Positions 1-64,000 of a stretch of DNA of 64,000 nucleotides are shown here, piece after piece. Below the pieces are notes generated by a model. The model was not told the DNA's origin, made no database searches, and saw only the letters and a program-made list of their open reading frames with translations. How positions within the stretch are numbered: position 1 is the stretch's first letter; each line of letters opens with the position of its first letter. A program made the translations under genes and the position numbers. The DNA comes from Bacteroidia bacterium. GTDB lineage: Bacteria; Bacteroidota; Bacteroidia; UKL13-3. The DNA lies in the NCBI GenBank assembly GCA_014376805.1, contig JACMQU010000178.1, positions 1-64,000 on the forward strand, given 5' to 3'.

Positions 1-555
1 ATTGGAAACTTAAAAGCACTTCAGATAACCTTTAAAAGTAAGTCTAAAAATGCTCCATACAGACAATTAATTTACCTGAAAAAATACTCCACCATATTTG
101 AAATCATGAACATTTATGAAGGAACGGAAAATGACTTTAAAACATTTTATAAAAGTATAACGATTGAAGAATGCCAAAAGTAAAGAGAAGGCTTTAGCAG
201 AGTTGGAGATCTTCAAAAAATACCAAAAAAAGATGATTGGATTTTTTATGTTTAACGAGGCTATGAATTTTTCCCTTGGTCAAAGCGAAATGACCCACGT
301 ATTTAATAGTCGAACAATGACTCTATTGCTGTAGCTTTTAAGAAATTTCTTTCAGAGTCAAATGTTAGTTATCCCGACATAAACAATCCCTTGTAGTTGA
401 TTAATAACATCACTCAACTGGAATCATTCTCAGGTTATGCTGTTTCAAAAAATTGGAGGAAAATTGAACAAATGGAATTTTCAAATGATGGAAACGGGTG
501 GCGATTGTCGAGAATATATTCAGATATAAAAGAGCAAAAGAATCAATTCAAATAA
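1..555 (+). pseudogene. decayed gene of unknown function, cut by the window edge
   Basis: The first frame is open from base 1 to a TAA at 181-183 (60 residues, ending EECQK). A second frame is then open from 182 to about 340 (starting KEKALAELEIF), and the first frame resumes near 310 and runs to a TAA at 553-555, broken by a TAG at 394-396. The three pieces join into one sensible, lysine- and phenylalanine-rich polypeptide if two small indels and one nonsense mutation are assumed. A terminator-like hairpin sits just after 555, where the end of a real gene would be. I do not recognise the family. Alternatives are two short unrelated genes, or chance open frames. Confidence 0.45.
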
Positions 556-559
556 ATAC

Positions 560-586
560 CAAAAGCTCTGGAAACCGGGGCTTTTG
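560..586 (+). terminator. hairpin after the decayed gene
   Basis: CAAAAGCTC pairs with GGGCTTTTG (one G-T wobble) around a 9-base loop, five bases after the TAA at 553-555. The downstream T-run is short and interrupted. It fits a Rho-independent terminator left behind by the decayed gene. Confidence 0.5.
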
Positions 587-1152
587 CTTGTGCGAAATCG
601 ACTAGATTATTCACTTATTAAAAGGGATGGGTGGTGTTGGTGGAATGAAGCCAGATAAACTCACTACAAGGCTGCAAAGGAACATGCAGCAGCCACAAGA
701 TCAGCTATTATAAGTCAATATAAAACCCTACATTTTTGAACAGGCAACTAACATTAGTAGGGTGTCCCTTATCCGCATGGTTTTATTACACGGCTTACAT
801 CCTTTACAACCCTTATCGGGGGGCATAGTTTTGTATTGTGATATAAATAGAAATCATTGATCGAGCCGATTACATTATCAGGAGTGGAACTTTTTTGTTG
901 TTCATAAAACGGTCGGAGTCCTGTTTAAAAAAGTTTAGCCACAAAGAAAAACTTCACCTTAAAAATGATAGCGTTTATAACAACTTTGTTGGTTGAATAA
1001 ATATGAAAGGTATTTGTTTTTTTTGAAAAAACATATGCATGCTACAAACAAATTAAGGCATTTCTAAAAGTTAAAATTAATTTTTATAAAATGAAATTAA
1101 AAAGGGAAAACAAAACACGCAAAAAAATAATAAAAATGCAATTATAGGAATG

Positions 1153-1676
1153 GATTTAAATAAGGCATCCTATTAATATTTTGGCGGAATATTTTTAATG
1201 AAAATTGAAGTAGTAAGACATGCCACCATTTTAACAATTGTGATGGAGTTAGGTGAGAATGGTTTACTAAATTCAAAAATTTTAAAGAATTTACTAGCTG
1301 TCTGCGACCTGCTCCCAATAACAAAATATCTCGTAGGAAAATATTGAGTAGCAAAATTTCAAGAGGAAGTCACCGACTTCAAATCGCTTTAATACAAGCA
1401 GCAAATGCCATTGGAAACTTAAGTGATATTCACCCCCCTCTTATGTTTTTAAAAATATAGCATATAGCAATGGCAGAGCAACGGCTGTAAGCGCAATTTT
1501 TTATAAAACTGGCCGTAATTATTTGGACAATTATTACCAAGAAAGTTTTATGGGCTCCTCTGGTTGAATACTTGTTTTTGGACCAAAAAATAAAATTGAA
1601 ATTGGTAAATGAAATAATGAAGAATATTGCTATGTTTGATATGAAACCTGAAGAAGTTGGCTTTGCAGTTACTTAA
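1153..1676 (+). pseudogene. IS110-family transposase remnant (C-terminal half)
   Basis: Pieces of an IS110/IS116/IS902-type transposase can be read in order but in changing frames. A segment with YFGGI and HATILTIVMELGENG runs from about 1177 to 1267. EFTSCLRPAPNNKIS to QAANAIGNL runs from about 1269 to 1457 and ends in TAG at 1458. AYSNGRATAVSA lies at about 1451-1500, and KLAVIIW to the final EEVGFAVT stop lies at 1506-1676. The order matches the family's C-terminal transposase_20 region. There are at least three frameshifts plus in-frame stops, and the N-terminal catalytic DEDD part is not visible, so the element is dead. I saw no matching ends. The family call rests on remembered motifs. 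Confidence 0.72.
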
Positions 1677-1766
1677 TTTATTGCGTTGTAATTAAACGTT
1701 AGGCTGAATTGCTGTGCAACACATTAACTATTATCTTCAAATAACGTTTCATCGAAAACAGAACAT

Positions 1767-2228
1767 ATGGAAAAAACAAAAATTACTAAATTTAAATTAA
1801 TTGGACTTAAGCTTGACAAAAAAACCACAAACGAAGGCGGACTATCAAATATTGATTGCGGAAATTTATGGCAGAAATTCGAAATTGAAAATTTTATTGA
1901 ACGAATACCAAATAAATTAAGTGATGAAATTTATGCAGTCTATTTTAACTATGAAGGTGATTACACCAAACCTTTTTCATATTTTATTGGATGCAAAGTC
2001 AAGGCAGACACAAACACTCCAAATGACATGAAAACTTTAATCATACCTGAAGATAATTACTCCAAACTAATTGCTAAAGGAAAAATGCCTGATTGTGTTG
2101 CAAATTCGTGGAAAGAAATATGGAGTTCAAAAATAAACAGAGCGTATAAATATGACTTTGAAATTTATAATGAACGAAGCAAAGATTGGAGCAATGCAGA
2201 AGTTGAAATATTTGTTTCTTCCATATAA
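1767..2228 (+). CDS. GyrI-like / AraC-type effector-binding domain protein
   Basis: This is a 153-residue cytoplasmic protein without signal peptide or membrane segment. It resembles the stand-alone effector-binding domain (GyrI-like, AraC_E_bind) seen in transcriptional activators. Visible family-like parts are a start with KFKLIGL, the block NLWQKFE, an acidic-aromatic centre (YAVYFNYEGDY, then FSYFIGCKV), LIIPEDNY, and an ending with YDFEIYNER followed by an acidic beta strand. No DNA-binding domain is attached, so it would act as a small-molecule binding protein rather than a regulator on its own. The ATG at 1767 is the first in frame. It stands alone between a dead transposase and a long gene-free stretch, which fits an accessory location. 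The ligand is unknown. Confidence 0.75.
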   Translation: MEKTKITKFKLIGLKLDKKTTNEGGLSNIDCGNLWQKFEIENFIERIPNKLSDEIYAVYFNYEGDYTKPFSYFIGCKVKADTNTPNDMKTLIIPEDNYSKLIAKGKMPDCVANSWKEIWSSKINRAYKYDFEIYNERSKDWSNAEVEIFVSSI

Positions 2229-3731
2229 GTACTCCGGTAAGTACATTTTTTTTCAGAATAGCAGAATGATCAATTTTGGATCATAAATAAAACAACCAAA
2301 GTTATGACTCAACATGTGAACCATGGTTGGTAAGTGGTTTGTTAAATGCGGGGTATGGCAAGAATACTGTTATAGGGTATAAAAGTTTTTAATATTTTTA
2401 TTTCTGTTACACGATATAGCAGGCAGTACAAGATTTACTTTACTTGAATAAAAATAATCGGCTGTTATTATTAAGTTTCATTTTTCCCAATGGTTGCTAT
2501 TTTATCTGTTACAGAAAATTGCTAGTTAATTGTGTTGCAAAATGGCCTTACGATTGCTAATTTATAGCCGCTAAGTATTTACTTAATATTTAATTGAGTT
2601 TTTGTTTTTGAGTGAATTAAAATAATATTATATAGGGAGATAATTTAGTGTTTGCAATATAATATTCTGGCAATAGGTAAACCTGAAAAATGTTTTGAAA
2701 ATGGCGTGAAATTTCAATTTAGTTATTCGCATGCTATCTTTTAAAATGAAGCTAAAAAAATGCGAAACACTTAATAATCTGGAGTCATCGATTATAAATT
2801 TATCGTTAATTATGAACCTTTAATATAGATGGTAAAGGCCTTGTAATTTTAAGCCGTACAATTAGAAATTGAGAAGTTACTTTAAGTCAATGTTATTTTA
2901 TTTACTTTGAAATATCAATATACATTTCCATCATATCAGATACCAACTTCTTTGTGGTAATCCTACTTATTATTTCCACTTTAAAAGAACTGTATTTCAA
3001 CCTTTACTGGCTTTGACATGTTGTAATTTCAGTGTATTTAAGCCTTAGTGTTTTTTTAAAAATTTCTGGTGGAAAGGCAGCAGGTTATTAAGAGCTAAAA
3101 ACATTTAAACAGTAACCATAAAACAATATTATTTTAAAATAAGTATGAAATAAAAACCGTACTTTTTTTAATGTAAACATACTGTCTTATGCAAGCATAC
3201 TGTTTGTAGTGTAAAAATTAACTCCGAGGTAATGTAGATTAAAGAAATGCTTTTATTTGAGACGTTTTTTAATTTAAATTTAAGGCCATACATGAATATA
3301 TAACCGCTCTTAGCATGGTAAAATGTTCTGATGATCATAAATTTTTTAAAAAAACCTGGTAATAATTGGTATTTATTAATTTTTTCTTATTTTGGCTGAA
3401 CCTAACTGTTAATTTATGGTAAACAAAACTATAATTATAAGTGAAATTTTAAATAATACGATAATATATTTAACTTAGATTTATGTTGAAAGACAGGTTC
3501 GATTTATAAACCAAGAAAATAGTTATAAATGTTAATACTACTTATTGATTTTAAGTTGTTGGCACTGCCTATTAGTTTGTAAAATAATTTCAATCTTAAA
3601 TATTTCGCCATATCTTAATTAACTAAATTCTAAAACTCACTTTATATACCTCATTCGCCAGTGAGCAAATAAAAGAAAATTACGGAGGGCAACCTCTTAA
3701 ATAAACATAATTTATATAATAAACTGAACAT
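2229..3731. other. 1.5-kb AT-rich intergenic region
   Basis: No convincing gene is seen on either strand. A short open stretch ending at 2392 (reading EPWLVSGLLNAGYGKNTVIG, then a few residues and a stop) has no start and could be a gene scrap. Just before the giant gene, GAGG-GCAA-CCTC near 3685 can form a small 4-bp hairpin in the leader. The region probably holds the control elements of the giant surface-protein gene, but I found no clean promoter match. Confidence 0.5.
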
Positions 3732-6700
3732 ATGAAAAGGATAATTTTACTTTCTTTTAGCCTGCTGCTTTTTAATTTCATAGGAAAAGCTCAGATTGCT
3801 ATTACTGTTAGTGGTACAGCTACCACCAATCCGGCTTTAACCTCTACTTATACCTCCTTGGCAAATGCGCTTACGGCATTAAATGCTGTATCAAGTTACA
3901 CAACACCCGGGACAATTGTATTTACAATGACAGCGAGTGGAACAGAAATAGCTCCCCCTACAGGTTTAACAATTGGAAGCGCAACGCTCAATCCATTATT
4001 AAGTTCTTCGAATACAGTTACTATTGTTAAGGCATCGGGAACTGTTACCCTAAACGCCGGAGTTGGAACTGCCACTCCCTCAAGTACCGTTTTGGATGGC
4101 CTATTAAAAATTTCAGGTGCAGACTTTATAACCATAGATGGTTTAACCTTAACAGACGGCAATGCTGCCAATCCTGCAACCATGGAATATGGAATTGGCT
4201 TGTTTAAATTAAGTTTATCTGATGGTGCACAAAATAATACAATTCAAAACTGCACAATAAATCTAAAGACAATTAATAATGCTTCCGGCACCACACCAAT
4301 GATTGAAGGGTCTGTAGGGATACTTATGATTAACTCAACAGCAGCAGCAGCTACAACAGTTTTAACGCCAACAACAGCGGCAGGAACAAATTCGAATAAT
4401 AAATTTTATTCGAATACCATTAATGGTGGTAACTATGGAATGGGTTTAATAGGATTTGCAGGAGTATCACCTTTTACAACCTGCGATCAGGGAACCATAG
4501 TAGGTGCTATTTCACTCGGTAACATCATTCAGAATTTTGGTGGTGGGGCCGTATCAAATCCTTCAGCTGCAATCAGAACGCTGGCTCAATATACTATCAC
4601 TATTGGTTATAATACAATTAATAACAATACAGCTTCCAATACAAACCATGCAACTACTTTCAGGGGTATATTTTTAAATACAGCTGTAAGTGCAAGTGCA
4701 ACTGTTACCAATAATACGGTAACTTTAAAATCGGGTGCAACCTCTTCATCTGTAACAGCAATTGAAAATGCAAGTGGATCAACAGCTGCATCAAATACAA
4801 TAAGTATAACAAATAATACTATAACAGGCTGTACCTACACAACAGCAACTACGGGTACGTTTACCGGCATATTGCAGTCTGCAACGCCAGCTACTACAAA
4901 TATTACCAACAATACCTTAACAGGAACTATTCTGGGGACTTCGACTGTTGCTTCATCATGTGTATTCCAAGGTCTTTATAACTCCGCTTCAAATGGTACT
5001 AACCCGGTTAATATTAATGCAAATACTATAATCAATAATGTAATAAATAACCAAGGTGGTACAATGTATTGTATTCGTGCGAGTACTGCCGACATAAGGG
5101 TAAATAGCAATACTATCAATAATAATACTATTCCATTATCCGGTGGTTCCGTGACTTGTTCCATTTATGGTTATTACAATTTGGGATCAGCCACTATTGA
5201 AACCTATAATTTAAATAATATAGATAATCTATCTATATCTGGTTCTTCAACTTCAGTTTCTTCAATCATAAGAGGAATGCATACTAATACAGTTTCAAGT
5301 AGTACTATTAATTCTAGTGGGAATAATATTAATACATTAACTTATAATAATAGTTCCTCCGGAGCTTGCTCTATATATGGAATGAGTTTTACCTTAGGAA
5401 CGGTTGTATTCTCTAAAAATAAAATATATAACATTACTGCTAATGGAGTAAGTTCTACCGCATATGGAGTAAATATCAGTGGTGGAACAACGGTTACTTT
5501 AGCAAACAATTTAATTGGTGATATTAAAACGCCAACAGCAAATGCAGCTATTCCATTGGCAGGTATAAATATTACTAGTGGAACCGCCGTTAACTTATAT
5601 TATAACACTGTTTATTTAAACACAAGCAGCACAGGTGCCTTGTTTGGTTCATCAGCTCTATATGCGTCAATAACTCCAACACTAATATTAAGAAATAACA
5701 TTTTTGTTAATCTATCTACGCCAACTGCGGCAACAGGTTACACAACAGCTTATAGAAGAACGAGCACTACACTCACTTCCTATTCTGCAACATCAAACAA
5801 TAATTTATTTTATGGGAGTAGCCCGGGTACAAATAATTTAATTTTTTATGATGGTACAAACTCAAGTCAAACCATTGCCTTATATAAAACATTTATGTCA
5901 ACACGTGATCAGGCATCTGTGTCTGAAAGTTCAACCTTTGTTAGCACAACAGGCGGCAGTGCACAGTTTCTTGAATTAAACGGCACTGTTGCATCTCAAG
6001 CTGAAAGCGGCGGGGTTGCCATATCAGGCTTTACAGATTCATATAATGGAACCGGAGTAAGAACAGGGTATCCACAAACTTCACAAACTAATGGGGGAGG
6101 AACCGCACCTGATATGGGTGCTTATGAAGGCAACTATACGCCATCGGATCAAACCGGTCCGATTATTACTTATACTGCATTTTCAAATACATCATCAACA
6201 TCCGACCGTACTTTAAACGTTACTATAACAGATGCAAGCGGTGTGCCTACTTTCGGAGCGGGTTTACCTGTATTAAACTGGAAGATTAATGCGGGTGCTT
6301 ATTCTTTAGTAACGGCTACTTACATATCCGGGTCTACATACCAATTTGTTTTTGGATCAGGAGTAGTGCCAACAGATGTAGTTTCATATTATATAGCTGC
6401 CCAGGATAATTCAGCATCAATGAATGTATCGGTTAGTCCAGCCTCAGGTGCCTCAGGTTTAACCTCTAATCCGCCGGCCGCCTCAACTATTCCAACCTCT
6501 CCAAGTACGTACACCATTCTTAATGGAATAAACGGTTCATTTGATATAGGAGCAACCAAAACTTCTCCAAATTATACCACACTAACTAATGCATTATCTG
6601 ATATTTCGTCAAAGGAAATTAACGGTACTATTACATTGAATATTGATGCAGATTACGATCCTACTTTAGAAACAGCTTTCCCTGTAATAATTAATGAATT

Positions 6701-9700
6701 ATTGGGAGCCAGTTCTATCAACACCGTTACTATTAAACCTAAAACAGGTGTTACCAAAACAATTACAGGAAACTCAGCAACTTCTATCATTAAGATTTAT
6801 GGTGGTGATTACATTACAATTGATGGAAGTAATAATGGAACAATAAGCAGGGATCTTACTATTGAAAATACAAACACCGCAACTTCCGGAAATGCGGTTA
6901 TCTGGCTTGCCTCACCCGCAAGTGGGAATGGTTCAAATTCTAACACTATAAAAAATTGTATTATACAGGGTAATGCATCAACAACAACTTTTCTTGGAAT
7001 GTACATTGGAGGTACGGCAAGTATATCTTTAACATCGTCAGGAGTTGAAAAGAACAACACCAATACCATAACGAGCAACCTTTTTAAAAAGACCCAATAC
7101 GGAATTGCTTTATTTGGATATGCAGCAGCTCAACCCGATTTAAATAATATTATCTCTAACAACAATTTTGGTACAGCAACGACAGGAGAGGGATTTAATA
7201 TTGAAGGAATTCATTCTGACCGCCAGCAATCTTTAACGGTTTCTGGAAATGATGTACAGAATATAAGAAGCATAACTTCTACTGCTATTTATGGAATACG
7301 TTTACTTGATTTTAAATCGGGTTTGTGTTATAATAATTTAGTTCATAATATTGCTTATACAAGCACAAGTACAACTAAAGTTTATGGTATTGCTGTTCTA
7401 AGTTCATCCTATGCATTAGTTGGTAACCCATCGGCTGCTAACATTTATAACAATGCTATATACGACATTACCAGCACTGGTACAGCCACGGATTGGAACC
7501 TTACAGGGATATTAGCTAGTCAGGGTTATGGAGATAAATTTTATTACAATTCAGTAAATTTAGCCGGCCAGGTTAATAATAGTTCATCAGGTTTATCGGC
7601 GTCCTTTGCTAATGGTAATGGGAGTTTAACAACACCGGGCACAAATGTTGATATAAGAAATAATATTTTTAGCTTAACCGGTACTTCGCTTGGAGGACCT
7701 GTTTATGCTTATTATTCTAAGGCAACCAGTTTTAGTGGTTCTACACAGAATAATAATATTTTATATGCTGCGGGTACAGGAGCTTCAACTTATACATTGG
7801 GTTATTTTAATTCAACAGCTTATACAACTTTATCTGCCTGGCAAACGGCAACAGGTGTTGAAGCAAATAGTTTAGCTGTTAATCCACAATATAACAATGC
7901 TACCGTACTTAAACCTCAATTAGGTTCACCCGCATTGAATGCCGGAGTAACTATAACCGGTTTTACCGCGGATATTCTTGGTGTTACACGCTCGGTTTCG
8001 ACTCCAACTATTGGTGCATATGAAACTGGAGTGGATGGAGCTGGTCCAAACATTACCTACACAACCTTAGGTAATACCGCACTTGCAAGTAACCGTAGTA
8101 TTACAGCTGTAGCTATAACGGATGTGAGTGGCGTAAATACCACAATTGGAACTAAGCCCCGCTTATATTTTAAAAAATCTACTGATGCAAATACCTATGT
8201 TGGCAATACAAGTGGGGACAATGGATGGAAGTATGCAGAATCAACCAGCTCTGCTTCACCATTTGATTTTACAATAGACTATAATATTATTAATGGAGGT
8301 TCGGTAACTGGCGGTAATACTGTACAGTATTTTATTGTTGCGCAGGATCTTGCTGCCACCCCTAATGTGGGAATTAATTCCGGAACTTTTTCTGCCACCC
8401 CAACAAGTGTTAATTTAACTTCTGGTGCATTTCCATTAACAGGTACAATAAATCAATATTTAATTTCAGCCGCATTTACCGGTTCTTACGATGTTGGAAC
8501 CAGTGCCGCAACCTACACTACCTTAAAATCATTTTTTGATGCAATAAATGCTGGGGTTGTTACAGGCAATATTTCAGTGAATATTGTGGGTACATGCACA
8601 GAGTCTACTACAGCAAGTTTAAGTCAGTGGTCTGAAGAACCGGCAAGTTCTAATTTTACAATGACCATTAGTCCGAGTGGTGGAGCGGCTAGGTTGATAA
8701 CAGGAACTTTAGCAACAGCTACTGTTAAACTTGATGGTGCAGACAGGGTAACAATTGATGGCTTAAACACAGGCGGTAATACATTAACAATTGAAAATTT
8801 AAGTGTTGCGGCTTCTTCTGCAGCCATATGGATGAGCAGTCAGGGAACAGGATTGGGTGCAACCAATAATGCAATTAAGAACAGCACCATAAAAGGAGGA
8901 TCCAACACTGTGGCTAATTATGGAATAGTAATAGGAGGTACTACCATTGCAAGTAATGGTGCAGATAATGACAACAACACAATTCAAAACAATACGATAA
9001 ATACCTGCGCTATTGGAATATATGCTATAGGCACTGCTGCAGGAAGTACAGGTGGTATAGACAATCTTACCTTATCGGGCAATGCTATTACTATTAATAC
9101 AACCGCAGCGGTAATTGGTATTGAAGTTGGTAACGGAACAGGTGGTGCAATCACTCAGAATCAGTTAAGTGTACAAACAACGAATACTGCCGTAGCAGGA
9201 ATATCTATAGAAACGGGCTTTTTAAATGCCACTGTAACAAGGAACCTTTTAAGCAATGTTACAACAACAGCTACCAATGGTTATGGAGGAAGAGGAATAA
9301 CAGTAGGAACAGGATCGGCAAGCAGTAATATAACCCTATCAAACAATGTAATTTATGGTGTAAGCGGATCAAACTTTAGTTCATTCACTAACTCTTCATC
9401 TATGGGAATTGGTTTGGGAATGATTGGAAACACAAGCACATTAACTACAACAACCGGAGGAATAAATCTTTATTACAACAGCATCAATATGTATGGAAAT
9501 TATGCTTACGCAGGTGCTTGCCTTACAACAGGGTTATATGTTGGTTCAGGAGTAACTGCATTGGATCTTCGAAACAATATTTTTAAGAACTCGTTAAACA
9601 ATACGGATTTGAGCGGAACCGGTTCAAAAAATTATGTTATCTATTCAGCAGCTTCCAATACCGCTTTTAGTAATATAAATTACAATGATTATTTTGTAAG

Positions 9701-12700
9701 CGGTACGCAAGGGGTATTAGCGTTTTTAACATCAGACAGAACTGATCTAACAGGTATTCAGTCTGGTTTTGGCGGAAATGTAAATTCTTCAACAGCCAAC
9801 CCCAACTTTAACTCAAATACTATACTCCAACCACAAACGGGCTCACCTGTATTGGCAGCAGGAGCGCCAATTAGTGGGATAACAACTGACTATTCGGGCA
9901 CTACACGTTCAGGAACAACACCGTCTATTGGTGCGTATGAAAATGGTTCGGATGGAGCACCACCAGTAATTAGTTATACCACTTTAGGGAATATATCTTC
10001 TACAACCAATCGCAGTTTAACAAGTGTAGTTATAACAGATGCCAGCGGAGTAAACACTACTCCAGGCACCAAGCCCCGCTTATATTTTAAAAAATCTACT
10101 GATGCAAACACCTATGTTGGCAATACAAGTGGGGATAATGGATGGAAGTATGTAGAATCAACCAGTTCTGCCTCTCCATTTGATTTTACGATAAATTATT
10201 CAATAATTAATGGAGGTTCTATTTCGGGGGGTAATATAATTCAATATTTTATAGCAGCTCAGGATCTTGCTGCCACCCCTAATGTGGGAATAAATTCCGG
10301 AACTTTTTCTGCCACTCCAACAAGTGTTAATTTAACTTCTGCTGCATTTCCATTAACAGGTACAATAAATCAATATTTAATTTCAGCCGCATTTACCGGT
10401 TCTTATGATGTTGGAACCGGTGCCGCAACCTACACTACCTTAAAGTCGTTTTTTGATGCAATAAATTCTGGGGTTGTTACAGGTAACATTACCGTGAATA
10501 TTGTGGGTACATGCACAGAGTCTACTACAGCAAGTTTAAGTCAGTGGTCTGAAGAACCTGCCAGCTCTAATTTTACGATGTCCATTAGCCCGAGCGGAGG
10601 TGCATCAAGGTTAATAACCGGAACTTTAGCAACAGCCACTGTTAAATTAGATGGAGCAGACAGGGTAACAATTGATGGCTTAAACACAGGTGGTAATACA
10701 TTAACAATTGAAAATTTAAGTGTTGCAGCTTCTTCTGCTGCGGTATGGTTAAGCAGCCAGGGAACAGGATTGGGTGCAACCAATAATGCAATTAAGAACA
10801 GCACCATAAAAGGAGGATCCAACACAGTGGCTAATTATGGAATAGTAATAGGTGGCACAACCATTCCAAGCAATGGTGCAGATAATGACAACACCACAAT
10901 TCAAAACAATACGATAAATACCTGCGCTAATGGAATATACGCTATAGGCACTGCTGCAGTAAGCACAGGTGGTATAGACAATCTTACCTTATCGGGCAAT
11001 GTTATAACTATTAATACAACCGCAGCGGTAATTGGTATTGAAGTAGGTAATGGAACGGGTGGAAGTATTAGCCAGAATCAATTAAACGTGCAAACTTCAG
11101 GTACCGCAGTGGCCGGAATATCTATAGAAACGGGCTTTTTAAATGCCACAGTAACAAGGAACCTTTTAAGCAATGTTACAACAACAGCTACCGGAGGATA
11201 TGGCGGAAGAGGAATAACAGCAGGAACAGCTTCGGCAAGCAGTAATATAACCATATCAAATAATGTTATTTATGGTGTTAACGGTTCAAATTACAGTTCA
11301 TTCACAAACTCTTCATCAATAGGTATAGGTTTGGGAATGATTGGTAACTCAACCACTTTAACTACAACAACCGGAGGAATAAATCTTTATTACAACAGCA
11401 TAAATATGTATGGAAATTATGCTTACGCGAGTGCTTGCCTTACAACAGGGTTATATGTTGGTTCAGGAGTAACTGCATTGGATATTCGTAATAATATTTT
11501 TAAGAATTCGTTAAACAATACGGATTTAAGCGGAACAGTATCAAAGAATTACGCGATTTATTCTGCTGCTGCAAATACAGCCTTTACGAGCATTAACAAC
11601 AACGATTATTTTGTAAGCGGTACACAAGGTGTTTTAGCATTCTTAACATCTGACAGAACAACACTGGCTGCATTACAAACCGGTTTTGGAAGCAATATTA
11701 ATTCTTATAATATCAATCCGGGTTTTACAAGTACAACTAATCTTTTAGAGGTTGCAAATGCATTCCCAAGTAACTATTTATTAGGGTCAGCCATAAGCGG
11801 TATTACAACAGATTTTGCAGGATTAACCCGAAGCAGCACACCTGATTTAGGCGCTTATGAAGGCAGTGATGCGAACCGTTGGATTGGTGTTACCTCAACA
11901 GCATTTACTACAGGTTCTAACTGGGATGATGGCAATGTGCCTTCATCAGGTCAAAGCCTTACCATTTCATCTTATGCTTCGAACAGTCCTGTTTTAACAG
12001 CAAGCTACAATGCCAATAACCTTTATATAGGTGCCGGGCAAATATTAGGTTTGAACGCAAATACTTTATTGATAGATGGTGCGCTATCCGGAACAGGTAC
12101 CTTAAAAGGTAATGGATCATTAACCATTCAAGGAAGTGGTGCTTTTGGTACCGTTTCTTTTGATCAAACAATACCGGGTACTACAAATAAATTAACCAAT
12201 CTTACTTATAACCGTTCGGCTCAAACCATAACACTAGGAAATGTACTGCAGGTTAGTGGCACTGTTACGCCAACAGCAGGAACATTAGAAACCAGTGGTT
12301 TTTTAACTTTATTATCTTCCTCTACAAGTGATGGAAATATTGCACAGGGTAGCGGTTCATACTTAACCGGAACCGTAAGTGTTCAACGCTTTATCCCCGG
12401 AAGTTCAGGTCGCAAATACCGTTACCTCGCTGCACCTTTTATAACAGGTCCAACAATTGGAGATAGCTGGCAACAACAAATATATATTACCGGCACAGGA
12501 ACTGGAGGTACTGCGTGCCCTTCACTAACATCACATACAAATGGGTTCGATGCTTCTACTTATAATAATTACAGTATGACTACATTTAATGAGACAACTG
12601 CTATTGCTACAGCCTCCACTCCAAACGTAACCGGTGCAACTATATATACAAATGCCTGGACTGGTGTACCCACTACCAATGCCACAAATCTTGCTGCCGG

Positions 12701-13856
12701 AATTGGTTATAATACATTTATCAGAGGTGCAAGAAGCCAGGGTTGCGGGCTGTTAGATGGAACAAATCCAACTCCGAATGATGTAACATTAAGTGCCACC
12801 GGAACCATTACTACAGGTTCATTTACCATACCTGTAACTTATAATGCTTCAAACGGCCAGGGATGGAACCTTGTTGGGAACCCTTATCCTAGTGCGATTG
12901 ACTGGGATGCAGCAGCTTGGACAAAAACCAATATGTCATCAACTATATGGATTTACAGACCTTCAAATGATAATATTGCTACTTATAATGGTACTACCGG
13001 AATAAATGGTGGTGGAAATATTATACCATCGGGACAAGGATTTTATGTAAAAGCTACAGCTTCATCACCAATACTGGCAGTTACGGAAGCAGTAAAAACA
13101 AGTGCTGCTGCAACTGTATTATTATTAAAAGGTAATAAGCCTTTTGAAATAAGATTAACCCTGAAAAACAGTGCAAACAAATCTGATGAAACAGTTGTGG
13201 TATTGAATAAGGAAAAAACAGATTTATATGATGGTGATTTTGATGCGGAAAAAATGAATAATCCAAGTAATGTAAATCTGTTCACTATAGATGCTATGAA
13301 TGCCAAGTACGGTATTAATGGAATTGCAACCATTGTAGACAGGGACTTTAAAATTGTTCCTTTAGGCATTGGAGCTGCATTTGTTGGGAATTATACCATT
13401 GATATGGAAGCACCAAATCTTCCTTCATATTACCAGCTATTTTTGCGTGATCATTATTTACTTACAGAAAAGCAGCTAACAAACGAAGATAAAATTACAC
13501 ATAGCTTTAATGTAACAACAGATTCGGCTTCTTTTGGTAACCAACGTTTCGATCTGTATATTAAAAATGAAAGACCTCATTCAAATACGGGTATAGGTAG
13601 TATTAATGGTTCAGAAACAGAAGTGAATGTTTATCCTAACCCAACTTTAAATATTTTAAATGTTTCAATTATACATCAGGTTAAACCGGTTAGCAGTTTA
13701 GTGCTTTATAATACATTGGGTCAAATTGTGAATAAGATAAATAATCCCCGTAAAGATGAGGTTATTGACCTGAGTGGATTTGAATCGGGGATTTACTTCC
13801 TGCAGGTAATGAGTGAAAATGATTCAGTGCTTACATTTAAAGTGATTAAAAAATAA
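3732..13856 (+). CDS. giant T9SS-secreted beta-helix surface protein
   Basis: This 3,374-residue protein begins with a signal peptide (MKRIILLSFSLLLFNFIGKAQ), so it crosses the inner membrane by Sec. It ends with a type IX sorting domain at about residues 3296-3374 (VNVYPNPTLNILNVSI, then SGIYFLQV, ending in VIKK), so it is exported to the surface. The body is rich in Thr, Ser, Asn and Gly, with many short N-N-T-I-type repeats typical of right-handed parallel beta-helices. Four modules each end in a GAYE motif, near residues 798, 1430, 2070 and 2708. The last three start with an Ig/Fn3-like stretch (G-P-x-I-x-Y-T). After residue 2711 come a non-repetitive beta domain with ANRWIGVTST and a conserved block containing GWNLVGNPYPSAIDWD. 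Adhesin, matrix component or glycan-binding protein are all possible; no catalytic motif is evident. It is followed 37 bp later by a PID-CTERM-like protein, probably in the same operon. Confidence 0.9.
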   Translation: MKRIILLSFSLLLFNFIGKAQIAITVSGTATTNPALTSTYTSLANALTALNAVSSYTTPGTIVFTMTASGTEIAPPTGLTIGSATLNPLLSSSNTVTIVKASGTVTLNAGVGTATPSSTVLDGLLKISGADFITIDGLTLTDGNAANPATMEYGIGLFKLSLSDGAQNNTIQNCTINLKTINNASGTTPMIEGSVGILMINSTAAAATTVLTPTTAAGTNSNNKFYSNTINGGNYGMGLIGFAGVSPFTTCDQGTIVGAISLGNIIQNFGGGAVSNPSAAIRTLAQYTITIGYNTINNNTASNTNHATTFRGIFLNTAVSASATVTNNTVTLKSGATSSSVTAIENASGSTAASNTISITNNTITGCTYTTATTGTFTGILQSATPATTNITNNTLTGTILGTSTVASSCVFQGLYNSASNGTNPVNINANTIINNVINNQGGTMYCIRASTADIRVNSNTINNNTIPLSGGSVTCSIYGYYNLGSATIETYNLNNIDNLSISGSSTSVSSIIRGMHTNTVSSSTINSSGNNINTLTYNNSSSGACSIYGMSFTLGTVVFSKNKIYNITANGVSSTAYGVNISGGTTVTLANNLIGDIKTPTANAAIPLAGINITSGTAVNLYYNTVYLNTSSTGALFGSSALYASITPTLILRNNIFVNLSTPTAATGYTTAYRRTSTTLTSYSATSNNNLFYGSSPGTNNLIFYDGTNSSQTIALYKTFMSTRDQASVSESSTFVSTTGGSAQFLELNGTVASQAESGGVAISGFTDSYNGTGVRTGYPQTSQTNGGGTAPDMGAYEGNYTPSDQTGPIITYTAFSNTSSTSDRTLNVTITDASGVPTFGAGLPVLNWKINAGAYSLVTATYISGSTYQFVFGSGVVPTDVVSYYIAAQDNSASMNVSVSPASGASGLTSNPPAASTIPTSPSTYTILNGINGSFDIGATKTSPNYTTLTNALSDISSKEINGTITLNIDADYDPTLETAFPVIINELLGASSINTVTIKPKTGVTKTITGNSATSIIKIYGGDYITIDGSNNGTISRDLTIENTNTATSGNAVIWLASPASGNGSNSNTIKNCIIQGNASTTTFLGMYIGGTASISLTSSGVEKNNTNTITSNLFKKTQYGIALFGYAAAQPDLNNIISNNNFGTATTGEGFNIEGIHSDRQQSLTVSGNDVQNIRSITSTAIYGIRLLDFKSGLCYNNLVHNIAYTSTSTTKVYGIAVLSSSYALVGNPSAANIYNNAIYDITSTGTATDWNLTGILASQGYGDKFYYNSVNLAGQVNNSSSGLSASFANGNGSLTTPGTNVDIRNNIFSLTGTSLGGPVYAYYSKATSFSGSTQNNNILYAAGTGASTYTLGYFNSTAYTTLSAWQTATGVEANSLAVNPQYNNATVLKPQLGSPALNAGVTITGFTADILGVTRSVSTPTIGAYETGVDGAGPNITYTTLGNTALASNRSITAVAITDVSGVNTTIGTKPRLYFKKSTDANTYVGNTSGDNGWKYAESTSSASPFDFTIDYNIINGGSVTGGNTVQYFIVAQDLAATPNVGINSGTFSATPTSVNLTSGAFPLTGTINQYLISAAFTGSYDVGTSAATYTTLKSFFDAINAGVVTGNISVNIVGTCTESTTASLSQWSEEPASSNFTMTISPSGGAARLITGTLATATVKLDGADRVTIDGLNTGGNTLTIENLSVAASSAAIWMSSQGTGLGATNNAIKNSTIKGGSNTVANYGIVIGGTTIASNGADNDNNTIQNNTINTCAIGIYAIGTAAGSTGGIDNLTLSGNAITINTTAAVIGIEVGNGTGGAITQNQLSVQTTNTAVAGISIETGFLNATVTRNLLSNVTTTATNGYGGRGITVGTGSASSNITLSNNVIYGVSGSNFSSFTNSSSMGIGLGMIGNTSTLTTTTGGINLYYNSINMYGNYAYAGACLTTGLYVGSGVTALDLRNNIFKNSLNNTDLSGTGSKNYVIYSAASNTAFSNINYNDYFVSGTQGVLAFLTSDRTDLTGIQSGFGGNVNSSTANPNFNSNTILQPQTGSPVLAAGAPISGITTDYSGTTRSGTTPSIGAYENGSDGAPPVISYTTLGNISSTTNRSLTSVVITDASGVNTTPGTKPRLYFKKSTDANTYVGNTSGDNGWKYVESTSSASPFDFTINYSIINGGSISGGNIIQYFIAAQDLAATPNVGINSGTFSATPTSVNLTSAAFPLTGTINQYLISAAFTGSYDVGTGAATYTTLKSFFDAINSGVVTGNITVNIVGTCTESTTASLSQWSEEPASSNFTMSISPSGGASRLITGTLATATVKLDGADRVTIDGLNTGGNTLTIENLSVAASSAAVWLSSQGTGLGATNNAIKNSTIKGGSNTVANYGIVIGGTTIPSNGADNDNTTIQNNTINTCANGIYAIGTAAVSTGGIDNLTLSGNVITINTTAAVIGIEVGNGTGGSISQNQLNVQTSGTAVAGISIETGFLNATVTRNLLSNVTTTATGGYGGRGITAGTASASSNITISNNVIYGVNGSNYSSFTNSSSIGIGLGMIGNSTTLTTTTGGINLYYNSINMYGNYAYASACLTTGLYVGSGVTALDIRNNIFKNSLNNTDLSGTVSKNYAIYSAAANTAFTSINNNDYFVSGTQGVLAFLTSDRTTLAALQTGFGSNINSYNINPGFTSTTNLLEVANAFPSNYLLGSAISGITTDFAGLTRSSTPDLGAYEGSDANRWIGVTSTAFTTGSNWDDGNVPSSGQSLTISSYASNSPVLTASYNANNLYIGAGQILGLNANTLLIDGALSGTGTLKGNGSLTIQGSGAFGTVSFDQTIPGTTNKLTNLTYNRSAQTITLGNVLQVSGTVTPTAGTLETSGFLTLLSSSTSDGNIAQGSGSYLTGTVSVQRFIPGSSGRKYRYLAAPFITGPTIGDSWQQQIYITGTGTGGTACPSLTSHTNGFDASTYNNYSMTTFNETTAIATASTPNVTGATIYTNAWTGVPTTNATNLAAGIGYNTFIRGARSQGCGLLDGTNPTPNDVTLSATGTITTGSFTIPVTYNASNGQGWNLVGNPYPSAIDWDAAAWTKTNMSSTIWIYRPSNDNIATYNGTTGINGGGNIIPSGQGFYVKATASSPILAVTEAVKTSAAATVLLLKGNKPFEIRLTLKNSANKSDETVVVLNKEKTDLYDGDFDAEKMNNPSNVNLFTIDAMNAKYGINGIATIVDRDFKIVPLGIGAAFVGNYTIDMEAPNLPSYYQLFLRDHYLLTEKQLTNEDKITHSFNVTTDSASFGNQRFDLYIKNERPHSNTGIGSINGSETEVNVYPNPTLNILNVSIIHQVKPVSSLVLYNTLGQIVNKINNPRKDEVIDLSGFESGIYFLQVMSENDSVLTFKVIKK
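8031..9947 (+). repeat. 1,917-bp tandem repeat, copy 1
   Basis: This copy encodes 639 residues: an Ig/Fn3-like part (ITYTTLGN, KPRLYFKKSTDANTYVG) and then a beta-helix part (KLDGADRVTIDGLNTGG) ending in a GAYE motif. Landmarks at 8161 and 9461 recur exactly 1,917 bases later, at 10078 and 11378, so the copies differ by substitutions and not by net indels. A more diverged relative lies at about 6157-8030. Confidence 0.93.
9948..11864 (+). repeat. 1,917-bp tandem repeat, copy 2
   Basis: This is the second copy, in register with the first at an offset of 1,917 (3 x 639). Most residues are identical, and long nucleotide runs are unchanged, for example around 11371-11460 against 9454-9543. This points to a recent duplication or continuing gene conversion. 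Confidence 0.93.
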
Positions 13857-13893
13857 AGAGTCAGACAAATAAATAATCGATAATTACACCCAA

Positions 13894-14400
13894 ATGAAAA
13901 ATAAAAATTTAAGACGACTAAGCCTGATATTAATCATTCTATTATCTGTGATGTTAACTTCAAATCAAATTTTTGCTCAGAATAATGAGGATGATGATGA
14001 GAATGAAAATGCGAGCGATATGAATAGCAACCGATTTGAAAGCGGACTTGATAATTCATACGAAACCCAAAAGCCATTTTATCAAAAAGAAATTAAAAAT
14101 AAACAAGGTAATGATGTCGATAATCATAATAACTCAGAACTGGATATTGATGTTCATAGAGGAACGTATTCAGCCCCGGTTATTATTAGTGGCGGTAATG
14201 GTCCGGTAGACAATGGGAATACACAAGGTCGCACTTCCACATCAAATGGCTTTTCTCAACCCATAACCAGAGTTGATCCTAACACCTCATTTCCGGATAA
14301 TCCACCCGATCCGGATGCACCAATTGATGGTGGAATAAGCCTGCTGGTGGCGGCAGGTTTGGGTTTTGGAATGTATAAGAGAAATAAAGATAAGAGTTAA
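13894..14400 (+). CDS. small acidic exported protein with PID-CTERM-like sorting tail
   Basis: This 168-residue protein has an N-terminal signal peptide (hydrophobic LSLILIILLSVMLTS, cleavage likely after IFAQ). A very acidic Asp/Glu/Asn-rich stretch follows at about residues 29-50. A low-complexity hydrophilic middle contains ISGGNGPVDNGN. The C-terminus has PDPDAPIDGG, then a hydrophobic segment (ISLLVAAGLGFGMY) and a basic end (KRNKDKS). That tripartite tail is the layout of the Bacteroidota PID-CTERM sorting signal: motif, membrane segment, basic cluster. The function of the body is unknown. It lies 37 bp after the giant T9SS protein and before a strong terminator, so the two are probably co-transcribed. 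Known: such tails mark surface-sorted proteins. Inferred: the partner role. Confidence 0.8.
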   Translation: MKNKNLRRLSLILIILLSVMLTSNQIFAQNNEDDDENENASDMNSNRFESGLDNSYETQKPFYQKEIKNKQGNDVDNHNNSELDIDVHRGTYSAPVIISGGNGPVDNGNTQGRTSTSNGFSQPITRVDPNTSFPDNPPDPDAPIDGGISLLVAAGLGFGMYKRNKDKS

Positions 14401-14442
14401 CCAAAAAAGAGGAGTGACAATTTTGTCACTCCTCTTTTTTGG
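14401..14442. terminator. perfect palindromic bidirectional terminator
   Basis: A 20-bp stem without mismatch (CCAAAAAAGAGGAGTGACAA and its complement) surrounds TT. It has an A-run on one side and a T-run on the other, so it can end transcription from both strands. It starts one base after the stop of the PID-CTERM gene and lies 75 bp past the end of the convergent dioxygenase gene. Confidence 0.9.
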
Positions 14443-14516
14443 TTAAGAGTTAAAGGTAAGGTTCCCTTAAGTTTATTATTAAAACGATTGTAAAAGGTTT
14501 AGCCGGATAATATCAG

Positions 14517-15383
14517 TTAACCAATCTTTAAACTTCGCATTGATATAGAACCCATCTCTATAGTTTCATTGAAGAAATTAGCCTGCTCATTATTTTGTTT
14601 AAGTGCAAGCGTATATAATAAAGGAATATAATGTTCTTCTGTAGGAATAGATAAGGTTGCCGTTTTACCAAGTTTATTATAATTAACCAATGCATTAAGA
14701 TCATTGTTAATAATTTTGTTCTTTACAGTCTCATCAAATTCTATGGCCCAGTCAAAGGGTTTGCCTTCCCAGTTTAACAAACCCAGGTTATGTACAATAT
14801 TTCCACTACCTATAATAAGTACACCTTTCTTGCGCAGATTCTGCAAGTGCTTTGCTATTTCAATGTGCTGTGCGAGAGTTGCCGTATAATCCAAGCTTAA
14901 CTGAAAGGTAGGAATGTTTGCCTTAGGAAACATAGGTTTTAAAACACTCCAGGTGCCATGGTCTAGTCCCCATTCAAAATCTTTATTTACATGTCCGGAT
15001 TGAAATTCTTCTATGGTTAACTGCGCAAATTCTGGTGAGCCCGGAGCAGGATATTGTGCGTCAAACAATGCTTTAGGAAAGCCTCCAAAATCATGAATGG
15101 TTTTAGGGTGTTCCATGGCCGTTACTTTTGTTCCCTGTGTTTGCCAATGCGCCGAAATACATAAGATAGCTTTGGGTACCGGAAGTTCTCTGCCAAGTTT
15201 TGCCCAGTTTTGGGTAATGGTGTTGTTCTCAATAGCATTCATCGGACTGCCATGGCCCACAAATAAAACAGGCATAATTGCAGCGGCGTATGTATTACCT
15301 ATAATTTCATTTTCAAATGCTTTAAGTTCCATATTTAAAAGAGGTAGACCTACAGTTGTCAGAAAAAAATCTTTGCGGGTCAA
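14517..15383 (-). CDS. ygiD: 4,5-DOPA-extradiol-dioxygenase-like protein
   Basis: The 288-residue product belongs to the class III extradiol ring-cleavage dioxygenase family (LigB/YgiD type). Metal-ligand His motifs are visible: LFVGHGSPMNA near residue 42, ISAHWQTQG, IHDFGGFPKA, and later GSGNIVHNLG. The family opens catechol rings such as L-DOPA with a non-heme metal; the real substrate here is unknown. The frame starts with TTG at 15383, one base after the stop of the DsbA-like gene, giving the N-terminus MTRKDFFLTT. That resembles the N-termini I recall for Bacteroidota homologues, so TTG with translational coupling is likely; the next ATG is residue 18. It is probably co-transcribed with the upstream DsbA-like gene and ends at the palindromic terminator. 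Confidence 0.85.
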   Translation of the reverse strand: MTRKDFFLTTVGLPLLNMELKAFENEIIGNTYAAAIMPVLFVGHGSPMNAIENNTITQNWAKLGRELPVPKAILCISAHWQTQGTKVTAMEHPKTIHDFGGFPKALFDAQYPAPGSPEFAQLTIEEFQSGHVNKDFEWGLDHGTWSVLKPMFPKANIPTFQLSLDYTATLAQHIEIAKHLQNLRKKGVLIIGSGNIVHNLGLLNWEGKPFDWAIEFDETVKNKIINNDLNALVNYNKLGKTATLSIPTEEHYIPLLYTLALKQNNEQANFFNETIEMGSISMRSLKIG

Positions 15384-15384
15384 C

Positions 15385-16068
15385 TTATAAATTTTTAATT
15401 TTTTCTAATGATTTTTCCAGGGTTTCGTAATCTGTAAAGCCATTGGTTAAGGCATAGTATTTGCCGTTTTTAAAAGCCATTACCGCAGGGTAACCATTAA
15501 CGCCTAAGTTGGCGGCCTGTTTAAAACCGTCATATGTTTTTTTGCGCATGGCATCATCATTTAAGCTTTTTAAGAAGATGGTTTCATTAATTCCATAAGG
15601 TTTAATCAATGCCTTATAAACTTCATCTTTACTTAAATCAAGGCCATCCATAAAATATGCTTTTTGTAAAGCTGCCGCAAAAGTAATAGCCTGTAAGGGA
15701 TGGAAATTTTTAAATACCTCAATGGCAATGGCAGGCTTAACTGATGACGAATACAGTTGTTTGGTTTTTAATTGTGCAAGGTAGGCTTCTCCAAATATTA
15801 CTCCCGAAGCTTCTTCCACACGTTTATAAGCACTTAAAATATAATCGGCAAAATCACCAACCGGCCCTTCTCTTTCTCCAACCACCATGCCGCCGCTTAT
15901 TATCTCAAAATCAAATTCGCCGGCATACTTTTGGGCAGCTTTTTGTATAACTGCCGAAAAGCCATAGCACCATCCACACATGGGATCAAATACATATATA
16001 ATTTTAGTTTTAGCTTGCATATTTATGTTAATTGTTAGTAGTATTATAAGGGTAAATATTGCTTTCAT
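15385..16068 (-). CDS. DsbA-family thiol oxidoreductase, exported
   Basis: From the ATG at 16068 the product has 227 residues. The signal-like start (MKAIFTLIILLTININMQAK) supports this start over an ATG 27 codons upstream, which would bury the signal peptide. The active site is DPMCGWCYG, with Cys31 and Cys34, and the DsbA-type fold continues through IISGGMVVG and a thioredoxin-like end with the cis-Pro stretch VNGYPAVMAF. This places it in the FrnE/DsbA-like group. It probably acts in the periplasm as a disulfide oxidase or isomerase. No DsbB partner is nearby. The stop codon is separated by one base from the TTG of the dioxygenase gene. Confidence 0.87.
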   Translation of the reverse strand: MKAIFTLIILLTININMQAKTKIIYVFDPMCGWCYGFSAVIQKAAQKYAGEFDFEIISGGMVVGEREGPVGDFADYILSAYKRVEEASGVIFGEAYLAQLKTKQLYSSSVKPAIAIEVFKNFHPLQAITFAAALQKAYFMDGLDLSKDEVYKALIKPYGINETIFLKSLNDDAMRKKTYDGFKQAANLGVNGYPAVMAFKNGKYYALTNGFTDYETLEKSLEKIKNL

Positions 16069-16149
16069 ATTTTGCTTTAATTTAGTGATACAAGTATTGT
16101 TGTAAAGTTTAACATCAAATAAAAATAATTGTATTTTGTTCAACATCAC

Positions 16150-16508
16150 TTCCCGCTATTTATTTATATTTAATTAAACTGTTTGTTCTCTTTTTTTTCA
16201 ACTTCAACTTCAACTTCTAACTCATTATCCTTTAAAGCCAGCCTTACAATGTAATTCATCGCCTAAAGGTTAATTGGAAGAAACTAAACATCTGCAAAAA
16301 GCTGTGACTTTATTTTTTTCAAATCATTGCCAAGAGCATCTTTTAAGCTTACATTTCCATAAACCAATTATGTTTTTCATAATCGGATCAAAAGAAAATT
16401 GAGTTTAAAATATTTTATTTAAACCTATATGTCACAATCTCAAAGTAAATCAATTTGTATGGGAATTAAAATCATAATCTTTAAGTGCATGCTCATATAA
16501 CTTTCTAT
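16150..16508. other. intergenic region with doubtful short coding scraps
   Basis: On the minus strand a 29-residue frame at 16259-16170 (MNYIVRLALKDNELEVEVEV, then an acidic-basic end) contains a Val-Glu repeat made by a CAACTT-type hexamer repeat. Upstream of it a stretch reading GNVSLKDALGNDLKKIKS ends at a TAG at 16284-16286 but is preceded by a stop. They may be remnants of one small gene. No promoter was recognised. Confidence 0.3.
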
Positions 16509-17093
16509 TCAGGAACCAAAGGGTTTATTAAATACAAATTCGGTTTGATCCATACGTTTACTGCGCGTATGTTCCTGTTCTTTTTGATAATCTTTTAAAT
16601 GATCATCATTGCCCGGATAACCAACAGCCATAAATGCTACAACTTCACAATCTTCGGGTAACTGTAATGCTTCGCGGGCTTTGTCGTTATGATAACCACC
16701 CATAGGATGGGCTTGCATGCCCAAACTTGTTGCCTGTAATGCCAGAAGCATATTGGCTGCACCCAGGTCGTGCAAAGCTTTTGGGTTTAAATTACCATCT
16801 TTGGCCATAGTTTTTTTAGCAATGCACGCAATTAGCAATGGAGCTTTTTGAACCCAATCTTTGTTCATATCCATTAAACAATTAAGTAAGGTTTGATACC
16901 ATTCAACCTGGGCAGCAGTTGCATATACATACCGCCAGGGTTGTTCGTTTGACGAACTAAAACTCCAGCGTGCTGCTTCAAAAAGTTCGGCAATTAATGC
17001 AGGCTCAATTGCCCTTTCAATAAATGCCCTTATGCTTTTGCGATCAGTAATTAGTTTATCAATGTTATGAGCTATTGTATTATTTTGTTCCAT
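16509..17093 (-). CDS. nitroreductase-family protein
   Basis: The 194-residue protein belongs to the FMN-dependent nitroreductase family. Visible marks are the N-terminal RKSIRAF (FMN phosphate contact), AARWSFSSSNEQPWRYVY near residue 40, LGAANMLLALQATSLGMQAHPMGG in the second half, and the ending VVAFMAVGYPG. Members reduce nitroaromatics, quinones or flavins with NAD(P)H in the cytoplasm; the substrate cannot be told. The length is normal. The ATG at 17093 follows a TAnnTTTG box, and a GAACCT/AGGTTC palindrome abuts that box, which suggests regulated expression. Confidence 0.9.
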   Translation of the reverse strand: MEQNNTIAHNIDKLITDRKSIRAFIERAIEPALIAELFEAARWSFSSSNEQPWRYVYATAAQVEWYQTLLNCLMDMNKDWVQKAPLLIACIAKKTMAKDGNLNPKALHDLGAANMLLALQATSLGMQAHPMGGYHNDKAREALQLPEDCEVVAFMAVGYPGNDDHLKDYQKEQEHTRSKRMDQTEFVFNKPFGS

Positions 17094-17113
17094 TGTTTAG
17101 TTATTATTTATAA

Positions 17114-17121
17114 CAAATTTA
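17114..17121 (-). promoter_or_regulatory. -7 box of the nitroreductase gene
   Basis: On the minus strand the box reads TAAATTTG, an exact match to Bacteroidota TAnnTTTG, 20 bases before the ATG. No TTG lies at the usual distance upstream; the palindrome at 17122-17152 occupies that place, as expected for a controlled promoter. Confidence 0.45.
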
Positions 17122-17152
17122 GAACCTTATAAGCTCATATTGACCGAGGTTC
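17122..17152. repeat. GAACCT-N19-AGGTTC inverted repeat
   Basis: The half-sites are 17122-17127 and 17147-17152. The element directly abuts the -7 box of the nitroreductase gene. Elements of the same architecture occur at 27714-27746 and 41631-41662. It is a candidate operator for an unidentified regulator. Confidence 0.4.
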
Positions 17153-17250
17153 GTTATAAGATTAACAGGTGATGATAAATCTAATTCATGTTTATATAAG
17201 CATATAAAACTTTCGCAATTTAATAGAGTTTAAAGCAGGTAAGTTTAGTC

Positions 17251-17784
17251 CTATACTTGTTTAGTCATTTGCACATTGCAGGCAATCTTAACTTCATCGC
17301 TCACTACTATGCCACCGGCTTCTGTAGTTGCACTCCATTTAAGGTTAAAGTCTTTGCGGTTTATTTTGCCATTTACTTCAAAGCCTGCTTTTTGCTGGCC
17401 ATAAGGATCGGTCATTAAGCCATTAAACTCAACATCAAGCACTATACTTTTTGTGATGTCTCTGATGGTTAAATCTCCGGTTAAAGTATATCCTTTATCC
17501 CCTTTTTTATCAAACCCGGTAGATACAAAAGTAAGTTTAGGATACTGTTCTACATTAAAAAAGTCGTCGCTTTTTAAATGTCCGTCACGCTGATCAGAAC
17601 CAGTGGTTATTGAATCTGTTTCTGCACTGAAGTTCACCTTTGCTTTGTTAAAATCATCGTTATCTGTTTCAACCGATGCCGTAAAATTTGTAAATTTGCC
17701 GCTAACTGTTGAAATCATTAAGTGTTTTACTTTGAAGTCAATCTCTGAATGACTTGGGTCAATAGACCATTTAGTTATGCTCAT
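17251..17784 (-). CDS. YceI-family lipocalin-like protein
   Basis: The 177-residue protein has the YceI pattern: WSIDPSHSEIDFKVKHLMIS at the start, VSGKF, the pair SITTGSDQRDGHLKSDDFF, FVSTG, LTGDLTIRDITK, and a final DEVKIACNVQ. YceI proteins form a lipocalin-like barrel that binds polyisoprenoid or other lipids. This copy has no signal peptide, so it is predicted to be cytoplasmic, as many Bacteroidota copies are. The ATG at 17784 is well placed. The pirin gene upstream is on the same strand with a 105-bp gap, so co-transcription is possible but not shown. Confidence 0.92.
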   Translation of the reverse strand: MSITKWSIDPSHSEIDFKVKHLMISTVSGKFTNFTASVETDNDDFNKAKVNFSAETDSITTGSDQRDGHLKSDDFFNVEQYPKLTFVSTGFDKKGDKGYTLTGDLTIRDITKSIVLDVEFNGLMTDPYGQQKAGFEVNGKINRKDFNLKWSATTEAGGIVVSDEVKIACNVQMTKQV

Positions 17785-17889
17785 GTTTATATTTATTGTT
17801 GCTTGTTAAAATATGCTAACTACCTGGGAAATGATTAGTTTTATTTTGTTAAAATTTTTTGTTTTTACTGAACCTAAAAAGTGTTGAAA

Positions 17890-18615
17890 TTATTTATGCA
17901 TGTACATTGGTATGTCTATTACTAATATTTTGGAAGGAACTAATGCTACAATATCAAATTCGTTATAGTTTGTAATACCCATAGCGTCGCGATTTGTAAG
18001 CAGTTGATCTCCTATCTTTATTTCGCCATCAATTACAAATACATAGGCTCCGTTATTTAACTTTTTAGAAGTGTAGTTGATTTTTTTTTGCTGATCCAGA
18101 TCAGTTTGGCTGAACCAGGCGTTCTGGTAAATACCAATTGCATTTCCTTCCTGCTGATCTATTGGGCATATAATTGTTTGCCATATATTTTGTCGTCCTT
18201 CTATACTATAAGATTTCTGACCATAACGTGGTGTTACCATCTGTATATTAGGAAATACCCATATCTGAAACAACTTCAATTCATCCTTTTGCGAACTGTT
18301 TTGTTCCGAATGTGTTATGCCAGTACCAGCACTCATAACCTGCACTTCACCGGGTACAATTACGGAGGTATTTCCTATACTATCCTGATGCTTTAAACTG
18401 CCTTTCTGTACAATGGTAATGATCTCCATGTTATCATGAGGATGTTTGCCAAAGCCCATCCCTTTTGCAACGGTATCGTCATTTAAAACTCTCAGTACGC
18501 CAAAGTTTGTACGATCAGGGTTATACCAGGAGGCAAAATTAAATGAATGAAACGCATTTAACCAGCCATGATTAACATGACCTCTTTCACTTGCTTTATG
18601 AAGAAATGTTTTCAT
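17890..18615 (-). CDS. pirin-family protein
   Basis: From the ATG at 18615 the product has 241 residues. It has the bicupin pirin layout: RGHVNHGWLNAFHSFNFASW, FGVLRVLNDD, the metal-binding GKHPHDNMEIITIV, then PGEVQVMSAGTGITHSE, and a second cupin with the Asn/Asp-rich end NYNEFDIVALV. Bacterial pirins bind iron, and some have quercetinase activity; the role here is unknown. A start at 18669 is excluded because it would lie upstream of a good promoter (18659-18688). The chosen ATG follows a purine-rich AAAAGGAAAACAACC. Confidence 0.93.
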   Translation of the reverse strand: MKTFLHKASERGHVNHGWLNAFHSFNFASWYNPDRTNFGVLRVLNDDTVAKGMGFGKHPHDNMEIITIVQKGSLKHQDSIGNTSVIVPGEVQVMSAGTGITHSEQNSSQKDELKLFQIWVFPNIQMVTPRYGQKSYSIEGRQNIWQTIICPIDQQEGNAIGIYQNAWFSQTDLDQQKKINYTSKKLNNGAYVFVIDGEIKIGDQLLTNRDAMGITNYNEFDIVALVPSKILVIDIPMYMHK

Positions 18616-18658
18616 GGTTGTTTTCCTTTTTATGGCGGTTAAAGTGATGTATATAATA

Positions 18659-18688
18659 CAAATGTACAAACAATATATGTATATACAA
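18659..18688 (-). promoter_or_regulatory. Bacteroidota-type promoter of the pirin gene
   Basis: On the minus strand TTG (18688-18686), exactly 19 bases, then TACATTTG (18666-18659). This fits the TTTG-N19-TAnnTTTG consensus well. The start site would be near 18652, giving a leader of about 37 bases. Confidence 0.65.
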
Positions 18689-18988
18689 GTAATTTGTAAA
18701 ACTTTGGATTTAGTTAATTGTAAATGAGGATTATAAAGTTGTAAATGGATGCAAAAATTGTTGCCTTATAATTAACTAATAATACCTAAAAGCTGATAGA
18801 AATTTACTGATGCCTGTATTGTAATTTATAGAGAAAATACGAATTGATAAGGCATCTTTTAACGAATTGCCAGAGATGTGTTATAGCGTTTTAATTTACT
18901 GTACGATACCTTCCGTTTTTATATTTTACAGTGTTATAAAATATTGTAAATAAGTAATCTTTTAGCAATTGCTAACATAATCAATAAA
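18689..18988. other. intergenic region without visible genes
   Basis: About 300 AT-rich bases lie between the pirin promoter and the response-regulator stop. No open frame, repeat or hairpin worth naming was seen. Confidence 0.6.
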
Positions 18989-19408
18989 CTATAAAGTATC
19001 TAATATATCCTGAATTTTATTTTGATCTAATGGCTTAGAAATAAATCCTTTTACATTAGAAAAAGTCTTTGATTTAATCAGGTCGTTAGGATCAATTGAA
19101 GAGGTAAACATAAATATAGAAGAGTTGCAGGAAGTATTGGAATAGTCTTTTAAAAAATCCCATCCATTATAAAGAGGCATATTTATATCCAGCAGAATGA
19201 TCATTGGCTGTTCTGCTCCGGCCTTTGATAAACTTGCAAAAGCTTCTCTTCCAGATATAAAATGACTTAAAGTTAATGTTGGATCAAAATTTTGTAATGA
19301 TTTTTTTGTTAGGAAAATGGTAACGGCGTCATCATCAATGATCATCACTGTTACCGGTTTATCAGTATGGGTTCCTTCAGAATTCAATTCAATAAAATTA
19401 GTATGCAA
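18989..19408 (-). CDS. single-domain response regulator (CheY-like receiver)
   Basis: The 139-residue protein is one receiver domain. Acidic residues D25-D27 bind Mg2+, Asp74 in LLDINMP is the phospho-acceptor, the FMFTSS segment holds the conserved Thr/Ser position, and the Lys in FISKPLD completes the site. There is no output domain, so it would act by protein contact or in a phosphorelay. No histidine kinase is nearby. The frame begins with TTG at 19408 just after an in-frame TGA; the first ATG (codon 22) would cut into the first beta strand, so TTG or the GTG at codon 21 are the realistic starts. The true start is uncertain. Confidence 0.88.
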   Translation of the reverse strand: MHTNFIELNSEGTHTDKPVTVMIIDDDAVTIFLTKKSLQNFDPTLTLSHFISGREAFASLSKAGAEQPMIILLDINMPLYNGWDFLKDYSNTSCNSSIFMFTSSIDPNDLIKSKTFSNVKGFISKPLDQNKIQDILDTL

Positions 19409-19480
19409 TCATACTCATACTTTATTGTAAATAAAAATTAGTGGTTATCAAAATACAAAAACAGGCATATACGGCATCTT

Positions 19481-20221
19481 TTATAAATTTGCTTTCCAAA
19501 GCACTTTTCCTGCATATTCTCCCCAGTCTTTAACTGCCTTATTCAGCTCTGCTTTGTAGGATAAAAAGTTGGTTTTTTTGTTCTTGGATGCCTTTGGTAA
19601 AAGATCTGTTCCGGCAACAGGTTGCGTTTCAATTTTAGTGGCAAAGTAAGTTAGGTTTAACCTGGGAACAACTATACCCAAAACCATACCAGGCAATCCG
19701 TTAAAAGATTCTGGACCTGCACTTACGGGAATTTCATCTGTATAAAAAGCAATTATATATAAAGAATCCATTATAATCGTGGCTGCTTTACGGCAATTGT
19801 AACCCGCCACTTCCCGGTATTCCCCTAATAATTTCCATTGGTATTGCGGCATCGAATCTTCTATCAGGTAATTGCGTTCATATATTGTTTTTTCAGCAGT
19901 ATATTGCCTTGTATCTATGTTATTTGAAACGGTGTTGTATGCTGCCACACGCCACCAGCTTGCCATCGGACTTTCATCTTCAAGAGTTATCTTGTAAAGG
20001 GTTTTATGGGTGTTAAAACTTAGTTGAAACTGATCTATCCGATACTTAGGCATCCGCATCATCATTTGTTCCGTCCAACTATTTTGTTCGGTAAATTGTT
20101 TGTGCAAATTTTCTTTGCGTTCAAAAGTTATTTTGCCACTTAATACCAGTTGTTGTGCACTTGCTGTTTGAACCAATAGTAACATAAATGCGTAGAGAAA
20201 AAAAGATTTATAGTTGTTCAT
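19481..20221 (-). CDS. GLPGLI-family exported protein
   Basis: The 246-residue protein has a signal peptide (ending in ASAQ) and the family motif in the form FNGLPGMVLGIV near residue 175, preceded by YREVAGYNCRKA and AFYTDEIPVSAGPE. GLPGLI proteins are widespread in Bacteroidota, usually encoded beside an outer-membrane barrel, and have no established function. Here the ATG overlaps the stop of the barrel gene (TAATG), so the two are translationally coupled and probably work together in the periplasm. Confidence 0.93.
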   Translation of the reverse strand: MNNYKSFFLYAFMLLLVQTASAQQLVLSGKITFERKENLHKQFTEQNSWTEQMMMRMPKYRIDQFQLSFNTHKTLYKITLEDESPMASWWRVAAYNTVSNNIDTRQYTAEKTIYERNYLIEDSMPQYQWKLLGEYREVAGYNCRKAATIIMDSLYIIAFYTDEIPVSAGPESFNGLPGMVLGIVVPRLNLTYFATKIETQPVAGTDLLPKASKNKKTNFLSYKAELNKAVKDWGEYAGKVLWKANL

Positions 20222-23040
20222 TACTTCAACGGCCCGTTATTAAAATTATAAATCAGACTGAATAAAACATAACGTTTTAAAACGGTATATGTATTTTCAT
20301 TAATATAGTTACTGGTAGCGTTGCGCTCAAAACCAATATTTTGATTCAATAAATCTTCCACGCCAATTCTTACTTCCATTTTATCATTTTTAAATAGCTT
20401 CTTACTAATATAACTACTCACAATAAAAGTATTATAGTTTCGGTCAAAAGTAGAGGTTCTTTGCCTGATGTTTAATTGCCCGTCTATATAAAAAATGAAT
20501 TTTTTTGGCAGTTTAAGGTTCATGCTTCCAACATAAGCGTATGTAAAATATTCTGTTACTACATCCTTCCGAAGACTTGTGCTGCTTCGGTTATAGGTTA
20601 CAGATGGGGAAAACGACACATCAATTTTTTCTTCAACATCAAAATTCAGATTCAGATTATAAGTGAGGTTAGTATTCTTGTTTATATTAGACAGCCCATT
20701 AATAAAATTTGAACTTTTATATTGCCCGCCATTTAAACTGTTGCCTATTTCAAGATGCCATTTTTTTATACTAAAATAATAGCCTGAATAAAAATTCCAT
20801 GACTGATTTCCATCTACATTTACAGTTTGTGTAACACGTCTTCCCTTACCGTCTACGCGATCATAACTGGCAAAATCATTATAAGTAAAGTTATAAGAAA
20901 CATTAAAATACACGCTACTACCTGTTAAAGGTTTATAATTATTATAACGGGCATTAAGGGTGTTTCTAAAACTTTGTGCCAGATCGGGATTACCTTTTGT
21001 TATCAGTAAAGGGTTTGAGTTATCCTGAATGGGCTGAATCTGTTGTAAAGAAGGCTGACGTGTACTACCATTATAGTCGATTGAAAATGAGCTGTAATTG
21101 CTTTTTTTATAGCTAAAACGGGCAGAAGGATATTTGTTGATATATACTTTATTGATAGTAGAATCTGTTACCAGGTTATGCTGCGTAAGATCAGTATAAG
21201 AAATGCGGGCACCTATTGAATAATTTAGTTTTTTAGTTGCATATTTTAAGGCAAGTCCACCTTTATTAATATTGATGTTATATTTTAATTCATTGCTTAA
21301 ACTATCTACTCTCCTGTTATAATCTCCAAAAGGTTTATTATAAGTAATTCTTTTGGAGTTGTTTGCTGTAAGATGAATATCATAATCTGCCACAACAAAC
21401 CATTTTTTTGAAAGAGGCTCTGTATAAGTAATTCTTCCACCAAAATTATTAGTTTTTTCATTACTTATTTTTTTCTGATCAATAAGTTGTTCATCAGTTA
21501 TCAGCGTATCTAAAGAATTAAAATAAGTGTGTGATTTTAAAAATCCCTCACTTTCATTATTGCTTATTTTTTGATCCCACAGTGCTGAAACGGTACGTCC
21601 AGTTTTAATAAATTTTTTATTGTACAGTAAACTGTAATTTCCCATGAAGGAAGAATTACTGTTAATGTTTGTTCTGATATTTCTGTTAACAAGTTGCGAA
21701 TCTCCGTTGTAATTTTCTGATGTAAATTCATTCTTGTTTTCGGCTGAACCCTGGCTAAGGGCAAGCTTAAAAGTTAGTGTGGATAAGGAATCAATCTTAA
21801 TATCGTATTTGCCACTAAAACTATTGGCGTTACGTTGTGTGTTAATTATATTTTTTTGCCTGTTAAAATACATGGTATCAGGCAAAATATATTGTGTAAA
21901 ATTATCATCAATAGCATCGGTCACTATGGTTTGTTTGTTGTTAGCAGTAAAATTAAAATTATGTTTATCCTGCTTTAATTTATTGCTGTAAAAAGTTCCC
22001 AGATAACGGGTTTGAGGAACTCCTACACCATTAAAATCATTCTGCCCTGATTCATAATAAGAATACATATAGCCGCTGGCTTCATCATATTCTGTATTGC
22101 CATAGCCACCCGCATATTTTTCCATATCATCCCAGTTTAAGCCCGTTAAATTGGTATTACTTAAAGTGCCAAAAACAGAAAATTTTCTTTTGTTTCTAAA
22201 TCTGTTAAACATGGCCTCATTCTCATATCTGTTTTCCAGTCCGGTTGGTTTTGTTCCTTCTGCTGCTTTAATCTTACCAAAATATCCTTTTTTTGCATCT
22301 TCTTTCATCGTAAGATTAATGGTCTTTTCTTTCACTCCGTCATCAATACCTGTAAATGCTGCCTGATCACTTTTTTTATCGAATACCTGCACGGTTTCAA
22401 TGTTATCGGCTTTAAGGTTTCGGGTAGCAACAGTGGGGTCATTGCCAAAAAATTCTTCCCCATCTACTAAAACTTTTTTAACCTCCTGTCCTTGTGCTTT
22501 TATTTTTCCGGCTTTATCTACCTGAATTCCGGGTAGGCGTTTCAGAAGGTCTTCTACATTTGAATTTTTATTTACGAGAAAACTATCTACCAAAAATTCG
22601 ATTGTATCCCCTTTTAAACGTATAGCTTGCCGGTCTTTTATAAGAACTTCACGTAATAAATTTGATTTAGAAAATAATGCAATCGTACCCACATTTTTTT
22701 CTTCTCCTTCTAGTAGGCTTAAGTCTTCTTCATAATCGGCAAAACCCGGCCGGGTGATCAGCAAGCGATAGGTATCCGGTTTTATATTGATAAAATTAAA
22801 TTGTGATTGCTGATTGGTAAACTGGTGTCTGAATAAGAATGAATCTTTTCTTATAAGCGTAACACTTGAGTAAGCCATAGGTTTATAGTTAACCGTATCT
22901 GCAACGCTGCCATATAAGCGGGCCGGCGTAATTAAACGCAATGGAATTACCTGCTGTAGTGTATCGGTAATTGATTGTGCAGAAGCTGATCCTGTATATA
23001 AAATTAAAATCAGCAGTAGACGGGGTAATTTTTTAGTCAT
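20221..23040 (-). CDS. outer-membrane beta-barrel protein with CarboxypepD_reg-like domain (TonB-receptor-like)
   Basis: The 939-residue protein has a signal peptide ending in ASAQS. A carboxypeptidase-regulatory-like beta sandwich spans about residues 40-115 (GSVADTVNYKPMAYSSVTL and FINIKPDTYRLLI). A plug-like part contains VEDLLKRLPGIQVDK and VKKVLVDGEEFFGNDP, and a long barrel (OMP_b-brl_3 type) is rich in Asn, Tyr and Ser with alternating strands, ending in LIYNFNNGPLK. It would sit in the outer membrane and move an unknown substrate. The downstream GLPGLI gene overlaps by one base. Confidence 0.92.
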   Translation of the reverse strand: MTKKLPRLLLILILYTGSASAQSITDTLQQVIPLRLITPARLYGSVADTVNYKPMAYSSVTLIRKDSFLFRHQFTNQQSQFNFINIKPDTYRLLITRPGFADYEEDLSLLEGEEKNVGTIALFSKSNLLREVLIKDRQAIRLKGDTIEFLVDSFLVNKNSNVEDLLKRLPGIQVDKAGKIKAQGQEVKKVLVDGEEFFGNDPTVATRNLKADNIETVQVFDKKSDQAAFTGIDDGVKEKTINLTMKEDAKKGYFGKIKAAEGTKPTGLENRYENEAMFNRFRNKRKFSVFGTLSNTNLTGLNWDDMEKYAGGYGNTEYDEASGYMYSYYESGQNDFNGVGVPQTRYLGTFYSNKLKQDKHNFNFTANNKQTIVTDAIDDNFTQYILPDTMYFNRQKNIINTQRNANSFSGKYDIKIDSLSTLTFKLALSQGSAENKNEFTSENYNGDSQLVNRNIRTNINSNSSFMGNYSLLYNKKFIKTGRTVSALWDQKISNNESEGFLKSHTYFNSLDTLITDEQLIDQKKISNEKTNNFGGRITYTEPLSKKWFVVADYDIHLTANNSKRITYNKPFGDYNRRVDSLSNELKYNININKGGLALKYATKKLNYSIGARISYTDLTQHNLVTDSTINKVYINKYPSARFSYKKSNYSSFSIDYNGSTRQPSLQQIQPIQDNSNPLLITKGNPDLAQSFRNTLNARYNNYKPLTGSSVYFNVSYNFTYNDFASYDRVDGKGRRVTQTVNVDGNQSWNFYSGYYFSIKKWHLEIGNSLNGGQYKSSNFINGLSNINKNTNLTYNLNLNFDVEEKIDVSFSPSVTYNRSSTSLRKDVVTEYFTYAYVGSMNLKLPKKFIFYIDGQLNIRQRTSTFDRNYNTFIVSSYISKKLFKNDKMEVRIGVEDLLNQNIGFERNATSNYINENTYTVLKRYVLFSLIYNFNNGPLK

Positions 23041-23167
23041 TTTTTAATCAAAAATGTAAGTACTTAACAACAATAACAAATAATTTGTTGTAAGTGGTTC
23101 AAAATAAGGATGGAATTCTGTATTATGGAGATAATCCTTAAAAATTTATTAATTTGCACTGTTGATT

Positions 23168-23914
23168 ATGGAAAAAGATAAAGAGTGGTTTGCAGAATGG
23201 TTTGATTCTCCTTATTACCATATCCTGTATCAGAAGCACGATATGAAAGAAGCAGAATTTTTTCTGCGAAACCTTGTTACTCATTTTAACCCCGATAAAA
23301 ATGCTAAAATAATTGATCTTGCCTGTGGGAAAGGACGACATAGCATTTTCCTGAATACTTTAGGTTTTGATGTAACCGGTGTTGATCTTTCGCAGCAAAG
23401 TATTCTTGCAGCTAAAGAGCATGTAAATGAAAAACTTCATTTTGAAGTTCAAGATCTGCGCAATTTACAAATGCCTGCTCATTTTGATATTGCCCTAAAC
23501 CTCTTTACAAGCTTTGGTTATTTTGATAGCTTTGAAACAGATCTGCTGGTGTTAAAACAAATTCATTCTATTCTTAAACCAAATGGGTTTTTACTGATCG
23601 ATTTTTTTAATACGAATAAAGTACTTGATTGCTTAATTAAAACTGAAATAAAAGAAATTTGCCATATAAAATTTAAGATCAGCAAAGTTGTAGAGGATGG
23701 ACAGATTATAAAAAATATATGTTTCACCGATATGGGCCATGAATATTGTTATAGTGAAAAGGTTCAGGCTTTGCGTCTTAATAATTTTAAAGAATTGCTA
23801 CAAAAATCGGGATTTGATTTAACAAATATCTTTGGTAATTATGCCCTTGAAAGTTTTGATGAATTGCAGAGTGATCGTTTAATTATTTTAGCCAGAAAGA
23901 AAGATGTTAGATAG
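23168..23914 (+). CDS. class I SAM-dependent methyltransferase
   Basis: From the ATG at 23168 the product has 248 residues; a TTG two codons earlier is less likely. Motif I is IIDLACGKGRHS near residue 55, followed by VTGVDLS (acidic end of strand 2) and FDIALNLFTSFGYF. The C-terminal part after residue 165 is basic and aromatic. The family transfers methyl groups from S-adenosylmethionine; the substrate cannot be inferred. The last 11 bases overlap the PAP2 gene, so the two are co-translated. Confidence 0.9.
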   Translation: MEKDKEWFAEWFDSPYYHILYQKHDMKEAEFFLRNLVTHFNPDKNAKIIDLACGKGRHSIFLNTLGFDVTGVDLSQQSILAAKEHVNEKLHFEVQDLRNLQMPAHFDIALNLFTSFGYFDSFETDLLVLKQIHSILKPNGFLLIDFFNTNKVLDCLIKTEIKEICHIKFKISKVVEDGQIIKNICFTDMGHEYCYSEKVQALRLNNFKELLQKSGFDLTNIFGNYALESFDELQSDRLIILARKKDVR

Positions 23915-24467
23915 TCTGCTGCATTTCGATCAGCAATTTTTTATTATAGTTAACAGTGGCTTGGTCAATCCTTTTTTTGATGTGGTTTGTCCGTTCTTAC
24001 GCAAACAAGAAGTATGGTACCCACTATATGCGTTGTTTGTTTATATGCTTATTAAGCAATATGGTAGAGAAAGCTGGAAAATTATTTTAGCAGCCTCCCT
24101 GATGATTATATGTACTGATCAGTTCAGTGCCCATTTAGTGAAGGGTGCTTTTAAGCGCATAAGGCCATGTGCTGAACCTGCCCTGATAGGTATTGTCAGG
24201 CATTTAACTGACCGTTGTGCGGGTTATAGTTTTATCTCAGCTCATGCTACAAATCATTTTGCTTTGGCTTTGTTTTTTGCATTTTGTTTTAAACAGATAA
24301 AATGGCTTTTGCCGGTATTATTATTGTGGGCATTTGCAATTGCTTTCTCGCAGGTATATGTTGGTATTCATTATCCATTTGATGTAATTGCAGGCGGGCT
24401 CTGTGGTGCTTTATTTGGAGTAGCATTTTCACGTTATCTTTTTAAATATATTAATTTGAACCCATGA
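23904..24467 (+). CDS. PAP2-family membrane phosphatase
   Basis: The 187-residue protein has about five membrane segments and the three PAP2 signatures. These are K-x6-RP (KGAFKRIRP), the PSGH-like segment as SFISAHATNH, and the third motif SQVYVGIHYPFDV. In the third motif Gln replaces the usual Arg of SR-x5-H-x3-D; the catalytic His and the Asp remain. Members dephosphorylate lipid phosphates such as undecaprenyl pyrophosphate or phosphatidic acid. It overlaps the methyltransferase gene by 11 bases and the ZIP gene by 4, forming a tight trio. Confidence 0.92.
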   Translation: MLDSLLHFDQQFFIIVNSGLVNPFFDVVCPFLRKQEVWYPLYALFVYMLIKQYGRESWKIILAASLMIICTDQFSAHLVKGAFKRIRPCAEPALIGIVRHLTDRCAGYSFISAHATNHFALALFFAFCFKQIKWLLPVLLLWAFAIAFSQVYVGIHYPFDVIAGGLCGALFGVAFSRYLFKYINLNP

Positions 24468-25189
24468 GTTATTTGTGGTTATTGTTATTACCTGTTGGAC
24501 CACTGCTGGGTTCTTGGCTTGCCATAAAAAGCACCAGGCAATACGAGTTGCAGTTAAAGTGGTTTTTATCATTTGCCGGAGCTTATTTATTAGCAATTAC
24601 TTTGCTGAACCTCATTCCAGAAGTGTTCCGTGAATTTGATCCGTATAAAGGTTTACTGGTGCTTGCAGGATTTTTTTTCCAGGTGTTTCTCGAAAAATTT
24701 TCAGAGGGAATTGAACATGGGCATTTGCATGTACACTACAATCTCAAAAACAGGGTAATTCCTATAGGTATTATTGCTTCCATGAGCGTGCATTCATTTA
24801 CAGAAGGCATACCTGTTGGTTCGTTGCTGAACAATGAAAATACAAGTTTTTTTTCATTACTGATTGGGATCATCATTCATGAAATTCCGGCAGCATTTGC
24901 TTTGATAAGTATTTTAAAAAGCATCAGACTAAGCCACACAGCACTTATTTATATTGCTGTTATTTACAGTAGTATGGCCCTTGCAGGTTCAAGCATAAGT
25001 ATCTTACTAGAGGCAAATATAGATACAGGTATTTTTGATTATTTTATGGCTTTTGTAATTGGTACTTTCCTGCACATATCAACTACTATATTGTTTGAAA
25101 GCAGCGAACAACATCATTTTACCAAACAAAAACTTATTGCTGTATTATTAGGTATTGGTGCAGCAACACTTATTAGTATTGGGTTATAA
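24464..25189 (+). CDS. ZIP-family metal transporter
   Basis: The 241-residue protein is an integral membrane protein of the ZIP family. Conserved metal-site motifs are TLLNLIPE near residue 46, HSFTEGIPVG in segment IV near residue 109, and HEIPAAFALISIL in segment V. A His-rich cytoplasmic loop (EHGHLHVHY) lies before segment IV, as usual. It would bring Zn2+ or another divalent metal into the cytoplasm. The ATG at 24464 overlaps the stop of the PAP2 gene by four bases (ATGA). Confidence 0.92.
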   Translation: MSYLWLLLLPVGPLLGSWLAIKSTRQYELQLKWFLSFAGAYLLAITLLNLIPEVFREFDPYKGLLVLAGFFFQVFLEKFSEGIEHGHLHVHYNLKNRVIPIGIIASMSVHSFTEGIPVGSLLNNENTSFFSLLIGIIIHEIPAAFALISILKSIRLSHTALIYIAVIYSSMALAGSSISILLEANIDTGIFDYFMAFVIGTFLHISTTILFESSEQHHFTKQKLIAVLLGIGAATLISIGL

Positions 25190-25314
25190 TTAAAACAATT
25201 AAAATGCAAAAAAAATCATTGTGTTCTTTTTGATTATACACAATACACTTTGCGGTTATTCTACTTTACCGGCAAACGCCCTTTAACAATTAAGGAAAAA
25301 AAATGAACAGGTGC

Positions 25315-27525
25315 TTAAAACTTCATTCTTAAACTTAACCATATATTCCGCCCTGCTGCACTTATTCCACTTGCAAAAGTTCGGTAGTTGGTATCTAAAA
25401 TATTTTCAATTCCTGTTTGCAGTATTAAATTGCTTTTTTTATCTATTACATAGCTTCCCTGCAGGTTTATAATATACCAGCCCGGCATGCCATTGGCTGT
25501 TGCGTATTGTTGGTTATCTTCGCCATTTAAATAATAATCTTTCAGCATCTTTCCGGCACTCCATAAACTATAAATGCTTGTCTGCCATCTTTCTTTTGTA
25601 TAGGATAAGGAGATCCTTCCAAATGCAGGTGGTATATGGTCTAATGGCATTATACTGTCAGCCTTTATTCTTCCATAAGTATAATTTATGCCAGCTTGTA
25701 TAACCAGATACTTTAATAGGGAACAGGTAAGATTTAACTGGTAACCGTAAATAAATGCAGTTTGCCTGTTTTGGTTAGAACTTACTGCTGTAATAACATT
25801 ATCATATAAAGTACTATCCTGTCCGTTTACCTGAGTTGGCGCAACAATTATGGCATTCCATAAGTGTGTATAATAAACATTAGCTTCAAAGGCCAGCTTC
25901 TTGGCAAACACAATATTTGTTCCTATTTCACTTGTCCAGCTTTGTTCTGGTTTTAAGTTGTTGTTAGGAATAATAATCGTTGAACCTTTTTTTGAATCGA
26001 ATAATTTATTCATATCATCAACATTGGGTGCTCTATATGCATTTGCCGTATTGGCATATAATTTTATATCTTTAGAAAGTAAGTATACCAGGCCTAAACT
26101 GCCACATAAGGCTGTATTACGTTGTTTAGATTGATTGGGAAGAAAACTGTAAAATGTTTTATCAACAAAATTTGATTCAAGTGATATTGAACTTAAACGC
26201 AAGCCCTCACTCAAAATAAATTTTGAATTGAACTCTTTAGTATGGCTTAAATAAACTGCCAGTGTTTGAATATGAGAACCTCCATCGGGATAGCGCGTAC
26301 TAATAGGTTTGTTAACGTGGGTAAGAATGTTCATGGCATAAGCGTTGGAATTTACCTTGTTATAAGTTAACTCCGCACCATATCTTATTTCATGCCTATT
26401 AGTATTTTTGAACACATCCAAATTAAGGGTACCTACATAAACATTCTCAAATCGTTTATTTAGGTAATTGCTATTATTATTTGAATTATTCTTGTTAAAA
26501 ATCCTCGTATTCCGGCTTTCTTCAATGTATTGGAATGCTGCAGTAATTCTTAAACGGTCGTGCCATTTTCTTGCCTTAGAATCTTCAAACTGATAACTGG
26601 CCAATGTGCGTAATTCGGGTCCGTAATACCATTGTGCGAAGGTGGGTGTATCGTTTGTTAATTCTGATAATCGATCATAACGCGGTACATTGTTTGTTGT
26701 TGAAAATTGCAGGTTAATCTGATGTGTTTGGTATGGTTGGGTTTGAATGAATAACTTTATTAACCCATCAACTTGTTTATAGGCTGAACCTATTTGGAGA
26801 GAAGGATTTTCATTATTTAAAATACGATCCGTATCACCAACACGACCCTGATATATTTTTCTTTCACCCAAGGCTCCAATGGCCCTATCGCGGTTTTTGC
26901 CCTGGTGCAAATCGCCAAATGTGCTGCTGGTTATATGTGCCAGCCATGCCCATTTCCGGAAGCCACTACCCAAGCTTATTGAGTTTGTAAATTCATTGTT
27001 AACAGTTCCAAATCTGCTGTTAAATGTACCGTTAACAGATTGATTTAATTTTGGCTTCTTGGTTATTAAATGTACAACCCCTCCTAAAGCATCACTTCCA
27101 TACATAAGGCTGCCCGGACCATAAATTATTTCTATCCGATCGAGCATTTGCTGATCTATGCGTAAGACATTCTGAAGATGGCCGCCACGATAAATAGCGT
27201 TATTAAGTCTTACCCCGTCAACCACCAACAAAACCCTATTCGATTCAAAACCTCGCATTAACAAACTGCCGCCGCCTTGCTGACTTTTCTGAATATAAAT
27301 ATTCCCCGTTTCTTGCAGCAAATCTGCTGTAGTTTGTTTATTAAGTTGAGCAATTTTTTTTGCTGTAATGATATCAACCTGCCGGGGAATATCTTTTAAT
27401 TTCTCCTCAAATTTATTGGCTGAAATTATTATTTCGTTTAGTTTGTTTTGAATACTATCCTGTTGTTGGGCAATACCGGTATTTAATAAATGAGTAAAGA
27501 GAATGAATAACGCTATTTTTTTCAT
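25315..27525 (-). CDS. TonB-dependent outer-membrane receptor
   Basis: The 736-residue protein has a signal peptide ending in GIAQ. The plug domain spans about residues 25-160: NEIIISANKFEEKLKDIP, TADLLQETGNIYIQKS, LLMRGFESNRVLLVVDGVRLNNAIYRGG and IEIIYGPGSLMYGSDALGGVVHLITK. A 22-strand-type barrel follows and ends in IWLSLRMKF with a terminal Phe. The plug resembles heme/hemoglobin and colicin-type receptors (HmuR/BtuB-like), but the ligand is not determined. It converges with the ZIP gene, so a link to metal uptake is possible. No CarboxypepD_reg domain is present. Confidence 0.93.
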   Translation of the reverse strand: MKKIALFILFTHLLNTGIAQQQDSIQNKLNEIIISANKFEEKLKDIPRQVDIITAKKIAQLNKQTTADLLQETGNIYIQKSQQGGGSLLMRGFESNRVLLVVDGVRLNNAIYRGGHLQNVLRIDQQMLDRIEIIYGPGSLMYGSDALGGVVHLITKKPKLNQSVNGTFNSRFGTVNNEFTNSISLGSGFRKWAWLAHITSSTFGDLHQGKNRDRAIGALGERKIYQGRVGDTDRILNNENPSLQIGSAYKQVDGLIKLFIQTQPYQTHQINLQFSTTNNVPRYDRLSELTNDTPTFAQWYYGPELRTLASYQFEDSKARKWHDRLRITAAFQYIEESRNTRIFNKNNSNNNSNYLNKRFENVYVGTLNLDVFKNTNRHEIRYGAELTYNKVNSNAYAMNILTHVNKPISTRYPDGGSHIQTLAVYLSHTKEFNSKFILSEGLRLSSISLESNFVDKTFYSFLPNQSKQRNTALCGSLGLVYLLSKDIKLYANTANAYRAPNVDDMNKLFDSKKGSTIIIPNNNLKPEQSWTSEIGTNIVFAKKLAFEANVYYTHLWNAIIVAPTQVNGQDSTLYDNVITAVSSNQNRQTAFIYGYQLNLTCSLLKYLVIQAGINYTYGRIKADSIMPLDHIPPAFGRISLSYTKERWQTSIYSLWSAGKMLKDYYLNGEDNQQYATANGMPGWYIINLQGSYVIDKKSNLILQTGIENILDTNYRTFASGISAAGRNIWLSLRMKF

Positions 27526-27939
27526 AGAAAAAAAAATAAAATATACCTGTAAAATAACAGTTTCAATTGTTACAAATAAAATAAATCTTTTAATTTTTTT
27601 TCAGACAATATTAGGCAAGCATTTAATTACCCGACAATTAAAAAAAACACCGCATTTTATATTGTAGCGTAATCTGTAAGCGGTATAAATAAAATTTTTG
27701 TGAACCTTAAAATGAACCTGGTAAATACTTAAAGCTTTCTAGGTTCAAAATTAGCTAATGATAGTGACTATGTTTTATTGTTATACAGGTACAATACACC
27801 ATATAGAAAGTATTATTTGCCTTACGGTTAGTTTTGAAATTAAATAAAATTATTTATTACAATTAAACCTGATTATATAAGGAACAACTTCAATGCACCA
27901 GGTTCAGAATCGATCATACAATAAAATGGGGTCAATTAT
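27526..27939. other. intergenic region with a GAACCT/AGGTTC palindrome
   Basis: No gene is seen in this 414-base stretch. It contains the palindrome at 27714-27746, with an extra GAACCTT half-site at 27702. No clear TAnnTTTG box was found in front of the receptor gene. Confidence 0.5.
27714..27746. repeat. GAACCT-N21-AGGTTC inverted repeat
   Basis: The half-sites are 27714-27719 and 27741-27746, with right flank AAAATT. It lies between the TonB receptor and DUF983 genes. It shares architecture and flanks with the elements at 17122 and 41631. Confidence 0.35.
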
Positions 27940-28341
27940 TTATTTTTTATTAGCTAGTTCAGGTTTGAATTTAATAGGAGAGAAAAAATACAGCAATAGA
28001 ATGCGGGCAAAACGGTAGGTGAGGGGCGAACTCAACACCATGGTACCTACAATAGGTATGATGTAGGTCCAGAAGCCAGCCTGACCCTGGCTTATAATTA
28101 GTATGGCACCGCCAATACCCAGCATCATACCAACTGTTAAGGCATAGCTAACATACATAGCACCCCAGAAAAAACCGGGTTCAATTTCAAATTGCAAATC
28201 ACAAACGGGACAGTGTGTTTCCATCTCCATAAATTTATTTAGTTTGTATGCGGGATATATAAATACTTTTCCGCTTTGGCATTGCGGGCATTTGCATTTT
28301 AGTAATGACAACAGTTGTGAAGGTTCGTATGTATTGCACAT
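27940..28341 (-). CDS. DUF983 membrane protein
   Basis: From the ATG at 28341 the product has 133 residues. It has two zinc-ribbon-like Cys pairs (KCKCPQCQSGKVF and THCPVCDLQFEIEPGFFWGAMYVSYA) followed by two membrane segments, the usual DUF983 layout. A longer frame to 28515 is rejected because it overlaps the neighbouring CxxC gene in another frame and adds an atypical hydrophobic leader. DUF983 is found with cytochrome oxidase genes in Bacteroidota and Alphaproteobacteria, but its job is unknown. It is the last gene of the oxidase cluster. Confidence 0.88.
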   Translation of the reverse strand: MCNTYEPSQLLSLLKCKCPQCQSGKVFIYPAYKLNKFMEMETHCPVCDLQFEIEPGFFWGAMYVSYALTVGMMLGIGGAILIISQGQAGFWTYIIPIVGTMVLSSPLTYRFARILLLYFFSPIKFKPELANKK

Positions 28342-28402
28342 TTTTAAAATTGTAGTTGAAAGAAGTAAGAACAATAAAAACAGAAAACGGAAGAATATAA
28401 AA

Positions 28403-28666
28403 TTAGCCGGCTTTGGCAGCGTCTGCGGCTTTTCTTTCTTTATATTTTTTATAATAGATAAAGCCAAACACACCTGCAATGGCATAAGGCAAAACAAGCA
28501 GGTACATAATGCCATTATTAAGTGTACTTCCTACCATGGTATGTCCGTCTTTACGTGCATTTTCTATATTGGTTTTACACATTGTGCATTGTGCATTGGT
28601 ATTGCTTGAACCCCAAAGCATAATGTATACAAGTAAACTTATCACAAATAACTGCCTAATTTTCAT
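28403..28666 (-). CDS. small exported CxxC membrane protein of the oxidase cluster
   Basis: The 87-residue protein has an N-terminal signal or anchor (MKIRQLFVISLLVYIMLWGS), a CTMC motif at about residues 27-30 just after the predicted cleavage, one membrane segment (LLVLPYAIAGVFGFIYY), and a Lys/Ala-rich cytoplasmic tail. A CxMC on the outer face could bind copper or take part in thiol exchange, which would suit oxidase assembly; this is inference from motif and position. A -7 box lies only five bases before the ATG, and an 18-bp palindrome lies further upstream. I know no established family name. Confidence 0.8.
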   Translation of the reverse strand: MKIRQLFVISLLVYIMLWGSSNTNAQCTMCKTNIENARKDGHTMVGSTLNNGIMYLLVLPYAIAGVFGFIYYKKYKERKAADAAKAG

Positions 28667-28670
28667 GGCG

Positions 28671-28678
28671 CAAATATA
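28671..28678 (-). promoter_or_regulatory. -7 box directly before the CxxC gene
   Basis: On the minus strand the box reads TATATTTG, an exact TAnnTTTG match, ending five bases before the ATG at 28666. A start five to seven bases after the box would put the first transcribed base at or next to the A of the ATG, so the mRNA could be leaderless. Confidence 0.4.
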
Positions 28679-28714
28679 GATGAATTAGCTAATTCCTCCA
28701 CTTACATTAATAAA

Positions 28715-28732
28715 AAATGATAAGTATCATTT
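28715..28732. promoter_or_regulatory. 18-bp palindrome resembling an Fnr/Crp-type operator
   Basis: AAATGATA-AG-TATCATTT is a perfect inverted repeat. Its core ATGAT-N4-ATCAT differs from the Fnr consensus TTGAT-N4-ATCAA only at the outermost positions. Its centre lies about 57 bases upstream of the predicted start of the CxxC gene. A Fur-like reading is also possible. Confidence 0.4.
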
Positions 28733-29051
28733 ACAGATTTTAAAATTGAAAATAAGCTGTAAATTTGTTTTAACTGATATTTATTATTGCAATTATATAT
28801 TGGGGTTGTTGCTGTTAAAACATTAAAAATGTTAAGAATGACATTTCAAATAGCTCAAATCAGGGCAACTAAATTATTACCTTTTTCAGGTCTATCGGTT
28901 CAGGTGTCTCAGGAAGGATTATAGTATATTCACAAACTGAATTTATAGCAGGGTAGGTGTTAAGGAAATAAAAAAGCAACTATGAAAAGAATGCTATGGT
29001 GAAGTAATTACCGGAGAGCTAAAAAATTTCTATAATGCTATAATAATTTAC
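28733..29051. other. gap inside the oxidase cluster
   Basis: About 320 AT-rich bases separate DUF420 from the CxxC gene. No open frame or hairpin was recognised. The gap, with the promoter and palindrome next to it, suggests that the CxxC and DUF983 genes form their own transcription unit. Confidence 0.5.
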
Positions 29052-29603
29052 TCACAATGGATAATACGGACTGATCATTATATAAACAATTACACCTGTA
29101 ATTGTTACATACAACCAAATAGGATAAGCAAAGCGTACAACTTTTTTGTGAAGTTCTACCTGCATTTGCAAACCACGGTAAAAGCTTATAAGTATTAAGG
29201 GCAATACGGAAGCCGCAAGTATAATATGGCTGACAAGGATTATAAAATAAAGTGTTCTGAATGGGGCACTGATAGGGTAATGAGTTTCGGGAGCAAGCCA
29301 GTGAAACAGAATATAACTGATTAAAAAAAGACTGCTGAGTGCAAAGGTTATCAGGTTTGTATTTTTATGGGCCTCTATATTTTTATGCCTTATAAAATAC
29401 AATGATAGCAATAGCAATAAAGAACAGGTGCCATTTATAATGGCATTTAAAAGGGGTAATAAATAAGTCCAGGCAGGTATGATGGAAGGAGTGGGTAATA
29501 CCTTTCGGTTCAAGATAATTACAGCTAAAAATACTACTACCGAAAGCGTAATGGCAACCCTGAAAAATATTTTATCTTTATAAGCCTGGCTGGTGGTATT
29601 CAT
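29052..29603 (-). CDS. DUF420 membrane protein
   Basis: The 183-residue protein has five predicted membrane segments and conserved His positions (YFIRHKNIEAHK, LFHWLAPETHYP, ILVSHIILAA, QVELHKKVVRFAYPIWLYV), typical of DUF420. The family resembles the B. subtilis CtaM protein, needed for oxidase activity, and is usually encoded next to SCO and subunit IV, as here. It overlaps the 3' end of the SCO gene by 26 bases. The role in oxidase assembly comes from the family and its context. Confidence 0.88.
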   Translation of the reverse strand: MNTTSQAYKDKIFFRVAITLSVVVFLAVIILNRKVLPTPSIIPAWTYLLPLLNAIINGTCSLLLLLSLYFIRHKNIEAHKNTNLITFALSSLFLISYILFHWLAPETHYPISAPFRTLYFIILVSHIILAASVLPLILISFYRGLQMQVELHKKVVRFAYPIWLYVTITGVIVYIMISPYYPL

Positions 29604-30228
29604 ATAACAGTACTTTTAAATCATCCTGTAACTGCAGCACATCTGCTTCGCTGGCACTATCATATATACCGCGTATGTGGTTGGCTTTATCAACAAGTAC
29701 AAGTTGTGTATAATGTTTAGGTTCTATAGCTGCAAGATCGCCATCAGGAAATAAGAACCCGTATTTAATATGATCAATTGTGTTTTTTTTGCAAATAGCA
29801 AAGTGCCATATATTTGGATCAGCCTTATATTTTTCGGCATAACGTGCAAGTTGCGGAATAGAATCATCCGGATCAGTGGAAAAGGAGATAAATTGTACTT
29901 CGGTAAATTCAATATACTTTTCATAAACCTGGGTAAGTCTGCGGCTCATGGTGGCGCAATCTGTATTGCATTTTGCCGAAAAGAAACTGGCTACATAAAC
30001 CCTATCCGCAAATGTTGTTTTAGTAATTGTTTTTCCGGTTTGATCCCAAGCCTCAAAATCAGGTACAGTATAATAAATAGTATCCTTATTATGATTTACG
30101 CCAGGTAGAATACGCGGACCTAATACAGGTAATTTTTTATAATTTTGAACACCTGATCCCAAGATATAAAAAATAACAACCGGAACTATTAATAGCCCGG
30201 CTGATATCCAAAAGCCTTTTCTCCTCAT
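29578..30228 (-). CDS. SCO1/SenC/PrrC-family copper chaperone
   Basis: The 216-residue protein has an N-terminal membrane anchor (FWISAGLLIVPVVIFYILGSG) and a thioredoxin-like periplasmic domain. The copper ligands are the two Cys of FSAKCNTDCATMSRRL near residue 90 and the His of PKHYTQLVLVD near residue 178. SCO proteins load the CuA site of subunit II. The domain and length are normal. It starts 4 bases downstream of the subunit IV stop, within the oxidase operon. Confidence 0.92.
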   Translation of the reverse strand: MRRKGFWISAGLLIVPVVIFYILGSGVQNYKKLPVLGPRILPGVNHNKDTIYYTVPDFEAWDQTGKTITKTTFADRVYVASFFSAKCNTDCATMSRRLTQVYEKYIEFTEVQFISFSTDPDDSIPQLARYAEKYKADPNIWHFAICKKNTIDHIKYGFLFPDGDLAAIEPKHYTQLVLVDKANHIRGIYDSASEADVLQLQDDLKVLLYEYHQPGL

Positions 30229-30232
30229 TTAT

Positions 30233-30562
30233 TTATAACCTTGAAGTGAGTGTAAAATCACCCTCAATGATCATTAAGGCAATGAAGAAAATTACAAAAA
30301 TCATTGGCAGAATAATGGTGTACATTAACGTTTTTCGTTCAAATTGCATGTGCATAAAAATGCCTACAATATAAAATGCCTTCACAACACCTAGAAGAAT
30401 AAACAAGGCATTTTTCCACATCGAATGAGTGCTTAAAAGCATAAAATATAACAAAATATCAACCACTGTAAACGCAAGTAATATCCAGAATGTTCTCCAG
30501 ATTTTACCTTTCATGTTCTCAGGGGCATCTGTATGTTCAATATGTTCTGTTTGTTCTATCAT
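30233..30562 (-). CDS. cytochrome c oxidase subunit IV-type protein
   Basis: The 109-residue protein has three membrane segments (WILLAFTVVDILLYFML, ALFILLGVVKAFYIVGIFMH, YTIILPMIFVIFFIALMI) and the hallmark FMHMQFERK between segments two and three. This is the prokaryotic COX4 family, which stabilises the oxidase core. The position after two subunit III genes is standard. Start ATG at 30562. Confidence 0.88.
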   Translation of the reverse strand: MIEQTEHIEHTDAPENMKGKIWRTFWILLAFTVVDILLYFMLLSTHSMWKNALFILLGVVKAFYIVGIFMHMQFERKTLMYTIILPMIFVIFFIALMIIEGDFTLTSRL

Positions 30563-30606
30563 AATTAAATATTTTAAAGTTGGTAAGGTATAAATCAGTG
30601 TTCAGC

Positions 30607-31362
30607 TTAAAGTAAATAAAAGAAAGTAAATACAAACACCCAAACAAGATCTACAAAGTGCCAGTATAATCCAACCTTTTCTACCATTTCATAATGACCT
30701 CTTTTTTCATAAGTCCCTTTAAGTACATTTACATAAGTAATTATATTTAAAACAACACCCGAAAAAACGTGAAAGCCATGAAAGCCAGTAACGATAAAAA
30801 ATAGTGCAGCAAAAGAACGCGGGCCATACGGATTACCAAATAAACGTGCGCCTTCTCCTATAAAGGTTGTCCACTCCCATGCCTGACAGCCTAAGAAAGC
30901 GGCACCTCCAAGAATTGTAAGTAACATATATTTTGAAACTTCTTTTTTGGCCATGCGGTGTCCGGCTTCAACAGCAAGAACCATGGTTACAGAACTAAAG
31001 ATTAGAATAAAAGTCATTAAACTTACAAAGAATAATGGCAGATGTATACCATGAATAAATGGAAAGTGATTGAACACTAATTCCGGGCTAGGCCAATGAT
31101 CCTGTACAAAATATTTTGTTTTTTCAACCATGTCTTCCACAAAAGTGTGGGAAAGATGATCGAATGGTTTTACAGTTGTATTTGGTATTGGTGAAAGAAA
31201 GCTGGTACGGATAAATCCATAAGCTATGAGCAATGACGAAAATGTAAATGCATCAGAAAGCAGGAAGATCCACATCATTAACTTTCCATAGCTCACGTTG
31301 AAAGGAGATTTACCTCCGCCCCATGTAAACTTTTTCTCTGTACTTAAAGTAATTGTATCCAT
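30607..31362 (-). CDS. cytochrome c oxidase subunit III (larger paralogue)
   Basis: The 251-residue protein has about six membrane segments. Marks of the heme-copper oxidase subunit III family are FGRxx-like KLMMWIFLLSDAFTFSSLLIAY at the start (read here with Lys/Trp at the variable places), LGCQAWEWTTFIG, FFIVTGFHGFHVFSGVV, and the C-terminal VGLYWHFVDLVWVFVFTFFYLL, shown here in short to mark the His and Asp of WHFVD. The two subunit III genes lie side by side; the usual reading in Bacteroidota is that both belong to the complex. Confidence 0.92.
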   Translation of the reverse strand: MDTITLSTEKKFTWGGGKSPFNVSYGKLMMWIFLLSDAFTFSSLLIAYGFIRTSFLSPIPNTTVKPFDHLSHTFVEDMVEKTKYFVQDHWPSPELVFNHFPFIHGIHLPLFFVSLMTFILIFSSVTMVLAVEAGHRMAKKEVSKYMLLTILGGAAFLGCQAWEWTTFIGEGARLFGNPYGPRSFAALFFIVTGFHGFHVFSGVVLNIITYVNVLKGTYEKRGHYEMVEKVGLYWHFVDLVWVFVFTFFYLL

Positions 31363-31396
31363 TTTAAATTATGGTTTAGTTATTAGGTTATTAATA

Positions 31397-31987
31397 TTAG
31401 CGATACAGGTATAAAAAAAGGTAAAGGTACACCCACAAAACACCCACAAAATGCCAGTAAGTAGTACACATATTTATATACACCAAATTGTTTTTATTCA
31501 CTTTTAACTGGTAAGCTTGCACAATTATAGAGATCATAAAAATCATCCCTCCGGCAACGTGTGCCAAATGCACACCGGTTATTACATAAACAAATGAATT
31601 TGATGGATTAGAAAATGCGAAGAACACATTATCTGCCACTAACTGTTTCCATCCATACCATTGTCCGAAACAAAAAGCAAGTGCCAATGTAAAAGCAATG
31701 CTCAAAAACAGTTTTACATTTTTTTCATTATTTTTTTTCGCAGCTGCAGCAGCCAATTGCATAAACACAGAAGAAATGATAATAAGGATGGTGGTAACCG
31801 CGAATAAAGAAGGCAGACTAAAGACTTCCCAATTTCCTTCTCCCCGTCTTACAATATAGGCACTTGTAAAGCCAGCAAACAGCATAACGCTTGCAACAAT
31901 GAACAACCAAAGCACAAATTTCTTTGGATGGATCAAGTAAGGTTCATCGTTATTATTCTCCATTGTATTTATATATTGAGTTGCCAT
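31397..31987 (-). CDS. cytochrome c oxidase subunit III (smaller paralogue)
   Basis: From the ATG at 31987 the product has 196 residues; this start is one base after the heme O synthase stop (TAATATG). The ATG at 31963 is also possible. It has five membrane segments and the subunit III marks FCFGQWYGWKQL, FVYVITGVHLAHVAGGMIF and TYWHFVGVLWVYLYLFL. It is shorter than the neighbouring paralogue and lacks its first segments, as is usual for the second subunit III of Bacteroidota operons. Confidence 0.9.
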   Translation of the reverse strand: MATQYINTMENNNDEPYLIHPKKFVLWLFIVASVMLFAGFTSAYIVRRGEGNWEVFSLPSLFAVTTILIIISSVFMQLAAAAAKKNNEKNVKLFLSIAFTLALAFCFGQWYGWKQLVADNVFFAFSNPSNSFVYVITGVHLAHVAGGMIFMISIIVQAYQLKVNKNNLVYINMCTTYWHFVGVLWVYLYLFLYLYR

Positions 31988-31988
31988 A

Positions 31989-32894
31989 TTATATTTTATC
32001 AAAGAGGTAAGCTAATTGCACCATAGGAAGGTAAATGAAGGAAGAAAACATTAATTTTTTAGCATCTTTTATCTCACAGGTTCTATAAAGTTTCCATGAA
32101 AAATAACTCAACATAACTCCACCTAAGGCTCCAATAATACCAGATGTTAAGCCTGTTACTCCATATTGAGTGGGTAACATACCAATTGGGATCAGAACAA
32201 GACTAAACGCTAGAGTTTGCAAAGCAGTGCCTCGATCTCTGCCGGGTGTTCCCGGTAACATTTTAAAACCGGCACGTTTATAATCTTCGTCTAAAATCCA
32301 GGCAATACTCCAGAAGTGTGGAAACTGCCAAAAAAATTGTACCCCAAATAATAAAATAGCCGGCATATCAATTTTACCGGTAAATGCAACCCAGCCCAAC
32401 ATGGTAGGTAATGCGCCAGGAAAAGCCCCTACAAATACTGAAACTGGTGATACTCTTTTTAACGGGGTATATACAAAAGCATAGCTCATTAAAGCAGCTA
32501 ATGCTAACCATCCACACAATGGATTCAAATAAAAACCAATAATTAATACACCACATACGCCCATCAATAAACTCACAGTAGATGCTTCAGCAACACTCAT
32601 TCTGTTAGTTGCAACCGGGCGGTTTGCAGTGCGCAACATTAGTTTGTCAAAATCTTTTTCAATAACCTGGTTAATCCCATTGGCAGAACCGGTAACCAGG
32701 AAACCACCTAAGGTAAGCATAAGCACATCAAACCAGTTAATTGCCCCATGAGATGCAGTTAAATAGGTTATTACAGAAGAAAACACAACCAGAAAGGTAA
32801 GCTTGAACTTTACCAACTGGTTATAATCTGTCAACTTCGAACGTAAGAGCCCTGCTCTTTCTACTGCACTGTTTTCTACTATAATCGCTTCCAC
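31989..32894 (-). CDS. ctaB: protoheme IX farnesyltransferase (heme O synthase)
   Basis: The 301-residue UbiA-family protein has the first Asp-rich motif as SANGINQVIEKDFDKLMLRTANRPV near residue 75 (prenyl-diphosphate/Mg2+ site) and the second as LDEDYKRAGFKMLP near residue 195, with about eight membrane segments. It converts heme b and farnesyl diphosphate to heme O, the precursor of heme a for the oxidase. The start is GTG at 32894, one base after the heme A synthase stop (TAAAGTG), so translation is coupled; no in-frame ATG is better placed. Confidence 0.95.
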   Translation of the reverse strand: MEAIIVENSAVERAGLLRSKLTDYNQLVKFKLTFLVVFSSVITYLTASHGAINWFDVLMLTLGGFLVTGSANGINQVIEKDFDKLMLRTANRPVATNRMSVAEASTVSLLMGVCGVLIIGFYLNPLCGWLALAALMSYAFVYTPLKRVSPVSVFVGAFPGALPTMLGWVAFTGKIDMPAILLFGVQFFWQFPHFWSIAWILDEDYKRAGFKMLPGTPGRDRGTALQTLAFSLVLIPIGMLPTQYGVTGLTSGIIGALGGVMLSYFSWKLYRTCEIKDAKKLMFSSFIYLPMVQLAYLFDKI

Positions 32895-32895
32895 T

Positions 32896-33870
32896 TTATA
32901 CGTTTGTATTTTTTAAAAACTTTGTTTTAGTAAACACCAGAATTGCAATAAAAATTTGTAATCCTGCTGTTAAACTGCCCAATGTAAGGTGCAAACTTTG
33001 AAACTGGCCCGGAAAGCCGAAGTTTACAAGAATAGCACCTGTTAATGCCTGGGTACTCATTAACAAAATCAAGGCTAAGCCTGATTTATAAATGATTGAA
33101 TGTTGGTGAAACACTTTTTTGTATCGTATCATTAAAAAAAAACTAACTCCCAAATTTAAAATACTCCAGCTACGGTGCCATAAAAAAATTGAACCCAATT
33201 GATCAGTCCACAAAAAACGGTTATCAATGCGCATTGCTACCTGGTCTACCGCTTCTCTTACCTGTGTGCCGCTTATGGTTTGAACCAAAGAAACAATCAG
33301 GCTTAAAACAATTAATTGTTTTAAATAAGAATCCGGCTGCAGTTGCTCAATTACAAAATCCTGGCTGCGTGTTATCGTATATATAAGTAAACCTACTATA
33401 ACAAGTGCAAGTAACATGTGAATTGTTATAAGCCATGTTGCTAAATCTGTAGCCACAACTTTAGCACCAATCCAACCTTGTAAACCCACCAGTATAAAAG
33501 CTAAAAAACTTAACCAAAATACTTTTTTATCGCTTTTTAAATAAGGTATGGCAAATAGTACAGTAATAAAAATAAAAATGCCAATCAATACGCCAACTAA
33601 CCGGTTTAGGTATTCCGTCCAGGTTTTAAAAATATTAAAGTCTGCAATTTCTTTTCCGGCAACTGCAAATTGTGTTTTGTAATCGGCCGGTAGTTCACTG
33701 ATATCAGTTGGAGGTATCCAATTGCCAAAACATTTTGGCCAATCCGGACAACCCATACCGCTACCCGTGCTGCGCACAAGTCCACCAACAAAAATGAGAA
33801 AGAACACTGCCGCTATGGTTAAAATTCCAAAGCGTTTGAATCGATTTTGATAAAGCACGTGCTTAGGCAA
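32896..33870 (-). CDS. ctaA: heme A synthase (COX15/CtaA family)
   Basis: The 324-residue protein has eight membrane segments in two homologous halves. Visible marks are VRSTGSGMGCPDWPKCFG near residue 35, heme-ligand His positions in TEYLNRLVG, TIHMLLALV, LWHRSW and SLHLTLGS. It oxidises heme O to heme A. The frame begins with TTG at 33870, overlapping the end of the subunit I gene by 8 bases; a GTG at 33858, four bases after the subunit I stop, is an equally good or better start. Either way the two genes are coupled. Confidence 0.93.
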   Translation of the reverse strand: MPKHVLYQNRFKRFGILTIAAVFFLIFVGGLVRSTGSGMGCPDWPKCFGNWIPPTDISELPADYKTQFAVAGKEIADFNIFKTWTEYLNRLVGVLIGIFIFITVLFAIPYLKSDKKVFWLSFLAFILVGLQGWIGAKVVATDLATWLITIHMLLALVIVGLLIYTITRSQDFVIEQLQPDSYLKQLIVLSLIVSLVQTISGTQVREAVDQVAMRIDNRFLWTDQLGSIFLWHRSWSILNLGVSFFLMIRYKKVFHQHSIIYKSGLALILLMSTQALTGAILVNFGFPGQFQSLHLTLGSLTAGLQIFIAILVFTKTKFLKNTNV

Positions 33871-35728
33871 CTACCGGATCAACTTTTACCCGGCGCTCCA
33901 CTTCAGCAACATGTGGTTCCTGCATTGGGTCTGTCTGGCCTTCATCAGGAATATTCTGAGGAATAAAATCATGTTCAGCACCTGGCTTACTGTAATCATA
34001 CGGCCAACGATAAACATGAGGAATTTCTCCAAGCCAGTTACCATGATAATGTTCAACCGGTGCAGTCCACTCAAGTGTATTAGATTTCCATGGATTTTGC
34101 ACCGAACGTTTGCCTTTGTGCATACTATAAAAGAAATTCACGAGGAATATAATTTGTGCTGCACCACCAATTAATGCTGCTATAGTTATAAACTGGTTCA
34201 TATCAACAAAAACATTAAACTGATCATATGCGGTATTTGCATAGTATCTGCGCGGCACACCGGCAAGTCCCATAAAGTGCATAGGGAAGAATACACAATA
34301 AGCAGCTATAAAAGTTAACCAGAAATGAATCTGCCCCGCTGTTTCGTTCATCATACGTCCAAATAATTTTGGATACCAATGGTATATTCCGCTCATCATA
34401 CCAAAAATAGCAGCACTGCCCATAACTAAATGGAAGTGGGCAACCACAAAATAAGTGTCGTGCAGGTTTATATCCAGTGCTGCATTGCCGAGATAAATAC
34501 CCGTTAAACCACCTGAAATGAAAAAAGAAACAAGACCAATAGCAAACATCATAGCGGGTGTTAATTTTAAATTTCCCTGCCACATTGTAGCCAGATAATT
34601 AAAGGTTTTTACGGCCGATGGTACTGCAATAATTAGAGTTCCCAACATAAATACGGAACCAAGGAATGGGTTCATGCCGGTAATAAACATATGGTGGCCC
34701 CAAACAATAAATGATAAAATTGCAATGGCTAATATGGAAGCAATCATGGCACGGTAACCAAAAATTGGTTTGCGCGAATTAGTAGCTATAACTTCGGAAG
34801 TAATACCTAAGGCAGGTAATAAGATAATATAAACTTCAGGGTGACCCAGGAACCAGAATAAATGCTGAAATAAGATAGGAGAACCACCTGTGCGTTCAAT
34901 TCCACCGGCAAATTCAGCCACAATTTCAGATAAATAAAACGAGGTTCCAAAACTACGGTCAAAAACAAGCAATAAGGAACCGCCTAATAATACCGGGAAA
35001 GATAATAAGCCTAAAACGGCTGTCATTAAAAATGCCCAGATAGTTAATGGCAAACGAGTCATTTTCATTCCTTTAGTGCGCATGTTAAGAACAGTAGCAA
35101 TATAATTAATACCTCCAAGCAGCGCAGAACCAATAAAGAGAATCATAGAAACGAGCCACAAGGTCATTCCCATTCCTGATCCTGGTATTGCGCTTGGCAA
35201 TGCTGATAAAGGCGGATAGACTGTCCAGCCTGCAGAAGCCGGACCGTCTTTAACAAATAAGGAGAAAAGTAAAACACATGAAGACATGAAGAAAAACCAA
35301 TAAGATAACATATTTAAGAAAGGAGAAGCCATGTCTCTTGCTCCTATCTGAAGCGGAATGAGTAAGTTACTAAAGGTTCCGCTAAGACCGGCTGTTAATA
35401 CAAAAAACACCATGATGGTACCATGAATAGTAATTAAAGCCAAATAAAAGTTAGGATCTAATTTTCCGTCTTTAGCCCAATGTCCCAAAATACCTTCCAG
35501 AAAAGAAAATCTCATGTTTGGAAAAGCTAGTTGTAATCGAAAAATTAACGACATAGCCATACCAATTGTACCCATTATGATTCCAGTAATTAAAAATTGC
35601 CTCGAAATCATTTTATGATCCATACTAAATATGTACTTCGAAATGAAGGATTCTTTAGGATGTTCGTGATCATCGTGATCGTGTTCTGCGTGGTCTACGT
35701 GCTCTGCGTGCAAGATGTGATCGCTCAT
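33863..35728 (-). CDS. ctaD: cytochrome c oxidase subunit I
   Basis: The 621-residue protein is the catalytic core with 12 or more membrane segments. The heme a ligand is the His of ITIHGTIM. CuB ligands are the His of GHPEVY and the pair in WGHHMF, and the last two heme ligands are in VVAHFHLVMG. The Glu in GHPEVY marks the A1 type of heme-copper oxidase (inference from the family rule). The His/Asp/Glu-rich N-terminus (HAEHVDHAEHDHDDHEH) is a possible metal-binding extension. It lies 35 bp after subunit II and overlaps the heme A synthase frame. Confidence 0.96.
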   Translation of the reverse strand: MSDHILHAEHVDHAEHDHDDHEHPKESFISKYIFSMDHKMISRQFLITGIIMGTIGMAMSLIFRLQLAFPNMRFSFLEGILGHWAKDGKLDPNFYLALITIHGTIMVFFVLTAGLSGTFSNLLIPLQIGARDMASPFLNMLSYWFFFMSSCVLLFSLFVKDGPASAGWTVYPPLSALPSAIPGSGMGMTLWLVSMILFIGSALLGGINYIATVLNMRTKGMKMTRLPLTIWAFLMTAVLGLLSFPVLLGGSLLLVFDRSFGTSFYLSEIVAEFAGGIERTGGSPILFQHLFWFLGHPEVYIILLPALGITSEVIATNSRKPIFGYRAMIASILAIAILSFIVWGHHMFITGMNPFLGSVFMLGTLIIAVPSAVKTFNYLATMWQGNLKLTPAMMFAIGLVSFFISGGLTGIYLGNAALDINLHDTYFVVAHFHLVMGSAAIFGMMSGIYHWYPKLFGRMMNETAGQIHFWLTFIAAYCVFFPMHFMGLAGVPRRYYANTAYDQFNVFVDMNQFITIAALIGGAAQIIFLVNFFYSMHKGKRSVQNPWKSNTLEWTAPVEHYHGNWLGEIPHVYRWPYDYSKPGAEHDFIPQNIPDEGQTDPMQEPHVAEVERRVKVDPVVA

Positions 35729-35762
35729 ATAATTTGTGTTATAATTTTATTACGTGTATGAT

Positions 35763-37193
35763 TTATTTTAAGACAACAGCTTTAGGCTTACTAACCTTAT
35801 TGGCTACTAATGGCGTTTGGGCACTCATATATTTTTCATATTCAGCTTTAGTATCCACTACTACTTTCATTTTCATATTATAATGTGCAGCTCCACAAAT
35901 TTTGTTACACAGCAATATATAATCGAAATTAGGTTTATCCATCTTAGTTCTCATTTGGGCTGTAGTAACAGTTGGAGTAAATGAAAAATAGGTTGGTAAA
36001 CCGGGTACTACATTCATCTGAACCCTGAAATGAGGCATATAAGCACTATGAATAACATCTTTAGCTCTAAATGCTAAAAGTACCGGTTTATTTACTTCCA
36101 GGTGTAATTCATTTACTACAATTACATCGTCATAAGCTTTACTATCATTTGTATCTATACCCAGATTGTTAATTTTTCCTACCTGGCGAAAATCATGGGA
36201 ACCTAATTTGTTATCAGCACCTGAATATCTGGTAGCCCAGTTAAACTGATACCCAAAGATCTCTATCCGTCTTGCTTCTTTATTTGAATGATTTGTCATT
36301 TGTGTCCATGTTAATAATCCTTTAATAACTAAAACAGTTAAAACAACGGCAGGAATTATAGTCCACCAGAATTCCACCTTGTGATTATCAGGGTAATATA
36401 AAGCTTTGCGTTTGCCATCAGATTTATATTTATAACCATACCAGAATAATAAACCTTGTGTAATAATAAATACGATACCTGTTAAACCCAAAGTTATCAT
36501 AAACATATTATCATAATTAATTCCATGTTCAGAAGCCGGACCCTCATTAAATACGGTTAACTTGCTGTGTGCACCAAATTCCCACACCACAGCCAGCATT
36601 CCTAACAGTATAAATGCTAAGCTGAATTTAGAGTTTAATGAATTCCAGTTGATAGCAGGTTTGCCTTGAATATCACTAATACGCGACAGAATGCTAATTA
36701 CCAGAAAAATAACCATAATTAACAGGATTACCACAATAATCAATAACCAGTTAATTTTGGAACCCAAACTTTCTTCTGCTTCCGACATCACTTTTTGAAG
36801 TATAATAACTGGAATAAAAGTTGCGAAGGCAGGATTTTCACTTTCCGTTTTTATTAATGCTTTGAGTGATTTTACTTGAACAACCGAAAGATATTGAAAT
36901 GTTGTTGAAGTATTTTCCTTATTTAAATCAATAATTTTTAATTTATTAGACCCGTTTTTTACAATTGTCTGGAAATTTTTGATCCAAGTATTCTTTATTC
37001 TATCTCCAGCGGCATTTTTATCATTATTTAAAGTTAATCCGGCTAACTTAGTTTTGTGATCAGGACAATCGGCATAATTAAACTTTAAATGCTTATTGCC
37101 TGCATTAACTGTTTGTGTTACAAGAGATAAAGTAACAGAAAACAATATTACGAGAAGGAAAGCACTTTTAGTTAACGTATTGGATATCTTCAT
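35763..37193 (-). CDS. ctaC: cytochrome c oxidase subunit II with long N-terminal extension
   Basis: The 476-residue protein has a signal peptide, then about 120 residues of soluble sequence without recognised motif, then four membrane segments (INWLLIIVVILLIMVIFLVI near residue 147 and three more), and the C-terminal CuA domain. CuA ligands are the His of VIHSAYMPHF and CNKICGAAHYNM. It lacks a CxxCH, so there is no heme c domain and the complex is aa3-like rather than caa3. Family members are mostly about 300-400 residues, so the extension is unusual. It is the first gene of the operon, with a -7 box 44 bases before the ATG. Confidence 0.94.
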   Translation of the reverse strand: MKISNTLTKSAFLLVILFSVTLSLVTQTVNAGNKHLKFNYADCPDHKTKLAGLTLNNDKNAAGDRIKNTWIKNFQTIVKNGSNKLKIIDLNKENTSTTFQYLSVVQVKSLKALIKTESENPAFATFIPVIILQKVMSEAEESLGSKINWLLIIVVILLIMVIFLVISILSRISDIQGKPAINWNSLNSKFSLAFILLGMLAVVWEFGAHSKLTVFNEGPASEHGINYDNMFMITLGLTGIVFIITQGLLFWYGYKYKSDGKRKALYYPDNHKVEFWWTIIPAVVLTVLVIKGLLTWTQMTNHSNKEARRIEIFGYQFNWATRYSGADNKLGSHDFRQVGKINNLGIDTNDSKAYDDVIVVNELHLEVNKPVLLAFRAKDVIHSAYMPHFRVQMNVVPGLPTYFSFTPTVTTAQMRTKMDKPNFDYILLCNKICGAAHYNMKMKVVVDTKAEYEKYMSAQTPLVANKVSKPKAVVLK

Positions 37194-37236
37194 AGTTTAT
37201 CTTTTTTTGTGATTACAGTATTGTTAAAATGCGGTG

Positions 37237-37244
37237 CAAATATA
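37237..37244 (-). promoter_or_regulatory. -7 box of the cytochrome oxidase operon
   Basis: On the minus strand the box reads TATATTTG, an exact TAnnTTTG match, 44 bases before the subunit II ATG. The -33 region is T-rich (TTTT) without a clean TTG. Confidence 0.45.
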
Positions 37245-37344
37245 GTAAAGTAATTTTTTTGTAAAAGGTGATTTTTTAAACAAGCTTATGATTTTGATAA
37301 TAATTTTAAAAATTTAAGGCGATTTAAAGTCAATTCGCTCTCAA

Positions 37345-38562
37345 TTAATGACTTTTAATTTTGTCGTTTTTTTTTTGTAACATGGGTGTTTTGTAAATAA
37401 TTGCAGAATCAATTTTTAAACTTTTAGATTGTACAAGTAGTAACAACTGATCTTTAGATTTTGTTGTTAAAAGATTTTTATATTTTAAAGAATCCTGTTT
37501 GGTTAGTGTCCGTATTTTCATTAAACTGTCTAGCGCTTTTTGTGGAGCGGTTAATGGCTTAAGAAAAACTTGTGGAACCAAAACCGGAATATTACTTTTC
37601 ATCAACCTTGCGCCATATTCTTTAGATCCTCGCATTAGCGGCGCAACAATCAGCATTTGCCCGTTTTTGCTAAAATTTATATCACGTATATTAAAATTCT
37701 GAGGTTCTGTATTATTAATAAGCTTACCCGTTTCTGTTTCCCACACCTTAATTGACCCGTCGTTACAAGCAGTTACGCAATATTTACTATCGTCGGTAAA
37801 AGCCACTGCCGTTACTTTCCAGCATTCAACTTTAAGAAGATATAATTGTTTCATAGAACGGAGATCCCAGATACGGGCCGTTTTATCGTTTGAACCACTT
37901 ATTAAATACAAATTATTAGGACTAATAGCTATTGAATTAACAGCATCCGTATGGCCATCTAAAGTTTTTACTATTTTATTGGTAGCTAAAGCAATTAATT
38001 TAATTTTAGGTTCAGAACTGGCAATAAAAATATTTGCCGGATTAGGTGATAGACTGATATCATTAATGGGAGCACTTGTATTTAATGATTTAAGTGCTTT
38101 AGGGTTTATGGCATCCCAAATAATTATTTTGCCGTTGTTATCGCCACTAAAGAGGTATTTATTAGCCCGGTCAAATACCAGTGAATTAATATTAGCCTGA
38201 TGCCGGTTATTAAGATCTTCCGGTACTGATTTCCTCCGGTAAAACGAATCCCAGAACATAACGTTAAAGTCGTTTCCGCCACTGGCCAGTATTCCACCGG
38301 TTATATTATAAGCTAAACAATTTACTGAAGCATTATGCCCATTCAGAGATTGTAAAAGGTTAAAAGGACTATCAGCCTGGTAGATATTGATTTTATTATC
38401 CCAACCTGCGGTGGCCATTCGTTTAGTTTTTAAAGGACTAAATATGGCAGCATTAACATCATTGCTATGACCAGGCTGTACAACCGTTGAATTGATTATG
38501 GTTTGTGAGATTGAAGAAAAACAAAGCAGGAGTGAAAGAATACTAAAAAGACACTTTATCAT
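37345..38562 (-). CDS. exported WD40-repeat protein
   Basis: The 405-residue protein has a signal peptide (MIKCLFSILSLLLCFSSIS) and at least five WD-type blades between residues 30 and 290, such as VNCLAYNITGGILASGG ending NVMFWDS, INSLVFDRANKYLFSGD ending IIIWDA, VNSIAISPNNLYLISGS ending ARIWDLR, and VTAVAFTDDSKYCVTAC ending KVWETE. The last 110 residues are Lys-rich and not repetitive. A beta-propeller scaffold in the periplasm or at the surface is likely; the partner is unknown. It lies just upstream of the oxidase operon on the same strand, but the operon has its own promoter box. Confidence 0.88.
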   Translation of the reverse strand: MIKCLFSILSLLLCFSSISQTIINSTVVQPGHSNDVNAAIFSPLKTKRMATAGWDNKINIYQADSPFNLLQSLNGHNASVNCLAYNITGGILASGGNDFNVMFWDSFYRRKSVPEDLNNRHQANINSLVFDRANKYLFSGDNNGKIIIWDAINPKALKSLNTSAPINDISLSPNPANIFIASSEPKIKLIALATNKIVKTLDGHTDAVNSIAISPNNLYLISGSNDKTARIWDLRSMKQLYLLKVECWKVTAVAFTDDSKYCVTACNDGSIKVWETETGKLINNTEPQNFNIRDINFSKNGQMLIVAPLMRGSKEYGARLMKSNIPVLVPQVFLKPLTAPQKALDSLMKIRTLTKQDSLKYKNLLTTKSKDQLLLLVQSKSLKIDSAIIYKTPMLQKKNDKIKSH

Positions 38563-38666
38563 GCTGCAAACTTATAAAAATAGACTTCTTTTTATATATT
38601 TTTTCGATCGTATTTTGCAGATATAAGAATTAAACATAAAATTAATATGGTTTTGAGAAGTAAGTT

Positions 38667-38957
38667 TTATAAAAAGAACTTTAGTAAAACGATTAAAAAC
38701 CCGTATATAAAGGTTGATAATATTACACCTCTGGCAGATAGAAACTGATCATATTGAATAAACAGGTAAAACAAGGCAAGGTTAATTACGCAACAAAGAC
38801 TTAGTAAGGGAGAGAGGAGTTTTTGTTTAATGGAAAGATCCAGAAAATCTTCAAATCCTTCTGATTTAAAATTAAAATAATAAAAAATCAGGATTCCAAT
38901 ACTAGGAGCAAATAATCCTATGGCTAATCCTATCAGAGTATTGTCTTTAATCTTCAT
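38667..38957 (-). CDS. small membrane protein of unknown function
   Basis: The 96-residue protein has three predicted membrane segments (LIGLAIGLFAPSIGILIFYY, LLSPLLSLCCVINLALFYLF, VILSTFIYGFLIVLLKFF) and a short acidic loop after the first. I recall similar small membrane genes beside surE in Bacteroidota, but no family name. The ATG at 38957 overlaps the 3' end of surE by 11 bases, so the two are co-translated. Confidence 0.75.
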   Translation of the reverse strand: MKIKDNTLIGLAIGLFAPSIGILIFYYFNFKSEGFEDFLDLSIKQKLLSPLLSLCCVINLALFYLFIQYDQFLSARGVILSTFIYGFLIVLLKFFL

Positions 38958-39726
38958 GTTTAATGTTCCATTGGTTTAAATAGGCGATTGCATTGTGAGC
39001 TGTAAGATCAAAATGTACAGGTACGATAGAGGCAAAATTGTTGGAAAGTGCCCATTCATCAGTATCATTGCCATTATCAAAGTTCACAAATTTACCGGAT
39101 AACCAATAATATTTTCTACCATTCGGGTCTTTTCGTTCATCAAATTCTTCTTCCCATTTGGCTAATGCCTGACGACACACTTTGGTTCCTTTAAACGAGG
39201 CAGCATCTGTTTTTGGAATATTTACATTTAGCAAAACACCTTTAGGTAAACCGTTATTTATAATATTAATAGCTACCTCTCTGGCAATTTTTGCCGCCAG
39301 CATAAAGTTTGCTTCATAAGAAAAATCGCACAAGCTAAACCCCGCAGCCGGAATACCTTCAATTGCACCTTCCATTGCTGCACTCATGGTTCCACTGTAT
39401 AATACATTTATAGAACTGTTTGAACCATGGTTGATTCCGGATAACAATAAATCGGGTTTACGGTGAAGTACTTTATCTACAGCGAGTTTTACACAATCTG
39501 CAGGTGTACCGCTGCATTGATACGAAATGATTTCACCATATAATTTTGTCTGATCCAGCCGTAAAGGCCGGGTAATTGTTACTGCGTGGCCCATGCCGCT
39601 TTGGGGGCTATCAGGTGCAACTACTACCACTTCGCCCAAATCTTTAACGGCATTTACCAGAGCAATAATTCCCGGTGCCGTAATACCATCATCATTACTA
39701 ATTAAAATAAGTGGTCTTTCTATCAT
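38947..39726 (-). CDS. surE: 5'/3'-nucleotidase SurE
   Basis: From the ATG at 39726 the product has 259 residues. The metal site ISNDDGITAPGI comes right at the start, as in the family, which is why the ATG 18 codons upstream was not chosen. Further marks are VVVAPDSPQSGMGHAVT, YQCSGTPADCVKLAVD, LLLSGINHGSNSS and YSGTMSAAMEG. SurE removes phosphate from nucleoside monophosphates and takes part in stationary-phase survival in other bacteria. It overlaps the small membrane-protein gene downstream. Confidence 0.95.
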   Translation of the reverse strand: MIERPLILISNDDGITAPGIIALVNAVKDLGEVVVVAPDSPQSGMGHAVTITRPLRLDQTKLYGEIISYQCSGTPADCVKLAVDKVLHRKPDLLLSGINHGSNSSINVLYSGTMSAAMEGAIEGIPAAGFSLCDFSYEANFMLAAKIAREVAINIINNGLPKGVLLNVNIPKTDAASFKGTKVCRQALAKWEEEFDERKDPNGRKYYWLSGKFVNFDNGNDTDEWALSNNFASIVPVHFDLTAHNAIAYLNQWNIKHED

Positions 39727-39817
39727 TGGTTGCGAAATTAAGAGATTATTTGTTTTTTTAGGATCAGGGTTTAGGTTCACCTGAAAAAAATATTTTTAAG
39801 TTGATTATTTAATTTAT

Positions 39818-41368
39818 TTAAAACGGAGCAAAACCATTAGAATCGCCCGCATCATGGTCTTCATTAAGTTTAGAGCTTATGGTTATAAATCCGGGTGATT
39901 CAGGCATCAGATCACTATTATTTTGTCCATAAGTATCTTCCATCAAATCGGTAAACTTGGTAAAATCACCTATAAAACGCAGGCGTATATTTTCCAGTGC
40001 TCCATGACGGTTTTTGGCAATCATTACTTCAGCTTGACCAGCAGTAGGGTTTCCATCTTCCCATTCAGCCATTTGATAATATTCCGGCCGATAGATGAAC
40101 ATTACCATATCAGCATCCTGTTCAATTGAGCCTGATTCACGTAAATCAGATAACATTGGACGGTTTGAAGAGGAACTGCGTCTTTCCGTCATACGACTTA
40201 ACTGAGATAACGCAATTACCGGAACATCTAATTCTTTGGCTAAAGCTTTTAAAGAGCGGGAAATATAACTCACTTCTTGCTCACGGTTTCCATTTTTAGA
40301 ATTAGAATCATCACCCCTCATTAACTGCAGGTAATCTATCAAAACCATAGAGATATTATTTTGCTGTTTCAATCTCCTGCATTTAGCGCGGAGTTCAAAT
40401 ACAGAAAGAGCAGGAGTGTCATCTATAAAAATAGGCGCATCACTTAACCTGGCAATTTTACTGTTTAGCTGAGCCCACTCATAATCTTTCAGGTCGCCAG
40501 TACGGAGTTTATGTCCGGGTATTTCTGCTTCTGAGCTAATCATACGACTAACCATCTGTTTGTTACCCATTTCAAGAGAAAAAATAGCAATTGCTCTTGG
40601 AGATTCTCCCGGGGATAAACTTTCAAAAGCAGCATTTCGCGCCACACTTAAAGCAAAAGCCGTTTTACCCATACCTGGTCTGGCAGCTACAATAATTAAA
40701 TCTGATTTCTGAAATCCGGATGTGATTCTATCGAGCCGGGTAAAACCGGAAGGCACCCCGGTAAATTTGTCTGTTTTGTGTTGCAGTTCTTCAATATCGC
40801 GCAAGGTATCTTTAATTACCTTGTTCATACTCTGCATAGATTTTTTTATATTACCCTGCGATAGTTCGAAAAGTTTTTTCTCTGCGCTATCAAGCATATC
40901 AAATGCATCCCCACTGTCATCAAAAGCTTCGGTTTGTATTTCACCCGAGATTCTTATCAATTCGCGTTGCAGGAATTTTTCGGCTACAATTCGTGCGTGG
41001 TATTCTATGTTTGCCGCTGAGGCTACACGGTTAGTAAGCTGCGTGATAAAATAGGCACCGCCAACCAGTTCTAACTGACCTCTTTTTCGCAACTCTGCAG
41101 TTACAGTTAAAATATCAATTGGTTCTGCATTAATGGCTAATTCCCTTATTGCTTTGTATATGGTGTTATGACTTTCTTTGTAAAAACTATCCGGACTTAA
41201 AATTTCACCCACTAATGTAATCGCATGTTTTTCAATCATGAGGGCTCCTAAAACAGCCTCTTCAAGTTCTATGGCCTGAGGTGGTAATTTGCTTCCTTCG
41301 GTTAAGGAGGGTAATTTTCCAGCGATTTTTTTTCTTTTAAAATTTGTGTTTGAATTTTCTTCCTGCAT
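39818..41368 (-). CDS. dnaB: replicative DNA helicase DnaB
   Basis: From the ATG at 41368 the product has 516 residues; a TTG six codons upstream is less likely. The N-terminal domain (LPPQAIELEEAVLGALMIE) binds primase. The RecA-like C-terminal domain has Walker A AARPGMGKTAFAL near residue 225, Walker B VLIDYLQLM, and LSQLSRMTERR and RESGSIEQDADMV further on. No intein is present. It unwinds DNA at the replication fork. A 9-bp perfect hairpin lies in its leader. Confidence 0.97.
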   Translation of the reverse strand: MQEENSNTNFKRKKIAGKLPSLTEGSKLPPQAIELEEAVLGALMIEKHAITLVGEILSPDSFYKESHNTIYKAIRELAINAEPIDILTVTAELRKRGQLELVGGAYFITQLTNRVASAANIEYHARIVAEKFLQRELIRISGEIQTEAFDDSGDAFDMLDSAEKKLFELSQGNIKKSMQSMNKVIKDTLRDIEELQHKTDKFTGVPSGFTRLDRITSGFQKSDLIIVAARPGMGKTAFALSVARNAAFESLSPGESPRAIAIFSLEMGNKQMVSRMISSEAEIPGHKLRTGDLKDYEWAQLNSKIARLSDAPIFIDDTPALSVFELRAKCRRLKQQNNISMVLIDYLQLMRGDDSNSKNGNREQEVSYISRSLKALAKELDVPVIALSQLSRMTERRSSSSNRPMLSDLRESGSIEQDADMVMFIYRPEYYQMAEWEDGNPTAGQAEVMIAKNRHGALENIRLRFIGDFTKFTDLMEDTYGQNNSDLMPESPGFITISSKLNEDHDAGDSNGFAPF

Positions 41369-41396
41369 GTTTTTGTTAGCTTTCAATCAACTCGAA

Positions 41397-41417
41397 AATA
41401 AGTAGTTGCTACTTATT
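41397..41417. promoter_or_regulatory. hairpin in the dnaB leader
   Basis: AATAAGTAG-TTG-CTACTTATT is a perfect 9-bp stem with a 3-base loop, 29 bases before the dnaB ATG. It has no T-run. It may affect dnaB translation or be a protein-binding site. Confidence 0.4.
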
Positions 41418-41630
41418 GTTAGCACTACATTGAATTGTTCACAAATATCATTTATTATGAGTATAACATGTTAAGAAGTTTATACCATTTATGTGAAAAG
41501 ATTGCTGCTCATAATATTATAATTAACAATTATATTACAGGCAGTTTTTACCCATAGCTCAAACGTGGTTTTTAGGATTACATGTTAACGGGCTTTAAAA
41601 ATTTTTGAACACAAAATGCGCATAAATTAA

Positions 41631-41662
41631 GAACCTGTTATTTATTAAATTTGCTTAGGTTC
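41631..41662. repeat. GAACCT-N20-AGGTTC inverted repeat
   Basis: The half-sites are 41631-41636 and 41657-41662, with right flank AAAATA. A TAAATTTG box lies inside. It is the third member of the set seen at 17122 and 27714. Confidence 0.35.
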
Positions 41663-41776
41663 AAAATACAGAAAAAATGAATAGACAAATAAAATTTAAA
41701 ATTTCTACTATCTGTAATTATAATCTATACATCCAAAGATTCTATTAAATATACAATCGAAATTACATTTGTAATT

Positions 41777-41784
41777 TACCTTTG
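41777..41784 (+). promoter_or_regulatory. -7 box of holA
   Basis: TACCTTTG matches TAnnTTTG and would give a leader of about 38 bases to the GTG at 41829. The alternative box TACATTTG at 41764-41771 is equally good. Confidence 0.35.
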
Positions 41785-41828
41785 TTTTTAACAAGTAATT
41801 AAGTTTATTCGCCTTAATAAAAATTTTT

Positions 41829-42857
41829 GTGCCGGCTGATAATATTCAAGAATATTCTAAAGTAATGCAAGACCTGAAGGCCAGGCGCTTTAAACCTATC
41901 TATGTTTTGCATGGAGAAGAGAGTTATTTTATAGATGAAATTTCTGATTTTATTGAAACAAATGTATTAACAGAAGCAGAGAAAGCTTTTAATCAAACTG
42001 TTGTATATGCCAGAGATGCAGAAATAAATTCGGTTCTGGAAAATGCCAGAAGATTTCCGATGATGGCCTCACATCAGGTTATTATTATAAAGGAAGCACA
42101 GGGATATAAAAAGTTAGACGATTTCATTCCTTATTTTGAAAAGCCGGTTCCTTCTACCATACTGGTAATTTGTGTGAAAGGGAAAAAAATAGATGGACGT
42201 AGCAAACTTTACACACTAAGTAAAAAATACGTAAGTTTTGAATCTAAAAAATTATATGAAGATGGTGAGTTACCAAAATGGATTAAACATAAATTAACCG
42301 AAAAAGGATTAAACATAAGTGATACGAATGCTATGTTAATAGCAGATCATGTAGGAAGCGATTTGAGTAAAATTGCCAACGAGATTGAGAAATTAGTTAT
42401 TAATAAAGGTGATCAGACAGAAGTTACGGAAGCGTCTATAGAAAAACATATAGGTATAAGTAAAGAATTTAATGTTTTTGAAATGCTTACCGCAGTGGCA
42501 AACAGAAATGGGAAAAGAATCTTTTACATAAACCACCATCTGAGTAATAATAAAGATTTTTCTATTATTCCGTTACTTACGCAATTCAATAGTTTTTTTA
42601 TGAAAGGCTTAATGTTAAAGCAAAACAATATCCGGGATCAAAAAGGAATGATGGGAATTGGCATTGGTTATAGACAAGTTAAAGATTACGAGAAAATGCT
42701 CGCAAATTTTAATGTGGCAGAAATAGAAAGAGTGTTAAGTCTTGTTGCAGAATATGATTTGAAAAGCAAAGGTGTAAATCAGAACATGGTGGTAGATGCA
42801 GAGTTGATGAAAGAATTTTTATTTAAAATATTAATGCGGCCTGAACTTTCTCTGTAG
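41829..42857 (+). CDS. holA: DNA polymerase III delta subunit
   Basis: The 342-residue protein opens the sliding clamp as part of the clamp loader. Family marks are KPIYVLHGEESYFIDEISDF near the start, VVYARDAEINSVLENARRFP, HQVIIIKEAQ, and VGSDLSKIANEIEKLV in domain II, with a helical C-terminal domain (KGVNQNMVVDAELMKEFLFKIL) recognisable as the delta collar. The frame begins with GTG; the ATG at codon 13 would leave only a few residues before the first strand, so GTG is preferred. It stands alone, divergent from dnaB. Confidence 0.92.
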   Translation: MPADNIQEYSKVMQDLKARRFKPIYVLHGEESYFIDEISDFIETNVLTEAEKAFNQTVVYARDAEINSVLENARRFPMMASHQVIIIKEAQGYKKLDDFIPYFEKPVPSTILVICVKGKKIDGRSKLYTLSKKYVSFESKKLYEDGELPKWIKHKLTEKGLNISDTNAMLIADHVGSDLSKIANEIEKLVINKGDQTEVTEASIEKHIGISKEFNVFEMLTAVANRNGKRIFYINHHLSNNKDFSIIPLLTQFNSFFMKGLMLKQNNIRDQKGMMGIGIGYRQVKDYEKMLANFNVAEIERVLSLVAEYDLKSKGVNQNMVVDAELMKEFLFKILMRPELSL

Positions 42858-42931
42858 CATTATTTGCGTCGTTTTATTATCAGATTTTGCGATCTCACAG
42901 GCAAAAAGCTTTTTTATTAATTCATTTTTTA

Positions 42932-42939
42932 TATTTTTG
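42932..42939 (+). promoter_or_regulatory. -7 box of the Asp-box T9SS gene
   Basis: TATTTTTG matches TAnnTTTG and lies 41 bases before the ATG at 42981. The upstream T-rich stretch offers only a poor -33 element. Confidence 0.35.
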
Positions 42940-42980
42940 ACAAACAACAAGCATAATAAAACCTTAATATTATAATAACA

Positions 42981-44891
42981 ATGAAAAAAATCTACTTATT
43001 AGCACTTAGTGCTTTAACAGGAGTTGCTTTTGCGCAGCAGCCTCCTCAGAAAAAGTTTATACAGGCCGCGATGCAACCAGCACCTTCTGTAAAAATAGTT
43101 CAGGAAACTATTCCTGTATCGCCTGTTAAAACTGGTAATGGTACAAATAATGATCAGATTGGCAAAGTTACCACACTTAATAAAACAGTAACAACAACAC
43201 TGGTGGGCAAAAGCCTAAACGACCAGCAATCGAATGCCTCTATTTATAACCGTTTAATTGTTTATCCTGATGGCAAAAAAGCGGTAACCTGGACTACTTC
43301 TAACGATATTGCCCCTTATGTTACCCGTGGTTCCGGATACAATAGTTTTAATGGTTCAACTTGGGGTACTCCAACTACATCAAGGATAGAATCTGAGAGA
43401 ACAGGCTTCCCAAATTTTCAGGCTTCAGCAACAGATGAATATATAATCGCACACCGTGTAATTGCATCAGGCCAGACTAATGCCGGTAATTCTGCTGGAT
43501 TAATGCTGAGTAAAAAAAGCAAAACGGGTTCAACCTGGACAAGTACTCCTATTCTTATGGAAGCCAATACAAATACGCCCACCGTTTTATGGAACAGGTT
43601 TGTAATTTCTGGAGACTATTTAATTGTTATTGCATCTTATACAGATTCAAGTTCATCTTCGGTTTCAACACAGACGGGAAGAGTGAAAAAATCTGGTGTT
43701 TTTGCACCTCAGGTTTACTCGCGTTATAAAATTTCAACAGATCAGTGGTTAGTTGTTAATCAAACTTTACCAGGTTATGACAGCACGCGTTATTTTGCGG
43801 GTGGTGGCGATAATTATTCCATAGATGCAAAAGGTAATACTGTTGCAATTTTAATAGGTGGTAATACAGATGATCTTGCTTTATGGAAATCTGCAGACAA
43901 TGGTGGTACCTGGACAAAAACTGTTATCAGGCAATTCCCGTATGCTGCATGGCATAATACAAAACTTGATTCAGCTATCAGAACAATAGATGGTTCATTA
44001 AATGTAATTCTGGATGCAAATGATAAGGCACATTGTTTTATGGGCAGGTTAGTTGTAACCTGGAGAGCAACTACAAATGATCTGGGTGTTTCATTAGGAA
44101 CCAATAGTATTGATTACTGGTATGAAGGAAGACCGGATAGTATTGTTTCTGTGGCCGGTGCTCCTGATATTAATAAAGACGATTCCCTCTCTACCGGTGT
44201 AATTGATTCGAGAACCCGCTACGGTAATGCCGGCGTTGCTACCATGCCTTCTTCAGCATTTGGTCCGGATGGTACTTTATATCTAATTTTCTCTGCTTTA
44301 AATGAAGAAGATGCAGATGTATCCGACGGACGATTCAGAGATATATTTGTTACTTTTTCAACAAATAATGGCGCTACATGGAATAGTAATATGCAAAATT
44401 TAACTTTTAATTTAGGGTTAAATTCAGAACAAATGTATGGCTCACTTGCAAAGCTTGTGGATGATAAAATTTATTTAACTTATCTGGAAAGTGATGCTGT
44501 TGGTGTATTCGAAGCTAATAATAATCCGGGTAAGGCAGCCACTGCTATAAATCCTTACAGAGTCTACTGCATGGCAGTGCCAACCATTGATATTAAAAGT
44601 GGTAAAGTAGGCGTTTCTGAAGTTAGAAATAACCTGTTTACAGTTGCTCAGAACTTCCCTAATCCATTCACTTATAATACCAGCATTCCGGTTGTGTTTA
44701 ACAAAAGCGTTGATGTAACCGTTAAAATTGTAGACCTTGTTGGAAAAGAAATTTATAGTAATGAATTTATGAACGTACCTTCTGGTGCAAGTCAATTAGA
44801 TATAAAATTAGGTCATTTGCCTTCAGGTATTTATATCTATAATATTGAAGCAGAAGGTTATAAAGTAGCCAGAAAAATGATTGTTGATTAG
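42981..44891 (+). CDS. T9SS cargo protein with Asp-box (sialidase-like) repeats
   Basis: The 636-residue protein has a signal peptide ending in FAQQ, a proline/lysine-rich linker, and a beta-rich central region. Two Asp-box-like turns are visible, SADNGGTWTKT near residue 305 and STNNGATWNSN near residue 455, which are common in sialidase-like and other beta-propellers. The C-terminal type A sorting domain spans about residues 553-636 (FTVAQNFPNPFTYNTSIPV, then LPSGIYIYNI and KMIVD). It is predicted to be exported to the surface by the T9SS. No sialidase Arg triad could be assigned, so enzyme activity is not claimed. A terminator follows the gene. Confidence 0.9.
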   Translation: MKKIYLLALSALTGVAFAQQPPQKKFIQAAMQPAPSVKIVQETIPVSPVKTGNGTNNDQIGKVTTLNKTVTTTLVGKSLNDQQSNASIYNRLIVYPDGKKAVTWTTSNDIAPYVTRGSGYNSFNGSTWGTPTTSRIESERTGFPNFQASATDEYIIAHRVIASGQTNAGNSAGLMLSKKSKTGSTWTSTPILMEANTNTPTVLWNRFVISGDYLIVIASYTDSSSSSVSTQTGRVKKSGVFAPQVYSRYKISTDQWLVVNQTLPGYDSTRYFAGGGDNYSIDAKGNTVAILIGGNTDDLALWKSADNGGTWTKTVIRQFPYAAWHNTKLDSAIRTIDGSLNVILDANDKAHCFMGRLVVTWRATTNDLGVSLGTNSIDYWYEGRPDSIVSVAGAPDINKDDSLSTGVIDSRTRYGNAGVATMPSSAFGPDGTLYLIFSALNEEDADVSDGRFRDIFVTFSTNNGATWNSNMQNLTFNLGLNSEQMYGSLAKLVDDKIYLTYLESDAVGVFEANNNPGKAATAINPYRVYCMAVPTIDIKSGKVGVSEVRNNLFTVAQNFPNPFTYNTSIPVVFNKSVDVTVKIVDLVGKEIYSNEFMNVPSGASQLDIKLGHLPSGIYIYNIEAEGYKVARKMIVD

Positions 44892-44938
44892 CTTCATTAG
44901 GTATCCGCTAAAATTATGATTATAACTTAATCGTAAAT

Positions 44939-44968
44939 CAAAAGGCAATCCGTAAGGGTTGCCTTTTG
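44939..44968 (+). terminator. Rho-independent terminator
   Basis: CAAAAGGCAATCC pairs with GGGTTGCCTTTTG (one G-T wobble) around GTAA, 48 bases past the T9SS-cargo stop. The stem ends in TTTT. Confidence 0.75.
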
Positions 44969-45002
44969 TAGTTTTAACCGGTTCAAAAATCAGTTAAATC
45001 TA

Positions 45003-45018
45003 AGTTACCAAGGTAACT
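45003..45018. promoter_or_regulatory. 16-bp palindrome upstream of the glycosyltransferase promoter
   Basis: AGTTACC-AA-GGTAACT is a perfect inverted repeat about 25 bases upstream of the -33 TTG at 45044. It is a candidate operator. Confidence 0.35.
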
Positions 45019-45043
45019 GAATTCTACAGTCGCAAATGCTTAA

Positions 45044-45075
45044 TTGAAGTTAATACCGGCGAAATATTATATTTG
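45044..45075 (+). promoter_or_regulatory. promoter of the glycosyltransferase/flippase pair
   Basis: TTG at 45044-45046, 21 bases, then TATATTTG at 45068-45075. The leader to the ATG at 45110 would be about 29 bases. Confidence 0.5.
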
Positions 45076-45109
45076 AAAATCTATAAATATTATTTACAGG
45101 GTTCTACTC

Positions 45110-46276
45110 ATGAAAGGTAATTTGCATTCCATTTTTTTTTGTTCGTGGTATCCAAATCGTATTGAACCTACTGCCGGTAATTTTATACAAAAACATGCCG
45201 AAGCAGTGGCTTTATATTGCAACGTTACAACACTTTGTATTTGCTCAGACAGTAATATGATTGCCGATATTGAAACGGAATGTTTTGAGCAAAACGGAGT
45301 TTATAGTATCAATATTTATTATAAAAAAGTTAGCTCGCAAATTCCGGTTTTTTCATCTTTGCAAAAAGCATATAGATATTATAAGGCATTTAAAACAGGC
45401 TATAACCTGATCCTAAAAAGGCGATCTGCCGCTAATATAATTCATGTAAACAAAGCTTTGCCAATTGGCTTTTTTGCCGTACTTATAAAAGTGTTTTCGA
45501 AAATTCCTTTTGTTGTTACCGAACATTGGACGGCCTATTCAGTTAAACATCCAAATGCCTTATCATTCTTCGAAAAATATACATCTAGGTTCATCTTTAA
45601 CAAGGCTGATATGGTGATGCCGGTGAGTGATGACCTGGGCAAAGAAATTAAAAAACTGGGCGTTCATACTCCATTTATTGTGATTCCTAATGTAGTTGAT
45701 GTACACAAGTTTCCGATAGTAAACGGTTATATAAAAAACAGGAAGCAACTTCTTCATATATCAACAGCAAAAGATGAACAAAAAAACATTTCGGGATTAT
45801 TAAGGGTAATTGAGAAACTAAGTAAAAAAAGGCAGGATTTTTATTTAATGCTGATTAGCGATGGATTTATTGAACCTCACTTAAATTATTCAAAAGAATT
45901 GGGAATCTTAAATAAGTTTGTTTTTTTTGAACCCACAAAAACTACAAACGAAGTGGCCGTGATAATGCAGCAAAGTGATATTTTTGTTTTGTTCAGCAAT
46001 TACGAAAATTTCCCTTGTGTCATTCCAGAAGCACTATCGAGCGGATTGCCCGTAATATCAACAAATGTTAATGGAATTCCCGAACATATAAACGATTCTA
46101 ACGGGATACTTATTAATACGGGAGATGAAAACGCATTGGGTGCTGCCATAGAAAAGATTTTGGATGACAATGCTCCGTTTGATGCAGGGCAACTCCATAA
46201 TTATGCAACAGAGCATTTTAGTTATGAAGTGGTTGGCAAAAGATATTATGATGTTTATTGTTCTATACTTAAATAG
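45110..46276 (+). CDS. glycosyltransferase family 4 protein
   Basis: The 388-residue GT-B-fold protein starts with FFCSWYPNRIEPTAGNFIQKH, the acceptor-side motif of Bacteroidota GT4 enzymes. It has VVTEHWTAYS and MVMPVSDDLGKEI in the middle, a GT4 donor domain with LLHISTAKDEQKNISGLL, and the EX7E region as IPEALSSGLPVISTNVNGIPEHI. It would transfer a sugar from a nucleotide donor in the cytoplasm, probably for a surface polysaccharide. The flippase gene starts 3 bases after its stop codon, which supports that. Confidence 0.92.
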   Translation: MKGNLHSIFFCSWYPNRIEPTAGNFIQKHAEAVALYCNVTTLCICSDSNMIADIETECFEQNGVYSINIYYKKVSSQIPVFSSLQKAYRYYKAFKTGYNLILKRRSAANIIHVNKALPIGFFAVLIKVFSKIPFVVTEHWTAYSVKHPNALSFFEKYTSRFIFNKADMVMPVSDDLGKEIKKLGVHTPFIVIPNVVDVHKFPIVNGYIKNRKQLLHISTAKDEQKNISGLLRVIEKLSKKRQDFYLMLISDGFIEPHLNYSKELGILNKFVFFEPTKTTNEVAVIMQQSDIFVLFSNYENFPCVIPEALSSGLPVISTNVNGIPEHINDSNGILINTGDENALGAAIEKILDDNAPFDAGQLHNYATEHFSYEVVGKRYYDVYCSILK

Positions 46277-46279
46277 GTA

Positions 46280-47536
46280 ATGATAAGAAAAATTATTGGT
46301 ACTATTTTAAGTAAAAGTCTTACTTCAGTTTGCAATTTTATTGTAGTAATTGTTAATGCGCATTATCTGGGCGCAGAGGGTCGTGGGGAGATTACTATTA
46401 TAGCAATCGGACTAACAACTATAAATTTGTTTCAGGCAATTATTGGTGGTTCTGCACTTGTGTACCTAACACCACGGCATTCATTTACTTCTCTAATCAG
46501 CATATCCTATATATGGGCTTTATTAATGTCAATAGTTATAGGTACTGCCCTTGTTTATTTCAAATTATATCCCAACATTTATTTCAGAGATTTAATACAG
46601 TTATCTTTTATTCAGGGAATCCTAAGTATTCATCAAACTTTATTATTAGGTAAAGAGAGAATTAAAGAGCAAAATATACTTGAAATTTTAAGAGCAGTTT
46701 TTGGAGTAGTCGGGCTATTATTATATTTTATTTTAATAGAAAATATATCTATAAACTCAGCTATAAAAGCATTATATATATCATGTCTTGTTCCTTTGTT
46801 CATTAGTTATATTTTTATCTATAAATATATAACCCGTTTTAAATTTAAAAATTCAGGAACATTAATTAAAGAATTTTTTAAGTTTGGATTTTTTGTACAA
46901 CTCAATAATATTTCGCAAATGTTTAACTACCGTTTTTGTTTTTATTTGCTCGACAGGTACTATGGTAAAGCAGTACTTGGCGTGTTTTCTGTTGCTGTAT
47001 CAATAGCAGAAACGGCCTGGGTTATTTGCAGAAGCATTGCCACTATACAATATGCGCGTATTGCCAACAGCACCGATGAAAACTATAAACGCAATTTAAC
47101 TGTTACTTTTTCAAAGTTAAGTTATATGGCAACGTTTGTTGTTTTAATTGTTATGTTACTTATTCCTGACAGTGTTTTCGGTTATATATTCGGATCAGAA
47201 TTTAGCCACCTTAAACCTATTCTGGCATCACTTTCACCAGGCATTCTTTTTCTGTCTTTTTTTACAATTATCAATCATTATTATTCAGGTGTAGCCAGGT
47301 ATACGGTTAATGTAGCAGGCTCGGTTATAGGTAATGTGGTTGTGTTAGTTGCCGGGCTTATTCTGATCCCAATTTACGGTGCCGTAGGTGCAGGACTTGC
47401 AGGCAGTATAACTTACCTGGTTATGTTTGCTTTTTTGTTTAAACATTTTACTGGTGCACAGCATTTAAAACTAAACAGTTTCCTTCCAGTTAAAAATGAT
47501 TTTCAGCAGGCATTGCGTCTTTTAAAGAAAGTCTGA
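46280..47536 (+). CDS. polysaccharide flippase (Wzx/MATE-like)
   Basis: The 418-residue protein has about twelve membrane segments and the polysaccharide-export pattern: SKSLTSVCNFIVVIVNAHYLGAEGRGE at the start, shown here only to mark YLGAEGRGE, FGFFVQLNNISQMFNYR in the middle, and PIYGAVGAGLAGSITYLV near the end. It would flip lipid-linked oligosaccharides across the inner membrane. It follows the glycosyltransferase gene by 3 bases. The last 47 bases overlap the convergent DoxX gene. Confidence 0.9.
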   Translation: MIRKIIGTILSKSLTSVCNFIVVIVNAHYLGAEGRGEITIIAIGLTTINLFQAIIGGSALVYLTPRHSFTSLISISYIWALLMSIVIGTALVYFKLYPNIYFRDLIQLSFIQGILSIHQTLLLGKERIKEQNILEILRAVFGVVGLLLYFILIENISINSAIKALYISCLVPLFISYIFIYKYITRFKFKNSGTLIKEFFKFGFFVQLNNISQMFNYRFCFYLLDRYYGKAVLGVFSVAVSIAETAWVICRSIATIQYARIANSTDENYKRNLTVTFSKLSYMATFVVLIVMLLIPDSVFGYIFGSEFSHLKPILASLSPGILFLSFFTIINHYYSGVARYTVNVAGSVIGNVVVLVAGLILIPIYGAVGAGLAGSITYLVMFAFLFKHFTGAQHLKLNSFLPVKNDFQQALRLLKKV

Positions 47537-47972
47537 TTCCAAACCAATATATCCATGCCATAAAAAGCAGTTGCAGCGGAATTCTGAAATATAGAAAGTT
47601 TATTCCTTTGTTCATACCACCAAGGGGAAGTTCTTTTATGCTTCCAACAATATTGGCAGGTAATACTGCTACAAAAAAAATAATGAGCATAATACTGGTA
47701 ATACGTGTTAATCTTTTAATCAGCAATCCTACCGACGCAAAAAATTCAAGTATGCCTGTAAAATAAACAATTTCTTTTTTCATTGGTATTATGTCAGGCA
47801 TCATCTCAACCATACTATCTGTATAAATAAAGTGAGCTATCCCAATTCCTGTTAACATAATGCTTATTGGGATCAACCCTATGAGTGATAAAGTGAGATT
47901 GTTGTGCAGCAAATATTTATTAAGCGCAAACAGTAAGCCAAAAAGAAGCGGAAGGATGAGTAAGGGTGCCAT
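47490..47972 (-). CDS. DoxX-family membrane protein
   Basis: The 160-residue protein has four membrane segments. DoxX-like marks are LTGIGIAHFIYTDSMVEMMPDIIP, YFTGILEFFASVGLLIKR and FFVAVLPANIVGSI. Family members are poorly characterised membrane proteins, linked to thiol or oxidative stress in some bacteria. It is a single gene with the ATG at 47972. Its 3' end overlaps the flippase gene on the other strand. Confidence 0.85.
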   Translation of the reverse strand: MAPLLILPLLFGLLFALNKYLLHNNLTLSLIGLIPISIMLTGIGIAHFIYTDSMVEMMPDIIPMKKEIVYFTGILEFFASVGLLIKRLTRITSIMLIIFFVAVLPANIVGSIKELPLGGMNKGINFLYFRIPLQLLFMAWIYWFGIRLSLKDAMPAENHF

Positions 47973-48152
47973 GTATAAAAGGTGTTTTTGATCTGATTTT
48001 TTAGCTTACAGTTAAATGGTGTTCTCCTTATTTATTAAAATACTTTGCTGCAATTAATAGGGTTAATTTTAAATTTATAAAACCCATTTATTCAACGTTA
48101 TCCTTAACTTAATTCCATTTTTAAGGGGGTGTACTTCATATTAAATACCACT

Positions 48153-49550
48153 TTAAAAAATCTTCCCGGGATTCAGAATAAAATTAGGATCAAAAGCTTC
48201 TTTTATTTTACGCATCAATTCTAAATGATGCGGGGGCATCATTACCGGCATAAATTTCTTTTGAACCAATCCTATGCCATGTTCGCCGCTGATGGTGCCC
48301 TTAAGTTTTTTGCAAAGTTCAAAAATTTCAATGATGGCAGCATCTAAACCCGTATTCCAGAACTCGTTACTTAAGTTGTCTTTTAAAATATTCACATGCA
48401 GGTTACCATCACCTGCATGTCCGTAACAAACTGTTCTGAACCCATAGCGTTTACCAATTTCCTTAACTCCTTTAAACAGTTCGGGGAGCTCTGCACGGGG
48501 CACTACTGTATCTTCTTCTTTATATACATTGTTATGTTTAGTGGCCTCGCCTATACTGCGCCTTAGTTTCCAGAAATATTCTTTTTGTTCTGCTGTTTCG
48601 GCAAACAATACATCTAATGTTCCATGTGCATTTAATACTTCATTAATGTTTTCGCACTCGGTCATCAGGGAAGCCAGGTCATTACCATCTACTTCAATAA
48701 GCAGGTAAGCTTCCACACCGGTTGCTATTTTAAAGTTTACATTAAGCATGGCTGCTGCCAGTTTAAATCCTTCGGGCTCTATAAACTCGCATGCCGAGGG
48801 GTTTGCTCCTGCCAGAAAGATGCCATTTACAGCCTCACAGGCCTGTTCGGGCGAAGGAAAGGTGGCCAGCATCAGAAAGGTATTTTGTGGCATTGGGATC
48901 AGCTTAAAAACAATGCGTGTAACAATACCAAGTGTACCTTCACTGCCAATCATTAAATGTGTAAGGTTATATCCTGTAGAGTACTTAAGTGTATTTGCGC
49001 CTGTTTCAATAATATCTCCATTGGCCAAAACCACTTCCAGGTTCAATACATAGTCGCGTGTGGTGCCGTATTTAACAGCTTTGGGCCCTCCACTGCTATG
49101 TGCTATATTTCCCCCTAAAAAGCAACTCCCTTTGCTTGCCGGATCGGGGGGGTAAAACAATCCCTTTTCTTTCACAGCGTTTTGAAGTGTTTCATTGATA
49201 ACGCCTGGTTCAACATTTACCTGAAAATTTCTTTCATCAATATGTATGATGCGGTTAAACCTGTCCATACTTAAACTTACACCTCCCGATACTGGTAGCG
49301 CGCCACCGCTTAATCCGGTTCCCGCACCCCGCGCAGTAACCGGGATAAGATGTTCATTGCAATACCGCAGAATGCCCGATACTTCAAGTGTATTACCTGG
49401 CCTTAACACTACCTCAGGATAGTATTCAAGGTCTTCGGTATTGTCTTTGGCATAGGGTTGCATATCTTCTTTGCCTTTTATCACATAGCTTTTGCCAATA
49501 AGTACTTCAAATAATTTTATCTGATCTTCGGTAACTGCGTTGTATTGCAT
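48153..49550 (-). CDS. FAD-linked 2-hydroxyacid oxidase, GlcD-like
   Basis: The 465-residue protein is a VAO/PCMH-type flavoprotein. The FAD-binding part has ARGAGTGLSGGALPVSGGV near residue 75, PASKGSCFLGGNIAHSSGGP and MIGSEGTLGIVTRIVFKL. The C-terminal cap has CYGHAGDGNLHVNIL (His/Asp/Asn metal-side residues) and the end GTISGEHGIGLVQKKFMP. This is the glycolate oxidase subunit D / D-lactate dehydrogenase group; the substrate is a 2-hydroxyacid, not known precisely. No glcE or glcF genes are adjacent, so it may act alone. Confidence 0.93.
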   Translation of the reverse strand: MQYNAVTEDQIKLFEVLIGKSYVIKGKEDMQPYAKDNTEDLEYYPEVVLRPGNTLEVSGILRYCNEHLIPVTARGAGTGLSGGALPVSGGVSLSMDRFNRIIHIDERNFQVNVEPGVINETLQNAVKEKGLFYPPDPASKGSCFLGGNIAHSSGGPKAVKYGTTRDYVLNLEVVLANGDIIETGANTLKYSTGYNLTHLMIGSEGTLGIVTRIVFKLIPMPQNTFLMLATFPSPEQACEAVNGIFLAGANPSACEFIEPEGFKLAAAMLNVNFKIATGVEAYLLIEVDGNDLASLMTECENINEVLNAHGTLDVLFAETAEQKEYFWKLRRSIGEATKHNNVYKEEDTVVPRAELPELFKGVKEIGKRYGFRTVCYGHAGDGNLHVNILKDNLSNEFWNTGLDAAIIEIFELCKKLKGTISGEHGIGLVQKKFMPVMMPPHHLELMRKIKEAFDPNFILNPGKIF

Positions 49551-49673
49551 GTGGCGAAGATAATAAAAGGCTTGTGGCTTTTAAACTTTGGCTTAGCCCA
49601 TTTTTATAAAGTATATAAATTTTCAGCATAAGGGTTAACAAAAAATATTAATGGCGTTAACATAAAACATTCT

Positions 49674-49721
49674 TGCTTAAACAACCTTAAGCATTCACCG
49701 GTAAGTGCGGTGCTTTTTTAA
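49674..49721 (+). promoter_or_regulatory. possible terminator/anti-terminator pair before the S9 peptidase gene
   Basis: TGCTTAA (49674-49680) and TTAAGCA (49687-49693) form a perfect 7-bp hairpin. The same TTAAGCA can instead pair with the later TGCTTTTTTAA (49711-49721), where CACCG/CGGTG (49696-49700 and 49708-49712) forms a second stem followed by six T. Two mutually exclusive hairpins, the second terminator-like, form an attenuator-like arrangement in the leader of the peptidase gene. Confidence 0.4.
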
Positions 49722-49779
49722 TTGCACGGAAAAGCTTTGGTTTGCAGCTAAGCATGGTATTAAATTAAAGGTTAACTGA

Positions 49780-51954
49780 ATGAAAAACAAATTACTACTT
49801 TCCATAGGCATTATAGCTGCATCATTTCAACTGGGGTGGGCTCAGAAAACAATTACCCTGGAAGATATTTATGGTAAAGGAACTTTTGCTGCCAAAGGTG
49901 TTTCTGGTTTTACTTCTTTAAATGACGGGCGTTATTATTGTAACCTCGATGACAAACAAAATTTATTGAAATATGAATTTAACAGTGGTAAATGCGTTGA
50001 TACCCTGGTGAGATTTCAGGACGTAAAAACCGCCAATAATGGTGCCGGCATCGACCTTAATAATTTTCAGTTCAGTGCTAATGAATCTCAACTACTCATA
50101 GCTACTGAAACGGAAGCTATATACAGACACAGCAGCAGAAGCATCTTTTATATTTATAATTTACTAACAAAGAAAATTCAAAATCCTGTTGCTGCAAAGG
50201 TGCGTTATGCCAGCTTTTCGCCTGATGGTTCAAAACTCGCTTATGTTAAAGATAACGATTTATATTTCTATGATCTTCAAACACAAAAAGAAGTTCGCAT
50301 TACTAATGACGGTAAAGAAAATCAAATTATAAACGGCGCCACTGATTGGGTGTATGAAGAAGAATTTGCTATTTGGAAAGGGTTTTTCTGGAGTCCGGTG
50401 GGTGATAAAATTGCCTTCTATCGTTTTGATGAAACCAAAGTGCCCGAATTTGAAATGACCATCTATGGCTCTTTATATCCTAAGCAGTTAAGGTTTAAAT
50501 ATCCTAAAGCCGGTGAAGTAAATTCTTTAATAAATGTATTTGTTTATGATCTCAAAACAGAACTGATTGCTGAAATGGAAACAGGTAAAGAAACTGATAT
50601 CTACCTGCCTAGGGTTCAATGGACCCGCGATAATAATGTGTTATGTATTCAAAGGCTGAACCGACTTCAAAATAAACTGGAGTTGTTACTGGCAAATACC
50701 CATACCGGTAAGTCGGAAATTATATATACTGAAACCAATAATTATTATGTGGATATAACAGATAACCTTACCTTTTTAAAAGAGGGTAAAACTTTTTTGA
50801 TTAGCAGCGAAAGGGATGGGTTTAATCATTTGTATCTCTATGATCTTAAAGGAAAATTGGTGAGGCAGTTAACTATGGGTAATTATGATGTGGATGATTG
50901 TTATGGAATTGATGAGAAAAATAAAAGGATATGGTATAGTTCATCTGAAGTAAATGCAGCAGAAAGATATTTGTATAGTATAGGTTTAAATGGTAAAAGC
51001 AAGAAACGGGTTTCAGTAGCTCAAGGATGGCACAATGCTACTTTTAATACCGATTATTCTTACTTTTTAGATGTTTACAGTACGATGAATACGCCCCCTC
51101 ATTTTAGTTTGTTTGATAGGGAGGGAAAACTGGTAAGGGTGCTGGAGGATAATAAAGCATTGCTTGAAAAAATGCAGGAATATAACCTGAGTAAAGCAAT
51201 ATTTTCTACTATAAATAATGAAGCGGGACAAGCCATGAATCAATTCACCATTATGCCTCTAAACTTTGAAAATACTAAAAAGTATCCGGTGCTGATGTAT
51301 GTATATGGTGGTCCGGGTTCGCAAACGGTTTTAAACAGATGGTTAGGAGGTAACTATTTCTGGTACCAGATGCTGGCTCAAAAAGGATATTTGATTGTAT
51401 CGGTTGATGGCAGAGGCACCGGTTTTAAAGGAGAAGTATTTAAGAAATGCACTTACCTTAACCTGGGCAAACTGGAAATAGAAGATCAGATATATGCAGC
51501 AAAGCAACTGGCAAAATTAAGTTATGTTGATCCTGCCAGAATAGGCATTTGGGGATGGAGTTTTGGGGGATACATGGCCGGACTGGGAATTAGCAAAGGC
51601 AATGATGTTTTTAAATGGGCATTATCTGTTGCACCGGTTACAAACTGGCGTTACTATGATAATATATATACCGAACGTTTTATGCGCACACCACAGGAGA
51701 ATGGGGCCAACTACGACAGCAACTCACCAATTAACCACGTAGAAAAAATTAAAGGAAATTATATGCTCATTCATGGAACTGCCGACGATAATGTACATTT
51801 TCAGAATGCTGTTGAAATGGTGGATATGATGATTAAAAAAGGAGTGAGGTTTGATGCAGAATTTTACCCAAATAAAAATCATGGTATCAGTGGCGGTAAA
51901 ACACGCCATCACTTATATGATAGGATGACGAGATTTGTACTGGAAAAGTTGTAA
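49780..51954 (+). CDS. S9 peptidase, dipeptidyl peptidase IV-like
   Basis: The 724-residue protein has a signal peptide (ending in GWAQ), an N-terminal DPP IV beta-propeller to about residue 470 with the Glu pair in DWVYEEEFAIWKGF that holds the substrate N-terminus, and an alpha/beta-hydrolase domain. The catalytic Ser is in GWSFGGYMAG near residue 606, the Asp in HGTADDNVHF, and the His in NKNHGISGG. It removes dipeptides from peptide N-termini, usually after Pro or Ala, in the periplasm. The length fits the family. Confidence 0.95.
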   Translation: MKNKLLLSIGIIAASFQLGWAQKTITLEDIYGKGTFAAKGVSGFTSLNDGRYYCNLDDKQNLLKYEFNSGKCVDTLVRFQDVKTANNGAGIDLNNFQFSANESQLLIATETEAIYRHSSRSIFYIYNLLTKKIQNPVAAKVRYASFSPDGSKLAYVKDNDLYFYDLQTQKEVRITNDGKENQIINGATDWVYEEEFAIWKGFFWSPVGDKIAFYRFDETKVPEFEMTIYGSLYPKQLRFKYPKAGEVNSLINVFVYDLKTELIAEMETGKETDIYLPRVQWTRDNNVLCIQRLNRLQNKLELLLANTHTGKSEIIYTETNNYYVDITDNLTFLKEGKTFLISSERDGFNHLYLYDLKGKLVRQLTMGNYDVDDCYGIDEKNKRIWYSSSEVNAAERYLYSIGLNGKSKKRVSVAQGWHNATFNTDYSYFLDVYSTMNTPPHFSLFDREGKLVRVLEDNKALLEKMQEYNLSKAIFSTINNEAGQAMNQFTIMPLNFENTKKYPVLMYVYGGPGSQTVLNRWLGGNYFWYQMLAQKGYLIVSVDGRGTGFKGEVFKKCTYLNLGKLEIEDQIYAAKQLAKLSYVDPARIGIWGWSFGGYMAGLGISKGNDVFKWALSVAPVTNWRYYDNIYTERFMRTPQENGANYDSNSPINHVEKIKGNYMLIHGTADDNVHFQNAVEMVDMMIKKGVRFDAEFYPNKNHGISGGKTRHHLYDRMTRFVLEKL

Positions 51955-52066
51955 GAGCGGATGTTAGTTTTTATAAATAATTGTTTTTTCATGTTATTCT
52001 TATCAATATTTGACTCAGAAAAATTTTAAAAATTGTATCCGTTTTATAACTGAAATATTTGGTGTC

Positions 52067-53266
52067 TTATCTAATAACAGAATTTAGAAATTGGTTTATT
52101 TTACCACGATGGTGAACATAGGTTTTAAATGGATGATTCTTATGTATTAAATTGGAATTGTACTGGCTAAAGTTTACGTGAGTTATGATGTTTTCCCCGT
52201 TATTATTTAGCATATTTTCACACTTTTGTAAATCATCCATACGACATCCTAAACTTGTTACACCTAAGTTTCTATCTAAATTTATAAATTTTCTCAGCAC
52301 TTCGTCATTTGAGTTAAACCCGATGATAAACCTGAAATTATTAATTGAATCATTTAATGCAGGCGTTCTTTTATAATAATCATCAAACGTATTTTCACCT
52401 GGTAAGGCTGGTGCTAACATACCTACACTAAATTGTTTTGTGGGAGTGCTATAAATGTTTTTATCATCATAGAGTTCAATAATTTCTCTCATATATCTAC
52501 TATCCCTGAACTTTTCAACGTTAAAAAGGGCGGTTGTTATCACACTAGCACCTAAACTATGCGTAACGATATAAATATTATTAGCTGATATTCCATAAAG
52601 TATTCTCCTTAATTCTAAACCAATATAATTTGAGGCTGCCTGGGCATTGTCCCAAATTTTAAATGTATTATAAGAACTTTCCAAAATTGTTTGTGTTCCA
52701 TTAACCTGGGAACATCCATCCCAATAAATTTCAACAAACAAAAAACTATCAACAGGAAATTCTTTTTGAATTTCATTTCTCAATATTAAATTTTCATAGC
52801 TTGAACTAGCATTCTCAGGCAGTAACGGATGTTTATTAAAGCCATGAATAATAAATATTAATTTTCGGTCTATGGCATTTTTGTTGATTGAATTAATTGC
52901 CTTATTAATTAAAGTATGTTGCAATGGGTCTTTATCCGTATCATGGTTATTGCATGAATTTAATAGTGGATTATCCGGGCTTTCTGATTGACAAATATCT
53001 TTATATAAATCTGGATTATTTTTAAATACAACCTCCAGTCTGCTATCATTAATTTGGATGATCTTATCATCTATTGGATAGTTAGGATATAAATATCCAT
53101 ACCGATCAAAAAACAGGCGAATAACATTATTTGGATTAGCGTTATTAAGTTCAATTTTAGCTGCTCCAAATTTTACATAAAGTTTGCTAATGGAGTCTTT
53201 TATGCCAGCCAGAATTAGAATGGCTAACAAGCATAAGATCGTGCTTTTTAATAAGGATAGTTTCAT
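52067..53266 (-). CDS. alpha/beta hydrolase (DUF900-like), membrane-anchored or exported
   Basis: The 399-residue protein begins with a hydrophobic segment (LLKSTILCLLAILILAGI), followed by about 130 residues without a motif, then an alpha/beta-hydrolase core. KLIFIIHGFNKHP carries the oxyanion-side His-Gly, and the nucleophile elbow is IVTHSLGASVITTALFN with Ser in the H-S-L-G-A form. The acid and His cannot be assigned with certainty; the H in ENIITHVNFSQYN is one candidate. It looks like a lipase/esterase-type enzyme related to DUF900. The substrate is unknown. The gene stands alone with a 600-base gene-free flank. Confidence 0.78.
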   Translation of the reverse strand: MKLSLLKSTILCLLAILILAGIKDSISKLYVKFGAAKIELNNANPNNVIRLFFDRYGYLYPNYPIDDKIIQINDSRLEVVFKNNPDLYKDICQSESPDNPLLNSCNNHDTDKDPLQHTLINKAINSINKNAIDRKLIFIIHGFNKHPLLPENASSSYENLILRNEIQKEFPVDSFLFVEIYWDGCSQVNGTQTILESSYNTFKIWDNAQAASNYIGLELRRILYGISANNIYIVTHSLGASVITTALFNVEKFRDSRYMREIIELYDDKNIYSTPTKQFSVGMLAPALPGENTFDDYYKRTPALNDSINNFRFIIGFNSNDEVLRKFINLDRNLGVTSLGCRMDDLQKCENMLNNNGENIITHVNFSQYNSNLIHKNHPFKTYVHHRGKINQFLNSVIR

Positions 53267-53866
53267 TGATTTATTTGGTAATTTGTTAAAAAATAAAATT
53301 CCATTTAATAAAATTATTGTACATAATAGTTTTACAATGCAACTATTGTGTGCTTATTTTTGAATGTGAAATCAGTTAGCAATTTTTGAAACCTAAACGT
53401 CAATTCCGAATTAACTATTAAATATCATTTCAAAATTAACTTAATACAAATCAGCAAACTATACCGGATAGTAGGTATTTATAAATGAGAACGATTGACA
53501 ATTCTTGCTGGTTGTATACTGTTATATTCGCTGTATGTTTTGCAAGATTGTAATGTACTCTTAACAATGAAATTTCTCCAATTTATGTAACCCGAAATTT
53601 ATTGAAGGTTGAGCGTATGCAATTTCCACTCGAATTTTTATTTGCCTTTTTGAGTATATACTTTCCTTTAAAAACCTTATATAATTACCAATCAGAATAT
53701 TTCTTTTCATGAATGATTAATGCATCACGCCATGTATCCCGATAAATTTATGATACGCTATACTATTTGATATGAATATTAACTTAGGTACGCTGATTGT
53801 TATAATTTTATTGCGCCCCATAGTATAGTTGCCTATAAATAAAATATACTGCTGAAAATTTTAATA
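53267..53866. other. 600-base intergenic region without visible genes
   Basis: This AT-rich stretch was read on both strands. It contains no open frame of note, no tRNA-like cloverleaf sequence and no strong hairpin. It may hold the promoter of the hydrolase gene. Confidence 0.55.
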
Positions 53867-55123
53867 CTACCTTGCGGCTATTTCTTTTAATGCCGCAATC
53901 AGCTTATCCAACTCATCTATGGTGGTATAAATGGAAGGTGTAATTCTTACGCCTTGTACATTTGCATTGTCTATAGCAACCGTCCATATTTTGTATTTTT
54001 TTAACAGGATGTTGGCAAGCTCTGATGGTCTTATACCTTTAATGCCTACATTGGCAATAGCGCAGCTACGTTTTAATTCTGCCGGTGTGTTTATGATTAT
54101 ATTTTTAATTTTTCTCACTTTTGTAGTCCAGTAACTTTGTAAATAACCCAGGCGTTCTTCTTTGCGCTTAATACCAATGGCATTATGATAATCTATGGCA
54201 TGGTTAATAGCAAGATCTGTAGCCACCGGGTGGGTGCCTGTATGGTTAAGTTTTTTTATATCATTTTCACCAAAGCCCAGTTCGCCGTATAATGGCCAGA
54301 TGTTTTTTATTTTATCCTTATTAACATACAAAATGCCTGCACCAAGCGGTGCGCCGAGCCACTTATGTAAGCTACTTCCATAATAATCGCAATTAAGATC
54401 ACTTATTTTAAAATCGAACTGTGCCACTGCATGTGCACCATCTATCATAACTTCCACACCTTTTTCATGTGCCATATCACATATCTTTTTAACAGGTAAG
54501 ATATGGCCTGTACTATTAATCATGTGACAAATCATTAGCAGGCGGGTGCGGGAAGTGATAGCTTTTTCATATAACTCAACTATTTCTTCATCAGACTTTG
54601 GGTTCAAAGGAATAGAAACTATTTTATTGACGATTTGATATTTTTTAGCATTTTGTTTAAACATATCGAGCATGCTTCCATAATCTTGCTCCGCCATTAT
54701 TGCTTCTTCTCCGGGATTCCAGTTAAGGCCTGAAATTATAGTATCTAAAGATTCTGTTGTATTTCTGGTAATGATAAGCTCATTGGGAGAACAACCAAAT
54801 AAAGTTGCCAGCCGTTCTTTTGTTTTTTGCTTATTTTCAAACTGAACGGTTCTCATATAACAGGATGCCTCGAGATTAACTTTTCTCATATCATTGAAAT
54901 AGGCATCCATAACCGGCTGTGACATCATATTGAAGTAGCCGTTCTCCAGGTTTATATATTCTGTTTTGAGTTTATAATCACTCCGGATTTTCAACCAGTA
55001 AGCATCAAAAGCTTCGGTGGTCCAGGAGGGTGGTAATTTTTTAAGCAGGCGTTCTCTTCTTATCTTTAGAGGTAAGGCAGCAGAAAAAAATAAAGACTTC
55101 AGGAATTGCCTTTTGCTTAACAT
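53867..55123 (-). CDS. class V aminotransferase-fold protein
   Basis: From the ATG at 55123 the product has 418 residues, beginning LSKRQFLKSLFFSAALP, a signal-like segment without twin Arg; an ATG 11 codons upstream is less likely. PLP-binding features are TRNTTESLDTIISGLNW near residue 125, VMIDGAHAVAQFDF (Asp and His), and the Schiff-base Lys in GSSLHKWLGAPLGAG near residue 255. The group includes isopenicillin N epimerase-like and cysteine desulfurase-like enzymes. The N-terminal hydrophobic segment suggests export, which is seen in some Bacteroidota members. The substrate is unknown. Confidence 0.88.
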   Translation of the reverse strand: MLSKRQFLKSLFFSAALPLKIRRERLLKKLPPSWTTEAFDAYWLKIRSDYKLKTEYINLENGYFNMMSQPVMDAYFNDMRKVNLEASCYMRTVQFENKQKTKERLATLFGCSPNELIITRNTTESLDTIISGLNWNPGEEAIMAEQDYGSMLDMFKQNAKKYQIVNKIVSIPLNPKSDEEIVELYEKAITSRTRLLMICHMINSTGHILPVKKICDMAHEKGVEVMIDGAHAVAQFDFKISDLNCDYYGSSLHKWLGAPLGAGILYVNKDKIKNIWPLYGELGFGENDIKKLNHTGTHPVATDLAINHAIDYHNAIGIKRKEERLGYLQSYWTTKVRKIKNIIINTPAELKRSCAIANVGIKGIRPSELANILLKKYKIWTVAIDNANVQGVRITPSIYTTIDELDKLIAALKEIAAR

Positions 55124-55230
55124 TATACTAAGGTAATGATTTTTAAAACCCAGCAAAATATTTCAACTTAAATAATTATTAAACAAAAAATTATGTAAGA
55201 CTCTCTTAATTTTTAAGGAATGCAGATAAC

Positions 55231-56139
55231 TTATTTAACCTTGTTTCTTTTCAGAAGAAAAGGCATAAGTATTTGATTAAAATCGTCCTCTACAAAAGCT
55301 TCATTATAGTCGATTTTATATTGCATGCACTTTAATTTAAGGTTAGTTTTAAATTCTTTTATAGAATTTAAATATTGCTCTTTAACGGCTTGTGGATGAA
55401 GTTTTAATTCTTCACCGGTTTCACTGTCTCTGAATAAATATGGGCGGTTTTTAAATGCAAATTCTGTCTCAAGTTTTTTATCATTCACATCAAATAATAT
55501 TACTTCGTGGTTATTGTATTTTAAATGTTGCATTGCTGCAAACACGTTATCGTCGCCACTTTGAAGCATATCACTGAAAATGATAACAAGAGAACGTTTA
55601 TGCAAAGTATCTGCTAACTGATGTAAACTATTACTAATCTCACTACCTTTTTTTATAGCTGTATGATCAAGGCATTGTTGCAATTTTGCAAATAGCAATC
55701 TTTGATGGGTTACACTTAAACGTGCAGGTGAATTAAACCAGATATTATCATCAAATAATGTTATTCCGGATGCATCTCTTTGCCTTCTCATCATCTGAAT
55801 TAGCGATGCAGCAGCAATGATACTGAACTTTATTTTGTTTAATCCATCAGCCGGAAAATACATGGAACCAGAGGTATCTATAACCAACTGACATCTTAAA
55901 TTTGTTTCTTCTTCAAAGCGTTTAACAAATAATTTATCGGTTCGTGCAAATAATTTCCAATCCATATTACGGGTGCTTTCACCCGAATTATATTGCCTGT
56001 GTTCGGCAAACTCAACTGAAAAACCATGATAAGGACTTTTATGCAAACCTGTTATAAACCCTTCTACTACCTGTTTCGCAAGCAGTTCAAGATTCTTAAT
56101 ATGTAACAGATCTGATTCTTTTATTTTATAATTAGTCAT
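55231..56139 (-). CDS. DUF58 protein (vWA-like)
   Basis: The 302-residue protein has the DUF58 pattern: KNLELLAKQVVEGFITGLHKS, then FSVEFAEHRQYNSGESTRNMDWKLFARTDKLFVKRFEEETNL, marked here by RNMDWK and KRFEEETN, followed by a vWA-like domain with the MIDAS start DTSGSMYF and IIFSDMLQSG. It usually works with a MoxR-type AAA ATPase, but none is encoded next to it here. It is probably cytoplasmic. The ATG at 56139 directly follows the T-run of the trxA terminator. Confidence 0.92.
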   Translation of the reverse strand: MTNYKIKESDLLHIKNLELLAKQVVEGFITGLHKSPYHGFSVEFAEHRQYNSGESTRNMDWKLFARTDKLFVKRFEEETNLRCQLVIDTSGSMYFPADGLNKIKFSIIAAASLIQMMRRQRDASGITLFDDNIWFNSPARLSVTHQRLLFAKLQQCLDHTAIKKGSEISNSLHQLADTLHKRSLVIIFSDMLQSGDDNVFAAMQHLKYNNHEVILFDVNDKKLETEFAFKNRPYLFRDSETGEELKLHPQAVKEQYLNSIKEFKTNLKLKCMQYKIDYNEAFVEDDFNQILMPFLLKRNKVK

Positions 56140-56145
56140 AAAAAA

Positions 56146-56175
56146 AACAGCCGGTCAAAATAATGACCGACTGTT
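56146..56175 (-). terminator. Rho-independent terminator after trxA
   Basis: On the minus strand AACAGTCGGTCA pairs with TGACCGGCTGTT (one G-T wobble) around TTATTT. It is followed by a run of T that reaches the DUF58 start codon. Confidence 0.85.
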
Positions 56176-56201
56176 GCAAATTATATAAAATGTTTGATAA
56201 T

Positions 56202-56522
56202 TTATGCCAATTGGGCATTTAGTTTATTAGAAAGCACATGTTTAGGAACCGCTCCAATTTGCTTATCAACTAATTTACCATTTTTAAAAAACAATAAAGC
56301 CGGAATACTCATAATTCCAAAATCTGTAGCAATTTTTGGATTAAAGTCAACATTTACTTTTCCTACAATGGCTTTACCTTCATATTCTTTGGCCAATTCT
56401 TCAACCACCGGACCAACCATTCTACACGGGCCACACCACTCGGCCCAAAAATCTACCAACACGGGTTTAGTTGAATTCAGCACCACTTCCTCGAAGTTGC
56501 TGTCGGTTATTTCTAATGCCAT
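56202..56522 (-). CDS. trxA: thioredoxin
   Basis: From the ATG at 56522 the product has 106 residues, the usual size. The active site is FWAEWCGPCRMVGP with Cys30 and Cys33, and the cis-Pro is in MSIPALLFF. A longer frame to 56573 would add an atypical 17-residue leader and is rejected. Thioredoxin reduces disulfides in the cytoplasm with thioredoxin reductase. It lies 72 bases after dnaE on the same strand and ends at a strong terminator. Confidence 0.96.
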   Translation of the reverse strand: MALEITDSNFEEVVLNSTKPVLVDFWAEWCGPCRMVGPVVEELAKEYEGKAIVGKVNVDFNPKIATDFGIMSIPALLFFKNGKLVDKQIGAVPKHVLSNKLNAQLA

Positions 56523-56593
56523 ATATTTTGTATAATGAGTATTTACAGGTGCAATATAAATGCCAACGACCATATTACAACATTTTGTCAGTA

Positions 56594-59500
56594 TTAATTC
56601 AAAGTGAAAGTTAAACCTAATTCATTTAAAGATTTCAAAATATCATTGTTCGGACTAAATTTTATTTTAGTAGAAAGCAATCTGATGGAAGCATTATCCT
56701 GATTGTCAATCATATCAAAATTTAACACGCAATTGCCGGGATTTGTTTTGACGAGGCTTTGAAAAAAGGTGAGTAATTCTCTGTTAACCTTAGCCAAATC
56801 CATGCTCACCGTAATTCTATTAATATATTTATCGCGAATATCATTAAGCATATCTACTCCGGTAATTTTAAATTCGTAATCATTTTCTTTATTCCATCTG
56901 TTTTGAACCCTGCCTTTCAGAAAAAGAGAATAGCCCACTTCCATAAATTTTCGGTTATTTATATAATCATCATTAAATAGAGGAAGTGTGTAGGTACCGC
57001 TAAAGTCTTCGAGGGTTATATTGCCATAATTTTTACCTTGCTTAGATACTTTGTGTTCAGCTAGCGTAACGATACCGGCTACTTTTACTTCTTTAGTTTT
57101 AAGAGGGGCAAGGTCATTTAAATCGCTTAGTTTATGAGTTGTGAGTTTATCAATTTCGAGACGGTAGGGATCTAACGGATGTCCGGAAAGATACATTCCG
57201 ATCATTTCTTTTTCGGCATTCAGTTTATGCATCAGGCTCCAGGTTTCGGCAGGTGGCAAAGGAGGTTCGGGCAACACCACACCCGATACCGCGCCAAACA
57301 GGCTCATGGCACTGCTGGCAGCATTTGTCTGAACCGAGTTTCCATACCTGATTGCTTTTTCAATGATGTTAATTTCATCCGGACCATTGACAAAATACTG
57401 TGCCCGGTGTGAATTTTCAAAACAATCAAAGCCACCGGCAAGTGCTAATGCTTCCATCGTTTTTTTACTCACTGCCCGCAGGTTAATGCGTTTGGCCATA
57501 TCAAAAATACTCTTATAGTTACCATTCAGGCGTTCGTTTATAATGGCTTCAACAGCGGCCTCGCCTACACCTTTTATAGCGTTCAGCCCAAACCTTATTT
57601 TACCTTCTTTATTAACAGAAAACCCTGCAAATGATTCATTCACATCAGGCCCCAGTACAGGCAGTCCCATGCGTTTGCATTCTTCCATAAAAAACGAAAC
57701 CTTTTCAATATTACCAAGGTTATTGGTTAGCACCGACGACATATATTCGGCAGGATAATGTGCCTTTAAATAGGCAGTATGAAAAGCCACGTATGCATAA
57801 CAAGTAGAGTGAGATTTATTAAATGCGTACTGTGCAAACGATTCCCAATCGGTCCATATTTTTTCAAGGGTTTCTTTTTTATGACCACGTGCTAAAGCGC
57901 CTTCAAGAAATTTTCCTTTCATTTTATCAAGGGTGTACTTGTCTTTTTTACCCATTGCTTTACGCAGCACATCGGCATCACCTTTAGAAAAACCCGCAAT
58001 TTTCTGAGAAAGCAGCATTACCTGTTCCTGGTACACAGTTATACCGTATGTAGGTTCAAGATACTCTTTCATTTCTTCAAGATCGTATGTAATAGCTTCG
58101 AGGCCGTGTTTACGGTTAATGAAATTTGGAATATATTTGATCGGGCCCGGACGGTACAATGCGTTCATTGCAATCAGGTCATTAAATTTATCAGGCTTTA
58201 AATCTTTGAGGTATTTTTGCATGCCCGCACTTTCAAACTGAAAGGTTCCATTGGTTTCAGCGCGTTGGTATAATTCGTATGTTTTTAGATCGTCTAATGG
58301 AATATCTTCCAGAATAATATCAATATCATGTATTTGCTTAATAAGCACAAGTGCGTCTTTTAAAATGGTTAAATTGCGCAGTCCTAAAAAGTCCATTTTA
58401 ATAACCCCTGCATCTTCAATTACCTTACCTTGAAACTGGGTTACAAGCAGATCAGAATCTTTGGCAACGGCAACGGGGATAAGATCTGTAAGGTCGCAAG
58501 GCGCAATAATAATACCGGCGGCATGCACACCTGTTCCTCTTACAGAACCTTCTAATATTTCGGCTTCTTTAAGCACCCTCGATTGTATATCGTTACCCGC
58601 ATAGATCTCCCTGAGTTTTTTAACATTTTCAAGGTCTTCTGATTGAAGGCCTTCTTTTTCTTTCAGACTTTTTTCGCCATCAAACGGTGCATTTAATAAG
58701 CGGCCCAATTCAATACCCGGCTTATCCGGAACAAGTTTAACCAATGCGTTGGCATCCTGCAATGGTAAATCTAAAACCCTGGCAACGTCTTTAATGCTCA
58801 TTTTTGCGGCCATGGTGCCATAGGTAACTATTTGAGCCACCTGGTTACGGCCGTATTTTTGCACCACATAATCAATAACTTTTTGCCTGCCCGCATCATC
58901 AAAATCGGTATCAATATCGGGCATCGATTTACGATCGGGATTTAAGAAACGTTCAAAGAGTAAATCGTATTTTATAGGATCAATATTTGTTATACCAATG
59001 CAATAGGCAACTGCCGAACCCGCTGCCGACCCTCGCCCCGGACCAACAAATACGCCCATGTTGCGGCCTTCTTTTATAAAGTCGGCCACAATTAAAAAGT
59101 AGCCTGCAAAGCCCATGGTTCTAATGGTATGCAATTCAAAATTGATGCGCTCTTCAACCTCCGGAGTAATATCTTTATAACGATCTTTGGCACCGGTGTA
59201 TGTTAAGTGATGCAGGTAATCATCCTGTGTTAAAAACTCCACGGGTATAACAAAGTTAGGCAATGCAATATCCCGTTTAAGATCTAAGGTTTCTATTTTA
59301 TCAACGATTGCATTTGTATTATCTATGGCATGCGGAATATCACTGAAGAGCTTAGTCATCTCTTCTGTTGTTTTAAAATAAAACTGGTCGTTGTAAAAAG
59401 CAAAACGTTTTCCTTTGATGTTTGCATCGTCATCAACATCTTTAAAGGTAGGTGTACTTTGTTTTTCGCCCGTATTAATGCACAATAAAATATCATGGGC

Positions 59501-60169
59501 ATTGGAGTCTTTCTGATCAACATAATGTGAATCATTTGAAGCAATAACAGGCACATTATATTTTTGAGCCAGGCGCAGTAATACTTCATTTACTTTTAGC
59601 TGATCGGGTATATCATGTCTTTGAATTTCTACATAATAATCTTCACCAAAAATATCTAACCACCACTTAAATTCTGCCTCGCCCGCCTCTTCTCCTTTTT
59701 TTAAAATAACCTGTGGTACCGATGCCCCAAGGCAGCAGGTTGTTGCTATTAAACCTTTATGATACTTTAAAATTTGTTCCTTATCAATGCGCGGGTACTT
59801 GCCATACATGCCTTCCATGTATCCAAGAGAACAAAGCTTGATAATATTTTTATATCCTTCCGCATTTTTTGCAAGTAATAACTGGTGGCGTCGCACGTCT
59901 TTATCATCCTTTGTAAAACTTTTTTTGGTATGATCGGCAACTACATAAAACTCGCAACCCACTACAGGTTTAACTTTTAAACTACCATCACTGTTTTTAT
60001 GTTTATAGGCTTCGGCAACAAATTCAAACGCGCCAAACATATTGCCATGATCTGTAATGGCAAGTGCTGGCATATTATCTGCAGCAGCTTTTTTATATAA
60101 CTTGCCAATATCCGCGGCACCGTCCAGCAAAGAAAATTGCGTATGTACGTGTAAGTGTGAGAATTTCAT
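56594..60169 (-). CDS. dnaE: DNA polymerase III alpha subunit
   Basis: The 1,191-residue protein is the replicative polymerase. The N-terminal PHP domain has FSHLHVHTQFSLLDGA and ALAITDHGNMFGAFEF. The catalytic Asp pair lies in MPDIDTDFDD near residue 415, preceded by GRGSAAGSAVAYCIGIT. Fingers and thumb parts include RPGPIKYIPNFINRKHG and STCYAYVAFHTAYLKAHYP. The C-terminal part has helix-hairpin-helix residues (FGLNAIKGVGEAAVEAI) and an OB fold (VKVAGIVTLAEHKVS). It is of the DnaE1 type and has normal length. There is no intein. Confidence 0.97.
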   Translation of the reverse strand: MKFSHLHVHTQFSLLDGAADIGKLYKKAAADNMPALAITDHGNMFGAFEFVAEAYKHKNSDGSLKVKPVVGCEFYVVADHTKKSFTKDDKDVRRHQLLLAKNAEGYKNIIKLCSLGYMEGMYGKYPRIDKEQILKYHKGLIATTCCLGASVPQVILKKGEEAGEAEFKWWLDIFGEDYYVEIQRHDIPDQLKVNEVLLRLAQKYNVPVIASNDSHYVDQKDSNAHDILLCINTGEKQSTPTFKDVDDDANIKGKRFAFYNDQFYFKTTEEMTKLFSDIPHAIDNTNAIVDKIETLDLKRDIALPNFVIPVEFLTQDDYLHHLTYTGAKDRYKDITPEVEERINFELHTIRTMGFAGYFLIVADFIKEGRNMGVFVGPGRGSAAGSAVAYCIGITNIDPIKYDLLFERFLNPDRKSMPDIDTDFDDAGRQKVIDYVVQKYGRNQVAQIVTYGTMAAKMSIKDVARVLDLPLQDANALVKLVPDKPGIELGRLLNAPFDGEKSLKEKEGLQSEDLENVKKLREIYAGNDIQSRVLKEAEILEGSVRGTGVHAAGIIIAPCDLTDLIPVAVAKDSDLLVTQFQGKVIEDAGVIKMDFLGLRNLTILKDALVLIKQIHDIDIILEDIPLDDLKTYELYQRAETNGTFQFESAGMQKYLKDLKPDKFNDLIAMNALYRPGPIKYIPNFINRKHGLEAITYDLEEMKEYLEPTYGITVYQEQVMLLSQKIAGFSKGDADVLRKAMGKKDKYTLDKMKGKFLEGALARGHKKETLEKIWTDWESFAQYAFNKSHSTCYAYVAFHTAYLKAHYPAEYMSSVLTNNLGNIEKVSFFMEECKRMGLPVLGPDVNESFAGFSVNKEGKIRFGLNAIKGVGEAAVEAIINERLNGNYKSIFDMAKRINLRAVSKKTMEALALAGGFDCFENSHRAQYFVNGPDEINIIEKAIRYGNSVQTNAASSAMSLFGAVSGVVLPEPPLPPAETWSLMHKLNAEKEMIGMYLSGHPLDPYRLEIDKLTTHKLSDLNDLAPLKTKEVKVAGIVTLAEHKVSKQGKNYGNITLEDFSGTYTLPLFNDDYINNRKFMEVGYSLFLKGRVQNRWNKENDYEFKITGVDMLNDIRDKYINRITVSMDLAKVNRELLTFFQSLVKTNPGNCVLNFDMIDNQDNASIRLLSTKIKFSPNNDILKSLNELGLTFTLN

Positions 60170-60197
60170 TCAGTAAGATTTTTTGAAGGTTTACCTG

Positions 60198-60205
60198 CAA
60201 ATTTA
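60198..60205 (-). promoter_or_regulatory. -7 box of dnaE
   Basis: On the minus strand the box reads TAAATTTG, an exact TAnnTTTG match, 28 bases before the dnaE ATG. No TTG sits at the usual spacing. Confidence 0.4.
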
Positions 60206-60507
60206 ACAGTTGAGTAGCAGGTATTGTTTGATGTTAAAATTATGGGGAGAACTATTTGGAAATGGTTGGTTAAGGAAATGTTTTTAAAGCGGCTTTTGTT
60301 CTAATTACGTCTATTCCAATCCTAATAGTTGCATTTATTTATTGAATCTAAATTGTTTTTAACACAGGTTAGCGAACAAGTGGGGTTACATTTTTTATCC
60401 AACAATAGAACTGAATGGTATCAAGCCTTTGCAGGAAAATATATTTTGCTTTTATGTTTTCCCGGACAGTAATGATCGTTATTTGAATTATTTTATTACT
60501 TAGCTTG
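60206..60507. other. intergenic region without visible genes
   Basis: About 300 bases lie between the dnaE promoter and the DUF4907 remnant. I saw no gene or repeat. Confidence 0.5.
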
Positions 60508-60839
60508 ATGAACAAAGAATTCTGTAAATTAATTATTTTGTTTTTTGTCTTATTGAAAGTTGAAGTTTGTGCTCAAACTTATAACTCAGCTTCTGCAAAC
60601 AAAAAAACTTTTAAATGCACATTTTTTTTTCAAAATTCTGATAAAAGTTTTGGATATGATATTTTTATCGGCGGAATTCAATTATTATACCACACTACTA
60701 TACCCGTAAGACCCGGTAATAATGGATTTAAAACATAGTACCAAGCCACAAAGGTCGCAAAATTTTTATTGATAAGATAAAGAATGGGGTGATTCCGCCA
60801 ACTGTTAAAGAAAAGGAATTGAAGGAACTAAAAATATAA
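60508..60839 (+). pseudogene. dead DUF4907-family gene
   Basis: The frame starts with an ATG at 60508, a signal-peptide-like segment (KLIILFFVLLKVEVCAQ), and a DUF4907 core: FGYDIFIGGIQLLYHTTIP, then RPGNNGFKT. It is stopped by TAG at 60736-60738. The same frame continues with YQATKVAKF, and after a one-base slip in the A/T run near 60760 a second frame gives IDKIKNGVIPPTVKEKELKE and a TAA at 60837-60839. That is the expected end of the family, so one nonsense and one frameshift have killed the gene. The family has no known function. A sequencing error could explain the slip but hardly both lesions. Confidence 0.78.
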
Positions 60840-60985
60840 AATCAGTTCGATAAGGATTGTTAGTGTTTTCTCAAAACTCTTTATTTTCTTGTAAAGAAAG
60901 AAAATGAAAAAAATTGTGCGATTACTGTCTACTACCTTTGATTATTTCTCTCATGCGTGTTATCAATAGTTTTTAACATTTCCCT

Positions 60986-61972
60986 TCACTTTTTAACATA
61001 CACTTTCTTTCCGCTTTTGCTGAAATAATATTTCCCTCCCCTGGGGCCTGTGTAAAAAATTCTTTCCTCCTTTTGTTGCGCTGTTGTGGTGTTAATTTTT
61101 TTGGTTTTGCTAATGTCAGTACTTGTTGTATGATCCCAATTCCAGCATGCAACACAAAGTGTAGTTTCAATTTGCTTTTCCTGCACATCAGGTATCAAGG
61201 GAAAGAAATCTATATTGGTTAATTTCTGAACGCTATCTATGGTTACTGCATAATATTGCAAGGGTAATGTTGAACCCAAATTAGGAATAATAAATGCAAT
61301 GCCTTTGGCTTCGGGATCATGCCCATCTAAAATTACTTTATAATAGTAATGTGGTACGCTAACTTTATCAGGACCAATTGATGCAAGATCAGCACTTAAA
61401 ACCGGGCCTGTAACAATATATACTGACTGATATTCGATGGCCCAATTGCGCACCTGTTCTTCAACCCGCTTCCAGATACCTCTGTTAAAAGCCGGTACCT
61501 GCGGACTCATGTTGCTGTAATAAAAAGATTCTTTAACTACCTGTGCCGACCAGCTCATATCGGCCGCTGGAGCAAGGTGTCCGCGGTCGTATCCACAACC
61601 TTTGTAATCAATGTTTGATGCCGACCCTGTGCTTACTTTCGGATCAGCTAAAAATTTATTAGTGCGCTCAAACAACTTCACCGTTTCGTCAAGGTTAAGT
61701 TCATAAGCCACCCAGTCGGCCTGCTCATGTTGTTCATTATAATGTAAGGCATAACCTGTATGATAAATTACGTCATAAGGTGTTGATGTTTGTGGTATTT
61801 CGATATGTTGAATAAGAAGGATGTTTTTTAAATGTTCCTCTTCTTTGGGTAATGTATCTCCGGCATGGTGCAGAATATTATTAGGGTGATTAGAATGTAT
61901 TAAAGGATGTTGTGCAAACACCGCAAAGCATGCCATAAAAAAGCAGCAACAGAAGGCGTATAACTTTTTCAA
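60986..61972 (-). CDS. exported DNA/RNA non-specific endonuclease with C-terminal GPRGG module
   Basis: The 328-residue protein starts with TTG at 61972 and has a signal peptide (KKLYAFCCCFFMACFAVFAQ). The NUC domain has the catalytic motif YDRGHLAPAADMSW near residue 130, followed by SFYYSNMSPQVPAFNRGIWK with the metal-binding Asn. After the NUC domain, from about residue 275, come a Cys/Trp segment (CVACWNWDHTTSTD), a Thr/Lys linker, and a short C-terminal module reading GPRGGKYYFSKSGKKVYVKK. That module resembles a basic adaptor motif found in other secreted nucleases and viral proteins. It is an extracellular or periplasmic nuclease, useful for nutrient gain or defence. Confidence 0.92.
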   Translation of the reverse strand: MKKLYAFCCCFFMACFAVFAQHPLIHSNHPNNILHHAGDTLPKEEEHLKNILLIQHIEIPQTSTPYDVIYHTGYALHYNEQHEQADWVAYELNLDETVKLFERTNKFLADPKVSTGSASNIDYKGCGYDRGHLAPAADMSWSAQVVKESFYYSNMSPQVPAFNRGIWKRVEEQVRNWAIEYQSVYIVTGPVLSADLASIGPDKVSVPHYYYKVILDGHDPEAKGIAFIIPNLGSTLPLQYYAVTIDSVQKLTNIDFFPLIPDVQEKQIETTLCVACWNWDHTTSTDISKTKKINTTTAQQKEERIFYTGPRGGKYYFSKSGKKVYVKK

Positions 61973-62024
61973 TTATTGCTTTTTATTTTTGTATCCAACC
62001 CATACATCAACATATTAAATACAA

Positions 62025-63257
62025 CTAAAATTCAAGCTCCACTTCATTCATAATAAGGTCTTCAAATGTTTCCCGTTTTCTTATTAATTGTGCCTTATTA
62101 TTATATATTAAAACCTCCGCAGGCCTAAACCTGGCGTTATAATTACTGCTCATTGTAAAGCCGTAAGCTCCTGCGTTTTTAAAGCATAAAATATCTCCTT
62201 CGTGCACTTCATTTAGTTTCCTGTCCCAACCAAAAGTATCTGTTTCACATATATAACCAACTACCGTGTAAATTCTTTGTTTGCCTGCCGGGTTTGACAG
62301 ATTGACGATAGAATGGTAAGCATCATAAAGCATTGGTCTTATTAAATGATTAAGGCCACTGTCAACACCCACAAATACAGTTGCAGTTGTTTGTTTAAGT
62401 ACATTTACTTTAACCAAAAAGTAACCCGATTCACTTACAAGAAATTTACCCGGTTCAAACCACAACTCCAATTCTCTTCCATATTCTTTGCAAAACTCCG
62501 CAAAGTTATGGGCAATGGATGCTGCAAGTTCTTCAATATCTGTGGTAATATCGCCTTCTTTATAACTCACTTTAAAGCCGCTTCCAAAGTCTATAAATTG
62601 CAGGTCGGGAAAATCTTTTGCGGCATCAAACAGTATTTCTGCACCCTGTAAAAATACTCCTGCATCTAAAATATCGGAACCGGTATGCATGTGCAAGCCA
62701 TTAACCAAAATATTGCTCGATTTAATTACACGTAATACATGCCTTAACTGATAAACCGAAATTCCAAATTTTGAATCGATATGCCCTGTTGAAATTTTTG
62801 TATTGCCGCCGGCTAAAATATGCGGGTTAATTCTAATACAACATGGAACGGTATTGCCATAAATACTTCCAAATTGTTCTAATATCGAAATATTATCAAT
62901 GTTAATATGTACCTTTAGTTTAACGGCCTCCTGTATCTCTTCAATGCTTACACAATTGGGTGTAAATATAATATCTGCAGGGGCAAAGCCAGCTCTTAAA
63001 CCTAGTTTAACTTCATTAATTGATACCGTATCCAAACCGCATCCTTCTTGTTTAAGCAGCTTAAGTATAGCCGAATTATTAAGTGCCTTACAGGCATATT
63101 TTACCTTAATGTTTACCGGTTTAAATGCGTTTACCAATCGTTTATATTGTTCAATAATTTTATTGCCGTCATAAATATAAACCGGTGCTCCAAATTCATT
63201 AGCCACGTCAAGTAAATCAACACCCGAGGCTGAATATTTTTCATTCAATAATTCCAT
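62025..63257 (-). CDS. lysA: diaminopimelate decarboxylase
   Basis: From the ATG at 63257 the product has 410 residues. The PLP Lys is in KYACKALNNSAILK near residue 57. Other marks are GLHMHTGSDIL (the HIGS-type loop), WFEPGKFLVSESG, and YICETDTFGW, which carries the Cys of the CESxD motif. The enzyme makes L-lysine from meso-diaminopimelate. The longer frame to 63326 begins seven bases after a strong terminator, leaving no room for a promoter, and its extra 23 residues are unlike the family, so the inner ATG is chosen. Just upstream of it TATTTTCG is a near match to TAnnTTTG. Confidence 0.93.
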   Translation of the reverse strand: MELLNEKYSASGVDLLDVANEFGAPVYIYDGNKIIEQYKRLVNAFKPVNIKVKYACKALNNSAILKLLKQEGCGLDTVSINEVKLGLRAGFAPADIIFTPNCVSIEEIQEAVKLKVHINIDNISILEQFGSIYGNTVPCCIRINPHILAGGNTKISTGHIDSKFGISVYQLRHVLRVIKSSNILVNGLHMHTGSDILDAGVFLQGAEILFDAAKDFPDLQFIDFGSGFKVSYKEGDITTDIEELAASIAHNFAEFCKEYGRELELWFEPGKFLVSESGYFLVKVNVLKQTTATVFVGVDSGLNHLIRPMLYDAYHSIVNLSNPAGKQRIYTVVGYICETDTFGWDRKLNEVHEGDILCFKNAGAYGFTMSSNYNARFRPAEVLIYNNKAQLIRKRETFEDLIMNEVELEF

Positions 63258-63332
63258 CAGGCGCGAAAATAACTTCTTTACTGTTTGTTGTTGAATAATT
63301 TTTGTTTTATTTTTTGGTTCAGGCATAATAAA

Positions 63333-63366
63333 AAAAAACAGCTTGTAAGGTTACAAGCTGTTTTTT
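63333..63366 (-). terminator. perfect 16-bp terminator between the HtrA-like gene and lysA
   Basis: AAAAAACAGCTTGTAA pairs without mismatch with TTACAAGCTGTTTTTT around GG. It stands just past the stop of the HtrA-like gene and can work in both directions. Confidence 0.9.
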
Positions 63367-63386
63367 ATCAAATTATATTTTTTATG

Positions 63387-64000
63387 CTATAGTCCAAATC
63401 CATAATAACCTTTAGTTCCATCGGGGTTAATTCCTTCAAGCAATACCCCTCCTTTGTGATCTTCAAGACTTAACTTTACATCTGCAATGGTTGACATAGA
63501 TTTTTTATCAATGCTTGTTATTACGAAACCATTTTGAATGCCTGCTTTTTTCAATGGACTTTTATCGCCTAATTTTTTAACACGCACACCGTTCGCTATT
63601 TTCAATTTAAATTTTTCTTCGCGCATTATGGTTTCAAATTCGCAATCGAGCACTTTATTTGATTCAATTTTTTCTGTTTTGGTAATAGTTATTTTGCCTT
63701 CTTTGTTTTTAAGAACAACTTCAAAATCTAAGGGTTTGCCGTTTCTTAGTGTGCTCACTTTTACTTTATCGCCCGGACTTTTTTTGCCAATTTTTTCCTG
63801 TAGTTCATTGCTTGAATTTACTCTTTCTCCATCTATGGCAACAATTACATCTTTGTCTTTTAGCCCGGCTGCTTCAGCAGCACTGTTTTCAGTTACCTTT
63901 CCAATAAATACTCCTTTTACCTCTGGTAGCCCTTCTTTATCGGCAAGTTCATTTGTTACGTCCTGTATTTGCACACCAAGCAAGCCTCTTTGTACTTCGC
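63387..64000 (-). CDS. HtrA/DegP-like protease, C-terminal part with two PDZ domains (partial)
   Basis: The visible part, about 204 residues, continues past the right edge. It begins EVQRGLLGVQIQDV, the start of the first PDZ domain in Do-type proteases. PDZ1 goes on with GVFIGKVTENSAAEAAGLKD and DVIVAIDGERVNS. A second PDZ-like domain has VRVKKLGDKSPLKKAGIQNG and FVITSIDKKSM. The trypsin-like catalytic domain with His-Asp-Ser should lie beyond base 64000. These proteases handle misfolded periplasmic proteins. An internal TTG at 63983 is not a start. The 3' end is followed by a strong terminator. Confidence 0.88.
   Translation of the reverse strand, partial: EVQRGLLGVQIQDVTNELADKEGLPEVKGVFIGKVTENSAAEAAGLKDKDVIVAIDGERVNSSNELQEKIGKKSPGDKVKVSTLRNGKPLDFEVVLKNKEGKITITKTEKIESNKVLDCEFETIMREEKFKLKIANGVRVKKLGDKSPLKKAGIQNGFVITSIDKKSMSTIADVKLSLEDHKGGVLLEGINPDGTKGYYGFGL

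Follow-up and report, generated by a model that had tools for sequence, protein, structure and literature searches.

Arrays of cleaved-adhesin domains are carried by the T9SS proteins HagA, Kgp and RgpA of Porphyromonas gingivalis, in which domains are shuffled and the number of repeats differs between strains (PMC5266723). The giant protein described here, from a Bacteroidota bacterium, resembles them as a predicted T9SS-exported surface protein built of tandem homologous modules, but its modules belong to a different domain family. Furthermore, the repeats of HagA are so alike that they break assemblies, whereas the copies within the giant protein differ by 12–16% in DNA; strain variation is documented for HagA, whereas the giant protein is known here from one genome of its species. 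At the level of the single module, the closest described systems are the GH136 lacto-N-biosidase LnbX, PL6 lyases, tailspikes and pneumococcal PfbA, which share a parallel beta-helix with the predicted unit; with ~10–15% sequence identity, this likeness is one of predicted fold. The GAYE module ends of the protein fall in the curated domain of the choice-of-anchor Q proteins (NF041518), a family which covers only the ~58-residue module end and comes without a function. Our literature search returned no paper on choice-of-anchor Q and none combining T9SS, beta-helix, tandem modules and adhesin. As laid out below, we consider it likely that the giant protein is a T9SS-exported beta-helix rod, probably a stalk or adhesin, whose last two modules are alike through intragenic copying and later gene conversion.

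Domain Architecture and Export

The features of the giant gene and its downstream neighbor are listed in Table 1, with coordinates referring to the window, the whole stretch of 64,000 nucleotides that was analysed. A preliminary description of the window had reported a 10-kb gene with four modules that end in GAYE and with a T9SS sorting domain, and this layout is borne out by the open reading frame, the motif positions (GAYE at residues 796, 1428, 2067 and 2707, each marking a module end) and the profile matches. The module ends match the NCBIfam profile choice_anch_Q in three stretches (59.6 bits against a cut-off of 25, E = 2.6e-16).

Table 1. Position of the giant gene, its parts and the following gene in the window
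Feature	Coordinates	Strand	Remarks
Giant T9SS-dependent modular protein, open reading frame	3732..13856	+	3,374 aa; uninterrupted frame in window
Signal-peptide-like N-terminus	3732..3794	+	MKRIILLSFSLLLFNFIGKAQ; read by eye from sequence
Module 1	3795..6131	+	aa 22-800; longest and most diverged; GAYE end at aa 796
Module 2	6519..8024	+	aa 930-1431; 35-36% identical to modules 3/4, synonymous sites saturated
Beta-rich linker before module 3	8025..8465	+	aa 1432-1578
High-identity segment, copy A	8067..9746	+	~aa 1446-2005; 88% nt identity to copy B, patchy
Module 3	8466..9941	+	aa 1579-2070; predicted parallel beta-helix
Module 3 tail	9612..9941	+	aa 1961-2070; orthologous to penultimate tail of G003; orthology breakpoint at start
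High-identity segment, copy B	9984..11663	+	+1,917 bp from copy A
Module 4	10383..11861	+	aa 2218-2710; orthologous throughout to last module of G003
C-terminal region before sorting domain	11862..13628	+	aa 2711-3299; includes conserved ~430-aa GWNLxGNPYPS part
T9SS type A C-terminal sorting domain (PF18962)	13629..13838	+	
PID-CTERM protein gene	13894..14400	+	168 aa; signal-like N-terminus; PID-CTERM motif at 14317-14379

The reading as a T9SS surface protein is supported by the match of residues 3300–3369 to the C-terminal sorting domain (Por_Secre_tail, PF18962, TIGR04183; 42.3 bits against a cut-off of 27, E = 9.4e-11). The same genome encodes the T9SS translocon SprA (2512 bits) and contains 137 matches to the T9SS C-terminal domain. 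The N-terminus, for which a signal peptide had been proposed earlier, looks like a Sec signal when read by eye. These features point to export of the giant protein and its anchoring at the cell surface.

Upstream of the gene, positions 1–3700 of the window form an almost gene-free contig end that looks like decayed coding sequence, with a small GyrI-like (Cass2) gene at 1767–2228 as its sole gene. No Rfam match was found in the window.

Predicted Fold and Function of the Repeat Unit

An AlphaFold2 model of the unit, built from 29 aligned sequences, is almost entirely beta (mean pLDDT 90, pTM 0.86) and predicts with high confidence a beta-rich linker followed by a parallel beta-helix. The best matches among solved folds are parallel beta-helix proteins, namely LnbX, PL6 and other polysaccharide lyases, phage tailspikes and the PfbA adhesin, and a library of viral structures gives similar fold matches. 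The Foldseek TM-scores reach no more than 0.45, a modest value due to the joint search with linker and helix. When sequence was compared with solved structures, one weak match was obtained, to a "parallel beta-helix repeat protein". The beta-helix reading of the preliminary description thus gains support from both the structure prediction and the fold matches. Each module would accordingly consist of a beta-rich linker and a right-handed parallel beta-helix, with a GAYE / choice-of-anchor-Q tail closing it, and the modules together would form a T9SS-exported rod at the cell surface.

The presence of a GH136 lacto-N-biosidase and PL6 lyases among the best fold matches raises the question of whether each module is a polysaccharide-degrading enzyme of one of these types rather than part of a stalk or adhesin. 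Conserved Asp residues at unit positions 231, 236 and 546 would fit such a role and leave room for it. However, neither Pfam nor NCBIfam contains an enzyme family matched by the giant protein, the invariant residues of the unit are mostly Gly and Asn, as is typical of residues that scaffold a helix, and those acidic positions that are strictly invariant are located in the C-terminal tail. We therefore regard the enzymatic reading as improbable. The most likely function is that of a long surface stalk or adhesin binding a polysaccharide or a surface.

Modules 3 and 4 Are Similar, Yet Neither Near-Identical nor Recent

Modules 3 and 4 are spaced by exactly 639 residues (1,917 bp), as described previously, and their cores contain no indels. 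Over the 639-residue unit, the two copies share 86.3% of amino acids and 84.4% of nucleotides (dS 0.54, dN 0.09); in the core (residues 1441–2000), dS decreases to 0.43 and dN to 0.05. The high-identity segment displays 199 differences over 1,680 bp, 137 of them at third positions, which corresponds to 88% nucleotide identity. Likeness fades over the ~60 residues at the end of each module, where the tails drop to 45–62% identity. Module 2 is clearly diverged, as had been noted: it shares 35–36% of amino acids with either module 3 or 4, and its synonymous sites are saturated (pS 0.70–0.73). Module 2 is thus far more distant from modules 3 and 4 than these two are from one another, yet the duplication is neither "nearly perfect" nor "recent", the two terms previously applied to it. 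With the identities given above, diverged tails and a longest identical run of 68 bp, the first term does not hold, and the dS of 0.43–0.54 argues against the second. Synonymous divergence on a par with module 2, named in the preliminary description as a finding that would refute its reading, is reached at either end of the unit (pS 0.68–0.88) and not in its core. The ~200 scattered differences, mostly at third positions, also exclude an assembly artefact that duplicated one copy.

The exact period, the absence of core indels, the high protein identity and the position of the two modules as sisters in the module tree could all be produced by a simple recent tandem duplication of the unit, giving rise to an array of variable copy number. 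Such an event would leave neither the observed synonymous divergence, nor the diverged unit ends, nor identical runs as short as those found here, and it offers no account of the clustering of synonymous differences described below; we consider it unlikely. Homologous recombination between copies that differ by 12–16% in DNA and share no identical run longer than 68 bp is expected to change copy number slowly. The change of module number by recombination that the preliminary description envisaged for the giant gene should hence be slow.

Comparison with an Orthologue Points to a Chimaeric Module 3

One genome of the same genus (G003) encodes an orthologue with an alignable C-terminal half, which served for comparison. 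In their C-terminal regions the two proteins are 63% identical, and the orthologue, too, has two modules in its C-terminal part. From residue 1961 to the end of the giant protein identity amounts to 45–77% (67–77% in the first 360 residues), whereas before residue 1961 it amounts to 21–55%. The step, from 0.42 to 0.72 at residue ~1961, falls inside module 3. The linker and core of module 3 resemble the last module of the orthologue, while its tail resembles the penultimate one. At sites separating these two orthologous modules, the module 3 tail votes 20:3 for the penultimate module and the core 61:178 (Fisher p = 8e-9); module 4 displays no such switch between core and tail (p = 0.35). Tail identities follow the same pattern, with 0.71 between module 3 and the penultimate module of the orthologue, 0.68 between module 4 and the last one, and 0.47 between modules 3 and 4 themselves. 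In the module tree, modules 3 and 4 are joined first (99/98) and then the last module of the orthologue (100/100).

Judged by these alignments, module 3 is a chimaera with its breakpoint at residue ~1961. The site votes, tail identities and tree together suggest that, in this lineage, intragenic recombination placed a copy of the last module's linker and core beside the pre-existing penultimate tail, with the copying directed from the last module to the penultimate position. Around residues ~1741–1800, both modules are closer to the penultimate module of the orthologue, which suggests that earlier exchanges occurred too. The copying either replaced an old module or inserted a new one; these two routes are not separable, since further upstream the two proteins, with their modules, are not orthologous.

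Patchy Synonymous Divergence Is Best Explained by Gene Conversion

Along the alignment, modules 3 and 4 differ unevenly at third positions and at four-fold sites. None of 10,000 shuffles was as uneven as the observed distribution (p < 1e-4), and clustering is also seen in the inner part alone (p = 0.004). Near-identical silent patches (pS 0.06–0.2) are located around residues 1541–1600, 1741–1780 and 1901–1940, with other stretches near saturation. As a control, module 3 or 4 was compared with the same-genus orthologue: here pS remains at about 0.5–0.9 throughout and the differences are not clustered (p = 0.22 and 0.99), which speaks against uneven constraint as the source of the patches. No close donor for either module was found elsewhere in the genome, the best candidate having 30% identity.

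An old duplication in which purifying selection on a functional surface preserved the likeness, with no conversion at all, would agree with the low dN/dS between the modules (about 0.12–0.16). Selection at the protein level, however, leaves near-zero silent patches unexplained, particularly as the same sites are strongly diverged from the orthologue, and we give this scenario little credence. Partial gene conversion, with converted tracts laid over an older copy, appears to be the simplest account of the patchy likeness: short conversion tracts would have re-homogenised parts of the two copies later on, while the rest diverged. Of the two options offered in the preliminary description, recent duplication or gene conversion, it is the latter that the clustered synonymous differences and the chimaeric module 3 support.

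In a tree of 48 well-matched modules taken from the window and related genomes, two other proteins, from different lineages, contain tandem pairs that are mutual closest relatives (L033, 81% identity; L065, 66%), and the remaining module pairs within proteins are 26–43% identical. Given these independent tandem pairs, copying between adjacent modules recurs in this family of beta-helix modules. The L033 pair also shows a local minimum in silent divergence.

A PID-CTERM Gene Follows the Giant Gene

A PID-CTERM gene begins 37 bp downstream of the giant gene (NF046080, 36.1 bits against a cut-off of 26), and its orthologue occupies the matching place in G003. In the first loci, a regular-expression search for PID-CTERM recovered only these two. 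The genome itself contains two PID-CTERM genes, both directly following a T9SS cargo gene. We then considered 30 PID-CTERM loci (29 from relatives and the second one of this genome) with flanks of ~1.5 kb. A T9SS sorting domain ends just upstream on the same strand in 19 of the 30, and none occurs at any other position in these flanks. A binomial test gives p = 1e-19 against a background of 4%, which was estimated from about 137 cargo genes and the size of this genome; with the background raised to 10%, p is still 2e-12. Both values are too small, as the related genomes are not independent. With longer flanks, the pair is present in 16 of 21 loci, the window included.

In front of its sorting domain, from residue ~2740–2880 onward, the giant protein aligns with 14 other proteins whose genes lie upstream of a PID-CTERM gene, and GWNLxGNPYPS is conserved. 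This ~430-residue region lies outside Pfam coverage, and the predicted structure of the C-terminal region (pLDDT 40) is too poor for use. The genome encodes four GWNLxGNPYPS proteins; a PID-CTERM gene comes next in two cases and is absent there in the other two. In several relatives, an exosortase X gene comes after the PID-CTERM gene. In this genome (88.5% complete), the best score for XrtX (NF046081) is 88.6 bits against a cut-off of 170, and PF09721 matches no exosortase; a sub-threshold XrtX relative is found on another contig (L126, G000:C117:47064-47552). Its neighboring frames, by eye, look like a DegT-type aminotransferase and a sugar acetyltransferase.

The giant gene may thus be one case of a recurrent pair that we have not found described, a T9SS cargo with a ~430-residue GWNLxGNPYPS module followed by a PID-CTERM gene, with exosortase X adjoining in some genomes. 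We tentatively hypothesize, as a possibility held with less than even confidence, that exosortase substrate and T9SS cargo act together at the surface. Our literature search returned no paper on PID-CTERM, which in itself does not make the pairing unknown.

Conclusions

For a T9SS surface protein, the giant gene provides a clear and quantified case of copied modules with patchy gene conversion, in which the breakpoint of the chimaeric module can be located. This is useful for understanding how giant T9SS proteins evolve, although it is unsurprising, being an ordinary evolutionary route for such proteins. The pairing of T9SS cargo with PID-CTERM genes may be more interesting than the repeat itself. 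Should PID-CTERM proteins and T9SS cargo prove to be functional partners, this would link two systems of surface sorting that are treated as separate.
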